Source of the DNA: an uncultured Chthoniobacter sp.
GTDB taxonomy: Bacteria; Verrucomicrobiota; Verrucomicrobiia; Chthoniobacterales; Chthoniobacteraceae
Direction of reading: 5' to 3'
Length of the DNA stretch: 64,000 nucleotides
NCBI GenBank assembly: GCA_903874975.1
Contig: CAIQUL010000147.1
Location: 1-64,000 of the forward strand
Made by a program: the position numbers and the translations under genes. The notes under the pieces are model-generated. The model searched no databases, was not told the DNA's origin, and was given only the letters and a program-made list of their open reading frames with translations. Shown here piece by piece: positions 1 to 64,000 of the stretch (position 1 is its first letter; each line of letters starts with the position of its first letter).

Positions 1-16
1 GGACGCGCGGGTGCCT

Positions 17-427
17 TCACACCCCGCGCCAGATCAGCCACGCCCAGTTCACGGCGATGGCTCCCACGGCGGTAAGGCGCGTGGCTTTTCCCGCCCACGC
101 GGGCACCGTGGCGGCGCGGAGGCGGGGCAGGCGCAGGGCGAGGACGGTGGCGGCGTAGAGATCGTAGAGCGCCATCGCGCCGAGGGTGGCGAAAAAGAGG
201 GGATTGATGGCGAGCGCGGCGGGGAAGTTTCCGCCGAGGGCGAAGCGCACGCAGCGCGTGGCCCCGCACGTCGGGCAGGCGCAGCCGGTGACCAGGTGAA
301 AAACGCATTGCGGCTGCGGGAGGCCGAGCCGCAGCCAGCACCACGCGCAGACGAGGCTCCCGAGCGTCACGCCGAGCCAGAGCGCTTCGTGGTCTGTCTC
401 ACCCGGTCGGAGGCGACGCCAGGTCAT
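17..427 (-). CDS. DUF2752 family membrane protein
   Basis: ORF with the CPTCGATR cysteine motif and hydrophobic segments typical of DUF2752. Confidence 0.75.
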   Translation of the reverse strand: MTWRRLRPGETDHEALWLGVTLGSLVCAWCWLRLGLPQPQCVFHLVTGCACPTCGATRCVRFALGGNFPAALAINPLFFATLGAMALYDLYAATVLALRLPRLRAATVPAWAGKATRLTAVGAIAVNWAWLIWRGV

Positions 428-446
428 GAAGGGGAGGGGCTGGGAC

Positions 447-1451
447 TTATTGCTTCATTCCCGCCGCTGCTGCGGGGATGGCGATCGCCACGACGATGAG
501 CAGGATGTAAAGCCCGCAGCAGGTCACGAGCGGGAGGAGCACCGCGCAAACCGCGCGGCCGGTGTTGATCTCGTGAGTTTTCGCCAGCCCCATGCACAGG
601 CAGACGACTCCCCAGAGAAAGCCGATCGAGCTTCCGCAAAGCGGGATGAGCGCGAGCGCCGAGCCCGCCCCGATCGCATAGCAACCCGTGCGGAAGGTCG
701 TCTCGAATGGCTGTTTGGCCCCGCTGCAAATCATCAGCGAAAGGTGAAGGATACCCGCGGAGACGAAGGTGCCAACGAGCATCGCCAGCACCGCCACGAC
801 GGTGATTCCGACAATGAAAATGGCTCCGGATCCCGCGCCTGCCGCGAGCGACGGGAAGGCTTGCTGCTGAGCTTCCTTCGGTAGGAAAGAGAGCATGCTT
901 TCTTGGAAAGCGAGGTTGAAGACCAGCGAGATAATCACTCCCGCGGTCGCGACGAGCATGTAGAAACCCAGCGGCGCCCCAAATCCGCCGTCACGCTTCA
1001 TCGTGGCAAACGCCTGGTTCGGATCGAGCAGCACCGCTTTCACCGTCTCCCAGATTGCTTTGAAAAGGCCGAGCTGCGCCCGCTGTTCCCACGCGGGACC
1101 GGTGCGCAGCGCTTCGTCGCCGCTCGGGAGTTCGCCGCCCTGCATCACCCCTTGCACGATGCCCGCCTTGGCCTCGGCGGAGTAGGCTTTGCCGTCCAGC
1201 CACACGATCTGCGACGGCGGGAAATAGCGGCCGGTCGCCGCGCAGCGGATCCAGCCTTCCGGCACGTCGGCACCCACCACCGGAGCCGCACCCACACCGG
1301 GACGCGCGTCCTTCAGCGGGGTCCAGTTTTCCATCCCCTCGCACCAGACGAGCGTGTTGGTGGTGATGGTGCCGGCGGCCAGCAGGCGGTCGATTTCGGC
1401 CTCCGGGACGGGGCCCTGGCGCTGTCCGCCGAGATCGTAATACCAGTTCAT
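447..1451 (-). CDS. GYF_2 domain + Yip1-like membrane protein
   Basis: N-term MNWYYDLGGQRQGPVPEAEIDRLLAAGTI.. is GYF_2-like; C-term multi-TM Yip1-like. Confidence 0.75.
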   Translation of the reverse strand: MNWYYDLGGQRQGPVPEAEIDRLLAAGTITTNTLVWCEGMENWTPLKDARPGVGAAPVVGADVPEGWIRCAATGRYFPPSQIVWLDGKAYSAEAKAGIVQGVMQGGELPSGDEALRTGPAWEQRAQLGLFKAIWETVKAVLLDPNQAFATMKRDGGFGAPLGFYMLVATAGVIISLVFNLAFQESMLSFLPKEAQQQAFPSLAAGAGSGAIFIVGITVVAVLAMLVGTFVSAGILHLSLMICSGAKQPFETTFRTGCYAIGAGSALALIPLCGSSIGFLWGVVCLCMGLAKTHEINTGRAVCAVLLPLVTCCGLYILLIVVAIAIPAAAAGMKQ

Positions 1452-1552
1452 GTTGTTTCTTGTTCTGTGGGTTGAGGGCTTCTAGCTTCCGCCGCGCCAT
1501 GCGACGCGCCGCAGTGAAGATGAACCCGCCAATCGAGTAAAACGGAAAACGC

Positions 1553-2182
1553 ATGTCCGTTGCCACCCCGCTTGACCCTGCCGTCGTCGCCTGTCCCGCA
1601 TGTGGATTTGGCCTCGCGCCGGAGACCATCCGGCGGGAAAACGAGATCGCCTGTCCGCACTGCCACGCGCTCGTCAGCGGCGAGTTTTTCCCCGTGTTCT
1701 GGTCGCCGCCCGCCACCGGTTCCGGCCTGGCCGACCGCGCCGACGACGGCGACGCGGTCTGCTTTTTCCACCCGGAAAACCGCGCCGCGCTGAGCTGCGA
1801 CCGCTGCGGGCGTTTCGTCTGCACGGTGTGCGACATGCCGCTCGGTGCGCGCCATCTTTGCCCCACCTGCCTGAGCAGCGGGCTGGGCGCGGAAAAGCTC
1901 CCCGAGCTGATTGTGCGCCGCTTTCACTGGTCGAATTCCGCGTTGCTTGCCGGGCTGCTGCCGCTGGTCGCGTTTTTCATCTGGCCGGTCTTTGTCGTCA
2001 CCGGTCCGCTGGCGATTTTCTGCGCGCTCTTTGGCTGGAAACGGCCGGGCAGCCTCCCGCGCGGACGCCGCCGCTGGGTGGCGGTCATCGGGCTCGTGCT
2101 CGGGGTCGTGCAACTCGCGGTGTGGATCGGCCTCATCGGGATGTTCGCCAACCTCTTTGCCAACTCGAACAGCTCCGAATGA
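1553..2182 (+). CDS. B-box/zinc-ribbon type membrane protein
   Basis: CxxC pairs (CPACGFG, CPHC, CDRCGRFVCTVC, CPTC) followed by two TM segments. Confidence 0.65.
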   Translation: MSVATPLDPAVVACPACGFGLAPETIRRENEIACPHCHALVSGEFFPVFWSPPATGSGLADRADDGDAVCFFHPENRAALSCDRCGRFVCTVCDMPLGARHLCPTCLSSGLGAEKLPELIVRRFHWSNSALLAGLLPLVAFFIWPVFVVTGPLAIFCALFGWKRPGSLPRGRRRWVAVIGLVLGVVQLAVWIGLIGMFANLFANSNSSE

Positions 2183-2715
2183 GCGCGCCCGAGCCCACCT
2201 ACCGCAAGCTCCCCGGACGCGGCCTCGGCTGGAGCGGCTTCGCGCGCATTTGGATCGCGGAGGAGCATCTGCTCGAGGTGAATTCCCTCCTCGTCAGCGA
2301 GCGCTACCGCCGCTTTTTTCTGCGCGATATTTCCGCGCTCGTCATCCGCCGAACGAAAGTGGGGCTCGCCTGGAACATCGTCCACGGCGTGCTCGGCGGC
2401 GGTGGCGCGCTGCTCGCGGGCGGGCTGTGGTGGGGGAGCGCGACGGCGGACCAGGGAGCCCAAGAAGTCCTGCAGGTCTTGGCCGTGATGACCTCGCCCT
2501 TCGCCGCCCTTTTCCTCGTCCTTTTTTCCATCAATCTCCTCCTCGGTCCGACTTGCCGCTGCCATCTCCAGACCACCACCGCCGGCTGGCACGCGCTCAC
2601 CGCCCCGACGCGCCTCGGCCCCGCCCGGCGCTTCCTCGCCCGGCTCGCCCCGCTCATCGAGGCCGCGCAAGCCGCGCCCGCCCCACCGCCGCTCGCGACC
2701 GAGCCTTCCCGCTGA
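2179..2715 (+). CDS. hypothetical membrane protein
   Basis: Overlapping ATG start with the upstream gene; internal start MSAPEPTYRKLPG in ORF 1600..2715; TM segments. Confidence 0.65.
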   Translation: MSAPEPTYRKLPGRGLGWSGFARIWIAEEHLLEVNSLLVSERYRRFFLRDISALVIRRTKVGLAWNIVHGVLGGGGALLAGGLWWGSATADQGAQEVLQVLAVMTSPFAALFLVLFSINLLLGPTCRCHLQTTTAGWHALTAPTRLGPARRFLARLAPLIEAAQAAPAPPPLATEPSR

Positions 2716-3050
2716 TGGCCGCCCTCGCCCGCCAGCGTTGCCTGCACCACGGCAGCCGCGAAGCTGTCGCGCGCTGCCTGGACTGCCGCCAGTTTTTCTG
2801 CCGCGAATGCATCACCGAGCACGACGAGCGCGTGGTCTGCGCGTCGTGTTTGAAAAAAGTCGCGCAGGCCGCGGCGAAATCCGCCCGTCGGCGCGTGAAT
2901 CTCTGGCCGGTCCTCCAGACCGCCTCCGGGCTGCTGCTGACGGTGGTCTTTTTCTACCTCGTCGGCAGCGCCCTGCTCGCGCTGCCGGATTCCTTTCACG
3001 ACGGCTCGCTTTGGGAGCAGCCCTTCGTGGACAGTTCCGACTCCGAATGA
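2715..3050 (+). CDS. B-box zinc finger-like small membrane protein
   Basis: MAALARQRCLHHGSREAVARCLDCRQFFCRECITEH..CASC; ATG overlaps previous stop. Confidence 0.65.
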   Translation: MAALARQRCLHHGSREAVARCLDCRQFFCRECITEHDERVVCASCLKKVAQAAAKSARRRVNLWPVLQTASGLLLTVVFFYLVGSALLALPDSFHDGSLWEQPFVDSSDSE

Positions 3051-4684
3051 AACGCCGCGACCTCCAGCGCAGCGGCCAGCCCGCCAGCGATCTGCTCGAA
3101 GACGCCGTGCGGCTGCTCCGCCGCGCGCCGCTTTCCGCGTGGCTCGCCTACTTCATCGGCACGGTGCCGGGCCTGCTCGGCGCGCTCTATTTTCTCTTCG
3201 ACATGGGCCACAGCGGCGACGCCGCGGCGCGGCTCGTTGGTTCCTCGCTGGCGCTGGGCGCGGTGTGGCTGTGGATGAAATGCTGGCAGGCCGTCTTCTG
3301 CTGCCGCCTGCGCGCCGAGCTGCTGCTGCTCGACCCGCCCACCTGGACGGCGGGCCGCGTGGCGCGGCTCGCCGCGGCGCAGATCGCGCTCCAGCCGCTC
3401 GGGCTGATCGTGCGTCCGCTCGCGCTCGTGCTCACGCTGCCCTCCATCTGGGTGGCCACCTTTTTTCAAAACGTGACGGTCCTCGGCGATGGCGAAGACG
3501 ACGGCGTGTGGGCGCTTTTCCGGCGCTCTTTTGCGCAGTGTCTGCTGTGGCCGTTGCAGGCGCACTTCGCCGCCTCGCTGCTTCTGGCGTTCGGCTTTTT
3601 CGTCTGGCTGAATATCGCGATCGCCATCTTCAGCCTGCCGCAGCTCGGGCGGATGTTCTTCGGAGTCGAAAGCATATTTTCGCAGAACCCGATGGGCATG
3701 CTGAATTTCACCACGCTGGCCGTCTCGCTGGCCACGCTCTACCTCTGCCTCGATCCGCTGCGCAAGGCGATCCACGTCCTGCGCTGCTTCGCCGGCAGCT
3801 CGCTCCGCAGCGGGGCCGATCTCGAGGTGCAGCTCCAAGGCGCGCGCCGCGCCGCGCCGCCCGCCGCCTTCGCGGTGCTGGCGCTGCTTTTCCTCGGCGC
3901 GCTCGGCCCCGCGCCCGCGCCCGCGGCGATGAAGCAGGAGCCCAAAGTGGGTTCGACCGAACTCAGTGAGTCGCTCGACGACGTGCTCTCGCGCCGCGAA
4001 TACTCCTGGCGCGCGCCGCGCGAAGATCAGCCGCAGGCCAGGGAAGATTCCTGGTTCGGAAAGATCATGAAGGATTTCGGCGAGTGGATGCGGCAGCAGG
4101 TCGAGACGCTCACGAAGTGGGTGGGGAAGATGATGAAGAAGTTCGGCGACTGGCTTTTTCCCGACCGCGAATTCAGCTCCAGCGCTGGCGGAGGTGGGCT
4201 TTGGAGTTGGTTGGGAAACGCTCGCGTCCTCGGCATCGGGCTGGCCTTCGCCGCCGTGGTCATCCTCATCGTGCTGCTCGTGCGCCGCCGGCGGCCGCGC
4301 GCGGAGGTGGTGGCCGAGGCGGTCGCGGTGCGGCCGGATTTGAACGCCGAGAACGTGACCGCCGATCAGCTCCCGGAAGACGGCTGGCTGCAGCTCGCCC
4401 GCGAGCTGCGGGCCAGCGGACAGCTCCGGTTGGCCCTGCGCGCCTCCTACCTCGCCAGCCTCGCGCACCTCGGGCACCGCGAACTCATCTGCCTCGCGCG
4501 TCACAAATCGAATCACGACTACGACCGCGAACTCCAGCGCCGCGCCCGCGCGAACACCGCGTTGCTCGGGGCGTTCGACCGCAATCTCGACGCCTTTGAG
4601 CGCTCGTGGTACGGCGAGCACGAAGTCACCGACGCGACGCTCGGCGACTTCTCCCAAAATCTCGAACGGATCCGCGCATGCTGA
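3047..4684 (+). CDS. DUF4129 domain-containing membrane protein
   Basis: Multi-TM N-term; C-term LRASGQLRLALRASYLASLAHLGHRELICLARHKSNHDYDREL resembles DUF4129. Confidence 0.7.
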   Translation: MKRRDLQRSGQPASDLLEDAVRLLRRAPLSAWLAYFIGTVPGLLGALYFLFDMGHSGDAAARLVGSSLALGAVWLWMKCWQAVFCCRLRAELLLLDPPTWTAGRVARLAAAQIALQPLGLIVRPLALVLTLPSIWVATFFQNVTVLGDGEDDGVWALFRRSFAQCLLWPLQAHFAASLLLAFGFFVWLNIAIAIFSLPQLGRMFFGVESIFSQNPMGMLNFTTLAVSLATLYLCLDPLRKAIHVLRCFAGSSLRSGADLEVQLQGARRAAPPAAFAVLALLFLGALGPAPAPAAMKQEPKVGSTELSESLDDVLSRREYSWRAPREDQPQAREDSWFGKIMKDFGEWMRQQVETLTKWVGKMMKKFGDWLFPDREFSSSAGGGGLWSWLGNARVLGIGLAFAAVVILIVLLVRRRRPRAEVVAEAVAVRPDLNAENVTADQLPEDGWLQLARELRASGQLRLALRASYLASLAHLGHRELICLARHKSNHDYDRELQRRARANTALLGAFDRNLDAFERSWYGEHEVTDATLGDFSQNLERIRAC

Positions 4685-5985
4685 GGAAGCCGCTCGTCAT
4701 CGCCGCCGCGCTCGCGCTCGCCGCGCTCTTCCTCTACGGCGTCGCGCAGCTTTTCGTCCTGCGTTACGAGAGGGGCGACGTTTATCCGCCCTACTCCACG
4801 CTCCGCTCCGATCCGCTCGGCACGAAGGGACTTTACGAGGCGCTCGACCGCCTGCCCGAGCTGCGCGCCAGCCGCAATTTCGGCCCGCTGCCGCGACTCC
4901 AGCCAGCCACGCCGGTCACCCTGGTCTATGCCGGACTGACCCATCGCGCTTATTGGGAATCCCGCGAGCTGAGCACCTTCAACGAACTCCTACTCGGCGG
5001 GACACGGGCGGTCTTCGCGTTTCTCCCGGAGGAGCAGCGGCTTCGATCCGCGGAGGAGGTGAGCGCCGACGCAGCAGCCCGGAGCAAGAAGCAGGAGGCA
5101 CGCAGCGCGAAGGGGAAGCCGAAGGGCAAGAAGCTCGGCGCGAAAGACCGGGCGGCCGAGAAGAAGGCTCCCGCTGATGAGAAGAAGCCGGCTGCCGATG
5201 CGGATGAAGACGACGAGGAGGAGAACCGAGCCCTGATCCATTTCAAGGAGGTTTCCAGGCGCTGGGGTTTCGCCTTCGATTACCTGCCGGCTGACGAGGA
5301 GAGGGAGTTCGACCGCGTGGCCGTGCGCGCCGACGACAAGGCCAGGCTGGAACCCAAGATCACCTGGCACACCGCACTCTTTTTCAAAGATCTGAAGCCC
5401 GAGTGGAAAGTGCTCTACCGCTGTGAAGGGCAGCCGGTGGTCATCGAGCGTCGCCTGGGCCGCGGTAGCATCGTGCTCGCGGCGGACTCCTATTTCCTGA
5501 GCAACGAAGCGATGCGCCGCGAACGCCATCCGCTGCTCCTCGCCCATCTTTTCGACGGTCCGCCCGCGCTGGTCTTCGACGAAGAGCACCACGGCGTGCG
5601 CAACGATCCCGGCATCGCGTCGCTCGCCCGCAAATACCGTCTGCACGGTGTCGTCGCGGGCGTGCTGCTCATCGCGCTGCTCTTCGTCTGGAAAAACGCC
5701 ACGCGCTTCATCCCCGCCTACCACGACGACGCCCACGACGGCGACATCGTCCTCGGCAAGGAATCCGCCGCCGGTTTCATCAACCTCCTCCGCCGCACCA
5801 TCCGGCCCGCCGACATCCTCTCGCTCTGCGTCGCGGAATGGCGCAAATCCGCCCCGCATCGTCCCGCCGACCGCGCCCGCGCCGAGGAACTCGCTGCCCA
5901 GGAACAAGTCCGCCCCACCGCCCAGCGCAACCCCGTCGCCACCTACCAAGCCATCGCCCAAACGCTCACCCGCAAACGCCCTTAA
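4678..5985 (+). CDS. DUF4350 domain-containing protein
   Basis: YPPYSTLRSDPLGTKGLYEALDRLPEL.. motif, operonic position before moxR. Confidence 0.7.
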   Translation: MLRKPLVIAAALALAALFLYGVAQLFVLRYERGDVYPPYSTLRSDPLGTKGLYEALDRLPELRASRNFGPLPRLQPATPVTLVYAGLTHRAYWESRELSTFNELLLGGTRAVFAFLPEEQRLRSAEEVSADAAARSKKQEARSAKGKPKGKKLGAKDRAAEKKAPADEKKPAADADEDDEEENRALIHFKEVSRRWGFAFDYLPADEEREFDRVAVRADDKARLEPKITWHTALFFKDLKPEWKVLYRCEGQPVVIERRLGRGSIVLAADSYFLSNEAMRRERHPLLLAHLFDGPPALVFDEEHHGVRNDPGIASLARKYRLHGVVAGVLLIALLFVWKNATRFIPAYHDDAHDGDIVLGKESAAGFINLLRRTIRPADILSLCVAEWRKSAPHRPADRARAEELAAQEQVRPTAQRNPVATYQAIAQTLTRKRP

Positions 5986-6007
5986 ATCCTACTCCCTAAA
6001 TTTCCCC

Positions 6008-6973
6008 ATGCCCACCGACACCGCCCACATCCAAGACGTCCTCACCCGTGCCCGCGCCGAAGTGCGCAAAGTCATCATCGGTCAGGAGGACGTGATCAAT
6101 AAGGCGCTCATCGCCGTCTTCACCGGCCACCACGCGCTCATCGAGGGCGTGCCCGGTGTCGCCAAAACGCTGCTCGTGCGCACGCTCGCGCGGGTGCTCG
6201 GGTGCGAGTTCAACCGCATCCAATTCACCCCCGATCTCATGCCCGCCGACATCACCGGCACGAGCGTTTTCAACATGCAGAAGAACGAGTTCGTCCTCAT
6301 CAAAGGGCCGGTCTTCACCACCTTTCTGCTCGCCGATGAAATCAACCGCGCCCCCGCGAAAACGCAGTCCGCGCTGCTCCAGGCCATGCAGGAGCGGCGG
6401 GTGACGATCGACCGCGACACGCATGCGCTTTCGCCGCACTTCACCGTCTTCGCGACGCAAAACCCGGTCGAGTACGAGGGCACCTATCCGCTGCCCGAGG
6501 CGCAGAAAGACCGCTTCATGCTCAAGATCTCGATGAACACGCCCGACCGCGCCAGCGAGCTGGAACTCGCGCACCGCATGCTCGGCTCGCACTCGCCCGA
6601 GGAGGCGCTCGCCGCCGGCGAAGTCCAGGCCGTAGTTTCCGCCGAGGACCTCGCCCAGCTCCGCCGCGCGCTCGAAGGCGTGACCGTCCGCGACGAGCTC
6701 ACGGCCTACGTCGTGGACCTCGTGCGCGCGACTCGCGAGACGGACACCGTCCTCGTCGGCGCTGGTCCGCGCGCCACGCAGGCGCTGCTCCTCGCCAGCC
6801 GCGCCAACGCCGCGCTCGCGGGGCGGGATTTCGTCACGCCGGACGACGTGAAAGCCATGACCGAAGCCGTGCTCGGGCACCGCCTCGTGCTGCGGCCGGA
6901 GTATGAGATTGAAGGCGTCACCATCGCAGAAGTGATCGCGAAAATTTTGGAGCACGTGACCGTGCCGCGATGA
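6008..6973 (+). CDS. MoxR family AAA ATPase
   Basis: VIIGQEDVINKALIAVFTGHHALIEGVPGVAKTLLVRTLA; DEINRAPAKTQSALLQAMQE; ATQNPVEYEGTYPLPEAQKDRF. Confidence 0.95.
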   Translation: MPTDTAHIQDVLTRARAEVRKVIIGQEDVINKALIAVFTGHHALIEGVPGVAKTLLVRTLARVLGCEFNRIQFTPDLMPADITGTSVFNMQKNEFVLIKGPVFTTFLLADEINRAPAKTQSALLQAMQERRVTIDRDTHALSPHFTVFATQNPVEYEGTYPLPEAQKDRFMLKISMNTPDRASELELAHRMLGSHSPEEALAAGEVQAVVSAEDLAQLRRALEGVTVRDELTAYVVDLVRATRETDTVLVGAGPRATQALLLASRANAALAGRDFVTPDDVKAMTEAVLGHRLVLRPEYEIEGVTIAEVIAKILEHVTVPR

Positions 6974-6975
6974 GA

Positions 6976-7451
6976 GGGAAAATTCGAAATCCGAAACAAA
7001 TCCGAAATGTCTGAAAGCAGGGAAAACAGACCCTATGACCTTGAAGAGCGGACCTTCGCTTTTGCTCGGGATGTGCGCGCTTTCATAAAGTTGCTGGAGC
7101 GGACAATTGGAAATGTCGAGGACGCCCGACAGGTTGTTCGTTCTTCTGGTTCGGTGGCAGCCAACTACATCGAGGCCAATGAATCGCTGAGCAAAAAGGA
7201 CTTTCGGATGCGGATCAAAATCGGACGGAAGGAAGCCAAGGAAAGTCGCCTTTGGCTAAGGCTTATCGACACCGAAAATCGGCCGGAAGCGCGAGCCCAT
7301 CAGGAACGACTCTGCATGGAGGCTCAAGAGCTGATGAACATCCTCGGCGCAATTTTCCGAAAATGTGAGGGCGGCGAATGATTCCTTTTCCCGTCTTTCA
7401 CTTCCTTCGGATTTGTTTCGGATTTCGATATTCGGATTTCGAACTTTTCCC
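6976..7451. mobile_element. Putative IVS-like cassette: four-helix-bundle ORF between heptad-periodic inverted repeats
   Basis: Left arm 6976-7026 gggaaaattcgaaatccgaaacaaatccgaaatgtctgaaagcagggaaaa pairs with right arm 7387-7451 (reverse complement gggaaaagttcgaaatccgaatatcgaaatccgaaacaaatccgaaggaagtgaaagacgggaaa). Fills the whole moxR stop to DUF58 ATG gap. Confidence 0.65.
7007..7381 (+). CDS. Four-helix-bundle protein (23S rRNA IVS / S23-like family)
   Basis: YDLEERTFAFARDVRAFIKLL..VRSSGSVAANYIEANESLSKKDFRMRIKIGRKEAKESRLWLRL family signature. Confidence 0.9.
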   Translation: MSESRENRPYDLEERTFAFARDVRAFIKLLERTIGNVEDARQVVRSSGSVAANYIEANESLSKKDFRMRIKIGRKEAKESRLWLRLIDTENRPEARAHQERLCMEAQELMNILGAIFRKCEGGE

Positions 7452-8837
7452 ATGCTAGTTCCCCGCACGCGCCTCATCCTCTGGATCACGCTGATCGTGC
7501 TGCCTTTCGCCGCGATCGCGGCGACGCTCCCCACGCTCTCTTGGCTGGCGGCGATCTTCATCGGCGGGCTGGGTTTCCTGGTGATCTTCGACGCGGTCAC
7601 CGCGCGCGGCGGCCTCGGTGGGGTGCGCGTGATTTTACCCGAGGTGGTGCGTTTGCAAAAGGACCGGCCCGGCACCGTGGAGGTCCGCATCCAGAACGAC
7701 GCGCAAGACGCGCGCCGGCTGCGGATCGGTTTCGCGTTCCCGCGCGAGATCAAACCCGCAAGCGAAGACCGCGAGGCGCTGCTCCCGGCGGGCGCGCAAG
7801 TTTCCCGGCTCGACTGGGCGGTCACGCCGGCGCGGCGTGGTCAGTATTTTCTCGATCGCGTGTATCTCGAAGCGGTCTCGCCGCTCGGCTTCTGGGCGGC
7901 GCGGACCAGCCACGCGCTGCGCTCCGAGCTGCGCGTGTATCCCAATCTTTTCGACGAGCGGAAAAACGTCGCCGCGATCTTCCTCAAGCGCGGCCAACTC
8001 GGCGCGCACGCCCAGCGCGCTGCCGGGCAGGGACGCGATTTTGAAAAGCTGCGGATGTACGTCCCTGGCGACAGCCTCAACGAAATTCATTGGAAAGCCT
8101 CGGCCAAGCGCGGCCACCCGGTGACGAAAGTTTTCCAGGTCGAGCGCACTCAGGAGGTTTACGTGATCGTGGATGCCTCGCGCTTGTCGGCCCGACAGAT
8201 TTCCGGTTCCAAATCGGCCGCGCCTTCACCGCAACCAGCAACCCGCGACCAGAAACAAGAAACCCCTGAGACGACCGTCCTCGAACGCTACGTCACCGCC
8301 GCGCTCATCCTCGGCCTCGCCGCCGAGCAGCAGGGCGATCAGTTCGGGCTCGTGACCTTCAGCGATCGCGTGCTCAGCTTTGTCCGCGCGAAGAGCGGCC
8401 AGGCCCACTACGACGCCTGCCGCGACCGCCTCTACGCGCTCCAGCCGCAGAGCGTCACGCCCGACTTCGAGGAGCTGTGCTCGTTCATTCGCCTGCGGTT
8501 GCGCAAACGCGCGCTGCTCATTTTCCTCACCGCGCTCGACGACCCAATGCTCGCCGAGAGCTTTGCCAAAGCCAGCGAGCTGATCAGCCGCCAGCACCTG
8601 ATGATCGTGGACATGCTTCAACCGCCCGGCGCGCAACCGCTCTTCAGCGATGCCGCCGTCACCAGCATCGACGACCTTTACCGCCACCTCGGCGGCCACC
8701 TGCAATGGAACAGCCTGCGCGAACTCGAAAAGGTGCTCAAACGCCGCGGCGTCCGCTTCGCCCTGCTCGATTCCGGCAAGCTCGTCGCGCAGGTCATCGG
8801 GCAGCATGCGGAGGTGAAACGGCGGCAGCTTTTGTAA
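7452..8837 (+). CDS. DUF58 domain-containing protein
   Basis: GRDFEKLRMYVPGDSLNEIHWKASAKRGHPVTKVFQVERTQEVYVIVDASR; adjacent to moxR. Confidence 0.92.
   Translation: MLVPRTRLILWITLIVLPFAAIAATLPTLSWLAAIFIGGLGFLVIFDAVTARGGLGGVRVILPEVVRLQKDRPGTVEVRIQNDAQDARRLRIGFAFPREIKPASEDREALLPAGAQVSRLDWAVTPARRGQYFLDRVYLEAVSPLGFWAARTSHALRSELRVYPNLFDERKNVAAIFLKRGQLGAHAQRAAGQGRDFEKLRMYVPGDSLNEIHWKASAKRGHPVTKVFQVERTQEVYVIVDASRLSARQISGSKSAAPSPQPATRDQKQETPETTVLERYVTAALILGLAAEQQGDQFGLVTFSDRVLSFVRAKSGQAHYDACRDRLYALQPQSVTPDFEELCSFIRLRLRKRALLIFLTALDDPMLAESFAKASELISRQHLMIVDMLQPPGAQPLFSDAAVTSIDDLYRHLGGHLQWNSLRELEKVLKRRGVRFALLDSGKLVAQVIGQHAEVKRRQLL
8232..8267. repeat. In-frame heptad-periodic stretch in DUF58 gene
   Basis: aaccagc aacccgc gaccaga aacaaga aacccct. 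Confidence 0.5.
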
Positions 8838-8868
8838 TGACGAATGTCGGATGACGAATGACGAAAGC
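8835..8868. repeat. Orphan heptad-periodic arm overlapping DUF58 stop
   Basis: taa-tgacgaa-tgtcgga-tgacgaa-tgacgaa; no complementary arm seen nearby. Confidence 0.55.
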
Positions 8869-9139
8869 TGAGCGCGCCGCTGGCATCCTGCTCGACACCG
8901 GCGTCGTGGTCGAAGCGACAATCAGGCGCTGACCGGGCCCACCGAACCGCTCTTTCTCGCGCTCGTCACGCCTTGTGACCAAGTCCGCCTCCTGACCAAG
9001 CTGGAGCTTGGGCACGAGGAGTGGGCCTGGGGGGAAAGAGGAAATGCTCGGGCGTTGGCGGACGGGCGTTTTTCCAAAATGCGCCTTTTATTTGGCAGAG
9101 GTGCGGGTATCAGGGGTGTCCGCTTTTACCACCTTCGCC

Positions 9140-10759
9140 ATGAAATTTTCCGCCGCTCTTTCCACCGCTTTTTTTGCGAGCATCGTCACGCTTTCCGCGG
9201 AGGACTGGGCGCAATGGGGTGGGAATGATCCGGGGCGGAACATGTATTCGCCGGCGAAGGGTTTCCCGGAGAAGTTCGAGCCGGGGAAGTTTAAACCGAA
9301 CTCCGAGGAGATCGACCTGGCCACCACGAAGAACGTGAAGTGGGTGGCGAAGCTGGGGTCGCAGACTTACGGGAATCCGGTGGTCTCGAACGGGCGCATC
9401 TACGTCGGCACGAACAACGCGTCGCCGCGGGACTCGAAGTTCAAGGAGGATCGCTCGTGTCTGTATGCCTTCCGGGAGCGGGATGGCGGGTTCCTGTGGC
9501 AGCTCGCGGTGCCAAAGCTGGCGAGCGGGAAGGTGAATGACTGGGAGTATCTCGGCATCCTGTCATCGCCCAAGGTGCAGGGGAACAAGCTGTGGGTGGT
9601 GACGAGCCGGTGCGAGGTGGTGTGCCTCGACACCGAAGGCCTGGCCGACGGGAACAACGGCCCCTTTAAGGACGAGGCGAAGTATCTCGGCGGTCCGGGC
9701 AAACCGCCGATCGCCCCCGGCACCCTGGATGCGGACATCCTGTGGCGCTACGACATGATGGATGAACTCGGTGTCTTTCCGCACAACGCCTCGAACAGCT
9801 CGGTGATCATCCTCGGCGACAAGCTTTTTACCTGCACCTCGAATGGCCAGGACTGGACGCACGTGAACATCCCGTCGCCGCAGTCGCCGAGCTTCATCAT
9901 GCTGGACAAAAACACCGGGACGCTCCTCGGCGAGGACGACGCGGCGGTCGGCCCGCGGATCAAGCACGGCCAGTGGACGTCGCCATCGGCGGGGAAGGTC
10001 AAAGGCAAGGATCAGGTCTATTTCGGCGGCGGCGACGGCGTGCTCTATGCGTTCGGCACGGAGCCGGTGAAAGAGGGCGACGTCAGCTTGATGAAGAAGG
10101 TCTGGTGGTTCGACGCGGTGCCGGAGGAATACAAAAAGGACAAGGCCGGGAAGCCGATCAAGTATCCCGCCGCGGAAGGTCCGAGCGAGATCAACGCCAC
10201 GCCCGTCTTTTATAAGAACCGCGTGTATGTGGCCATCGGGCAGGACCCCGAGCACGGCGAGGGCGTGGGCCGGTTGGTGTGCGTGGACGCGACGAAGAGC
10301 GGCGACATCACGAAGACGGGGTTGATCTGGGATTTCAAGGAAGTCCACCGCTCGATCTCGACGGTGAGCATCGACCCGACGAATGGGCTGCTCTTCATCG
10401 CGGACTTCAGCGGGTTCGTTTTCTGCCTCGATGCGGAGACGGGGAAGAAGCAGTGGGAGTATGACATGAAGGCGCACATGTGGGGCAGCACCTTCGTCGT
10501 GGATGGCAAAGTGTATGTCGGCGATGAAGACGGCGACGTGTGTGTCTTTGCCAGCGACAGGAAGTTGAAGCTGCTGAGCGAGGTGAACGTGGGCGCGCCG
10601 GTTTATTCCACGGCGATCGTGGCGAACGGCACGCTTTACCTCGGCAGCCAGACGCACCTCTTTGCCATCGCCGAGGGGGCCAAGCCAGTGGAGGTCAAAG
10701 CGGCGCTGCTGGATGCTCCGGCGGGTGCGAAGCCTGGGGCGGCGGGCAAGCGGCCATAG
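9140..10759 (+). CDS. PQQ-like beta-propeller repeat secreted protein
   Basis: Signal peptide; repeats such as LYAFRERDGGFLWQLAVP, GFVFCLDAETGKKQWEYDMKAHMWGSTFVVDGKVYVGDEDG. Confidence 0.85.
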   Translation: MKFSAALSTAFFASIVTLSAEDWAQWGGNDPGRNMYSPAKGFPEKFEPGKFKPNSEEIDLATTKNVKWVAKLGSQTYGNPVVSNGRIYVGTNNASPRDSKFKEDRSCLYAFRERDGGFLWQLAVPKLASGKVNDWEYLGILSSPKVQGNKLWVVTSRCEVVCLDTEGLADGNNGPFKDEAKYLGGPGKPPIAPGTLDADILWRYDMMDELGVFPHNASNSSVIILGDKLFTCTSNGQDWTHVNIPSPQSPSFIMLDKNTGTLLGEDDAAVGPRIKHGQWTSPSAGKVKGKDQVYFGGGDGVLYAFGTEPVKEGDVSLMKKVWWFDAVPEEYKKDKAGKPIKYPAAEGPSEINATPVFYKNRVYVAIGQDPEHGEGVGRLVCVDATKSGDITKTGLIWDFKEVHRSISTVSIDPTNGLLFIADFSGFVFCLDAETGKKQWEYDMKAHMWGSTFVVDGKVYVGDEDGDVCVFASDRKLKLLSEVNVGAPVYSTAIVANGTLYLGSQTHLFAIAEGAKPVEVKAALLDAPAGAKPGAAGKRP

Positions 10760-10778
10760 AGGGCCCGGGCGAGTTTCC

Positions 10779-11282
10779 ATGAGGAAGATGCGTCGCGGGT
10801 CCTTCCTGCTTTTCCTCGTCGGGTTCGCGGGCTGGACGGCGCTTGCGGAGGATGGCGGGGTGCCCATGCGGCGTGACCGGAACCGGCCCGTCACGGTGAT
10901 TCCGTCAGGACAGGGCATCGTCCTCTCCGTTCCGGGTGGGGACATTGGGACCTGCACGCTGCTGCGACCCGCGGGAGGCTGGCCCGCGCAGGTCACGCTG
11001 CGGTTGGTGTGGAAGCGCCCGGTTGGCGGGACGTATTACGAGGGATTTTTCCTTTCGACCGACCGATGGAAGCTCGGTGAAAGCCTGCGCCCGGGGAAGA
11101 ACGAGTGGCTTTTGCGCCGCGCCGATGCCGCGGGGAAATTCCGCAATGATCCGCGGGAAAGAACCGAGACGATCCACGCCGTGGTGCAAGAGACGGCGGC
11201 GGCTTTGGAATTTGTCATTCCTGCCGCGCTCTTCGAGGGCACGCCGCGAATCGAGGTGCAGTGGATCGACTTTTACCGGTGA
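10779..11282 (+). CDS. hypothetical secreted protein
   Basis: Signal peptide MRKMRRGSFLLFLVGFAGWTALA; no family recognised. Confidence 0.6.
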   Translation: MRKMRRGSFLLFLVGFAGWTALAEDGGVPMRRDRNRPVTVIPSGQGIVLSVPGGDIGTCTLLRPAGGWPAQVTLRLVWKRPVGGTYYEGFFLSTDRWKLGESLRPGKNEWLLRRADAAGKFRNDPRERTETIHAVVQETAAALEFVIPAALFEGTPRIEVQWIDFYR

Positions 11283-11446
11283 GTCTCCGGCGCTGCGCAT
11301 GACGGGTTAGCAAATTTTCTATGAAAACGGCGTCGCAGCGCCCACGCTGCCGCCGTCTGGGACCGCGCCTCGGATTCGGTGCGCGCCTTGCGGCGTGGCG
11401 CATACGTTTCCGCCCTGTCCCCGTCACAACTTTGACTTCGATACCC

Positions 11447-12946
11447 ATGTCCGACTCCGTCCCAATCCAACCGTCGCCCGCCGAGTTCCGCGAGTTGGCG
11501 AAACGCGGGAACACGATCCCGATTTATACCGAACTCATCGCCGACGCCGAGTCGCCGGTTTCCGCGTTTCAAAAGATCGACGAGGGCGGTTACTCGTTTC
11601 TTTTTGAGTCGGTGGAAAAGAGCGATCAGGCGGGGCGCTACTCGTTTGTCGGCGCGCAACCGCGGCTGACGTTCGAGAGCCGCGGGCGGACGATTCGCAT
11701 CGTGGAGGATGGTGTGGTCCGCGAGTTCGAGACGGCGCGCGATCCGCTGCACGAACTCGAAGCGCTGATGAACCGCTTCACTTTCGTGCCGTCACCGGCC
11801 CTGGAGGATTCACGGTTCGCGGGTGGCGCGGTCGGGTATCTCGGCTACGACATGGTGCGGTTCTTCGAGCCCACCATTGCCGCGCCGCCGCCGGATCAAC
11901 TCGGCCTGCCGGAGAGCTTCTTCTTCCTCGCGGAAACGGTCCTCATTTTCGACCACCGCACGCGCCGTCTGCGGATCGTGGCGAATGCGTTCGTCGAGAA
12001 CGATCCGGATGCGGCCTACGCCCTGGCCGCGAAAAAGATCGCGGCGCTCGCCGCGAAACTGAATCAACCGACGCATCTCCCGCCGATCTACGTGGACCGC
12101 CAATCGCCGCCGGTCACGCCCACCGCCAACACCACGCGCGACGAATACCTGCAGATGGTGCGCGACGGGATGGAATACATCCGCGCGGGCGACATCTTCC
12201 AGTTCGTCCCGTCGCAGCGGTTCGAGACGGATTACACGGGCGACGCGCTCACGCTCTACCGCGCGCTGCGTTTCGTGAATCCGTCGCCCTACATGTTTTG
12301 CATGAAATTCGCGGGGCAGTTCGCGCTCGTGGGCAGTTCGCCGGAGGTCCACGTCCGCGCGATCAATGGCCGCATCGACATCCGGCCCATCGCCGGCACG
12401 CGTCGCCGCGGGGCTAACGCCGCCGAGGACGACGCCAATGCCGCCGAACTGCTCGCGGATCCGAAGGAGCGCGCCGAGCACCTCATGCTCGTCGATCTCG
12501 CGCGCAATGATGTCGGCCGTGCCGCCGAGTTCGGCAGCGTGCAGGTCAGCGATTTCATGACCGTGGAGAAATACAGCCATGTCATGCACATCGTCTCCAA
12601 CGTCCACGGCACCCTCCGCCCCGACCGCACCGCCTACGACGTGATGCGCGCGACCTTTCCCGCCGGGACCGTCAGCGGCAGCCCGAAAGTCCGCGCCATG
12701 CAAATCATCAACCAACTCGAGAAGAGCAAACGCGGCGTCTATGCCGGAGCCGTCGGCTACTTCGGCTTCGACGGCCACAGCGACTCCTGCATCGCGCTCC
12801 GCACCGTCGTGCTCAAGGACGGCAAAGCGTTTGTCCAGGCAGGCGCCGGCATCGTGGTCGATTCGTCACCCGAGTCCGAATATCAGGAGTGCGTGAACAA
12901 GGCGATGGGGATGATGGCGGCGATCGCGAGGGCGAAGGGAATTTAG
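11447..12946 (+). CDS. trpE: Anthranilate synthase component I
   Basis: IRAGDIFQFVPSQRFE, SPEVHVR, PIAGTRRRG, HLMLVDLARNDVGRAAEFGSV, FPAGTVSGSPKVRAM. Confidence 0.95.
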   Translation: MSDSVPIQPSPAEFRELAKRGNTIPIYTELIADAESPVSAFQKIDEGGYSFLFESVEKSDQAGRYSFVGAQPRLTFESRGRTIRIVEDGVVREFETARDPLHELEALMNRFTFVPSPALEDSRFAGGAVGYLGYDMVRFFEPTIAAPPPDQLGLPESFFFLAETVLIFDHRTRRLRIVANAFVENDPDAAYALAAKKIAALAAKLNQPTHLPPIYVDRQSPPVTPTANTTRDEYLQMVRDGMEYIRAGDIFQFVPSQRFETDYTGDALTLYRALRFVNPSPYMFCMKFAGQFALVGSSPEVHVRAINGRIDIRPIAGTRRRGANAAEDDANAAELLADPKERAEHLMLVDLARNDVGRAAEFGSVQVSDFMTVEKYSHVMHIVSNVHGTLRPDRTAYDVMRATFPAGTVSGSPKVRAMQIINQLEKSKRGVYAGAVGYFGFDGHSDSCIALRTVVLKDGKAFVQAGAGIVVDSSPESEYQECVNKAMGMMAAIARAKGI

Positions 12947-13380
12947 CATTTAGGAATTAGCATTTAGCATTTGGCCCTGTGCGGTGCGTTTTATGAACAA
13001 GGAAGACCTCAAGCAGCGGACGAAAGATTTTGGACTTCGAGTGATGAAACTGGTGAGGGAGCTGCCGAATGATGTTCCTGGCAAAGTCATCGCCAACCAA
13101 CTCATGCGCTCGGCCAGTTCCGTGGGCGCGAACTATCGCTCAGCCTGTCGCGCACGATCGACCGCCGAGTTCATCGCCAAGCTCGGTGTCGTGCTGGAAG
13201 AAGCGGATGAAAGCGGCCACTGGCTGGAACTCATCATCGCCGATGGTATGCTGCCCGGCTCCCGAGTTGAACCGCTGCGTGCTGAATCCGACGAACTCTG
13301 CGCCATCATCTACGCCGCGATTCACGCCACGCGTCGGAAGCAGTAAAATGCTAAATGCTAAATCCTAACTGCTAAATCCC
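12937..13380. mobile_element. Putative IVS-like cassette: four-helix-bundle ORF between heptad-periodic inverted repeats
   Basis: Left arm 12937-12972 gggaatttagcatttaggaattagcatttagcattt versus reverse complement of right arm 13346-13380 gggatttagcagttaggatttagcatttagcattt: two mismatches and one indel. Confidence 0.7.
12993..13346 (+). CDS. Four-helix-bundle protein (S23-like family)
   Basis: LKQRTKDFGLRVMKLVRELP..QLMRSASSVGANYRSACRARSTAEFIAKLGVVLEEADESGHWLEL family signature; upstream GTG 12984 possible. Confidence 0.88.
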   Translation: MNKEDLKQRTKDFGLRVMKLVRELPNDVPGKVIANQLMRSASSVGANYRSACRARSTAEFIAKLGVVLEEADESGHWLELIIADGMLPGSRVEPLRAESDELCAIIYAAIHATRRKQ

Positions 13381-13944
13381 ATGCTCCTCGTCATCGATAA
13401 CTACGATTCTTTCACCTACAATTTGGTGCAGTATTTCGGCGAGTTGGGCGCCGATCCTTTGGTCAGGAGAAACGACGAAATCACCCCTGACGAAATCGCC
13501 GCGCTCAACCCTGAGCGCATCGTCATTTCTCCCGGGCCTTGCACGCCCAATGAGGCGGGCATTTCGTGCGAGGTGATCCGCCGCTTTGGTCCCACGATCC
13601 CGCTGCTCGGCGTCTGCCTCGGGCACCAATCCATCGGACAGGTTTATGGCGGCGAGGTCGTGCGCGCGGGGCGGCTGATGCATGGGAAAACCTCGCCCAT
13701 TCTGCATCACGACAATGGCGTATTTGCCGGCCTGCCGAATCCCTTCGACGCCACGCGCTACCACTCGCTTCTCGTGAGGCGTGAAACCTTTCCCGCCGCG
13801 CTCGAAATCACCGCCGAAACCGCCGAGGGCGAGATCATGGGGCTGCGCCACCGCGAGTTTCCCATCCACGGCGTGCAGTTTCACCCGGAGTCCATCCTCA
13901 CCCTCTGCGGCAAGCGCCTGCTGGAAAATTTCCTAGCGCTTTAG
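13381..13944 (+). CDS. trpG: Anthranilate/aminodeoxychorismate synthase glutamine amidotransferase
   Basis: [53 protein letters not shown]. Confidence 0.95.
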
Positions 13945-14109
13945 TTTTCATCGGCAGGTTGCGTCGGTAACTGGCTGCAGCAGGCTGCTTTTCGACCGCG
14001 CATGAAACGCCACAAACATCTTTGGGAACGGCCGCACCTCCGGTGGAGTTGAGGGCCTGCCGGAAATCGCCGTGACCTCCACGGGCGCTTGCGCTACGGC
14101 TCGCGCCCG

Positions 14110-15804
14110 ATGTCGAAGACTTTCGCCTGGTTCGTCTATGCGCTCACCGCCGCGTTCTTCGCGTGTTTTTTTGTGTGGCCGATCGGGACGGTGCTGGCGG
14201 GAGCCTTTGTGGATGCGGATGGGCGGGTGACGTGGGATTTCGTCGGTGAGGTTTTCCGCAACCGCATCTACCTCGAAGGACTGCGCAACGCGCTGCTGCT
14301 CGCGGGTGGCAGCACGGTCGCGGCGCTGGCCCTCGCGCTGCCGCTGGCTTTTGTGGCGGACCGGTTTGAGTTTCCGGGGAAAAAGCTCCTCTCCGCGGCG
14401 ATCCTCGTGCCGATGATCCTGCCGCCGTTCGTCGGAGCCATCGGCATTCGGCAGATGCTCGGCCAATACGGCGCGCTCAATGCGCTGCTCGTGAAACTGG
14501 GTGTGCTCGGCGCGGGCGAGACCATCGACTGGCTCGGCTCCGGGCGGATGTGGGGCGTGGTCGCGCTCAATGCGCTGCACCTCTATCCGATCCTCTTTTT
14601 GAACCTGACCGCCGCGCTCGCGAATCTCGATCCCGCGATGGAGGAGGCGGCGGAAAACCTCGGCTGTACGGGCTTCCGGCGGTTTCGGCGGATCACGCTG
14701 CCGCTGATCATGCCGGGCCTTTTTGCCGGCGGCACCATCGTCTTCATCTTCGCCTTTACCGAGCTGGGCGTGCCGCTGGTCTTCGATCTCACGCGCGTCA
14801 CGCCGGTGCAGATTTTCTACGGCATCAAGGAAATCGCCGGCAACCCGTTCCCGTTTGCCCTCGTGGTGGTGATGCTCGCCAGCACCGCGCTGCTCTACAC
14901 GGTCAGCCAGTTTTTCTTTGGCCAAACGGGGAGCGCCATGACGCCAAAGGCCACCACCATCGGCGGCGCGCGGACGCCGGGCCACGCCGCGCAATGGGCT
15001 TGCGCGCTGGGTTTCGCGGCGGTCACGGCGCTCGCGCTGCTCCCGCATCTCGGCGTGATCTTCGTGTCGTTCGCGGGCGACTGGTATCGCACGGTTTTTC
15101 CGGAAAGCGGGACGCTCGCGCACTATCAGGCCGCGCTCGGCCACCCGCTCGCCGTGCCCTCGATCATCAACAGCGTGAAATACGCCGCGTGCTCCACGGT
15201 CTTCGACATCGTGCTCGGCGTGGCCATCGCCTACGTCGTCGTCCGCACCACGCTGCCGGGCCGCAGGCTGCTCGATGCCATGGCCATGCTGCCGCTCGCC
15301 GTGCCGGGGCTGGTCCTTGCCTTTGGCTACATCTCCATGACCCAGGATGGCCGCACCTTTGCGTGGCTGAACCCCTCGAAAGATCCCACGCTCCTGCTCA
15401 TCATCGCCTACTCCGTGCGCCGACTGCCGTATGTCCTGCGCGCCACCGTCGCCGGCCTCCAGCAGACCAGCGTGACGCTCGAGGAGGCCGCGCAAAATCT
15501 CGGCTGCCCGCCGCTGCGCACCCTGCGCCGGATCACCTTCCCGCTCATCACGGCCAACGTCCTCGCGGGTGGGCTGCTCGCGTTTTCCTTTGCGATGCTG
15601 GAGGTCTCCGACTCGCTCATCCTCGCGCAAAAGCAGCAGCACTTCCCCATCACCAAAGCCATCTACGAACTCTTTCAACTCATGGGCGAAGGCCGCTTCG
15701 TCGCCTCCGCGCTCGGCGTCTGGGCCATGGTCTTTCTCGGCCTCACCATCTTTGCCACCAGCCGCATCCTCGGGAAAAAACTCGGCGCACTCTTCCGCGT
15801 GTAG
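14110..15804 (+). CDS. ABC transporter permease with two permease domains (iron(III)/Fbp-type)
   Basis: Two EEAAENLGCTGFRRFRRITLPLIMPG / EEAAQNLGCPPLRTLRRITFPLITANV EAA loops; 12-TM-like hydrophobicity. Confidence 0.85.
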   Translation: MSKTFAWFVYALTAAFFACFFVWPIGTVLAGAFVDADGRVTWDFVGEVFRNRIYLEGLRNALLLAGGSTVAALALALPLAFVADRFEFPGKKLLSAAILVPMILPPFVGAIGIRQMLGQYGALNALLVKLGVLGAGETIDWLGSGRMWGVVALNALHLYPILFLNLTAALANLDPAMEEAAENLGCTGFRRFRRITLPLIMPGLFAGGTIVFIFAFTELGVPLVFDLTRVTPVQIFYGIKEIAGNPFPFALVVVMLASTALLYTVSQFFFGQTGSAMTPKATTIGGARTPGHAAQWACALGFAAVTALALLPHLGVIFVSFAGDWYRTVFPESGTLAHYQAALGHPLAVPSIINSVKYAACSTVFDIVLGVAIAYVVVRTTLPGRRLLDAMAMLPLAVPGLVLAFGYISMTQDGRTFAWLNPSKDPTLLLIIAYSVRRLPYVLRATVAGLQQTSVTLEEAAQNLGCPPLRTLRRITFPLITANVLAGGLLAFSFAMLEVSDSLILAQKQQHFPITKAIYELFQLMGEGRFVASALGVWAMVFLGLTIFATSRILGKKLGALFRV

Positions 15805-15902
15805 GTTGGCCCGCGCGTCGCGGTCGAAGCGCCCCTGCAGGCGCACTCTTCCCCCTCCCCGCGCGGTGACCGCCACGTCGGCGAAGTCACGGGCGAGCGA
15901 AT

Positions 15903-15959
15903 GTAGCTTGGGCTTTAGTCCAATGGGCGGCAGGGCCTTTGGACTAAAGTCCAAGCTAC
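15903..15959. repeat. GTAGCTTGG(G/A)CTTTAGTCCAA palindrome
   Basis: gtagcttgggctttagtccaa ... ttggactaaagtccaagctac, 20/21 complementary. Confidence 0.85.
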
Positions 15960-16003
15960 TTTCCGCACTCGCAACGACCGCTGCGGCAAGCCGGCGGCTG
16001 GCG

Positions 16004-18481
<2,478 letters not shown>

Positions 18482-18492
18482 GGGCGGTTGGG

Positions 18493-19575
18493 TTACGAAA
18501 GTCGGACGAATTGTTGGCCGGGGAGCTGTTTGACCCGCCTTTTCATTTCGAGGGCGAGCAACGTGGACGCCACTTTCGGCATCGGCAAGCCTGATTTTCC
18601 GACGATGAAATCGAGCGCCGTTTCGTTGGTTTCGATGGCGTCGAGGATGGTCTGCTCGTCGGGCGAAAGCTCCGCGGGTGCCGTTTTTGCGCGCTCCGCC
18701 GGGATGAGGACGTTCAGGTCGTCGAGGATGTCGGCGGCGCCGGTGATGAGCTTCGCGCCCTGCTGGATGAGGCGGTTCGGGCCGCCGGAAGTCGGGCGGT
18801 CGATGGGGCCAGGCACGGCATAGACGGTGCGGTTGTGCTCCAGCGCCTGGCCCGCCGTGATGAGCGCGCCGCCTTTCAACCCCGACTCCACCACGAGCAG
18901 CCCGCTGCTCCAGCCCGCGACGATGCGGTTGCGGTAGGGAAAGGTCTGCGGCGTGGGCGGGTAGGTCATCGGGTATTCGCTCACGACCGCGCCCGAGGCG
19001 GCGATCTTCTCGGCGAGCGCCAGGTTTTCCTGCGGGTAAAGGTCCATCAACCCCGAGCCGAGCACCGCCACCGTGCGGCCCTGCGCCGCGAGCGCGCCCT
19101 GATGCGCCGCCGTGTCGATGCCCCGCGCCAGCCCGCTGACCACGGTGAGCCCCGCGTAGGCGAGCTGGTAGGAGATCTTTTTCGCGCACTCCAGCCCGTA
19201 GTGCGAAGTCTTCCGCGAGCCCACCACCGCCAGCGCGTGCTGATCCCGCTCCGTCAGCCGTCCCCACGTGTAGAGCACGATCGGCGGATTATAAATCTCC
19301 CGCAGCAACCGAGGATAAACCGCATCCGCCTGCGTGAGCACCTCCGCCCCGAAATCCCGCACCCGCGCCAACTCTGCCGGTAGATCCACCGTGCTCTCCC
19401 AGCTTGCGATCCCTTCGCTCACCTCCGCTCCCACGCCCTCCACCTCCCGGAGCTGCCCGACCCGCGCCCGCAGCACCTGCTCCGGTGTTTCAAACCGCTC
19501 CAGCAGCCGCCGCAACCGCACCGGCCCGAGATTCGGCACCATGTTCAGCGCCACGCAGGCTTCCGTTTCAGTCAT
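18493..19575 (-). CDS. dprA: DNA-processing protein DprA
   Basis: LAVVGSRKTSHYGLECAKKISYQLAYAGLTVVSGLARGIDTAAHQGAL; GGALITAGQALE. Confidence 0.95.
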   Translation of the reverse strand: MTETEACVALNMVPNLGPVRLRRLLERFETPEQVLRARVGQLREVEGVGAEVSEGIASWESTVDLPAELARVRDFGAEVLTQADAVYPRLLREIYNPPIVLYTWGRLTERDQHALAVVGSRKTSHYGLECAKKISYQLAYAGLTVVSGLARGIDTAAHQGALAAQGRTVAVLGSGLMDLYPQENLALAEKIAASGAVVSEYPMTYPPTPQTFPYRNRIVAGWSSGLLVVESGLKGGALITAGQALEHNRTVYAVPGPIDRPTSGGPNRLIQQGAKLITGAADILDDLNVLIPAERAKTAPAELSPDEQTILDAIETNETALDFIVGKSGLPMPKVASTLLALEMKRRVKQLPGQQFVRLS

Positions 19576-19692
19576 GCGCCACCTTTGCCCACCGCCCGGC
19601 AGCCGGAGCAATCTAATAATTCCCCGCCGCGGTCGGTCTTGGGGGTGAAACTTCCGTTGACCGGGAACGTTTCAGCCTTTCTAACCAACTCC

Positions 19693-20220
19693 ATGAACAC
19701 GCTTTCCCGCCTCGCGTTCGCCCTCGCCCTTCCGCTCCTCGCCACGCCCGCGCCGGCGGAAGACAGAAATGGTCTCAGCGTGCTCGTCACCAAAACCACC
19801 CTCGACAAGAAGGATTCCCGGACTTCCAGCTACTACGAGCGGAGCAATAAAACCCAGGCGCTCAAAGTCACGGTCAAAAATATCTCTTTCAAACCGATGC
19901 CCGAGGGCGAAATGACGTGGAAAATCCTCGTGGTCGGGACGTATTCGAGCACGCTCTACACCGGTGTGGAAAAGGTCAACGCCCTCAAACCTGCGGAGAC
20001 TCAGGAACTCATCATCGGTGCCGCCCAAGTCAGCGCGTGGAAGGATTACTCCGGCCGGGGCAGCGACAAGACCGAACACCAGATCGCCATCACGCATGGG
20101 GACAGGGAAATCATCAAAACGCAGACCACGCCTGGCTTCGATGCCATGGCCAAGCGCGCTTCGTCCAGCGGTGCGGGGAGTTCTTCCGGCGGCACGAGTG
20201 AGAAAAACGGCTCCAACTAA
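19693..20220 (+). CDS. hypothetical secreted protein
   Basis: Signal peptide; intact paralog of the adjacent decayed copy. Confidence 0.6.
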   Translation: MNTLSRLAFALALPLLATPAPAEDRNGLSVLVTKTTLDKKDSRTSSYYERSNKTQALKVTVKNISFKPMPEGEMTWKILVVGTYSSTLYTGVEKVNALKPAETQELIIGAAQVSAWKDYSGRGSDKTEHQIAITHGDREIIKTQTTPGFDAMAKRASSSGAGSSSGGTSEKNGSN

Positions 20221-20230
20221 CTTCCCCTAA

Positions 20231-20756
20231 ATGAAAATCCTGTTGCCCCTCGTCTTTAGCGCCATGCTCGCCCTCACCGTTACCGCCGCTCGTGCGGAGG
20301 AAACGAACGGGGTCGGCGTCACGGTTTCGAAAACGACGATCGACAACAACGACTCCCGGGGCACCTGCTCGAAAGTATCGATCTAACCCAAGCCCTGAAG
20401 GCCGCAATCAAGAATGTCAGCTTCAAGCCGCGGGCCGAGTCTGAACTAACGCGGACCATCCTCATCAAGAGGTAATACTCGTCCCCTTACTCCTCGTCCA
20501 GCTACGGCCCAAGTCGCCTGAGTGGGAAGGAAAAGGTCAAGGCCCTCAAACCTGCGGAATCAGTGGAGTTCATCCTCGGCAGCGCCCAGATCTCAGGCCG
20601 CCAAGGCGCCTCGTGGGCGGATAAGGACAAGACTGAATGGCAGATCATCATCACCCAAGGGGCGCCGAGTTAATCAAGACACAGAGCGCGCCAAGCTTCG
20701 ACGCCTTGAACAAGCTGGCGCGCGGGCGGAGCAGCAGCAGTAGCAGTCGGGACTAA
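20231..20756 (+). pseudogene. Frameshifted/decayed tandem paralog of 19693..20220
   Basis: MKILLPLVFSAMLALTVTAARAEETNGVGVTVSKTTIDNNDSRG then stops; aligned segments gaaaaggtcaaggccctcaaacctgcggaa.. and atcaagacacagagcgcgccaagcttcgacgcc match the upstream gene. Confidence 0.75.
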
Positions 20757-20757
20757 C

Positions 20758-21000
20758 TCACCGCCCCACCCGATCCAGGGTGCGGACGCTGCCATAGGTG
20801 GCGAGCACGACCTGCAGGTCGGTGCGGTTGCGCAGACCCACCTTGAGATTGATCGGCGCGATGCCCCAGCTTTCGGTCTGCGTGTTCGCGCCGCCCGCCG
20901 TGTCGTGATCGCGTTCATAGGTCAGCAGGTCCATCTCGATTTGGAAATGGCCGGCGTCCACGGTGTGCGCGCTCTCGGTCTTATCCGGCGAGTTGGTGGG
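20758..21000 (-). pseudogene. Fragment of MetA-pathway-of-phenol-degradation-like (PF13557-like) protein
   Basis: DKTESAHTVDAGHFQIEMDLLTYERDHDTAGGANTQTESWGIAPINLKVGLRNRTDLQVVLATYGSVR. Confidence 0.5.
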
Positions 21001-21034
21001 CGGTGCCGGAGGTTTCGAGGGTTGCGGTAGCCAT
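20981..21034 (-). pseudogene. Possible CheW N-terminal stub (MATATLETSGTAHQLAG)
   Basis: Start codon and 17 codons directly after the cheA-like 3' end, then joins unrelated sequence. Confidence 0.35.
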
Positions 21035-21084
21035 AGGTTCGATTGGGTTGCGGAGGTTCTGGAAAAAGGTGCCGGGCGGGCGGG

Positions 21085-21740
21085 TGATTACGCGGCGAGC
21101 GGCAGGGCGTGGTTGAGCTTCACGAGCGCGTCCACATTCGGGATGAGGCCCACGCGACCGTCGCCGAGCACGGCGCCGCCGGCGAGCGAAGGGTTCTTTT
21201 TGAGCGCACCGCCGAGCGATTTGATGACGACTTCCTGTTTGCCGATGAGCTCGTCCACGAGCAGGCAGCGCGTCTGGTTGCCGGACTCGCCGACGACGAT
21301 GCCGTGCCGTCGTCCTGAATCTGGATGACGATATTGCCACCCTGATGGAAGGCGCGGAGATGGATGGTGCCGAGCGCCGGCTTGCCTCCCGCCACGCGCA
21401 CGAGGCGGGTCATCTTTTGGAAGGTGGCCTTGATCGGCACCATGCGGAGCGACATCGCGGTGCGCTGGAGTTCGCTGGTGATGCGGCGGAGCTGGCCGAG
21501 GTTGCGCGCGAGATTGGGGCTGGGCGATTTCAACAGCTCGGGATCCTGCACGACCATGGATTCGGAAATGACGAGTTCGCCGACGAGGTCGATGAGCGCG
21601 GCGAGTTTTGTGGTGTCCACTTTGACGAAGCCGGCGGCGCTGGGACCCGCGCCGGCGGGGGCTTCCCCATTGCTTGGGCTGCGTCCGTCTTCGCGGTGGA
21701 AAAGGGGAGCGCGCGTGCCCCGGACCGCAGGGCTGCGACG
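21085..21740 (-). pseudogene. cheA: Truncated, internally deleted and frameshifted cheA
   Basis: VDTTKLAALIDLVGELVISESMVVQDPELL..LRRITSELQRTAMSLRMVPIKATFQKMTRLVR, then a small ATPase-domain scrap GNIVIQIQDDG, then frameshift to VVGESGNQTRCLLVDELIGKQEVVIKSLGGALKKNPSLAGGAVLGDGRVGLIPNVDALVKLNHALPLAA. Confidence 0.8.
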
Positions 21741-21841
21741 CGGCGCTTCCCGCTGCGAGCGGGTGGGCTGGTATGTTACAGGAATGTCACATCCCCCGGC
21801 TTGTCGGCGGGGCGCATCCCCCTAGACTCCGCCCCACATCC

Positions 21842-22546
21842 ATGAGCAGCAAAGCCGCGAACAAAAAAATCCTGGTCGCCGACGATGAGCCGGACGTGCT
21901 CCACCTGGTCACCCTCAATCTCAAAAACGCCGGGTTTAACGTCATCAAAGCCGAGAACGGACTGAAGGCGCTGACCCAGGCGCGCGAGATGCAGCCCGCG
22001 CTGATCGTGCTCGACCTGATGCTGCCGGAAATGTCCGGCCTCGAGGTGTGCAAGGTTTTGAAAAAGGATCCTGCCACCGCGCAGATCCCGATCATCATGC
22101 TCACGGCGAAAGCGGAGGAGGTGGATCGCATCGTGGGCCTGGAACTCGGGGCCGACGACTACCTGACCAAGCCTTTCAGCCCGCGTGAACTTGTGCTCCG
22201 GGTGAAGTCCGTGATGCGCCGCGCGAGCAGTTCGCCCGACGCCGGCGACCAGATCGCGCTCGGCGACATCTGCGTGGACCGCGTCCGCTTTGAGATCACC
22301 GTCGCGGGCAAGTCGATTGATTTCACGGCCACGGAGTTCAAGCTCCTGACCGTGCTGATGGAGCGCCGCGGGCGAGTGCAAAGCCGCGACACCCTGCTCA
22401 ACGACGTGTGGGGTTACGAGAGCGCCATCGACACGCGCACCGTGGACACGCACGTCCGCCGGTTGCGCGAGAAGCTCGGTAAGTCCGCGGACTACATCCA
22501 GACGGTGCGCGGGTTCGGCTACCGCATCGCGGACGGGCGCAAGTGA
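21842..22546 (+). CDS. OmpR/PhoB-family response regulator
   Basis: KKILVADDEPDVLHLVTLNL; LIVLDLMLPEMSGLEVCK; C-term winged helix VDTHVRRLREKLGKSADYIQTVRGFGYRI. Confidence 0.93.
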   Translation: MSSKAANKKILVADDEPDVLHLVTLNLKNAGFNVIKAENGLKALTQAREMQPALIVLDLMLPEMSGLEVCKVLKKDPATAQIPIIMLTAKAEEVDRIVGLELGADDYLTKPFSPRELVLRVKSVMRRASSSPDAGDQIALGDICVDRVRFEITVAGKSIDFTATEFKLLTVLMERRGRVQSRDTLLNDVWGYESAIDTRTVDTHVRRLREKLGKSADYIQTVRGFGYRIADGRK

Positions 22547-23811
22547 CTTGGTTTTTCGGTATCCTCGCCGCCGTCATCGCGCTCGCGTGGTGGCTGCACG
22601 AGCGGCGGATGCGCCGCCACTGGCGGCATCTGCGGGAAATGCTGGACGCACTCGCCGCCGGTCGGGAGCCGGGAAATTTTGTCTTTCTCGACGGCGGCCA
22701 TTTCTCCGCGCTCACGCATCCGCTCGGCAAGCTGGCCGAGGAACAGGCGCGGCTGCGCGGGCAGTTCGACCGCGAGGAATTCAACCTCCGGACGATCCTC
22801 GCGAGCATGGAGGAAGGCGTGATGGTGGTGGATGGGCAGCATGCGCTGCGGCTGGTGAATCCTTCGTTCAGCCGGATTTTTGAGCCGAAAGATGACCCGC
22901 TCGGCCAGACGGTGCTCCAGCTTTTGCGCGAGCCGGAGATCGAGGAAATGATCTCCGCCGCGCTGAAAACCGGCGAGGCGCAGACGCGTGACATCTCGGC
23001 TAACGGCGGGCGACCCGCGCGGCATCTCGGCGTGCATGCGGTGCCGATCCGCGACCAGGCTGGCGGGCCGGGCGTGGTGACGATCTTCCGCGACATCTCG
23101 CGCCTGAAGCAGCTCGAAGACGTGCGCCGCGAATTTGTGGCCAACGTCTCGCACGAACTGCGCACCCCGCTTTCGATCTTCCACGGCTACCTCGAAAATC
23201 TGCGCGACGATCCCGGAATGGCGCGGGCGGATCAGGCGGAAGTCTTCGCGATTCTCGGTCGCCACTCGCTGCGGCTGAATGCGCTGCTCGAAGACCTGCT
23301 GACCCTCGCGCGGCTGGAGTCGCGCCAGGATCAACTGCGAACCGAAGCGATCGAGCCCGGCGCGTTCTTGTCAGCGGTGGCCGGCGATTGGAAAAACCCG
23401 ATCGCGAAGAAAAAGCTGACGCTCAAGTTGGACGTGGCACCGGGTTTGCCCGCGCTTTTCGCCGACCCGTTGAGGCTCAGCCAGGTGCTGAACAACCTCC
23501 TCGAAAACGCCGTGAAATACACCGAGGCCGGCGGTCAGATCCGGCTGCGCGCGGCGCTGGTCGGCGGGCAATTCGAGCTGCGCGTCGAGGACTCGGGTCT
23601 TGGGATTCCGCCGAGCGATCTGGTGCATATTTTCGAGCGTTTCTACCGCGCCGACAAGGCCCGCACCCGCGAGCAGGGCGGCACCGGGCTGGGCTTGTCC
23701 ATCGTCAAACACATCGTCCAAACGCACGGCGGTACGGTGCAGGCCGAGAGTGAATATGGCAAAGGCACCACGATCATCGTGCGCCTTCCGGGGCCGGCGG
23801 GCCGGAGCTGA
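22543..23811 (+). CDS. PhoR-like sensor histidine kinase
   Basis: PAS region; REFVANVSHELRTPLSIFHGYLENL; NNLLENAVKYTEAGG; GTGLGLSIVKHIVQTHGG. Confidence 0.93.
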   Translation: MTWFFGILAAVIALAWWLHERRMRRHWRHLREMLDALAAGREPGNFVFLDGGHFSALTHPLGKLAEEQARLRGQFDREEFNLRTILASMEEGVMVVDGQHALRLVNPSFSRIFEPKDDPLGQTVLQLLREPEIEEMISAALKTGEAQTRDISANGGRPARHLGVHAVPIRDQAGGPGVVTIFRDISRLKQLEDVRREFVANVSHELRTPLSIFHGYLENLRDDPGMARADQAEVFAILGRHSLRLNALLEDLLTLARLESRQDQLRTEAIEPGAFLSAVAGDWKNPIAKKKLTLKLDVAPGLPALFADPLRLSQVLNNLLENAVKYTEAGGQIRLRAALVGGQFELRVEDSGLGIPPSDLVHIFERFYRADKARTREQGGTGLGLSIVKHIVQTHGGTVQAESEYGKGTTIIVRLPGPAGRS

Positions 23812-23824
23812 GAGACGCGTTTTT

Positions 23825-24457
23825 CTAAAAACCAAACCAGTGCCCGCGCAGGCAGGCGGCAGCGCGGAGGCCGATGTATATGGCGATGAGGAGGAGCGCG
23901 AGGCGGGCTTCGCCGAGGATGGCGGTGCGGTCGCAGGGGCGCTGTTCGGCTTCTGTCCAAGGCCGGAGACGCGGGAGGAGCCGCGGGACGTGGGCGCAGT
24001 AGCGGGCGTAGGCGTCGCCAAACTGTCCACACAAAAAACGTTCCTCGGCGGGGACGATGGCGGTGTAGAGAAAGACGAAGACGGCGACGCAGAGCGCAAG
24101 CATCCACGGATCGGCGAGCAGCCCGACCATGCCGACGCCGAGGATGACGCTGGCGAGGTAGATGGGATTCCGGACGTGGGCGAAAGGGCCGCCGGTGGCG
24201 AGGCGGGGGGCCTCGATGGTGGCGCGGCGCGTGTGCCCGCCTGCGCAGCCCGCTGCCCATGCGCGGAGGGCGAGTCCGGCGAGGACGAGGGCGAACGAAA
24301 CGATGGTGCCGGCGGTGGCGTGTGTGCCAAAGAAATCGCGCGGGCGATAGACGAGCGCGGCGAGGAGCACTGCCGCGAGGCCGACGTGCAGGCGGCGGTG
24401 GAAAATGCGGACGCCGAGGGCGGCGAAGAAATCGGAGGACGCGGACGTGGCGGGCAT
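23825..24457 (-). CDS. Isoprenylcysteine carboxylmethyltransferase-like membrane protein
   Basis: TGGPFAHVRNPIYLASVILGVGMV; AEERFLCGQFGDAYARYCAHVPRLLPRL. Confidence 0.8.
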   Translation of the reverse strand: MPATSASSDFFAALGVRIFHRRLHVGLAAVLLAALVYRPRDFFGTHATAGTIVSFALVLAGLALRAWAAGCAGGHTRRATIEAPRLATGGPFAHVRNPIYLASVILGVGMVGLLADPWMLALCVAVFVFLYTAIVPAEERFLCGQFGDAYARYCAHVPRLLPRLRPWTEAEQRPCDRTAILGEARLALLLIAIYIGLRAAACLRGHWFGF

Positions 24458-24470
24458 CGGGGTCGTCTTG

Positions 24471-25379
24471 CTACGCGCTGGCGGGTGGGCGGGCAATGCT
24501 GGCGGCCAAAGTCTCGGCGAGTTGCGCAGGGTCGGTGATCCCGAGGTCGATGGGAGTGAGCGCGCTCTCGCGGCGAAACCAGGTCATCTGACGTTTGGCG
24601 TATTGGCGGGTGGCGAGTTGGATGGCGGCGATGCAGTCCGCGCGACTGAGCTGGCCGGCGAGGTGAGCGCGGATTTCGCGCAGGCCGATGGTCTGGCTCG
24701 CGGTCGGGCCGACCTCACCGGCGGCGCGGACTTCTTCCACGACTCCGGCGGCAAACATCGCCTCGGTGCGCTCGTGGATGCGGGTGAGGAGGGCGGTGCG
24801 TTCCCGCGTGAGCACGACGCCGCGGACGCCGGATGGCGGACCGCTCCACTGCTCGCGGAAGCTGGAAAACGGACGCCCGGTGACGAGGCAGACTTCCAGC
24901 GCGCGAATGACGCGGCGGGGATTTTGCAGATCGAGCTGAGCGGCGGCGGTGGGGTCGAGTGCCGTGAGCTGGCGCTGCAACTCACCGAGCGGCTGGCTTT
25001 CCAAACGCGCCCGCAGATCGGCATCCGCGCCGGGCAGATCGGCGAGGCCGCGGGTGAGGGCGCGCAGGTAAAGCCCGGTGCCGCCGACGACGATGGGCAC
25101 GCGCCCGCGGGCATGAATCTCCGCGAGGCGCAGGCTGGCGGCGCGGAGATATTGGGCGACATCGAAGGACTGGGTGAGGGGGATTTCGCTCAGCAAATAA
25201 TGCGGCACGCGGGCGCGTTGGGCGCGTGTGGGTTGGGCGGTGAGGAGGTCGAGCCCGCGGTAAACTTGGAACGCATCCGCGCCCACGATCTCGCCCCCGC
25301 AGCGCTCGGCGACGGCGACGGCGACATCGGATTTTCCGGCGGCTGTGGGGCCGGCGATGATGAAGAATGGAGTGGTGAC
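24471..25379 (-). CDS. miaA: tRNA dimethylallyltransferase
   Basis: FIIAGPTAAGKSDVAVAVAERCGGEIVGADAFQVYRGLDLLTAQP; GGTGLYLRAL; TRQYAKRQMTWFR; start uncertain (GTG 25379 up to ATG 25442). Confidence 0.93.
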   Translation of the reverse strand, partial: VTTPFFIIAGPTAAGKSDVAVAVAERCGGEIVGADAFQVYRGLDLLTAQPTRAQRARVPHYLLSEIPLTQSFDVAQYLRAASLRLAEIHARGRVPIVVGGTGLYLRALTRGLADLPGADADLRARLESQPLGELQRQLTALDPTAAAQLDLQNPRRVIRALEVCLVTGRPFSSFREQWSGPPSGVRGVVLTRERTALLTRIHERTEAMFAAGVVEEVRAAGEVGPTASQTIGLREIRAHLAGQLSRADCIAAIQLATRQYAKRQMTWFRRESALTPIDLGITDPAQLAETLAASIARPPASA

Positions 25380-25440
25380 GGGCGACACGGAGGGCGGCGA
25401 TTGGGCTAGGGAAGTTGTCACCCGCCGCTGGCGATGTGTC

Positions 25441-25476
25441 ACAAAAAAAGAGGCCCGCCACTGCTGGCGGGCCTCC
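25441..25476 (-). terminator. Rho-independent terminator of the RRM gene
   Basis: Minus strand: aggcccgccagcagtggcgggcct followed by cttttttt. Confidence 0.85.
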
Positions 25477-25502
25477 GGGAGTCGATGCGTGCGGACGTGG
25501 GC

Positions 25503-26072
25503 TCAGCCGCGGTAGTCGGTCTCGCGCTCGGCTTTGGCGCCGCTGACGACGAGCTTGCGGCCCATGAAGGCCTTGTCGTGCAACTCCGTGACGGCGCGTT
25601 TCGCTTCGTCCACGGTGCTCATGCTCACGAAGCCGAAGCCTTTCGATTTGTCCGTGTCGCGGTGGGTGGCGATCTCGGCGCTCCGGACGATGCCGACGCC
25701 GTTGAAGAGTTCTTCGAGATCGGTCTCGGTCGCGCTGAAGCTGAGGTTGCCGACGTAGAGCTTCGGCGTGGTGACGTCGAGCAGCTCGATTTTGCGCGCG
25801 GGCTGGTTCTCGGAGCGACCGTTGCCGTTGCCACTGCCGCCTTGATACGGCGGGTAGGCCGGGCGCGAGCCGTTGCCTGCGGGTTTCGCGTCAGACTTGA
25901 AGAAGCTGATGAGCTTCTGCCAGAAGGATTTCTGGACGGGCGGACGCAGCGGGGCGCGATCGTCGTTGCGATCGTCGTTGCGATCGTTGCGGTCGTGGGA
26001 GCGTGAGGAGGAGCGGCGCGGGCCGCGTCCCGAGCGACGGCCGGAGCCACCGCGGGAATCTTGCGATCTCAT
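25503..26072 (-). CDS. RRM-domain RNA-binding protein with basic N-terminal tail
   Basis: KLYVGNLSFSATETDLEELFNGVG..KGFGFVSM RNP motifs. Confidence 0.9.
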   Translation of the reverse strand: MRSQDSRGGSGRRSGRGPRRSSSRSHDRNDRNDDRNDDRAPLRPPVQKSFWQKLISFFKSDAKPAGNGSRPAYPPYQGGSGNGNGRSENQPARKIELLDVTTPKLYVGNLSFSATETDLEELFNGVGIVRSAEIATHRDTDKSKGFGFVSMSTVDEAKRAVTELHDKAFMGRKLVVSGAKAERETDYRG

Positions 26073-26466
26073 GTTTGGGATTTCTATTTTGAGGCATTGA
26101 GGTGCCCAGGAAGCGCACGCGGGGTGCACGGTCCGTCGTGTCTCGGTGGGTTCTCGCGGGGGCGGGAGAACTGCGGGTTGGAGACCTTCGGAAAACTTCG
26201 CCGGGGGATGTCGGGGAGGCCGCCGGGTGTAGCGTCCGTCCGTGCCGCCCGGTGCGCGACCAAAAGAGTCGCCGCAAAGCCGGGAGAGCGTCGCCGAGGA
26301 GTAGAAGAAGGGAGAAGAATCTGCTCATCTGTCGGTGAACTGGTGAGGAAAAAGCGAGCGCGCTGCGCCCATGGCTTCCCCAACATCCGGCGCTGAGGTA
26401 AGCGACATGGGGCCGGGCGGCAAGGGGAAATTCGCGGCGCGGATTTTGAGCTTTCCGCCCGGACGC

Positions 26467-26500
26467 AAAAAGGACGCGCCATCGGTGGCGCGTCCTTTGG
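26467..26500 (-). terminator. Rho-independent terminator downstream of rpsR
   Basis: Minus strand aaaggacgcgccaccgatggcgcgtccttttt hairpin with T tract. Confidence 0.8.
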
Positions 26501-26527
26501 GAAAACAGAGCGGCTTGCGGCCCGCGA

Positions 26528-26767
26528 TCAGCGCATGAGCAGGGCGGCGCGGGCGCGTTTGATCTCGCGGGTGATCTTCCGGTGGAAGTGCGCGGGCATG
26601 CCCGTGAGGCGGCGGGCGAGGATCTTGCCGCTCTCGGTGACGAACCGCTTGAGGATGTCCGGGTTCTTGTAGTCGAGGGCGTCGAGGGCGATGTCGATGC
26701 GGCGGCGCGGCATCGAGCGGTTGGCCTTGCGGAAATTGGTGCGGCGTTGCGGTGTCTTGGGCTGCAT
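26528..26767 (-). CDS. rpsR: 30S ribosomal protein S18
   Basis: [55 protein letters not shown]. Confidence 0.93.
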
Positions 26768-26779
26768 AGGTCGGGACGG

Positions 26780-26953
26780 TTACTTGGTTTCGCGGTGAAG
26801 CGTGTGGCGCTTCAGGTTCGGGTTGTATTTCTTCTTTTCGAGCCGGTTCGGAGTGTTCGGGCTCTTTTTGTTGCGCGTGGAGATGTAGCGCGAGACGGGT
26901 TTGCCTTCGGCTTTTGCCTCCGTGCATTCGAGGATGATGAAATCGCGGGCCAT
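26780..26953 (-). CDS. rpmG: 50S ribosomal protein L33
   Basis: Translated by eye, below the ORF-track size limit: [57 protein letters not shown]. Confidence 0.93.
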
Positions 26954-26959
26954 AATTGT

Positions 26960-27739
26960 TTATTCCTTGGTATCGCTGACCGGTTCTTCTTCTTCATCTT
27001 TTTCCCCCGCTTCTTCGTCGGTCAGACCGAAGAGGGAGGTGACAGCGACGCGGGCGCGGGAAACCTTGCCCGTTTTTTCGAGTTGCGCCTGGCACTCGAC
27101 GGTGAGGCGTGCAAACGGCAGCGCCTCGAGGCGGGCGATGGCAATCGCTTTGCCGCTGATCTCACATACGCCGTAGGTTCCGAGTTCGAGGCGTTTGAGT
27201 GCTTCCTCGATTTCGTAAAGGGCGTCCTGCTCCTGCGAGAGGAGACTGAGCGCGAAATCGCGGTCGTAAGCATCGCTGCCGGCATCGGCCTGGTGCATGC
27301 CGAAGGCGCTCGCTTCGCTGCCCTCGGCCCGGGACCGGAGATTGTCTTTGGCCACGCCAGCCATGGTATCGAGGAGCGAGTCCCGGAGTTGGAGGAGGTG
27401 GTCCTGCTGCTTGAGGAGAAAAGGGGTCAGTTTGACTTTGATCTTCGGGGCCACGGGCTTGGGGGCGGCAGGTTTGGGCGCAACGGATCCGTTGGTGCTT
27501 TTCTGGGCGGCGGGTTTCTTGATTTTAAGTTTCAATTTGGAATTTGCGGAACCGTTCAGCTTCACCGGTTTCGCTGCGGCTTTGACCGCCCTGGCGGGCT
27601 TCGCTGGTTTCTTGGCTGGCTTCGTGGCTTTGGCTGGTGCTTTCACCTTGGTCGCGGGTTTCGCGGCCTTCTTCGCCGCTTTCGCGGGCCCGGCCTTTTT
27701 CGATTTGGCAGCGGGCTTTGCTGGTTTGGCTTTGGCCAT
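26960..27739 (-). CDS. TraR/DksA-family protein with histone-H1-like Lys/Ala/Pro-rich N-terminus
   Basis: C-term QEQDALYEIEEALKRLELGTYGVCEISGKAIAIARLEALPFARLTVECQ; N-term KAKPAKPAAKSKKAGPAKAAKKAAKPATK. Confidence 0.85.
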   Translation of the reverse strand: MAKAKPAKPAAKSKKAGPAKAAKKAAKPATKVKAPAKATKPAKKPAKPARAVKAAAKPVKLNGSANSKLKLKIKKPAAQKSTNGSVAPKPAAPKPVAPKIKVKLTPFLLKQQDHLLQLRDSLLDTMAGVAKDNLRSRAEGSEASAFGMHQADAGSDAYDRDFALSLLSQEQDALYEIEEALKRLELGTYGVCEISGKAIAIARLEALPFARLTVECQAQLEKTGKVSRARVAVTSLFGLTDEEAGEKDEEEEPVSDTKE

Positions 27740-27920
27740 AAAATGTGGGGAGATCGTTGGTTTCTCGCGTTTCGGGAAAATTTGAGGGGCGTTAGATAAG
27801 TGGGATCAACTTGGGGCGCAAGCGCGAAATCCCGCTTTTTTCCATGGTCGGAACAGGGGTGGGCAAACGGCACGCGACAGCGGCGATTTGCGCGCCCAAA
27901 GTGCGCGCTTTTTTAACCCG

Positions 27921-28808
27921 CTACGAACTCGCCGACGAATACCGCCGCAAGGCGAAGTTCCAGAAGAGCCGCGTGGCGGTGAAGATGAAGAGCGACGCGC
28001 CGACGAGTTGCGCCAGTCCGAGCCACGGTGCCTCGAAGCCGCGCGCGAGGACGCGGGAGGGGACGTTCGCCACGATGATGACCGGGATGATGTAGCTGAA
28101 GACGAATTTGAAAAGGCCGCTGAACAGGTCTTTGCCGCGGAAGATCGTGTCCGGGTAGCGCCCGGCGTTGAAGACATTGAAGTAGCCGTAGATCAGTCCC
28201 TGCGCTTTCACGATCCAGAAGGCCGCCGTGGACAGCCCGAAAAGGATCGCGTAATGCACGGCCACGCCGAAGGGGATGCACGCGATGAAGAGCACGACCT
28301 GATGCGTCTGCGGCACGACGCCGAGTTTGAAAAGCGAGAACACCACGATGCCCACGCCGACCAGCGCGTTGACGATATTGTCCATGCCGAACTTCCGCGT
28401 GGACACGGCGAACTGCGCGTCCACCGGCAGCAGCAGCATGAGATCGAGATACCCCGTGCGGATGAGGTCGGGCAGCGCCGCGAGGTTCACGTAGAAAAAC
28501 GCCTGAAACACCTGCGCGATGATCTGGTGCGTACCGACCAGGAGCACGCACTCCCATTTCGACCACCCGCCGATGTCGTCCACGTGCCCGTAGAGCACCT
28601 CGAGGAACAACATCTGCCCCGCGAACCACAGCAGCTCCACGATCATCCAGAGGATGAAGTTTGCCTTGAAACTCATCTCGCGGATCAGCGAGTTGCGGAT
28701 CATCAGCCAATAGATTTCGAGGTAGCGGCGCACGGCGGAGTGGATAGCGGACCTCGCCCGCGCCGTCCACCCGCGCCGCGCAGAAAGTAGTTGAACACCG
28801 CCCCGCAC
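27921..28808 (-). CDS. ABC-2 family transporter permease (PF06182-like)
   Basis: MIRNSLIREMSFKANFILWMIVELLWFAGQMLFLEVLYGHVDDIGGWSKWE; six-TM pattern; start uncertain. Confidence 0.8.
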   Translation of the reverse strand: MRGGVQLLSARRGWTARARSAIHSAVRRYLEIYWLMIRNSLIREMSFKANFILWMIVELLWFAGQMLFLEVLYGHVDDIGGWSKWECVLLVGTHQIIAQVFQAFFYVNLAALPDLIRTGYLDLMLLLPVDAQFAVSTRKFGMDNIVNALVGVGIVVFSLFKLGVVPQTHQVVLFIACIPFGVAVHYAILFGLSTAAFWIVKAQGLIYGYFNVFNAGRYPDTIFRGKDLFSGLFKFVFSYIIPVIIVANVPSRVLARGFEAPWLGLAQLVGASLFIFTATRLFWNFALRRYSSASS

Positions 28809-28828
28809 GGGCTGTCCTATCGCCCGCC

Positions 28829-30244
28829 ATGCGCCCCGCCGCCACCCTTCTCGCCCTCGTCGCGTTCACCGCCGGTCGCCTGTCCGCAGCGGATGGCGAA
28901 AAAGGAGCGGCCGCCCTGAGTCTGCTGAAAACGATCGACGAAGGTTTCGTCCAGATCTTTGAAAAAGTCGCGCCCAGCGTGGTCGTGATCGAGGCCACGA
29001 AACGCACGGACCCCGACGACACCGAGGCGCTCAAGGGCTTCGAGTTTTTCCTCGATGACCGCAAAGATCGCGACCCGGCCTGGAAACTCCCCGCGCCGCC
29101 GGCCCGCAGCGAGGGCTCCGGCTTCATCATCCGCGGCGATGGCGTCATCATCACCAATCACCACGTCATCGCCGATGCCGAGAAGCTCCGCGTGCGGCTG
29201 AAAGACGGGCGCGCCTTTCCGGCGAAGGTCATTGGCACCGACGACAAAACCGACATCGCCGTGCTGCGCATCGAGGCCAAAGACCTGCCCGCCGTCGAGA
29301 TGGGCGACAGCGCCGCGCTCCGCGTGGGCCAACTCGTCTGCGCCATCGGCACGCCGTTCAACCAGGAATACAGCTTCACCGTCGGCTGGGTCAGCGGCAA
29401 AGGCCGCACCAACCTCCTCGGTCCCACCTCCGCGACCATCCTCTATGAGGACTACATCCAGACCGACGCCTTCATCAACCCCGGCAACAGCGGCGGCCCG
29501 CTCTTCGACGTGGCGGGCCAAGTCGTCGGCATGAACACCCTCATCAACGGCGTCGGGCGCGGCCTCGCCTTTGCCATCCCCGCCGCCACCCTCAGCGACA
29601 TCAGCCAGCAACTCCTCGCCTCCGGCAAAGTGCAGCGCGCCTGGCTCGGCATCCGCATCGAGACGCTCGGCGAAAACACTCGGCTCCGCGACCAGATCAG
29701 CGGCGTGGAGAAAGGCGTGGTCGTCGAGACCATCGAGGCCAATGCCCCCGCCTCGAAGTCCGACCTGCGAGCGGCGGATGTGATCACCGAAGTGGACGGC
29801 GTAAAGATCGCCACCGCGCGCGACCTGCAGCGCGAGGTGGTAAAAGCGAAGATCGGCCAAGCCGTGCAGCTCACCGTCTGGCGGGCCGGCAGCTTTTTGA
29901 AAATCGCCGTGCCCACTGGCGAGCTGCCCGCCACCGTCTCGAAAGCGGTCCGGCCGGCCCCCAAAAAGACCGGCGACACGCTGGAAAACTTTGGCATGAA
30001 ACTGCGCGATGCCCAGCCCGCCGGGGCTCAGGTCACCGAGATCGTCGCCGACAGCCCCGCCGCGAGAGCTGGCATCCTGGCCGACGATATCATTTCGGAA
30101 GTCGGCACCAAACCCGTGGCCAACGCCACCGCCTGCGCCGCCGCGCTCGCCACCTCCGGCGACGCCAAATCGGGCAAAGGCGTGGTCCTAAACATCGAAA
30201 GACGCGGCAAACGAACTTATGTCGTGCTGAATCCCCAAAAGTAG
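28829..30244 (+). CDS. HtrA/DegP-family serine protease with two PDZ domains
   Basis: SGFIIRGDGVIITNHHVIADA; DKTDIAVLRIE; IQTDAFINPGNSGGPLFDVAGQVVGMNT; two C-term PDZ. Confidence 0.93.
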   Translation: MRPAATLLALVAFTAGRLSAADGEKGAAALSLLKTIDEGFVQIFEKVAPSVVVIEATKRTDPDDTEALKGFEFFLDDRKDRDPAWKLPAPPARSEGSGFIIRGDGVIITNHHVIADAEKLRVRLKDGRAFPAKVIGTDDKTDIAVLRIEAKDLPAVEMGDSAALRVGQLVCAIGTPFNQEYSFTVGWVSGKGRTNLLGPTSATILYEDYIQTDAFINPGNSGGPLFDVAGQVVGMNTLINGVGRGLAFAIPAATLSDISQQLLASGKVQRAWLGIRIETLGENTRLRDQISGVEKGVVVETIEANAPASKSDLRAADVITEVDGVKIATARDLQREVVKAKIGQAVQLTVWRAGSFLKIAVPTGELPATVSKAVRPAPKKTGDTLENFGMKLRDAQPAGAQVTEIVADSPAARAGILADDIISEVGTKPVANATACAAALATSGDAKSGKGVVLNIERRGKRTYVVLNPQK

Positions 30245-30545
30245 GTATCCTCGCGATCTCCTTGGTTGGGGCGGCCGGCGTCTCCTCGTGGGGCGCCGGT
30301 CGTAACCATTTTCTCTCAGCGGGCCGCCCCTCCCCAAGCAACCCGTCATCCCGAACGGAGTTTCGCCGCGATCTCGATCCCGCCGCCCGCGCCGCCTTTC
30401 GCCAGACCGCCCCTATCGCCTTCAAAAACGTCCAGCAAGCCGTCACCACCCACTCCCTGACCACCGAGTGGGCGGCGGTGTGAGCCTGGGTGGAAAGGCG
30501 CTTCGCCATCCCCGATCACCGCTCACGCCCCTATCGCGCGACAGC

Positions 30546-30627
30546 GTTTTGGAGTGCGGCGCGGCTGCGCCGCTTTCGGAGTGAGCCCCGCCCCTCAAAG
30601 CGCCGGAGCCTCGGCTCACTCCAAAAC
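30546..30627. repeat. Nested palindromic repeat
   Basis: gttttggagtg ... cactccaaaac and ggagtgagcc ... ggctcactcc with inner gcggcgcggctgcgccgc. Confidence 0.6.
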
Positions 30628-30706
30628 CTCGCGGCCACAGCCAAACAGCATCCGCCGGGTGAGGCTCGGCGGTCTGGAGCGTGTCGCTCGGAAGCCGAGC
30701 GGGGGC

Positions 30707-31540
30707 TCAGACGCCGGAGGCGACGGAGATCGGCTCGGTGGTGCCCGCGACGGTGGGCGTGGGGCTTTCCTCCAGCTCAGCGGGACGCGGCGGAGCTTTG
30801 GCACCGGGCAGGGGGAGGCGGTGGGTGAGGAGTTCGATGTGGCCGTCGGCATGCTCGACGAGGGCGGTGAGGCTTTCGACCCAGTCGCCGCTATTATAAT
30901 AGGCGGTGGTGCCGATCATGCGGATGGCGGCGGAGTGGATGTGGCCGCAGACGACGCCGTCCACTTTGTCGCTGGTCGCGTAGTGGACGATCTCCTTTTC
31001 AAACTCGCCGATGAAGCTGACGGCGTTCTTGACGCTCTTTTTCACGTAGGCGCTGAGCGACCAGTAGCCGAGGCCGAGGAGGCGGCGGGCGGCGTTGACG
31101 GGGGTGTTCAGCTTGAGGAGGAGCTGGTAGCCGACGTCGCCCACGTAGGCGAGCCACTTGATATTCTGGATGACGGTGTCGAGTTCGTGGCCGTGGATGA
31201 CGAGGAGGCGGCGACCATCGGCGGTGGTGTGGATGTCGCGGGGCAGGATCTCGACGGCGCCGAAGTGGCCGATGAAGCCGGAGACGAATTCGTCGTGGTT
31301 GCCGGGGATGTAGATGACGCGGGTGCCTTTGCGCCCGGCGCGGAGGAGTTTCTGGATGACGTCGTTGTGCGCCTGCGGCCAGTAGATGCCGCGCCGGAGC
31401 TGCCACACGTCGATGAGATCGCCCACGACGTAGAGGGTCTCAAACTCGTGGTCGCGCAGGAAGTCGAGCAGCGCCTCGGCCTGACTGCCGCGGGTGCCGA
31501 GGTGGACATCGGAGATCCAGCCAGTGCGGTAGTGTTTCAT
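30707..31540 (-). CDS. LpxH-like metallophosphoesterase
   Basis: WISDVHLGTRGSQAEALLDFLRDHEFETLYVVGDLIDVWQLRRG; YIPGNHDEF; VIHGHELD; GHIHSAAIR. Confidence 0.88.
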   Translation of the reverse strand: MKHYRTGWISDVHLGTRGSQAEALLDFLRDHEFETLYVVGDLIDVWQLRRGIYWPQAHNDVIQKLLRAGRKGTRVIYIPGNHDEFVSGFIGHFGAVEILPRDIHTTADGRRLLVIHGHELDTVIQNIKWLAYVGDVGYQLLLKLNTPVNAARRLLGLGYWSLSAYVKKSVKNAVSFIGEFEKEIVHYATSDKVDGVVCGHIHSAAIRMIGTTAYYNSGDWVESLTALVEHADGHIELLTHRLPLPGAKAPPRPAELEESPTPTVAGTTEPISVASGV

Positions 31541-31662
31541 GGGGGCAGTAAAGGGGCGGGCGGGGGTTGAAGGCAACGGCTCTCGCCGAGGCGGGGGCAG
31601 ATTTCACCTCGTCGTAACAATTGCGCCACGCGGTTGCATCGTTCCTGCTTTCTAAGTTGCCC

Positions 31663-31821
31663 ATGAAAATGTCATCTCAAAACCCGACTCCCAGCGGAAA
31701 ATCCCCATCCTCCCAGCGTCCGTCCCGCCGCATATCGGTCTCGGCGATCCTGCGCGAGGCCTACCGCCGCTTTTCGCCGGACGCGGTGACGCGCCGCGCG
31801 GTGCGGCGTGCGCTCTCGTAG
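31663..31821 (+). CDS. small basic hypothetical protein
   Basis: Short ORF MKMSSQNPTPSGKSPSSQRPSRRISVSAILREAYRRFSPDAVTRRAVRRALS; weak support. Confidence 0.35.
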   Translation: MKMSSQNPTPSGKSPSSQRPSRRISVSAILREAYRRFSPDAVTRRAVRRALS

Positions 31822-31830
31822 TCGGCGCGG

Positions 31831-33282
31831 TCAGCGGAGGGTCTCGAGCGCGTCGGCCCAGGCGGCGCTCGCGGTGTCGATGAGGATAACCTCGTGGGCG
31901 GGAGTCTGGCGGAGGCGGAGGATGCGCGGGGTGTCGGCCTCAAAGGTGAACTGGGTGGTGCGCGGCCGGGCAGGGGAGTGGCGCTTGGTGAGCAGTTGCT
32001 GCTCGGCGGCGAAGAATTCGGCGGCGTCCGCGGCGGTGGCCCACACGGTTTTCCAGACGAGCGCCTGGCCGCCGGGGTAGTAGAGGTAGCGGTCGCCGCG
32101 CCAGCCCGCCGCGGCGCGCTCGGCGGTGGTGGCGTCGAGCCATTCGGTGAAAAGGATGCGCAGGCCCATCTCGCCCACGCAGTTGTCGGCGGTGGGCTTT
32201 TCGCCTTTCACCTCGAGTTGCGACCAGGCGATGGCGATAGGCTCCTCGCGCGGGTTGGCGAGGTATTTCTGCGGATGCAGGATCTGCGCGGTGGAGCTGG
32301 GCGGCGCGGCGTAGGCTTTCGTTACCGCCGCGTAGTCGCCCGCGCCGAAAAGTGTGGCGCAGAATTCCTGCCCGCGCAGATACGGAAAGACGAGCATCTC
32401 GCGGAGGTAGCGCGGCGCGGTTTCGAGCTGCTTCATGTTTTGCGTGAAGGAGGAGACGACGCTGTCCTTGAGCATCTGCTTGGACAGGTTCTTGAGCATG
32501 AACTCGCTCATCACGAGCGTGGCATCGCCCTCGACGAGTGCGCTGGCGGCGACGGCCCGGTCGTCGTTGGTTTTGATTTCGAGCGGCAGGCGCTTGAGGC
32601 TGAAATGCTGGTCCTGGAGCGCGTGCGTGAGTTCGTGGGCGAGGACCACGCGGTTCTGGGCGTTGTCGAGCGAGGCGTCCTCGTACATGTAGAGCTTGTG
32701 GGTGTGCTGGTCGTAGAAAGCGGCGACCTGCTCGCCGAGGAGGTCGATGTATTTCTCGCGCAGCGGGTAGCCCGTCGGCAGGAGGCCGACTGCGGACATG
32801 GCCTCGGTCATGTCTGTGAACTCCTTTTCGGAATACACCTCGTCCAGTTTGCCCGCCATGGTCTGCTTGATCTCCTTGCGATTGAGGACCTGGTAGTCCA
32901 CCGGCCTCTTGAATTCCAGCCCGCGAATCGCCGCGACCTGGCGTTCGATCTCCGCGCGCACGGTTTTGTTCGCCGCGAGGGCGCGGGCGCGTTCGCCGCT
33001 GGCGAGGATGGCGCGGAGTTCCGCGTTCGCTGCCGTAAGTATCCGCATGCCTTCGGGAGAATATCCGCCTGCTCCGCTGTTCGCAGTTTCATCATAACCG
33101 GCGGCCAGATAGGCAGGATCCTGCGCTCTCACCGCAGCAATCAATCGCGTATTTTCCTCCACTATTATCTGAAATCTCCTTTCTACCATCGGCTCCTTCC
33201 GCTCGCATGCCGGCCCGCCGAGCAGGGCGGCGAATGCGAGGAAAAGGGCGGGCTTTGCCAGATGACGGAGCGGAAAACGCAT
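31831..33282 (-). CDS. Secreted lipoprotein-like putative zinc metallopeptidase
   Basis: Signal/lipobox-like N-term LFLAFAALLGGPACERKE; HELTHALQDQHF (HExxH). Confidence 0.65.
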   Translation of the reverse strand: MRFPLRHLAKPALFLAFAALLGGPACERKEPMVERRFQIIVEENTRLIAAVRAQDPAYLAAGYDETANSGAGGYSPEGMRILTAANAELRAILASGERARALAANKTVRAEIERQVAAIRGLEFKRPVDYQVLNRKEIKQTMAGKLDEVYSEKEFTDMTEAMSAVGLLPTGYPLREKYIDLLGEQVAAFYDQHTHKLYMYEDASLDNAQNRVVLAHELTHALQDQHFSLKRLPLEIKTNDDRAVAASALVEGDATLVMSEFMLKNLSKQMLKDSVVSSFTQNMKQLETAPRYLREMLVFPYLRGQEFCATLFGAGDYAAVTKAYAAPPSSTAQILHPQKYLANPREEPIAIAWSQLEVKGEKPTADNCVGEMGLRILFTEWLDATTAERAAAGWRGDRYLYYPGGQALVWKTVWATAADAAEFFAAEQQLLTKRHSPARPRTTQFTFEADTPRILRLRQTPAHEVILIDTASAAWADALETLR

Positions 33283-33439
33283 GGGAGCGGACGAAGCTAG
33301 AGACGAGCCAGCAGCACGGCAATGCCTTCGTCCCACGCCTCGCCGAGACACGGTCGGCGCATGAAGAGTGCGAGAGAATTTTTTGATCTATCCAAATCAC
33401 CGGCCTCGTGCTATTGGTCTGCCGCCACAGAGTAAGCTC

Positions 33440-34210
33440 ATGAAAAAACTTCTTCCGATTTTCAATATTCTCGCGTCCGCGGCCGTGCTGCTTTTCGCCG
33501 CGGGTTGCGTGCAGAGTTACGATTCCAAATCCGTCCGTGGCTATCGCTATGTCTCCGGTCATCCCGAAGTCGGATCTCCCGCTTGGGTGAAGTGGGTCGA
33601 TGACCGGGTCGATACCCGCTACGCGAACAATCGGCGCGCGGAACCCGCCACGCAGGAATGGTATGCCGTGGTGGATTTCTACGTGCTGCGCAGCTTCGAC
33701 TGGGACTACTACCCGACCGATCGCTACCGCTACCACACCTACACGGGCGGCACCTACGACCGCACGGGCGACCGCACGACGTATGGCAGCGGCCGAGGGG
33801 TTTCCGGCGGCGGGCTCGATGACGGGGACCGCGGCTATCCCAACTACCGCTACCGGATCGGGGATGAAAGGAGCTACCGCACCGACTACCGCAGCGACTA
33901 CGGCTCGAGCGGCTATGCCTCCAATGGGCGCTGGGTCCAAGGTTGCCGCCCCGGCTCCCGGACGTATGGCAGTTCCCGACCGGGCTACTATCGGGGCGAC
34001 TACTCCTCCGCCGACACCCGCGACCGCTACTACGGACCCGCGCGGTTCGGCGATCGCGATGATGGTGGCTCCCGGAAATACCGCAGCAATCTCAAGCTCG
34101 GCTCGCTGAATTGGAAGTGGGCCGTGACCGAAGCCCTCCTGAGCGGGCGCGTGCCCAAGCCGCCGCCGCGCTCGGATCCTTGGGATTCTCAACTCGCGCC
34201 CACGCACTGA
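33440..34210 (+). CDS. Tyr/Arg/Gly-rich putative lipoprotein
   Basis: Lipobox LLFAAGC; low-complexity YRYHTYTGGTYDRTGDRTTYGSGRG.. region. Confidence 0.6.
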   Translation: MKKLLPIFNILASAAVLLFAAGCVQSYDSKSVRGYRYVSGHPEVGSPAWVKWVDDRVDTRYANNRRAEPATQEWYAVVDFYVLRSFDWDYYPTDRYRYHTYTGGTYDRTGDRTTYGSGRGVSGGGLDDGDRGYPNYRYRIGDERSYRTDYRSDYGSSGYASNGRWVQGCRPGSRTYGSSRPGYYRGDYSSADTRDRYYGPARFGDRDDGGSRKYRSNLKLGSLNWKWAVTEALLSGRVPKPPPRSDPWDSQLAPTH

Positions 34211-34241
34211 CGGCGCTTCGCGCCCGCTGTCGTTTCGAGTT

Positions 34242-34820
34242 GTGGCCGTTTCATCCACCATGCTGGCGCTCGGCACAGTGGCGCCGGATTTCGCCCTGCC
34301 CGATGTGGCTTGCGGCCGCACGGTCTCGCTGGCGGATTTCGCGGAAAAAAACGCGCTGCTCGTGATGTTTCTGTGTGCCCATTGTCCGTATGTCGTCCAC
34401 GTGCAGGCGGAACTCGCGCGGCTCGCGCGGGACTACGCGGGCCGGAGTCTCGCGCTGGTCGCCATCACCGCCAATGACGTGGCCAACTATCCGCAGGACG
34501 CACCCGCGCCGACCGCGGCGATGGCCCGCGCCGCCGGCTTCACGTTCCCGTTTTTGTATGATGAAACGCAGGTGGTCGCCAAAGAGTACAGCGCCGCCTG
34601 CACGCCGGATTTTTTCGTCTTCGATGCCGCGCGCCGCCTCGTCTATCGCGGCCAACTCGACGCCTCCCGCCCCGGACGCGGCCAGGCCGACGGGGCCGAC
34701 CTCCGCGCCGCCCTCGACGCCGTGCTCGCCGGCACAGCGGTGCATCCCGAGCAAAAGCCGAGCATCGGCTGCAACATCAAGTGGCAGCCCGGCCGCGAGC
34801 CCGCGTATTTCGGAAAGTAG
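34242..34820 (+). CDS. Thioredoxin-family (AhpC/TSA-like) protein
   Basis: LGTVAPDFALPDVACGRTVSLADFAEKNALLVMFLCAHCPYVVHVQ. Confidence 0.88.
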   Translation: MAVSSTMLALGTVAPDFALPDVACGRTVSLADFAEKNALLVMFLCAHCPYVVHVQAELARLARDYAGRSLALVAITANDVANYPQDAPAPTAAMARAAGFTFPFLYDETQVVAKEYSAACTPDFFVFDAARRLVYRGQLDASRPGRGQADGADLRAALDAVLAGTAVHPEQKPSIGCNIKWQPGREPAYFGK

Positions 34821-34874
34821 CTGGGACTTTAGTCCAAAGGGTGGCTGGGCTTTTGGACTAAAGCCCCAGCTACT
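34816..34874. repeat. GTAGCTGGGACTTTAGTCCAAA palindrome
   Basis: agtagctgggactttagtccaaagg ... ttttggactaaagccccagctact. Confidence 0.85.
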
Positions 34875-34895
34875 TTTTCTCGCATCGCCGCGCAC

Positions 34896-35054
34896 TCCGG
34901 GTGGAGCACTCGACCCGAGTGCCCTTGGAGGCGACCCGCCGCCAAGTCGGGGAGCGCGCGGCTGTTCGTTCCCGCGGGAATCCCGGAGCGCCGCGCACTC
35001 CGGCGTCCTCGGCGGGTCGCCGAAGACCGCACTCGGGTCGAGTGCTCCACCCGG
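34896..35054. repeat. 159-bp palindromic element, intergenic copy
   Basis: tccgggtggagcactcgacccgagtgc (27 nt) perfectly inverted at 35028-35054; inner ggcgacccgcc / ggcgggtcgcc also pairs. Confidence 0.85.
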
Positions 35055-35082
35055 AAATCTGATCCCGAGATGACGCGCTCAC

Positions 35083-35108
35083 AAAGTAGCTGGGACTTTA
35101 GTCCAAAG
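35083..35108. repeat. Half copy of the GTAGCTGGGACTTTAGTCCAAAG palindrome
   Basis: aaagtagctgggactttagtccaaag without its partner arm. Confidence 0.7.
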
Positions 35109-35130
35109 TGCAGCGCGTCCTGCGCGCGCC

Positions 35131-36093
35131 TCAGCACGCGAGCAGGCTGAGGATGGCCTTTTGCGCGTGGAGACGGTTTTCGGCCTGGGCGAAAATGGTG
35201 TCGGCATGCGCTTCGAGCGTTTCATCGCTGATTTCTTTGCCGCGATACGCGGGCAGGCAGTGCATGACCAGCGCGCCGGCCCGCGCGCGCTCCACGAGCG
35301 CGGCATTGATCTGGTAGCGGCCAAACTGCGCGGCGCGAAAAGCCGCCTCGTCCTCCTTGCCCATGCTCACCCAAACGTCGGTGTAGAGCACGTCTGCGCC
35401 GGTGGCGGCGGCTTCGAGATCCTCGGTGATGACCAGCCGCCCGCCGCGCCCCGTTTCATACACCGCCAGCGCGTCGCGGTCGGCTGACGCGGTTGCTTTC
35501 ACGATGGGAAACGCCCGCGCCACGATCTCGCTCGCGGGCTGGAAGGCGCGCGGTGCGGCGATGCGCAGCTCGAAGTCCAACTTCGCCGCAGCCCACATCC
35601 AGGAGATGGGCATGTTGCACGCGCCGTCGCCGACAAACGTCACCACTTTTCCCGCGTAACCGCCAAGCCGCTCCTGGATGGTCTGGAGGTCGGCCATGAT
35701 CTGGCACGGATGCTCGCCGTCGGTCAGCGCATTGATCGTGGGGATGCCCGAGAAGCGCGCAAAATCCTCCACATCGCTCTGCGCAAAAGTGCGGATAACC
35801 GCCCCGTGAATCATGCGCCCGAGCACGCGCGCGGTGTCCTTGATCGGCTCGCCGCGCCCGAGCTGGATCTCGCTGGCATTGAGGAAAAGGACATCGCCGC
35901 CCAGCTCGCGGATGCCGACCTCGAAAGACACGCGGGTGCGCGTGGAGCTTTTGGAAAAAAGCAGCGCCCAGCACTGGTGGCGCAGCGGATGCGCGGCGTG
36001 GCTGCCGCGCGTGGTCTTCATCTCGGCGGCCAGTGCGAGGATCGCGTGCAACTCCGCGACGGTGGCGGACTCGATGGAGAGAAAGTGTTTCAT
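35131..36093 (-). CDS. argF: Ornithine carbamoyltransferase
   Basis: LLFSKSSTRTRVSFEVGIRELGG; FVGDGACNMPISW; VMHCLPAYRGKEISDE. Confidence 0.95.
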   Translation of the reverse strand: MKHFLSIESATVAELHAILALAAEMKTTRGSHAAHPLRHQCWALLFSKSSTRTRVSFEVGIRELGGDVLFLNASEIQLGRGEPIKDTARVLGRMIHGAVIRTFAQSDVEDFARFSGIPTINALTDGEHPCQIMADLQTIQERLGGYAGKVVTFVGDGACNMPISWMWAAAKLDFELRIAAPRAFQPASEIVARAFPIVKATASADRDALAVYETGRGGRLVITEDLEAAATGADVLYTDVWVSMGKEDEAAFRAAQFGRYQINAALVERARAGALVMHCLPAYRGKEISDETLEAHADTIFAQAENRLHAQKAILSLLAC

Positions 36094-36247
36094 GGGCTCT
36101 CGGGAGGGGTCGGAAAAAGGGCGGAGCATTAGGTGGCGCACCACCGATGACAAGTGAACTTTCCGCGTCACTGGCTCATTCGTGCTTGCCATGTTTGCAG
36201 GTGCCGCGCTTTATCGCCCGCTCACTTTTTCCCGACCTCATCCCATC

Positions 36248-37492
36248 ATGGCCAAACTCTCTCTTCGCGATGTCAACGTCTCCGGTAAACGCGTTTTCGT
36301 GCGCGTCGATTTTAATGTCCCGCAGGACAAAGTCACCGGCGCGATCACCAATGCCCAGCGCATCGCGGCGGCCCTGCCGACGATCCGGTTCATTCTGGAA
36401 AATGGCGGGGCGGTCGTGCTGGCCAGCCACCTCGGGCGGCCGGACGGTCAGCGCGTGGAAAAGCTCAGCCTGCAGCCGGTCGCGGAGAAGCTGGCCGAGT
36501 TGCTCGGCCAACCGGTGCAGTTCCTCCGGGACTGCGTGGGTCCCGAGGTGGAGTCGGCCTGCGCCGCCCTCCAGCCAGGCGGGGTCGTCCTGCTCGAAAA
36601 CCTGCGCTTTCACATCGAGGAAGAGGGCAAGGTGAAGCGCGAGGACGGCACGAAGGAATCCGCCGACCCGGCGAAGGTCGCGGCCTTCCGCGCCAGCCTG
36701 ACGAAGCTCGGCGACATCTACGTGAACGACGCCTTCGGCACGGCGCACCGCGCGCACTCGTCGGTGGTCGGCTTAGACCTGCCGGTGAAGGCCGCGGGCT
36801 TTCTCATGCAGAAGGAACTCGAAGCCTTTGCCGCGGTGCTCGACAACCCCGCGCGCCCGCTGCTCGCCATCCTCGGCGGGGCGAAAATCGCGGACAAAAT
36901 CCCGCTCATCAACAACCTCCTCGACAAGGCCAACGAGATCATCATCGGCGGCGGCATGGCCTTCACTTTCAAAAAGGTGCTCGAAGGCATGGAGATCGGG
37001 AACAGCCTCTTCGACGCCAAAGGCGCGGAGATCGCGCAGGAGCTTTTTGCCAAGGCCGCGGCCAAGGGCGTGCAGATTCATCTGCCGGTGGATTTCATCT
37101 GCGCGGACAAGTTTGCGCCCGACGCGAACACTCAGCCCGCGACGGACCAGCAGGGCATTCCCGCCGGCTGGGAAGGGCTCGACTGCGGCCCGGCGAGCCG
37201 CGCGCTCTTTGCGGAAGTCATCGGACGCGCGAAAACGATCGTCTGGAACGGCCCGCCCGGGGTGTTTGAGTTCGACGCGTTTGCCGGCGGCAGCAAGTCC
37301 ATGGCCGACGCCATCGCCGCGGCGACCGCGGGCGGCGCGATCAGCGTGGTCGGCGGCGGCGACACGGCGACGGCGGCGAAGAAATTCGGCGTGATCGACC
37401 AAGTCACCCACGCCTCCACCGGCGGCGGCGCCTCGCTCGAACTGCTGGAAGGCAAAGCCCTCCCCGGTGTCACAGCCCTCAACGATCAGTAA
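36248..37492 (+). CDS. pgk: Phosphoglycerate kinase
   Basis: [53 protein letters not shown]. Confidence 0.97.
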
Positions 37493-37519
37493 GAAATTTC
37501 CGTTTCAAAAAACACCGCC

Positions 37520-38284
<765 letters not shown>

Positions 38285-38424
38285 GGCAGCGTTTCACCAC
38301 CCCGCGCCCACGCGAAACGGAGCGGCACACTCCAGGGTGCCGAACTGCAATCGCGCGCAGCGCCCAATTGCGCGGCGCAAAGAATCGGGATGACTTTCCT
38401 TGCGGCGAAAACTAGTCAGATGCC

Positions 38425-39909
38425 GTGAGTCGATCCCCGTCTTGGAAAATCGCTGACCTCATCGACTTCGAGTTTCTGCTCGCGGGCGAGACTGCTGCGG
38501 AGGATGGCCGTGAGTATTATGAGGAGCACGTCCGCCCCAAACTCACTCCGGGTGGCGAGACGGACCGCCGGAGCGTTTTCCGAGCCTGGCTGCTCGCCCG
38601 GCGCGCGGGTGCGCGGAGCACGATTGGCCAGCGCTGCGCGGCCGCGGGCAAGGCCGTGGCCAGCCTCGGCGGACTTGCGGGACTGGTACTCGGCGGCTGC
38701 GTGACCGCGACGCTGCTCCACTACCAAGGCAGCGAACCGGTGAACGTGGCGACCTTCCTCGGCTGGACGGTGGGCGTGCAAATCCTGCTGCTCGTCGCGG
38801 CGGTGCTCATCTGGTTGGCGCGCGCAACCACCGGCCTTTTCGAGGACTTTCATCCGGTGCGCAGCGTCCTCACCGCGCTCGGCTGGGCGCTCAGTGCGGG
38901 GCTGCGCAAACTGCCGGGCGAAGACCGCGACCGGCTGCGCGCGACGCTGGCCGGCCTGGCGCGCCGGCGCGAAATCTACGGCTCGCTCGTCGCGTGGCCG
39001 TTTCTCATCGTCACGCAGATTTTTGCCGTCGGTTACAACCTCGGCATCTTCGCCGTACTCGTCATGCACGTGGCCGTGACCGATCTGGCCTTTGGCTGGC
39101 AATCGACGCTGGACCTGAGCCCGCAGGCGGCACACGGCATCGTCTCCACGCTCGCGGCGCCGTGGTCGTGGTTCGCGCCGAACGCGCATCCGGTGATCGA
39201 GGACATCGTCGCGAGCCGGTTTTCCTACAACGCGGGAATCAGACCGCTGGACAGCGCGGCAATGGTGTCGTGGTGGCCGTTTCTCGCCTACGCCGTGGCG
39301 TGCTACGGCCTGCTGCTGCGCGGCGCCTTGCTCGTTTTTGGTGCGTGGAAAATGCGCACGAGTTTGCAGGCGTTGACGTTCGATCACGAGGGCTGCAACG
39401 CGCTTTATCGCCGGCTCACCGGCCCGGTCGTGCAGGTGCAAAACGGCACGGCGGTGCTGGCGATTCCGCGCGTGGCAATCTCGCCCGCGGCCCATGCGGC
39501 GCGCGGCGGCGCGGGCCTCGCGCTGGTCGCTCCGGATCTCGCGTTGCCCGCCGGCCAGCCCGCGGACTACGTGCGCAAGACGTTTGGCTGGCAGGTCGCG
39601 CAGACCCTTCCCGTGCAGATCGACCACCCGGGCGGCAATGCGGAAGTGCTGGCCGCGGCGGCGAGTGGTGCGCTGGCCGCCGTGGTGGTGGTCGTCCGGG
39701 CGCGGCGGGTGCCGATCAAAGCCATCGCGCTCTGTTTGCAAAAAATCGCGGAGAGCGCCGGGCCGAAAACGGAGGTCGTGGTGCTACTGGTCGGGCGGGC
39801 CGACGGCGCGGGATTTGCGCGAGTCGAGGACGATGACTTCACGCACTGGCGGAATTTGCAGGCGATTCACGGGCTGCGGCTGAGCGTGGAGAAATGGAGC
39901 GCGACATGA
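38425..39909 (+). CDS. DUF2868 domain-containing membrane protein
   Basis: Family-like N-term LIDFEFLLAGE.. and TM layout; adjacent to DUF3482-type GTPase. Confidence 0.75.
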   Translation: MSRSPSWKIADLIDFEFLLAGETAAEDGREYYEEHVRPKLTPGGETDRRSVFRAWLLARRAGARSTIGQRCAAAGKAVASLGGLAGLVLGGCVTATLLHYQGSEPVNVATFLGWTVGVQILLLVAAVLIWLARATTGLFEDFHPVRSVLTALGWALSAGLRKLPGEDRDRLRATLAGLARRREIYGSLVAWPFLIVTQIFAVGYNLGIFAVLVMHVAVTDLAFGWQSTLDLSPQAAHGIVSTLAAPWSWFAPNAHPVIEDIVASRFSYNAGIRPLDSAAMVSWWPFLAYAVACYGLLLRGALLVFGAWKMRTSLQALTFDHEGCNALYRRLTGPVVQVQNGTAVLAIPRVAISPAAHAARGGAGLALVAPDLALPAGQPADYVRKTFGWQVAQTLPVQIDHPGGNAEVLAAAASGALAAVVVVVRARRVPIKAIALCLQKIAESAGPKTEVVVLLVGRADGAGFARVEDDDFTHWRNLQAIHGLRLSVEKWSAT

Positions 39910-41345
39910 CGGACGCGACGCCGACCTTCGCGATCGTGGGCGCGGTCAATCACGGCAAGTCGTCCGTCGTGTCCACGCTCGCGGAAAACGATCAGGTGCG
40001 GATCAGTTCGCAGCCCGGCGAGACCGTGGAGTGTCAGCGTTTCGCGCTGCACGACCTGTTCGTTTTCTACGACACGCCGGGCTTTCAAAATGCCATTGAG
40101 GCGCTGGCGGAGCTGGCTCCAGCGGCTCAAGCGGCTCAAGCGGCCGATCCGCTGGCGTTGTTTCGCGAGTTCATCGCGCGGCACCGCGGCGATGACGCGT
40201 TCGAGGCGGAGCGGTTGCTCTTTCAGCCGGTGGTCGGCGGGGCCGGGATCATCTACGTGGTGGACGGTTCCGAGCCGCTGCTCGAAATCCATGCGGCCGA
40301 GATGGAAATCCTCCGGCTCACCGGCCAGCCGCGGCTCGCGATCATCAACCGGACAAGCGCCGACGATCATGTGCAGGACTGGAAGCGGCGGCTCGGGCTG
40401 CACTTCAACGCGGTCCGCGAATTTAACGCGCACCATGCCACTTTCGCCGACCGGCTCGAACTGCTCGAAACGCTCGCCGGCATCGAGCAAAGCTGGAAGC
40501 CGAAGCTCACGCGAGCGGTGGCGGTTTTCCGCGACGAGTGGGATCGACGGCTCGGGGAGTGCGCGGAGATCATCGTGGAATTGCTCGCCGATGCGCTCAC
40601 GCATCGCGAGGTCGCGGACGTGGACTCGCGCCTAGCGGGCGAGAAGCTGAAGGAGCGATTCGTGGCCGCGCTGACCGACCGCGAGACGCGCTCGCACCGG
40701 GCGATCATCAAGCTTTTCGGCCACAGCCGCGTGCAAGCCGAGGCGGGCGGACAGCAGCTTTTCGACAGCGAACTTTTCAGCGCCGACACGTGGCGCGCGT
40801 TCGGCCTCGATGAGCGCCAGCTAGTGGCGGCGGGCGCGATCAGCGGTGCCGCGGCGGGCGTGCTTTTCGACCTGGCGACGATCGGGCACTCGATCGGGAT
40901 TCCCACTGCGGTCGGCGCGGGCGCGGGCGCGATCACGGCGTTCGTCGTGGGCAAGCGACGGCCCGAACTGAAGCTCAACGCGCGCTGGCTGCCGGGTGGG
41001 CTGCGGCTCGGCGGGCGCGCGCTTTCGGTCGGCCCGTATCCCGCGCTTAATTTTCCGTGGATCCTCCTCGACCGGGCGCTGGGCACGTTTGCCTACGTCA
41101 TCAACCGCGCGCACGCCCGGCGCGATGAAGCCACGATCCAGGGCGCGCGGATGCAGGCCACAATGGAAGCCGCCGGGCTTTCCAGCACCCGCTGGGGCGA
41201 CACCCCGCGCCGGCATTGCGAACGGATTTTTGCGCTGATCCGCCGCGGCAAGATGCGCGGCGAGGAGCGTCGCGACCTGCGCGAGCTGATCCGCGCGCGC
41301 TTGGCGGAGGTGAGCGCCGCGAAATTGGCCGCGGCCCTGGACTAA
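39906..41345 (+). CDS. GTPase, DUF3482 domain-containing
   Basis: FAIVGAVNHGKSSVVSTLAENDQVRISSQPGETVECQRF; FYDTPGFQNA. Confidence 0.8.
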   Translation: MTDATPTFAIVGAVNHGKSSVVSTLAENDQVRISSQPGETVECQRFALHDLFVFYDTPGFQNAIEALAELAPAAQAAQAADPLALFREFIARHRGDDAFEAERLLFQPVVGGAGIIYVVDGSEPLLEIHAAEMEILRLTGQPRLAIINRTSADDHVQDWKRRLGLHFNAVREFNAHHATFADRLELLETLAGIEQSWKPKLTRAVAVFRDEWDRRLGECAEIIVELLADALTHREVADVDSRLAGEKLKERFVAALTDRETRSHRAIIKLFGHSRVQAEAGGQQLFDSELFSADTWRAFGLDERQLVAAGAISGAAAGVLFDLATIGHSIGIPTAVGAGAGAITAFVVGKRRPELKLNARWLPGGLRLGGRALSVGPYPALNFPWILLDRALGTFAYVINRAHARRDEATIQGARMQATMEAAGLSSTRWGDTPRRHCERIFALIRRGKMRGEERRDLRELIRARLAEVSAAKLAAALD

Positions 41346-41866
41346 GCGCGCTCGCGGAACGCGCGGGAGAGCGCCACGTATTTTTCGGCCCAGACTTTGA
41401 TGCCAGCCTGGTCGTCGAGCGAAAGAGTGCGTACGACTTTTGCCGGCGAGCCGAGGACCAGCGAGCCGGCAGGAATCTTCGTCCCGCCGGTGACGAGCGC
41501 GCCCGCGCCGATGATCGAACGCGCGCCGATTTCCGCGCCATCGAGGATGATCGCGCCCATGCCGACGAGCACTTCGTCGTCGATGGTGCAGGCGTGGAGC
41601 ACGGCTTTGTGACCGACGGTCACCAACTCGCCGACGAACGCGCCGTAGTCGTCGGCGAGGTGGACCACCGCGCCGTCCTGCACGTTGGAGCGAGGGCCGA
41701 TGACGATGCGATTGATGTCGCCGCGGAGCACGGCTTGAAACCACACGCTGGATTCCTCGGCGAGCGTCACGTCCCCGATCACGACTGCGCCGCTGGCCAC
41801 AAAAGCGCTCGCGTGAATCGTCGGAGGAGTGTCGAGATAGCGCGTCAGGCGGTCGGATAAAGTCAT
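41342..41866 (-). CDS. Gamma-carbonic anhydrase-like hexapeptide-repeat protein
   Basis: SSVWFQAVLRGDINRIVIGPRSNVQDGAVVHLADDYGAFVGELVTVGHKAVLHACTIDDEVLVGMGAII. Confidence 0.92.
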   Translation of the reverse strand: MTLSDRLTRYLDTPPTIHASAFVASGAVVIGDVTLAEESSVWFQAVLRGDINRIVIGPRSNVQDGAVVHLADDYGAFVGELVTVGHKAVLHACTIDDEVLVGMGAIILDGAEIGARSIIGAGALVTGGTKIPAGSLVLGSPAKVVRTLSLDDQAGIKVWAEKYVALSRAFRERA

Positions 41867-42054
41867 GATGAAGCGTGGTTTGTCGGTGGCGCGAAATCAA
41901 CCGGGAAGCCTGATGATTAGGAGATTCATGAACGTGGAAACAAATCTTAGAGGAATTGTTTGACTTCAAAATGACACAGGGCCAAAAGACACGCATCCCG
42001 CTGGTCGCACCCCCCAGCACCAAACAATCAAACCACAGAAAACTTCACCAATTC

Positions 42055-42333
42055 ATGAACAAGGCAGAACTCGTAGAAAGCGTCCAAAAATCCCTCGGCA
42101 AAACCACCAGCAAAGCGGAGGCCGAGCGCGCGGTCGCCGCCGTCATTGACGGCATCAAAACGGGGCTGAAAAAGGGCAAGTCTGTGCAACTTGTCGGTTT
42201 CGGAAGCTTCAAAATCGCGAACCGCAAGGCGCGGATGGGCGTGAACCCAAAGACGGGTGCGAAGATCAAAATCAAGGCGTCCAAGAGCGTGAAATTTGCC
42301 GCAGGCAAGGACCTGAAGTCCAAGCTCAAATAA
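42055..42333 (+). CDS. HU-family DNA-binding protein
   Basis: MNKAELVESVQKSLGKTTSKAEAERAVAAVIDGIKTGLKKGKSVQLVGFGSFKIANRKARMGVNPKTGAKI. Confidence 0.95.
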   Translation: MNKAELVESVQKSLGKTTSKAEAERAVAAVIDGIKTGLKKGKSVQLVGFGSFKIANRKARMGVNPKTGAKIKIKASKSVKFAAGKDLKSKLK

Positions 42334-42348
42334 TTTCCTCCTAGCCCC

Positions 42349-42387
42349 GAGAGACCCCGTTTTGCCTCGTGCAAAACGGGGTTTCTC
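42349..42387 (+). terminator. Rho-independent terminator of HU gene
   Basis: gagaccccgttttgc ctcgt gcaaaacggggtttctc. Confidence 0.85.
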
Positions 42388-42459
42388 ACGTACGGAGCCA
42401 GAGGCGATGGGAAAGGGGGCGCGCATATTGCTAGGTAGTTTGTCTCAAATTTCTCCGGG

Positions 42460-45400
42460 ATGAACTCCTCCAACGATCAGACGAATCTCGCGATGCTCAG
42501 CGGTGCGCTCCTGCTGACGCTGGCGTCCGCGGTGGTGGTGGCGGTGCATTTTCGTGTGGGCGGGACGGTGGTATCGGGACTGGGGTTGGCGGCGGCGGGC
42601 GGCGTGGGATTGGCGGGCTGGCGATTGATGGGGCGCGCCCGGGTGCGCGCCGGGGAGTTGCGGGAGGCGTGGGAATTTCGCCGGCGGATTCTTGAGAATA
42701 GCGACGTGGTCATCGTGGAGCTGTCGTCCGAGGGGCGGTTGTTTTCGGCGTCCAAGGCGGGTGCGGCGTCACCGGACTGGACCGCGCAGTGGGTTGGGGA
42801 GTCGAGGGAGGTCGCCGTGGATGCGATCGCGCGCGCCCGGTCAGGAGAACGGGCGCGCTTTCGCGGCTGGTCGCGCGGACCTGTGGGGGAGCCGGTCCTG
42901 TGGGAAGTCATCGTCGCACCGGTCGCGGAGGGCGACGGGCCGACGGAGAAGCTGGTTTCGCTGGCGCGGGACATTACGAACCAGCACGAGGGCGAGGAAA
43001 AGTTTCGCCTGCTCTTCGAGAATTCCGCAGCGGTGTATCTGCTGTTGGCCGAGGGTGCGATCATCGACGCCAGCCCGGCGGCGGCGCGCCTGCTCGGGGG
43101 CGGCGAGCGGCGGGATTTCCTCAAACGCGAGTTGGACGAACTGTCTCCCGAAACGCAGCCCGACGGCGCGTCGTCCAAGGACAAGGCGCGGGCCTTGATG
43201 GAGGCGGCGACCACCGAGGGGAGTTGCGTGGCGGCGTGGCAATTCCGGCGGGCGGACGGCGAGGAAGTCTCCGTGGAGATCACGCTGACGAGCGGAGCGC
43301 TCTCCGGTCGTGCGGTGGTGCTGGCCGCCCTGCAGGAGGTGGGCGAAAACCGGAGCCTCAAGGAGACGCTGCGCGCGAGTGAGGAGCGGGTCCGAACCCT
43401 CACGACCGCCAATCTCGAAACTCAGCAGACCGCCGAGCGCGTGGTGCAGGAGAGCGAGCGTAGGTTTCGCGAACTTTTTGACGATGCACCGGTCGCTTAT
43501 CACGAGTTGGATCTCGACAACCACATCACGCGCGTCAATGGCACGGAGCTGGTGATGCTGGGCTACACCGCCGAGGAAATGGTCGGGAAGTCCGTTTGGA
43601 GTTTCATCATCGAGGAGAAGCTCGACGAGGTCGGGACGCGTGAAAGTCCGCACGGCGCGCGGAGCGAGTTTCCCTGCACGTTCCGGCGGAAGGATGGACG
43701 CAAGGTCTCGGTTCTGCTGAGGCAGAAACTCATCAAGGACGCCTCGGGAGCGATCTCCGGGCGACTGGTCACTCTGCAGGACGTCACCACGCTAAAACGC
43801 ACGGAACTCAAATTGCGCGACGCCGAGGAAGAATACCGGAGCATTTTTGAAAATGCGATCGAGGGCATCTTTCAGTCCACCGCCGAAGGGAGTTACCTGA
43901 GCGTGAATCCGGCGCTGGCGCGGATGTTCGGCTACGATTCGCCGGACGAAATGATGAGCACGGTGACGCACATCGGGCGGCAGCTTTACGTCCAGCCGGG
44001 ACGCCGCGGGGAATTCACCTCGCTCATTCTGGAGCAAGGGGCCGTGAGCAATTTTGAATCGGAGGTTTACCGCCGCGAGGGCAGCTCGATCTGGATCTCC
44101 GAGCACTGCCGCGCGGTGCGCGATGGCGATGGCAAACTCCTCTACTACGAAGGGACTGCCGAGGACATCACGGTGCGGCGCGGGACGGAACACGCCGTGA
44201 AATCCGCGCGGGACACGGCCATCGAATCGGCACGGTTGAAGAGTGAGTTTCTCGCCAATATGAGCCATGAAATCCGCACGCCGATGAATGGTATCATCGG
44301 CATGACGGACTTGCTGCTCGACACCGAGATGACACCGAAGCAGCGCGACTTTACGCAGACGATTGCGGGCAGCGCGGACTCGCTGCTGACGATCATCAAC
44401 GACATTCTGGATTTCTCGAAGATCGAGGCCGGGATGCTGAGTTTCGAGGAAATCGACTTTCAGCTTTCGACGGTGGTCGAGGGAGCCGTGGAGGTGCTGG
44501 CGGCGCGCGCGGCGGCGAAGAAAATCGATATTGCATCCCTCGTTTACAACGGAGTGCCGAACGGTCTGCGTGGCGATCCCGGCCGCCTGCGGCAGGTGCT
44601 CACGAATCTCATCAGCAACGCGGTGAAATTCACGGAGCGCGGCGAAGTGGTGGTGCGCGCCAATTGTCAGGAAGAGACGACGACGCACGCAGTCATCCGC
44701 TTCACCGTGACCGACTCCGGCATCGGGATTGATCCGGCGGCGCAGGCGCAGCTTTTTCAGGCCTTCGTGCAAGCCGATGGAACGACCACGCGGCGCTTCG
44801 GCGGAACCGGGCTGGGCCTCGCGATCTGCCGCCAACTGGTGCAGCGGATGGGCGGGGAGATCGGCGTCGTCAGCCAGCCGGGGAAAGGCTCGACCTTCTG
44901 GTTCACCGCGCGCTTTGTCCGGCAGGCTGCGAGTGTGCCGAGCGTGGCTCCGCGCAAAGCAGAGCTGCGCGATCTGCGGGTGCTCGTCGTGGACGACCAC
45001 GAGACGAATCGCGCCGTTCTGGAGCACTTGCTTTCATCCCGGGCGATGCACGTGCAGCAGTCCGTCAATGCGCTCGACGCGCTGGGCCTGATGCGCGCTG
45101 AGGCGGCGCGCGGGCGGACGTTTGATCTCGCGATTCTCGACATGCAGATGCCGGGTATGGATGGGCTGGAACTGGCGCGTTGCATCAAGAAGGAGCCAAA
45201 ACTCGCGGCCACGCGGATCGTCATGCTGACCTCGATGGACCGGCACAACGACCCGGAGGCGCTGCGCGAAAGCGGGGTGGATGGGTGTCTGGTGAAGCCC
45301 GTGAAACAGGCGCAGCTTTTCGAGTGCTTGCGGATGGTGATGTCGCCGGACGTCGGGGCGGGCGAGATCAAGTCCGCGCTCGTTCCTTTGCCCAAGGCCG

Positions 45401-46194
45401 TGGAAATTCCGGCTGAACTGGTGGGGCTGAATCTCCGCGTGCTGGTCGCGGAGGACAATTCGGTGAATCAGAAGGTCGCGGCCTGTCAGTTGGAGAGATT
45501 TTCCATCACTCCGGATGTGGTCGGAAACGGACGGCTGGCAATCGAGGCGGTGCGACGGACCAGCTACGACGTGATCCTGATGGATTGCCAGATGCCGGAA
45601 CTCGACGGTTACGCAGCGACGCGTGAATTGCGGATCAGCGAGGGGCCTACCCGGCGGAAATGGATCATCGCGATGACGGCGAATTCGCTGGAGGGGGACC
45701 GGGAGAAGTGCCTGGCCGCCGGGATGGACGACTACCTGAGTAAGCCGATCAAGCCGGAGGCCTTGGCCGCGGCGCTGTGCCGCTATGCGCAAAGGAGGCG
45801 CACCTCGGAGATGGCGAAACCGGCGGCACTGACTGGCGGCATTGTTGACGCGCAAATTCTCGCGGGTTTTCGGGAGATGGGTGCCGATCGAGGCGGGTCG
45901 TTGCTCGGCAGCTTGATCGAGACGTTTCTCGAAAACACGCCGCAGGTCATCGCTGCCGCGCGGGAGGCGCTGGCCGGTCGCGTGTCCGCCGAACTCGAGC
46001 GCGCCGCGCATACGTTGAAGGGCAGCAGCAGTAACTTCGGCGCGGAGCGCATGGGGGCCGCGTGCGCGGAACTCGAACGCGCCGCCCATGACGGTGTGCC
46101 GGACGGTGCGGCAGCCATGATCGCCGCCATTGAATCTGAATTTGCCTCGGTCCGCATCGCGCTCGAGCGAGAGCGCTCCACTTGTCTCGTATGA
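42460..46194 (+). CDS. Hybrid sensor histidine kinase: PAS domains, kinase, two receivers, Hpt
   Basis: [81 protein letters not shown]-term [17 protein letters not shown] (Hpt). Confidence 0.95.
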
Positions 46195-46775
46195 AAATCC
46201 TCATTGCAGAAGATGATCCCGTGTCGGTGAAAGTGCTGCAGTTCACGCTGGAGCATTACGGGCACGAAGTCGTCGTCGCGGCCAGCGGCTCGGAGGCCTG
46301 GGAGAAGTTCGACGCGGAACCGGTGCGCGTGATCGTGAGCGACTGGATGATGCCGGGGCTCGATGGCTTGCAGCTCTGTCAGAAAGTGCGCGAGCGCCCG
46401 AAGACGGAGTACACGTATTTCATCCTGCTCACCGCGATCCACACCGGTCGCGAAAACCTGCGGCACGCGATGAATGCCGGCGTGGACGATTTCCTCACCA
46501 AGCCGCTCGACCGCGAGGCGATCCTCATGCGGCTGCGCGTGGCCGAGCGCATCCTCGAATTCACGAAGCAGATTCGCCTGCTCAAGGAACTCATCCCGAT
46601 CTGCATGTACTGCAAGAAGGTGCGCGACGACTCGGACTATTGGGATCAGGTCGAGAGCTACATCCACGTCCATACCGGCAGCAATTTCAGCCACGGCATC
46701 TGCCCCACCTGCTTCGACCAGCAGATGAGCAATCTGAGCCGGGCCGGCGTGACGATCGCGCCCGCGGCGGACTAG
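46191..46775 (+). CDS. Response regulator with C-terminal Cys/His-containing extension
   Basis: [31 protein letters not shown]-term [43 protein letters not shown]. Confidence 0.92.
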
Positions 46776-47521
46776 CAGACGGCGTCCTTGCAGGACGCGA
46801 CGGTGTATTCGCGATTCAGGCGGGCGATGACGGAGGCGGGGATGTCCGCGGGGCAGACGGCTTCACATTCAAGGTAGTTCGAGCAGTTGCCAAAGCCTTC
46901 CTCGTCCATGGTGCGGACCATTTTCAAGGCGCGCGAGGTGCGCTCGGCCTGGCCTTGCGGGAGCAGGGCGAGGTGGGAAACTTTCGCGCCGACGAAAAGC
47001 ATGGCGCTGGCGTTGGGGCAGGCGGCCACGCAGGCGCCGCAGCCGATGCAGGCGGCGGCTTCCATGGCGGCGTCGGCGGCGACTTTCGGGACGGGGAGAC
47101 AGTTCGCGTCCTGTGCTGAGCCGGCGCGCGCGGTGATAAACCCACCCGCCTGCTGGATGCGGTCGAAGGCGCTGCGATCGACGATGAGATCGCGGACGAC
47201 GGGGAAGGTCTTCGCGCGGAACGGCTCGACGTGGATGGTCTCGCCGTCCTTGAATTTCCGCATGTAGAGCTGGCACGTGGTGGTCTCGCTCGGGCCATGC
47301 GGCAGGCCGTTGATCGAGAGCGAACACGTCCCGCAGATGCCTTCGCGGCAGTCGTGGTCAAAGGCGATGGGCTCCTCGCCTTTGACGGTAAGGTCGTCGT
47401 TCACGATGTCGAGCATCTCGAGAAAGGAGGCGTCCTCGGGAATGTTGCGCGCTTCGATGGGGACGAGTTGGCCGGGGCTTTTGGCGTCTTTCTGACGCCA
47501 GACTTTGAGGTGAAGATTCAT
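46772..47521 (-). CDS. sdhB: Succinate dehydrogenase/fumarate reductase iron-sulfur subunit
   Basis: [48 protein letters not shown]. Confidence 0.95.
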
Positions 47522-47533
47522 GACGAAAAGCGG

Positions 47534-49453
47534 TTACTTGTAGCTGCGGACGCTGGGATGGACTTCTTCAAAGACCAGCGGTTCGACGTTGCGGGTGGGT
47601 TTCTCGCCTTCGCCGTTGAAGCCCCAGGCGGCGACGTGCTGGAAGTTGGTGTCGTCGCGCTTGGCTTCGCCGTCGGGGTATTGAAACTCCTCGCGGAAAT
47701 GGCCGCCGCAGGATTCACGGCGCTCAAAGGCGTCGAGGCAGAGCAGTTCGCCGAATTCGAGAAAGTCGGCGACGCGCCCGGCTTTTTCGAGCGAGACGTT
47801 GAGTGCCTCGCCTTCGCCGGGGACGTTCACGTTTTTCCAGAACTCCTCTCGCAGCGGCGGAATCTGCGCGAGGGCGCGCTGGAGGCTCTTTTCGCTGCGG
47901 GCCATGCCGCAGTAGTCCCACATGATGCGACCGAGTTCGCGGTGGAAGTGATCGACGGTGCGCTTGCCTTTGATGCTGAGCAGGCGGTTGGTGCGGGCGC
48001 GCACGTCAGCTTCGGTGCGCTTGAATTCCTCGCGGTCGGTGGTCGGACGCTTGCCGATTTGCGGCGCGAGGTAGTTGCCGATCGTGTAGGGCAGGACGAA
48101 GTAGCCGTCGGCCAGTCCCTGCATCAGCGCGCTGGCCCCGAGGCGGTTCGCGCCGTGGTCGGAGAAGTTCGCTTCGCCGAGGACGAAGAGGCCGGGGATG
48201 TTCGACATCAGGTCGTAGTCCACCCACAGCCCGCCCATCGTGTAATGCACGGCGGGATAGATGCGCATCGGCTGCTGGTAGGCGTTTTCACCGGTGATCT
48301 GGTGATACATGTCGAAAAGATTGCCGTAGCGCTCGCGCACGGTTGGTTCGCTGAGGCGCTTGATGGCGTCGGCGAAATCGAGATACACGCCGAGCCCGCC
48401 AGGGCCGACCCCGCGGCCGTCGTCGCACGCCTCTTTCGCGGAACGCGAGGAAATGTCGCGCGGGGCGAGGTTGCCAAAGCTGGGATATTTCCGCTCGAGA
48501 TAGTAGTCGCGCTCGGCGTCGGGGATTTCGTGGGGCTTGCGGTTGTCGCCTTTCTTTTTGGGAACCCAGACGCGCCCGTCGTTGCGGAGCGACTCGGACA
48601 TGAGGGTGAGCTTGCTCTGGAAGTCCCCGGCGACGGGGATGCAGGTCGGATGGATCTGCGTGTAGCAGGGATTGGCCATCAGCGCGCCGCGTTTGTAGGC
48701 GCGCCAGGAGGCGGTGACGTTGCAGCCTTTCGCGTTGGTCGAAAGGTAGAAGACGTTGCCGTAGCCGCCGGTGCAGAGCAGCACGGCGTCGGCGGCGTGC
48801 GAGGTGATCGCGCCGGTCACCATGTCGCGGACGACGATGCCTTTCGCGTGGCCGTCCACGAGCACGACATCGAGCATCTCAGTGCGCGGAAACATCTCGA
48901 CGGTCTTTTCCGCGATCTGCCGGTTCAGCGCGGAGTAAGCGCCGAGCAGGAGTTGCTGCCCCGTTTGTCCGCGGGCGTAAAACGTCCGCGAGACCTGTGC
49001 GCCGCCGAACGAGCGATTCGCGAGCAACCCGCCGTATTCGCGGGCAAACGGCACGCCCTGCGCCACGCATTGATCAATGATCGCCGCGCTGACTTCCGCG
49101 AGCCGATACACGTTCGCCTCGCGCGAGCGGAAGTCGCCGCCTTTGATCGTGTCGTAAAAAAGCCGCTGCACGGAGTCGCCGTCGTTTTGGTAATTTTTCG
49201 CTGCATTGATCCCGCCCTGCGCGGCGATTGAGTGCGCCCGGCGCGGCGAATCCTGATAGCAAAAGCACTTCACTTTATAGCCCATCTCTCCGAGCGACGC
49301 CGCCGCGCTCGCGCCCGCCAGACCGCTGCCGACGACGATGATCTCATACTTCCGCCGGTTTGCGGGATTGATCAGCTTCGACTCAAACTTGTGCTTCTCC
49401 CACTTCTGGGAGAGGGGACCGGTCGGGATTTTTGAATCAAGGACAGCGCTCAT
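47534..49453 (-). CDS. sdhA: Succinate dehydrogenase/fumarate reductase flavoprotein subunit
   Basis: [69 protein letters not shown]. Confidence 0.96.
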
Positions 49454-50130
49454 AATTTCAGGACTCCGGTAAGGACGGCGACGGGGATGGAGGCGTAGCC
49501 GAGGAAGATCAGCCACGACAGGGCGACCCCGCCTTTCTCCCACAGCGGGCGCAGTTTCGCGCTATTCAGGCCGAGGGTTTGGAAAAGGCTGCCGATGCCG
49601 TGGTTCAGGTGCATTGCCAGTAGGCCGACGGCGACGATGTAAAAAGTCGACGCGGCCTTGCTTTGGAAACCGAGGATCAGCATCCGGTAAACGTCGTGCC
49701 GGCCCATCGCGTCTGTCATGTGCGCGAAGCTCGGGTCGATCTTGTGGGCGGTGAAATGCAGGAGATGGAAGATGATGAAGCAGAGCACCATCAGGCCGCT
49801 GAGGGTCATCATGCGGGCCGGGAAGGTCGCAGCGCGGCGGTTGGTCACGGCGTAGCCGACCGGGCGGGCGGCGCGGTTTTCCATACGGAGTTTGATCGTG
49901 AAAACGATGTGCGCCACGACCATCGCGAGGAGGCCGAGGCGGATGACCCAGAGGAGTTCGCCGAGGCTTTGGAGAAAGAGCGCGTAGCGGTTCAGCGGTT
50001 CGGGGCCGAGGAAGACCTGGAGGTTTCCGATGAGATGGCCGACGACGAAGCCGAAGAGGCCGAGGCCGGTCAGGGCGACGATCCATTTTCGACCGATGGA
50101 GGAGGAGAGATACGAGGAGATGGAATTCAC
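49450..50130 (-). CDS. sdhC: Succinate dehydrogenase cytochrome b subunit
   Basis: [41 protein letters not shown]; adjacent to sdhAB. Confidence 0.93.
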
Positions 50131-50145
50131 AGTTTGGGCAAAAAA

Positions 50146-50529
50146 TCAGGTGTCGGGAAACTCCGCCGGGCTGAGGCCGAGGGCAACGATCGAGCAGGCG
50201 GTGATGGTGCGCAGTCCCAGATCGGCAGCGGCTTCGATCAGTTCGTCGCTTTCGGAGCCGGGATTCAGCCAGACTTCCTTCGGCGATTTGGCGGCAATGG
50301 CCGGGAGCAGTTGCCGGCCCAGGGCGGGCGGCACATAGAGGCTCACGTAGTCGAGTGGCACGGTGATCACGTCGAGATTCGGATACGCCGTCAGCCCCTC
50401 CACGGTTGCCTCGCGCGGGTTCACCGGCACCACGTTCATGCCGTATTCGCGATATGCGCGCACCGCCTTGTTCCCATATTTGCGCCGATCTTGCGAAGCG
50501 CCGAGGACTGCGACAGTGGGTTCAGACAT
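50146..50529 (-). CDS. CoA-binding domain protein
   Basis: VAVLGASQDRRKYGNKAVRAYREYGMNVVPVNPRE..VWLNPGSESDELIEAA. Confidence 0.88.
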   Translation of the reverse strand: MSEPTVAVLGASQDRRKYGNKAVRAYREYGMNVVPVNPREATVEGLTAYPNLDVITVPLDYVSLYVPPALGRQLLPAIAAKSPKEVWLNPGSESDELIEAAADLGLRTITACSIVALGLSPAEFPDT

Positions 50530-50824
50530 GAGTGATTGGGATTTTTGTAAAGGCCGCGTGCCCCGCATGGGAAGCGCGAAGTCTGTGCGGCGGAAAAATT
50601 TGTGCTGCGGATTCCCGATTTTTCGCCGCCCCAAATATAACCCTTGCGCTTTCCCCACGATGCGGTCACTTCCCGCCGCACCGTTAGAGCCCATAAGGGT
50701 AGGGAGATTGCTAGTTGTTTCGTTAACGTGGATTTTGTCCGCGGACTTCAGTGGCAGTTTGAGATCCGATTACCGGAAACCGCCGTAGTTTGCTCCGCAG
50801 TTGCTTAGAAAAAACAAAACCATC

Positions 50825-51172
<348 letters not shown>

Positions 51173-51198
51173 GCGCCTCGTTTAGGAAATAAACTCGC

Positions 51199-51236
51199 AA
51201 ACGCCCCGGTCGAAAGACCGGGGCGTTTTGCTTTTC
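51199..51236 (+). terminator. Rho-independent terminator of RRM gene
   Basis: aaacgccccggtc gaaa gaccggggcgtttt. Confidence 0.88.
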
Positions 51237-51331
51237 CGGCGGTGGAGGAAAAGGCTGCGCAAATCATGGAGAGCATCGCGCAATTGGTGTCATTGACGCC
51301 GCCCGCGAACTAGCCGAATGGATAGCCAACG

Positions 51332-51679
51332 ATGGTTGCGCGCCTGACACTCCTGATTTTCCTGCTCGTGGGGCTCGCCTTCGGGCCGGTGCGCGGGGCA
51401 GTGTCGTGTGGGAAAGGGGCGGGCGTCGCGGTGTGCCACGCGTGCTGTGCGGATCCGGCTGCGGCTTGTTGCGCGATTGCCTGTGGGTCGGAAAAGGAGG
51501 CACCTCCAGTGCAAGCTGCGCCGACTGCGGATGACGGCAAGCAACTGTCGGCGCCGCATTGGGTTCTCTTCGGACTTCGCCTGGTTCCGGTGGTGGAGCG
51601 TCCGGCGGTCTACCGGCGGCAGGCGGCGCGAATGCCGGTGGTGGCGCGGCTCGATCTGCTCTGCACGCGGCTCATCTGA
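51332..51679 (+). CDS. small secreted Cys-rich protein upstream of the metal efflux genes
   Basis: Signal peptide then VSCGKGAGVAVCHACCADPAAACCAIACGSEKE. Confidence 0.6.
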   Translation: MVARLTLLIFLLVGLAFGPVRGAVSCGKGAGVAVCHACCADPAAACCAIACGSEKEAPPVQAAPTADDGKQLSAPHWVLFGLRLVPVVERPAVYRRQAARMPVVARLDLLCTRLI

Positions 51680-51773
51680 GAGGGCATTGAAGAGGCGTGG
51701 TGTGTCCACGCGTCTCGTGGCGGCGTCCCGGTCGGGAGGCTGCCGCCTCAATGCAACCCAACTCTCAGATTCC

Positions 51774-53441
51774 ATGAAACGAACTTTTTTCTCCTTCCTC
51801 ATCATCGCCATCGCCGTCGTCGCCGCTGCGACTGGCTGGCACCTCGGCAGTCAGCGTGCGTCGTCGGCGGCCTCCGCCGGCCCGCGCAAGGTGCTCTTTT
51901 ACCAGAGCCCCATGCACCCGTGGATCAAGTTCGACCAGCCGGGCAACTGCACGATCTGCGGGATGAAACTCGTGCCCGTCTTCGAGGGCGATCCCGTCAC
52001 CGACGCCACGGCCGGTCCGGTGGTGAAACTCAGCGCGCAGACTGTCAGCACGATCCAGGTGGAGACCACGCCGATCGCGCGCCAGCCGCTGCGGCGCATT
52101 ATCCGCGTAGCCGGGCGGATCGATGACGACGACTCCGCGCATCGCCGGCTCTCGGCGTATGTCGAAGGCCGGATCGACAAACTTTTCGTCAACTCCGTCG
52201 GCGCGGAAGTGGTCGCGGGGCAGCCGCTGGCCTCGCTCTTCAGCCGCGAGTTGCTCGTGGCCCGCAGCGAATACAACCTCGCCGCGCAACGTCCCGCGTC
52301 GCCGGAGCGCGAAAGCGCGCTCGCCGGCAGTCGGCAGAAATTGCGCCGCTTCGGACTCACCGCGGAGCAGATTGAAAAGCTGCCCGGCCAGACCGGCGAC
52401 ACCTTCGACATTGTCGCGCCCATCACCGGCACGGTGGTCGAGCGCAAAGTCTATGAAGGGCAGTACGTGAAGGAGGGCGAGGTGCTCTTCGAGATCGCGG
52501 ATTTTTCGAAAATGTGGTTCGTCTTCGACGCCTACGAGCGCGACCTCGCGTGGATTCGCACGGGGCAGATGGTCGAGGTCACCACGCCGAGCGTGCCGGG
52601 CAAAGTGTTCACCGCGCCGGTTACGTTCATTGATCCGAATCTCGTGATGGAAACGCGCACGGCGAAAGTGCGCGTGATCCTGGACAACCCGCTAGTCCCC
52701 GATCCCGGCAAACACCGGCGTGAACTGCTCCACAAGACTTTCGCCGATGGCCGCATCCGCGTGGACACGGAGCCGGTGCTGGCCGTGCCGCGTAGCGCGG
52801 TGCTTTCGCCGGGTGGCGAGGCGCTGGTCTACGTCGCGAAAGGCGAGCGCGAGTACGAGCCGAGGCGCGTCACGCTCGGGCGGGCCGGGGATGATTTTTG
52901 GGAAGTGCTTGCGGGGTTGCAGGAAGGCGAACGCGTCGTGACCACGGGCAATTTGCTCGTCGATGCGCAGGCGCAACTGGACCAGCCATCACCAGTGTCC
53001 GCCCGGAAGACCACCGCGCCGCTTTCCGCCGAGCAGCGCGCGAGCGCGGAGAAGCTGTTCGCGGCAGCCTCGGCGGTTGGCGAGGCGCTGGCCGCGGACG
53101 ATCTCGCCGCGCAGAACACGCGCATCGAAGCGCTGCATGCTGCCGCGATGGCGTTCGATGACCCGCGGCTGACTGCGGTGGCACACGTCACCCCGGCCAA
53201 GGATCTCACCGCCGCGCGCAAGCAGTTCTACCCGCTGAGCATGGCCGTCTCCGACATCGCCATGCAGGTGAGACGGCAGGATGGCAAAGCCGCCGTGAAA
53301 GTCTTTGAGTGTCCGATGGCCAAGAGCGCCGTCCCGAGCGCAGAGACCAATCAGGGCCGCTGGGTGCAGGTCGCCGGGTCGCTGCGCAATCCGTTTTTCG
53401 GCGCGGAGATGCTCGAATGTGGAAAGGAGATTCAACCGTGA
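51774..53441 (+). CDS. cusB: CusB-type RND periplasmic adaptor with heavy-metal-binding and DUF3347-like domains
   Basis: YQSPMHPWIKFDQPGNCTICGMKLVPVFEGD; adaptor core; C-term resembling DUF3347. Confidence 0.88.
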   Translation: MKRTFFSFLIIAIAVVAAATGWHLGSQRASSAASAGPRKVLFYQSPMHPWIKFDQPGNCTICGMKLVPVFEGDPVTDATAGPVVKLSAQTVSTIQVETTPIARQPLRRIIRVAGRIDDDDSAHRRLSAYVEGRIDKLFVNSVGAEVVAGQPLASLFSRELLVARSEYNLAAQRPASPERESALAGSRQKLRRFGLTAEQIEKLPGQTGDTFDIVAPITGTVVERKVYEGQYVKEGEVLFEIADFSKMWFVFDAYERDLAWIRTGQMVEVTTPSVPGKVFTAPVTFIDPNLVMETRTAKVRVILDNPLVPDPGKHRRELLHKTFADGRIRVDTEPVLAVPRSAVLSPGGEALVYVAKGEREYEPRRVTLGRAGDDFWEVLAGLQEGERVVTTGNLLVDAQAQLDQPSPVSARKTTAPLSAEQRASAEKLFAAASAVGEALAADDLAAQNTRIEALHAAAMAFDDPRLTAVAHVTPAKDLTAARKQFYPLSMAVSDIAMQVRRQDGKAAVKVFECPMAKSAVPSAETNQGRWVQVAGSLRNPFFGAEMLECGKEIQP

Positions 53442-56400
53442 TCCCGTGGCTCATCGCATGGTCGCTGCGCAACCGCTTCCTCGTCGCGTGCGGCGTCCTA
53501 GTCGTCATCGCCGTCGGCCTTTTCGAGCTGCGCCGCGCGCCCGTGGATGCCATTCCGGACCTCAGCGAAAACCAAGTCATCGTCTTCGCCGACTGGCCGG
53601 GCCGCAGCCCGCAGGAGGTCGAGGACCAGATTACCTATCCGCTCTCCGTGAATCTTCAGGGCCTTGCCGGGGTGAAGACGGTGCGCGCTAACTCTATGTT
53701 CGGCTTTTCGCTGCTGACGGTGATTTTCGACGAGAAGATCGACAACTACTTCGCCCGCACGCGGGTGCTCGAACGGCTGAACTATCTCGGCGATTTGCTC
53801 CCGCAAAATGTCACACCCAAGCTCGGGCCGGACGCGACCGGGCTCGGGTGGATCTTTCAATACTACCTCGACGTGGACCCGGCGAAGTCGCCCGCGGGTG
53901 GCTACGACCTCGGTCGCTTGCGGTCCGAACAGGATTGGTTCGTGCGCTACCAACTCAACGCCGTGGCCGGCGTGGCCGAAGTCGCGAGCATCGGTGGCTT
54001 CGTGCGGCAGTATCAGATCGAGGTTTCCTCGATGAAAATGCGCGCGGCGGGCGTGTCGTTGCAGGAAGTCATGGAGGCCGTCGGGCAGAGCAATCTTAAC
54101 GTCGGCGGCAAGGTCATCGAGGAAAACGGCATGGAGTTCGTGGTGCGCGGACTGGGGCTCATCGGCTCGGTCGGCGATCTCGAACAGACCGTGCTCGCCC
54201 AGCGCGAAGGCACGCCGATCTACCTCCGCGATGTCGCGACCGTGCAGATCGGCGGCGACTTCCGCCGCGGTGCGCTCGATGTGAACGGGCGTGAAGTGGT
54301 GGGCGGGATTGTGGTCATGCGGAATGGCGAGAACGCGCACGCGGTCATCCAGCGCGTGAAGGAAAAGATCGCCGCGATCACGCCCAGCCTGCCGCCCGGC
54401 GTGACGATCAAATCCTTCTACGACCGCAGCGAACTGATCGACCGGACCATCGACACCCTCAAGCACGCGCTCACCGAGGAGATCATCCTCGTCACGCTCG
54501 CGCACATCATCTTCCTGTTTCATTTCCGCAGCATCCTCATCGTCACCTTCCCGCTGCCGGTCTCGATTCTGATTTCGTTCATCCTCATGCGGCAGTTCGG
54601 CATCACGTCGAACATCATGTCGCTCGCCGGCATCGCCATTGCCATCGGCGTGCTCGTGGATGCGGCCATCGTCATGACGGAAAATGTCATCCGCCACTGC
54701 GAGGAGGCGGAGCGGGAGAAAGCGGCGCGAATGGCTCCGGGTGGAGCACTCGACCCGAGTGCCGCTTCCGGCGACTCGCCGGAAGCACCGGTGAGCGCGC
54801 CTTTGGGAACAGCCTCCTCTCATGGCGCCGCGCACCCGGTGTTGTCGGCGGGTCGCCGCCAACAGCACTCGGGTCGAGTGCTCCACCCGGACATCCGCCT
54901 CACCGCGGCAGAGACGCTCGCCGTCACCCTCACTGCTTCGCGGCAGGTCGGCCGCCCGATCTTTTTCGCCATGGCGATCATCATCCTCGCCTTCGTCCCG
55001 GTCTTCGCGCTCACCGGCCAGGAGGGGAAACTTTTCCACCCGCTGGCCTTCACCAAGACCTTCGCGATGATCGGCTCTACGCTCCTCGCCGTCACCGTGG
55101 TGCCGGTGCTGTGCGCCTTGCTCGTGCGCGGGCCGTTTCACTCCGAGCAGGACAACTGGGTCATGCGCGGCCTGCTGCGCCTCTACGATCCCGCGCTCGA
55201 CTGGGCGCTGCGGCATCGCAAATCCGTAATCGCCCTCGCCGCCGCCATGCTCCTCGGCGCGCTCGCGCTCATCCCGCGGATGGGCACCGAATTCATGCCG
55301 CCACTCAATGAAGGCTCGCTGCTTTTCATGCCGGTTCTGCTCCCGCAGACTTCGCTCACGGAGGTGAAAAGGATCATGTCCTGGCAGGATCAGGTCATCG
55401 CCGCGACGCCCGAGGTCACCTCCGTCGCGGGGAAACTCGGCCGCGCGGAATCCGCCACCGACCCTGCGCCCGTCGAGATGATCGAGACCACGATCATGCT
55501 CAAACCCGAGTCCGAGTGGCGCAAAGGGATGACCAAAGACATGCTCGTCGCCGAGTTGACCTCGAAGCTCACGCAAGTGCCCGGCTACGTCCCTGGCTTT
55601 CTCCAGCCGATCGAAAATCGCATCCTCATGCTCAGCACCGGCATCCGCGCGCAGGTCGGCATCAAGATCCTCGGCGAAAATCTCGACGCCCTGCAGGCCA
55701 AGGCTTTCGAAGTCGAGCGCATCGTCCGCAGCATCCCCGGCGCGGTCGGCGTCGCGCCCTCGCGCGTGCAGGGCAAGCCGTATCTCGAAATCGCCGTGAA
55801 CCGCGAAGCCATGGCCCGCTACGGCCTGCGCGCCGCGCAACTCCTCGATGTCGTCGAAGCCGGCCTCGGCGGGCGCAACGTCGGGACCACCATCGAGGGC
55901 CGCCAGCGTTTCCCCATCCAAGTCCGCCTCGAGCGCGACGAGCGCGACGACATCGAGCGCCTCGGCGACATCCTTGTCGCTACGCCCGCCGGCCAACACA
56001 TCCCGCTCGGCCAGCTCACCGACATCCGCCGCAGCCTCGGAGCGAGCGAGATCGCCAGCGAGAACGGACGTCTCCGCGTCTTCGTGCAGGCGAATGTGCA
56101 AGGCCGCGACCTCGGCGGGTTCGTCGAGGAAGTGCGCCGCCGCATCGACAAAGAAGTCGCGCTCCCCGGCGGCATGACCATCGAGTGGAGCGGCCAGTAT
56201 GAGCACCAACTCAGCGCGCGGCGGACCTTGCAGATCATCGTCCCCGCCGTTCTTGGGATCATTTTCATCCTGCTCTACATGGTCTATGGCAGCGCCAAGG
56301 AAGCCGCCCACGTCATCCTCGCCGTCCCCTTCGCGCTGACCGGCGGCGTGTTTTTGCAATACCTCCTCGGCTACCCGTTCAGCGTCGCCGTGTGGGTCGG

Positions 56401-56797
56401 CTACATCGCGCTCTTCGGCACCGCGATTCAGACCGGCGTGGTCATGGTGGTGTATCTGGAGGAGGCGGTGGAGAGGATGAAGAAAAGGCTAAAGGATGAA
56501 GGCGGAGGGATGAAGGGGGACGCGGCCGCAGTTCATCCCTCAGCCTTCAGCCTGCAGCCTTCCGACCTCCTCGCCGCGGTCAAGGAAGGTGCGCGTCTCC
56601 GCCTGCGCCCGAAAGTGATGACCGTGGCGACCATCGTCGCCAGCCTGCTGCCGATCATGTGGAGCACGCGCGCCGGCGCGGAGATCATGAAGCCGCTCGC
56701 GGCGCCGGTCATCGGCGGCATGCTGAGCAGCCTTTTGCACATCCTCATCGTCACCCCCGTCATCTTCGCCTGGCTCCGCGAGCGTGAGCTGCGATGA
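53438..56797 (+). CDS. cusA: CusA/CzcA-family heavy metal efflux RND transporter
   Basis: Start GTG; IPWLIAWSLRNRFLV; DAIPDLSENQVIVFADWPGRSPQEVEDQITYPLSVNLQGLAGVKTVRANSMFGFS; LVDAAIVMTENVIRHCEEAE; contains two repeat-derived in-frame insertions. Confidence 0.95.
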   Translation: MIPWLIAWSLRNRFLVACGVLVVIAVGLFELRRAPVDAIPDLSENQVIVFADWPGRSPQEVEDQITYPLSVNLQGLAGVKTVRANSMFGFSLLTVIFDEKIDNYFARTRVLERLNYLGDLLPQNVTPKLGPDATGLGWIFQYYLDVDPAKSPAGGYDLGRLRSEQDWFVRYQLNAVAGVAEVASIGGFVRQYQIEVSSMKMRAAGVSLQEVMEAVGQSNLNVGGKVIEENGMEFVVRGLGLIGSVGDLEQTVLAQREGTPIYLRDVATVQIGGDFRRGALDVNGREVVGGIVVMRNGENAHAVIQRVKEKIAAITPSLPPGVTIKSFYDRSELIDRTIDTLKHALTEEIILVTLAHIIFLFHFRSILIVTFPLPVSILISFILMRQFGITSNIMSLAGIAIAIGVLVDAAIVMTENVIRHCEEAEREKAARMAPGGALDPSAASGDSPEAPVSAPLGTASSHGAAHPVLSAGRRQQHSGRVLHPDIRLTAAETLAVTLTASRQVGRPIFFAMAIIILAFVPVFALTGQEGKLFHPLAFTKTFAMIGSTLLAVTVVPVLCALLVRGPFHSEQDNWVMRGLLRLYDPALDWALRHRKSVIALAAAMLLGALALIPRMGTEFMPPLNEGSLLFMPVLLPQTSLTEVKRIMSWQDQVIAATPEVTSVAGKLGRAESATDPAPVEMIETTIMLKPESEWRKGMTKDMLVAELTSKLTQVPGYVPGFLQPIENRILMLSTGIRAQVGIKILGENLDALQAKAFEVERIVRSIPGAVGVAPSRVQGKPYLEIAVNREAMARYGLRAAQLLDVVEAGLGGRNVGTTIEGRQRFPIQVRLERDERDDIERLGDILVATPAGQHIPLGQLTDIRRSLGASEIASENGRLRVFVQANVQGRDLGGFVEEVRRRIDKEVALPGGMTIEWSGQYEHQLSARRTLQIIVPAVLGIIFILLYMVYGSAKEAAHVILAVPFALTGGVFLQYLLGYPFSVAVWVGYIALFGTAIQTGVVMVVYLEEAVERMKKRLKDEGGGMKGDAAAVHPSAFSLQPSDLLAAVKEGARLRLRPKVMTVATIVASLLPIMWSTRAGAEIMKPLAAPVIGGMLSSLLHILIVTPVIFAWLRERELR
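54736..54891. repeat. 156-bp palindromic element inserted in frame in cusA
   Basis: tccgggtggagcactcgacccgagtgc (54736-54762) perfectly inverted at 54865-54891; homologous to 34896-35054. Confidence 0.88.
56485..56561. repeat. 77-bp heptad-periodic inverted-repeat element, in frame in cusA
   Basis: aaggctaaaggatgaaggcggagggatgaa versus reverse complement of right arm aaggctgcaggctgaaggctgagggatgaa: 26/30; 17-nt loop. Confidence 0.75.
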
Positions 56798-56817
56798 CAG
56801 CCGAAATCTTTACACCT

Positions 56818-57945
56818 TCAGGGCGCCGAGTCCGGAGCGCGGGATGGCTCAGAACTGGGGCGCAGTGCGCTTCCTCGGATGAATTTGCGCGCGCTGGCCT
56901 TGACCTTGCTGCCTTTGCCGGTGATTTCCGTGAGCGTCATTTTGTGGACGGTGAAATTCGCGCGCCAAATTTCGATGCCGAGGATCCCGGGAGCGTCTTG
57001 CCAAGCTTTGTAGGAAAGGTCGGAGTAGTCGGTCTCGAGGGTGGTGATGAGGCGGCCGTCGAGGTAGCAGGAAATCTGATTCTTTCGGACTTTGACGACG
57101 GACTGGTAGCGGACGCCGTTTTCGATCCCCATTTTGACCTTCGTGCGGTTGTTGATTGCTTGGCGACCTTCCAAATCATCAATGCCGGCGATGGTATTGT
57201 CCCATGCTCCGACACTCCATCGGAAGCTGTGGCCGTACGCCCAGCAAATCTGCCCCATGCTGTCGTTTCCATGGTCGCGAGTGAACTCCACGAGGAAGTC
57301 GTATTCCTCTGGTGGTGCATACTGAATGCGGATGCCTGAACCGTCTCCTCGGTCACTTTTGAGTCCGCCTGGAGTCCGTTCCCACCGCCCATTTTTGGAG
57401 TCCCGCTCCACGTTGACCAGCGGCAGTAAATCAACGAATTCCCCGGGAACTTTAGGTGCCACGGTCGCCGGCGGCGGAGTGGGCGGGGCGGCAGGTCTGG
57501 CGGCGAGCGTGGCGATGGTCACCGATGGAATCCTGATTTGCTGGCGTTCGGCGCGAACGGTCTGGGCCAGATCGGCCCTCAGGGCTCTGACATAGGCGGC
57601 CTCGGCATTTTTGTAAGCAGCATCCAGGCGCGCATCAGCCTCGGCCATCGTCTCCGGGTAGCCTTTGACCGGGGGCAGCACCGCCAGCCAGGCGGGCAGC
57701 GCGCCAGTGGAATCGAACGCCTTTTTTTCGGCGACGAGCCTCTGCCCGACATCGGGCGGCGTGGTCGCGGGCAGCGTTTTGATGCGCGCGTCGAGTTCGT
57801 GGGAGATGACGAACCGGGCGTTGGCAATGATGGCTGTGTGATCGCGGATGGCCGCGGCCAATGGCCGGCGGACGGGATCGGTGTCCTGCGCCAGAGCGAC
57901 CGTGGAAATGAACAGCGTGAGGGCGAGGTGAGTGAGGTTTCGCAT
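56818..57945 (-). CDS. Secreted protein with possible DUF1080/LamG-like C-terminal domain
   Basis: Signal peptide MRNLTHLALTLFISTVALA; ISCYLDGRLITTLETDYSDLSYKAWQDAPGILGIEIWRANFTVHKMTLTEI. Confidence 0.65.
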   Translation of the reverse strand: MRNLTHLALTLFISTVALAQDTDPVRRPLAAAIRDHTAIIANARFVISHELDARIKTLPATTPPDVGQRLVAEKKAFDSTGALPAWLAVLPPVKGYPETMAEADARLDAAYKNAEAAYVRALRADLAQTVRAERQQIRIPSVTIATLAARPAAPPTPPPATVAPKVPGEFVDLLPLVNVERDSKNGRWERTPGGLKSDRGDGSGIRIQYAPPEEYDFLVEFTRDHGNDSMGQICWAYGHSFRWSVGAWDNTIAGIDDLEGRQAINNRTKVKMGIENGVRYQSVVKVRKNQISCYLDGRLITTLETDYSDLSYKAWQDAPGILGIEIWRANFTVHKMTLTEITGKGSKVKASARKFIRGSALRPSSEPSRAPDSAP

Positions 57946-58053
57946 GAGGGAACTGCGGCTAAGCATCCGCTCGGAGTGCTCTATCGGCTGAGGGTGGGGC
58001 GGTCAAAGCGATTCCCGCACTTTGGGTCGCGCGACTTTCATCCGCCGCCAGAC

Positions 58054-58725
58054 TCACTCGGTGGGTGTGACCGATGCGCGGATGAAGGCTTCGTGGCGAT
58101 TGCGCCAGTGCTGGCGGGCTGCGGGATCGTCGAGCGCCTCCTGCAGAGCGGTGCCGAGTTCGTAGATTGTGGTGTCGAAACCGAGGCCGGCATAGGCGGC
58201 GATGTTCTCCCGCATGGCGGCGGTCAGGGTGCGAAAGAGTTCGCGATCATGCGCGGCTGGGGTCTCGAGGTCTTCGGGATGATCGTACGTGTATTGGCAG
58301 GCGGCGAGAGCTTGGGAGTGGTGCCGCCGACACGCGTGCGGACGCACCTCGTAGATGGAGCAGCGGGCATCTTGCAAAAGCGGGCAGGTGACGTTGCGTG
58401 TGGCGTGCTCGCGCGGAGTGAGCGGCAGCACGGCCTCCGCGTGGCTCGTGAGCCGCTGCTGCAGCCCGTCGGTTTCCTCCGCTGTGAACTCGCGCCGGAT
58501 GTGGTCGGCGATCAGGAAAACTTCGTGCGCCAGCACGTCCACACGCAACGAACAGCAGACCGCGCAACCCGCTCCGCAGGCGAGCGCCACCTTTCGTTCG
58601 GCGATCATCCCGGCGTTCAAATCGTCGAAGGCGGCCAGGGCGCTGCGAGCGGCCGCGTCGAAGTCCTCCGGCGCGAGGGCGCGATCAATGTCGGCGATGA
58701 GTTGGTGCAGAGGGTAGTCGGGCAT
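58054..58725 (-). CDS. YkgJ-family cysteine cluster protein
   Basis: CGAGCAVCCSLRVDVLAHEVFLIADHIR; CPLLQDARCSIYEVRPHACRRHHS. Confidence 0.85.
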   Translation of the reverse strand: MPDYPLHQLIADIDRALAPEDFDAAARSALAAFDDLNAGMIAERKVALACGAGCAVCCSLRVDVLAHEVFLIADHIRREFTAEETDGLQQRLTSHAEAVLPLTPREHATRNVTCPLLQDARCSIYEVRPHACRRHHSQALAACQYTYDHPEDLETPAAHDRELFRTLTAAMRENIAAYAGLGFDTTIYELGTALQEALDDPAARQHWRNRHEAFIRASVTPTE

Positions 58726-59219
58726 CCGCGCGGAACGTGACCCGCCGCCCGCGGGTCGTCGAGCCAGCAGGTTGTGGCGGTTGACGCGGGCGCTCGCCGG
58801 GCCACTTCGAGACGCGGCTACCGAGGCCGCTTCAAGGGCTTCCCGACCCTGGCGACTCGCGTGGGTCGGGCTCCGTGATCTCCCTCACGTTCCTCGTCCC
58901 TCTGCGCGCTCTTGAGCCGCGCCGAGGCAACCCTCTTGTGACCGGCCAATTCCTCCAGGTCCTTCCGCTCGGTACGGATTGCCCCTACGGTGTCTTGTTC
59001 TTTGAGCAGGCGCTCTTCGCGTCGTGATCGGCGGGACATGGGCTTCGGTGATTTGGAAAATTGGCAAACCGAGTCTGGCGGAGCAAGTCTGCAATACTGG
59101 CGATTGCGAATTCTTTCGGTGAGACCACCCGGCGCTGGGCGATGTCGGCATGGTGGGCGGCCTCGTCGAGCGCACTCGGGTCGGAACGGACACCACGGCG
59201 AACCAGCCCTCATGGAAAG

Positions 59220-59540
59220 CGGCTGCGATCGCCTCCCGTGCCGCCCCATGACTGAGCGAGTGTCGCCCTGCGAGCCCACGACCGAAGTCGCCGTTGCGCG
59301 CGGGCCAGGGGGCGGAAGCGTTGAGCGGGCCGTGGACGTCGAGGTTCTCGATGGCGAAGAGCGCGAGCTGTGCGAGCTGTGCGAGCTCGTGGAGGTGAAT
59401 CTAGGACATCCACTGCCGGCCGTCGCCGAGCGCACCGCCGAGGCCGAGGCGGAAAAGCGGGGCCATCAATCGGAGCGCGCCGCCATCATTTCCGAGGACG
59501 ATAGAGGTGCGCCGCGTGCCGAGGACGCGGCTGTCTGAGA
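59220..59540 (-). pseudogene. TIGR01777-like sugar-nucleotide epimerase remnant with internal stop
   Basis: TSIVLGNDGGALRLMAPLFRLGLGGALGDGRQWMS*IHLHELAQLAQLALFAIENLDVHGPLNASAPWPARNGDFGRGLAG; TAG where Trp is expected. Confidence 0.65.
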
Positions 59541-59564
59541 TGCGCCGCCCTTTCCGCTCCCGCT

Positions 59565-59780
59565 GTGCCAGGATCGGAAATCGAAGACGAACTCGGCGAT
59601 CTCCTTTTCACTGTGGTCAAGCTCGCCCGCAAACTCGACCTTGATGCCGAGACCGCGCTCCACCCCGGCACGAGGAAATTCGCCACCCGTTTCCGCGCCG
59701 TCGAGCAACTCGCAGCGGCGCGCGGCATCGTTTTGGAAAAGCTCGCGTTCGCCGAACTTGACCAGCTTTGGACGAGGTGA
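59565..59780 (+). pseudogene. mazG: Truncated C-terminal mazG fragment
   Basis: SEIEDELGDLLFTVVKLARKLDLDAETALHPGTRKFATRFRAVEQLA matches the MazG C-terminal pattern; N-terminal half absent. Confidence 0.7.
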
Positions 59781-60064
59781 AGCGCCAGTCCGCACCCGGC
59801 GCGCAATCGTAGCATAGCGTCCGTTCATGGCGTTGTAGCCCCGCATGCGTGTCATCTGAGGGACCGACCACGCACGCGCGACGGGTCAGGAGCCTCCCCG
59901 CGCCCGTCGTCGTTGGACTTTTTTGGATCACGACCGGGAAAGTGCAAAATCAAGCAGTGGCGGAGAAAGTTCACAGGCCGCCATGCGTCCTCTCCAGCCG
60001 CCGGGCCGTGAGAACCCCATTGCGGTTTAGTTTCTATCTGACACTATTTTCTTCGCCAACGATT

Positions 60065-60535
60065 ATGAACAACTCCACCGGGCATTGCGCCGCGCAGCTT
60101 CTCGAGGTCGTGCCGCTGATGATGCGCGCCATCCGCGCGCAGGTGCGCCGCCACAGCGAGATGTCCGTGCCGCAGTTTCGTGCGCTGGCCTTCCTCGGGC
60201 GCAATGAGTCCGCCATGCTCGGCGAGGTCGCGGATTTCCTCGGTCTCACGCTGCCGGCAACCTCGAAGCTCATCGACGGTCTTGTCGCCTCCGGCCTGGC
60301 GACTCGCCGGATGGATCCGGAGGATCGCCGCAAGATCATGCTGAGCCTGACCGCGGCGGGGCGGCGTAAGTATGCGGCGTTGCTGAAGTTCACCGGCAAC
60401 TTTCTCAGCGAGCGTATGGCGCGGCTCACCGCTCAGCAGCGGGCGGGCATTTCCGGCGCGCTGTGCGCGCTGCAATCCATTTTCGGGGATGCACCGCCGG
60501 AGACGAGTCCCCGCCCGCGCAGAAAAATCCACTGA
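60065..60535 (+). CDS. MarR-family transcriptional regulator
   Basis: MSVPQFRALAFLGRNESAMLGEVADFLGLTLPATSKLIDGLVASGLATRRMDPEDRRKIMLSLTAAG. Confidence 0.9.
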   Translation: MNNSTGHCAAQLLEVVPLMMRAIRAQVRRHSEMSVPQFRALAFLGRNESAMLGEVADFLGLTLPATSKLIDGLVASGLATRRMDPEDRRKIMLSLTAAGRRKYAALLKFTGNFLSERMARLTAQQRAGISGALCALQSIFGDAPPETSPRPRRKIH

Positions 60536-60549
60536 CCGGTTTTCCCGCC

Positions 60550-61680
60550 ATGCACTCCGCCGCCTTGCGTTTCCTGATCCCGGTCGTCCTGCTCGCCTCC
60601 CTTGCCGGCTGTTCAAAAAAGGACGGCGTCGCGGGCGGGCCAGTGGGCAAAGGCGGCCCAGTTCCGGTCAATGTCGGCGAGGCGTTGAAGAAGGATATGC
60701 CGTTGGATTTACGCGCCATTGGGAACGTCGAGTCCATGGCGACGGTGGAGGTCAAGGCGCAGGTCGGAGGCGAGCTTCTCGAAGTGAATTTCAAGGAGGG
60801 CCAGGATGTGAAAAAGGGCGACCTGCTTTTCAGCATCCAACCGCTCCTGTACGAAACGCTGCTCGCGCAGGCCGAAGCCAACCTCGTGAAAGACCGCGTC
60901 CAGGCGGAGAACGCCCGCCGTGCCGCCGAGCGCAACTCCGCGCTCGGCACCAAAGGCGCGATTTCGCCCGAGCAACTCGACCAGATGCGCGCCGTTGCGG
61001 AGGCCGCGGAAGCCGCGGTCAAAGCCGACGAGGCGCTGGTCAAAATCGCCCGCGTCCGCCTCGGCTACGCCACGATCGAATCCTCGATCAATGGCCGCAC
61101 CGGAGCGGTCCACGTTCAGCCGGGGAACCTCATCAAGGACAACGCCGACACCGCGATGACCACGATCAAACAGATGGCTCCGATCTACGTCACTTTCGCC
61201 GTCCCGGAGCAGCACCTCGCGGACATCCGGCGCGGCCTCGCGGAGCGCGCCCTGCCCGTCACTGCACTTAATCCGAAAAGCGGCCACGCGCTCGCTCGAG
61301 GCACCGTCACCTTCATCGCCAACGCCGTGGACATGACCACCGGCACGATCACGCTCAAGGCCACGTTTCCCAACGACGACCGCGCGCTCTGGCCCGGTGC
61401 GTTTGTGGATGTGGTCCTGCGGTTGGACACCGAGACGGGCGTCACCGTCGTGCCGTCGAGCGCGGTCACCATGGGGCAAAAGGGACCGCAGGTTTTCGTC
61501 GTCAAAGCGGATGGGGCCGCAGACCTCCGCAGCGTCACGGTCGGGCGCACCGTCGGGCAGGAAAGCATCATCAGCAAAGGCGTGGAGCCGGGTGAGCAGG
61601 TCGTCACCAACGGCCAGTTCCGCCTCGTCCCCGGCGCGAAAGTGCTGGTGAAGCCCGAGGTGGAAACGCCGCTTCGATGA
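60550..61680 (+). CDS. AcrA/MexA-like RND periplasmic adaptor lipoprotein
   Basis: Lipobox LLASLAGCSKK; VEVKAQVGGELLEVNFKEGQDVKKGDLLFSIQP. Confidence 0.92.
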   Translation: MHSAALRFLIPVVLLASLAGCSKKDGVAGGPVGKGGPVPVNVGEALKKDMPLDLRAIGNVESMATVEVKAQVGGELLEVNFKEGQDVKKGDLLFSIQPLLYETLLAQAEANLVKDRVQAENARRAAERNSALGTKGAISPEQLDQMRAVAEAAEAAVKADEALVKIARVRLGYATIESSINGRTGAVHVQPGNLIKDNADTAMTTIKQMAPIYVTFAVPEQHLADIRRGLAERALPVTALNPKSGHALARGTVTFIANAVDMTTGTITLKATFPNDDRALWPGAFVDVVLRLDTETGVTVVPSSAVTMGQKGPQVFVVKADGAADLRSVTVGRTVGQESIISKGVEPGEQVVTNGQFRLVPGAKVLVKPEVETPLR

Positions 61681-64000
61681 ACATTTCCGAGCCCTTCATC
61701 CGGCGGCCGGTGATGACCACGCTGGTCATGCTCGCCATCCTCGGCTTCGGGCTCTTCGCCTTTCGCGGGCTGCCGGTGAGCGATCTGCCGAACGTCGATT
61801 TTCCCACCATCCAAGTCTCCGCCAGCCTCCCCGGCGCGAGCCCGGAGACCATGGCCGCCGCCGTGGCCACGCCGCTGGAGCGGCAGTTCAGCACCATCGC
61901 GGGCATCGACTCGATGACCTCCACGAGCGCGCTCGGCCTCACAAACATCACCATCGTCTTCAACCTCAACCGCAACATCGATGCCGCCGCGCAGGACGTG
62001 CAAAGCGCCATCGCCGCCGCCGCCCGCCTGCTCCCGCGCGACATGCCGAGCCCGCCGTCGTACAAGAAGGTGAACCCCGCGGATTCGCCCGTGCTTTTTC
62101 TCGCCGTCCTCTCGCCCACGTTGCGGCTTTCCGACGTGAACGAATACGCCGACACGCTTCTCGCCCAGCGCATTTCCACCACGCCCGGCGTCGCGCAGGT
62201 TTCCATTTTCGGCCCGCAAAAATACGCTGTCCGCGCGCAGGTGGACCCGCGCGAACTTGCGGCGCGCGGCATCGGCGTGGACGAAGTCGCGAAGGCCATC
62301 CAGGACGCGAACGTCAATCTCCCGACCGGCACGCTCTACGGCCCGGCCGAGGCCGCGACCGTGCAGACCAGCGGCCAGCTCTTCGATGCCGCCGCGTATC
62401 GCCGGATCATCGTGGCCTACCGCAACGGCTCGCCCGTCCGGCTGGAGCAGCTCGGGCGCGTCATCGACAGCGTGGAAAACGACAAGATCGCGAGCTGGTT
62501 TCGCGGCACCCGAGGCATCGTCCTCGCCATCCAGAAACAGCCGGGCACCAACACCGTCGCCGTCGTGGATGCGGTCAAAGCGCTGCTGCCCACCTTCCGC
62601 GCGCAGATGCCGCCGGCGGTGCAGTTGGAAATCCTCGCCGACAAATCCCTCTCCATCCGCAGCAGCGTTCACGAGGTCGAGTTCACCCTCGTCCTCGCGA
62701 TCGCACTCGTGGTCCTGGTCATCTTCCTTTTCCTCCGCAATATCCGCGCGACCCTCATCCCCTCCGTGGCCATGCCGCTCTCGATCATCGGCACCTTCAT
62801 GGTCATGCACCTGCTCGGCTTCAGCGTGGACAATTTTTCGCTCCTCGCCATGACCCTCGCCACGGGGTTCGTCGTCGATGACGCCATCGTGGTTTTGGAA
62901 AACATTGTGCGCCACATCGAGCGGGGCGCCTCGCCCATGGAGGCCGCGCTCAAAGGCTCGCGCGAGATCGGCTTCACCATCGTCTCGATGACCATCTCGC
63001 TTGCCGCGGTCTTCATTCCCGTGCTCTTCATGGGGGGTATCCTCGGACGCCTGCTCAATGAATTCGCCGTCGTCATGGGCGTCGCCATTCTGGTCAGCGG
63101 CTTCATCTCGCTCACGCTCACGCCGATGCTCTGCGCGCGCTTTCTCCAGCCACACGACCAGCGCCCGCAGGGCCGGCTTTACGAAATGAGCGAGCGCGTT
63201 TTCGACGGCGCGCTGCACCTTTACGAGCGCACCCTCCAGGCAGCTCTGCGGCACCGTTTCCTCGTCCTCATGGTCGCGCTCGCGAGCATCGCCGCGACGG
63301 CATTTCTCTACACGAAGCTGCCCACCGGCTTCATCCCCACTGAGGATACCGGCCAGATTTTCGTCATGACCGAGGCCGCGCAGGGCATCGGGTTTGAAAA
63401 GATGTGCGCCCTCCAGCAGCAGGCCGCCGCCGTCGTCCTCGGCAATCCGCATGTCGAGGGCTTCATGTCCAGCGTCGGCGTGGGGCCGAATAGCTCGACC
63501 GGCAATTCCGGGCGCATTTTCATGAACCTCAAGCCGCGCAGTGAACGGCCATCGGCGGACGCCATCATCGCCGAGCTGCGGCCCAAGCTCGCCGGCGTGC
63601 CGGGGCTGCGCGCCTTTCCGCAGGTCGTCCCTTCGATCCGCATCGGCGGCAGCCTGACCAAGAGCCTTTACCAGTTCACCCTCTCCGGTCCCGACCTTCA
63701 GGAACTCTACGCCATCGCGCCCAAGGTCGAGGCCACGATGCGGCAGATTCCCGGCCTCATCGACGTGGCCAGCGACCTGCAAATCACCAACCCGCAAGTC
63801 ATGGTCACCATCGAGCGCGACCAGGCCGGCGCGCTCGGCGTCAGCGCCAGCCAGATCGAGACCGCGCTCGCCCACGCCTACGGCGCGCAGCAGATCTCCA
63901 CCATCTACACCGCCACCAACCAATACCGCGTCATCCTCGAAGTCCTCCCGCACTTTCAGGAAAGCGCCGTCGATCTCCACGCCCTCTACGTGCGCTCCGC
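61677..64000 (+). CDS. AcrB/MdtB-like RND efflux permease, truncated by window end
   Basis: [82 protein letters not shown]; read from nucleotides. Confidence 0.93.
   Translation, partial: [774 protein letters not shown]

Follow-up and report, generated by a model that had tools for sequence, protein, structure and literature searches.

S23 proteins are encoded by the intervening sequences (IVSs) of bacterial 23S rRNA, for example in Coxiella and Leptospira, and in Salmonella the stem of the rRNA IVS is cut by RNase III. Cyanobacteria have a recognised class of intergenic heptad repeats, named STRR. The IVS of Coxiella 23S rRNA is 428 nt long, ends in a 28-bp stem, contains an ORF for S23, is excised by RNase III and has two to three tandem GACAGAT heptamers upstream of the ORF, their number varying between strains (PMC4990558); these heptamers link the rRNA IVS with the mRNA cassettes described here. 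The P6b stem of the Nostoc trnL intron is built of complementary heptads belonging to two interchangeable classes (PMC4476775), while the TAACTGA repeats of marine Beggiatoaceae are direct repeats of a single fixed heptamer, with inverted arrangements almost absent (PMC4679880). Among the open-access papers searched, none connected S23 genes with inverted heptad arms located in protein operons; the search did not extend to subscription journals or to most preprints, and the novelty of the association is provisional.

The window (the whole 64,000-nt stretch of Chthoniobacter DNA that was analysed) contains a 476-nt cassette at 6976–7451 which fills the space from the moxR stop codon to the DUF58 start codon in the order arm, S23 ORF, inverted arm. 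The upstream host gene, moxR (6008–6973, + strand; PF07726 AAA_3, 4e-63), ends with the TGA at 6971–6973, and the downstream host, the DUF58 gene (7452–8837, +; PF01882), begins with the ATG at 7452. The left arm (6976–7026, +) is an array of CCGAAAT-type heptads, and the right arm (7386–7451, +) is its reverse complement; the repeat search matched 6984–7026 to 7386–7428 (43 nt, 84% complementary) and 6976–6995 to 7431–7450 (20 nt, 90%), and the arms are listed as tandem heptads of this type among the tandem repeats of the window. The S23-type four-helix-bundle ORF (7007–7381, +; 124 aa), whose start codon at 7007 falls within the left arm, scores above the curated cut-offs of both TIGR02436 (58.7 bits against 24) and PF05635 (38.3 bits against 33.8). 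Folding of the transcript, which had been suggested in an earlier note made from the sequence alone, predicted pairing of the arms (MFE z-score −2.7), with a predicted duplex of −56.3 kcal/mol. The cassette region had no match in Rfam. The repeat search and the family cut-offs thus bear out that note in placing an S23-type four-helix ORF between long inverted arms, and its boundaries, from just past the moxR TGA to the base before the DUF58 ATG, hold as well.

The orthologous cassette of another genome of the genus (G001) has arms that are complementary over 43 of 43 nt, with a 14-nt block in both. The earlier note had described this block as an addition to the right arm. The block is real, but since both G001 arms carry it, two heptads have been lost from the left arm here, which is 14 nt shorter than that of the ortholog, and none were added on the right. 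Upstream of DUF58 in G001 (L128), the last S23 codons and the right arm are tandemly doubled, through either a duplication or an assembly effect. Comparison of the two S23 genes gave dN/dS values of 0.05/1.56, a ratio of approximately 0.03, which is only a rough figure because dS is nearly saturated. On this comparison, S23 is under purifying selection. The AlphaFold model of the protein (7007–7381) has a pLDDT of 90.6, and its best PDB match is 2rld, with 2gsc also matched. Weaker matches were obtained with the Avd protein of diversity-generating retroelements (DGRs) (4dwl) and a DGR ribonucleoprotein (8ub7), both with a Foldseek probability of 1.00 and TM scores of 0.54–0.59 for the monomer, and the fold of S23 is accordingly predicted to be Avd-like.

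Six PF05635 (S23) ORFs are present in the genome of the window, at least five of them within inverted heptad arms, and the heptads of the five armed loci all differ (CCGAAAT, TTTAGCA, AATGACC, GGATGAA and TGATTGG). A second cassette of the window occupies the gap between trpE and trpG. Its left arm of TTTAGCA heptads (12938–12972, +) includes the trpE stop codon (TAG, 12944–12946), the S23-type ORF follows at 12984–13346 (+; TIGR02436 78.9 bits, PF05635 55.6 bits), and the last base of the right arm (13346–13380, +) directly precedes the trpG ATG. Heptads are also found without an S23 gene: a GGATGAA-type hairpin with a 17-nt loop (56485–56561, +) is read through in frame within a large efflux-type gene, which was named CusA/RND-like from its translation without a family search, and a lone AATGACG array just past the DUF58 stop codon (8836–8865, +), for which no partner arm was found, is a possible remnant. 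Such ORF-less heptad hairpins, counted in two genomes only, number approximately 13 in approximately 445 kb, and those of G004, a genome of the same genus, group into shared heptad types, two having related loops. The window carries further repeats: a long, heptad-free palindromic repeat (TCCGGGTGGAGCACTCGACCCGAGTGC...) is present in two copies with different loops (54736–54891 and 34896–35055), and several copies of the palindrome AAAGTAGCTGGGACTTTAGTCCAAA / TTTGGACTAAAGCCCCAGCTACTTT (15899–15963, 34814–34876 and 35083–35107) form a separate family of dispersed hairpins.

To see how general this arrangement is, we analysed 202 S23 loci, drawn from the order of the window, its phylum and a database-wide sample, against 367 controls, windows of identical geometry displaced by 750 nt inside the same loci. 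The S23 genome scan used alignment A2, as alignment A1 was too divergent. Inverted-repeat scores of at least 14 were reached by 166 of the 202 loci and by four control windows, and the combination of inverted arms with a period of 7 by 133 loci and no control window. The arms are therefore not a product of chance. Control sequence had a lag-7 identity of 0.245 and the arms one of 0.61; 61 of 72 loci had 7 or 14 as their best arm period, consistent with intergenic tandem arrays of degenerate 7-nt units. Among the loci of the same order, the arms paired above the 99th percentile of swapped-arm cross-pairs in 72 of 94. The median predicted duplex was −44.9 kcal/mol for own arms versus −10.9 kcal/mol for swapped ones. 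Swapped arms thus fail to pair, and no terminal inverted repeat is common to all loci; a terminal GGGAAA...TTTCCC motif is enriched, yet limited to a small minority. Eight loci (L006, L012, L046, L053, L169, L186, L192 and L204) are exceptions without clear arms, and the locus sets are not phylogenetically independent.

The sampled loci span about ten phyla. From the record titles these are Verrucomicrobia, Planctomycetota, Acidobacteria, Deltaproteobacteria/Desulfobacterales, Chloroflexi (Anaerolineae, Roseiflexaceae), Nitrospirota, Armatimonadota, Gammaproteobacteria, Bacteroidetes and Chlorobi/Ignavibacteria. They are joined by plasmids of cyanobacteria (Nostoc, Planktothrix and Gloeocapsa), whose cassettes carry heptad arms, and of Chlorohelix. 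In all, cassettes were seen in operons of more than ten phyla, nearly every site having its own heptad. Two of the plasmids, from Gloeocapsa (L285, Cyanobacteriota) and Chlorohelix (L290, Chloroflexota), share a cassette junction between a DUF1156 gene and a Swt1-HEPN gene. An S23 cassette separates csx2 from cas1 in Pseudanabaena (L291), a position that could account for the appearance of PF05635 in surveys of cas genes.

The cassettes extend approximately from the upstream stop codon to the downstream start codon and lie in the sense direction within operons. With site clusters collapsed, there were 45 independent sites where the coding calls for both neighbours were confident; in 39 the cassette lay in sense between co-directional genes (+,+) and in five it was antisense (−,−). 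For all 67 loci, uncollapsed, the figures were 59 and five. In 47 of 55 cases the upstream stop codon is no more than 15 nt away from the arm; in 21 the arm itself contains it. This intergenic, sense-only pattern may partly reflect the purging of harmful insertions rather than targeting at the RNA level. Host genes show no functional theme, with 119 Pfam families among 109 downstream proteins, and only the moxR–DUF58 junction clearly recurs. Besides the cassette at 6976–7451, it is occupied at eight loci (L001, L019, L041, L027, L029, L091, L197 and L239) with different heptads, across Verrucomicrobiota, Kiritimatiellota and Chloroflexota. About five S23 lineages are involved, one in Anaerolineales and one in Kiritimatiellota, their representatives only 21–26% identical to one another. 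With approximately seven MoxR genes per genome, this recurrence exceeds what random choice of junctions would give, although no formal test was made.

Both junctions occupied in the window are empty in relatives. The moxR–DUF58 junction has no cassette and a gap of 16 nt in a genome of the same genus (G002), and short or overlapping junctions were seen in four more genomes (G014, G010, G038 and G008). Among 22 readable trpE–trpG junctions, only that of the window's genome has an S23 cassette; 18 are empty (40 nt or less), including the 9-nt junction of G001, and three contain ORF-less repeats, one of which is a heptad hairpin with another heptad. G004 carries ORF-less hairpins at both places (L129 at moxR–DUF58 and L102 at trpE–trpG), the former a GGATGAA heptad hairpin nested in an outer hairpin of 9-nt repeats (CGCAGAGAC). 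Similar hairpins or arrays of 9–10-nt repeats were observed at trpE–trpG in L109 and L115. As far as sequence comparison alone can tell, this distribution indicates that cassettes were gained at moxR–DUF58 and at trpE–trpG.

Similar cassettes were also found at unrelated sites. Two S23 proteins with 95% identity, from two genomes (L073 and L081), and two with 84% identity from a single genome (L051 and L055) have similar arms and unrelated flanks. Across 164 loci, with pairs of similar flanks excluded, S23 protein identity predicted arm similarity (Spearman 0.365; 0 of 300 permutations), therefore arms and ORF travel together. The heptad type tracks the S23 clade, unrelated sites included, and arm similarity is mainly confined within clades. 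At orthologous sites, 29 of 37 comparisons gave better pairing for own arms than for hybrids of the two cassettes, the mean scores being 22.9 and 16.0, so both arms change together, with the caveats that the pairs are not all independent and that the loci had been pre-filtered for pairing.

We consider it probable, if some way from certain, that the cassette represents a minimal mobile element of the 23S rRNA IVS type, resident in polycistronic mRNA. This supports the earlier note, which had proposed an IVS architecture, with a stem and a four-helix ORF in its loop, set in a protein operon and possibly mobile: the anatomy matches, the Coxiella heptamers strengthen the link, and mobility finds support in the similar cassettes at unrelated flanks and in the empty moxR–DUF58 sites that the note had said to look for, the gap not being conserved throughout. 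Its further question, whether other four-helix ORFs are flanked by inverted repeats, is answered by the strong enrichment among the S23 loci. The dsRNA processing site that it placed in the mRNA is an inference. We take as established the anatomy and generality of the cassettes, their gain and loss, the co-movement of arms and ORF, the sense bias and the selection on S23; RNase III processing, binding of heptads by S23, translational coupling and rewriting of the arms by template switching are all inferred.

The co-movement of arms and ORF would also be expected of a DNA transposon, with the heptad arms acting as terminal inverted repeats or cruciforms that are recognised in DNA by S23 together with a transposase, supplied by the host or acting in trans. 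In that case the stem in RNA would be incidental, and the sense bias would stem from a need for expression or from selection against promoter disruption. ORF-less heptad hairpins of the same type in the same genomes are MITE-like, and across 146 Verrucomicrobiota genomes the S23 count correlates with that of Y1 transposases (rho 0.59, against 0.29 for reverse transcriptases; phylogeny uncorrected). However, no target-site duplication is visible at the two best comparisons of empty and filled sites, moxR–DUF58 and trpE–trpG, where the empty alleles differ in sequence; 18 genomes with S23 lack Y1, and seven with at least three S23 ORFs have neither a reverse transcriptase nor Y1. A Y1/RAYT transposase as the mover was rejected given those genomes and the 20 Y1 loci without heptad arms, several of which have palindromes of their own. 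DNA transposition remains possible, though unlikely. The sense bias could also point to a retroelement, in which S23 acts like Avd alongside a reverse transcriptase that copies the hairpin RNA into new sites in trans. The predicted fold of S23, with its match to a DGR ribonucleoprotein, is in keeping with this, and PF05635 has been noted to resemble Avd (PMC10053308). Yet the genome of the window (G000, 96% complete) has no RVT_1 match despite its six S23 ORFs, and the same is true of genomes with 18, 13 and 10 of them. A reverse transcriptase in trans was rejected as a requirement, and we give the retroelement reading very little credence. For the cassette itself, neither a recombinase nor a reverse transcriptase was identified.

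If nothing moved at all, S23 could be an ordinary small operon gene, and the heptads a resident, slippage-prone mRNA structure that tunes the differential expression of its neighbours, with gain and loss amounting to gene turnover. The strong purifying selection on S23, the maintenance of arm complementarity at orthologous sites and the conservation of some sites within a family would all suit a regulatory hairpin, and TAACTGA heptamers have been published as translational regulators (PMC4679880). Against this, the host junctions are very diverse, many sites are empty, and similar cassettes recur at unrelated sites where the heptad type still follows the S23 clade; we regard this reading as decidedly unlikely. 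That low-complexity heptads were simply mis-assembled around unrelated small ORFs might be suspected from the many carriers that are metagenome-assembled genomes, but the arms are conserved across species, none of the control windows combined inverted arms with the heptad period, and the cassettes occur in finished plasmids and one complete chromosome (L226). Their presence on complete replicons already refutes an artefact of assembly or composition, which retains essentially no weight.

A mobile element of the IVS type in mRNA could work as follows. In the transcript, the arms would pair over more than 20 bp, giving a stem that RNase III could cut, although there are no RNA data, and cutting would separate the two cistrons without destroying either. 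Translation of S23 would be coupled to that of the upstream gene, whose stop codon abuts the left arm or lies inside it. S23 may bind heptad arrays of its own type, whether as RNA or as DNA, and may aid movement of the unit; the insertion enzyme is unidentified and would probably be borrowed from the host. Complementarity of the arms might be kept by template switching or slippage at the hairpin, rewriting both arms, or by selection for pairing.

The S23 cassette has the look of a minimal mobile element that is very widespread and has largely escaped notice. The S23 gene, annotated as 'four helix bundle protein' in very many genomes, would be the gene of a mobile unit armed by heptad repeats, which explains a common but unexplained annotation and offers a reason for the hairpins found between the cistrons of many operons. 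It also joins two long-standing questions, where bacterial heptanucleotide repeats come from and how rRNA IVSs move, and there is a fair chance that rRNA IVSs, along with much heptad-repeat DNA, have S23 cassettes as their parent class. A bolder conjecture, possible but more doubtful than not, is that they form a large mobile class without a dedicated recombinase or reverse transcriptase, in which an Avd-like four-helix protein reads a heptad code private to its element and every new copy generates self-complementary heptad arms afresh; the heptad repeats of cyanobacteria, the heptad stems of introns, rRNA IVSs and ORF-less heptad hairpins would then be products or relics of these cassettes.

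Set beside described systems, the cassettes resemble MITEs, REPINs and Rickettsia palindromic elements in being short, dispersed hairpins with ORF-less forms and occasional in-frame insertions, but they have no universal terminal sequence and the 20 Y1 loci examined have no heptad arms. With DGR Avd they share a related four-helix fold, but not a reverse transcriptase partner, RVT_1 being absent from the window's genome. Like the Beggiatoaceae TAACTGA repeats, they place intergenic heptamers near start codons and are patchy across phyla; those repeats, however, use one heptamer in direct rather than inverted arrangement, and S23 is not mentioned for them. Parallels also exist with STRR and the Nostoc P6b stem, which are likewise intergenic or in RNA loops and have a period of 7, degenerate units, complementary arrays that form stems and swapping of heptad classes. 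No flanking S23 appears in the descriptions of these that were consulted, whereas here an S23 ORF usually fills heptad hairpins of ORF size.

The 23S rRNA IVS differs in its host, which is rRNA rather than a protein operon such as moxR–DUF58, and the arms of the cassettes are mostly heptad arrays that vary from locus to locus. S23 is under purifying selection here but is decaying in Coxiella, where it is apparently not made, therefore a role of S23 in mobility is not general. No S23 locus within 23S or 16S rRNA emerged from a motif scan. With every locus examined lying outside rRNA, the case for continuity with the rRNA IVS depends on the ORF family, on the architecture and on a single published case of heptamers. 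The shared features are a similar size (428 nt in Coxiella and 476 nt here), complementary terminal arms (by predicted pairing here), a PF05635 ORF in the loop, and a sporadic presence with empty sites in relatives. The cassette fails the definition of an rRNA IVS by location and is therefore termed 'IVS-like', though its anatomy works like one.
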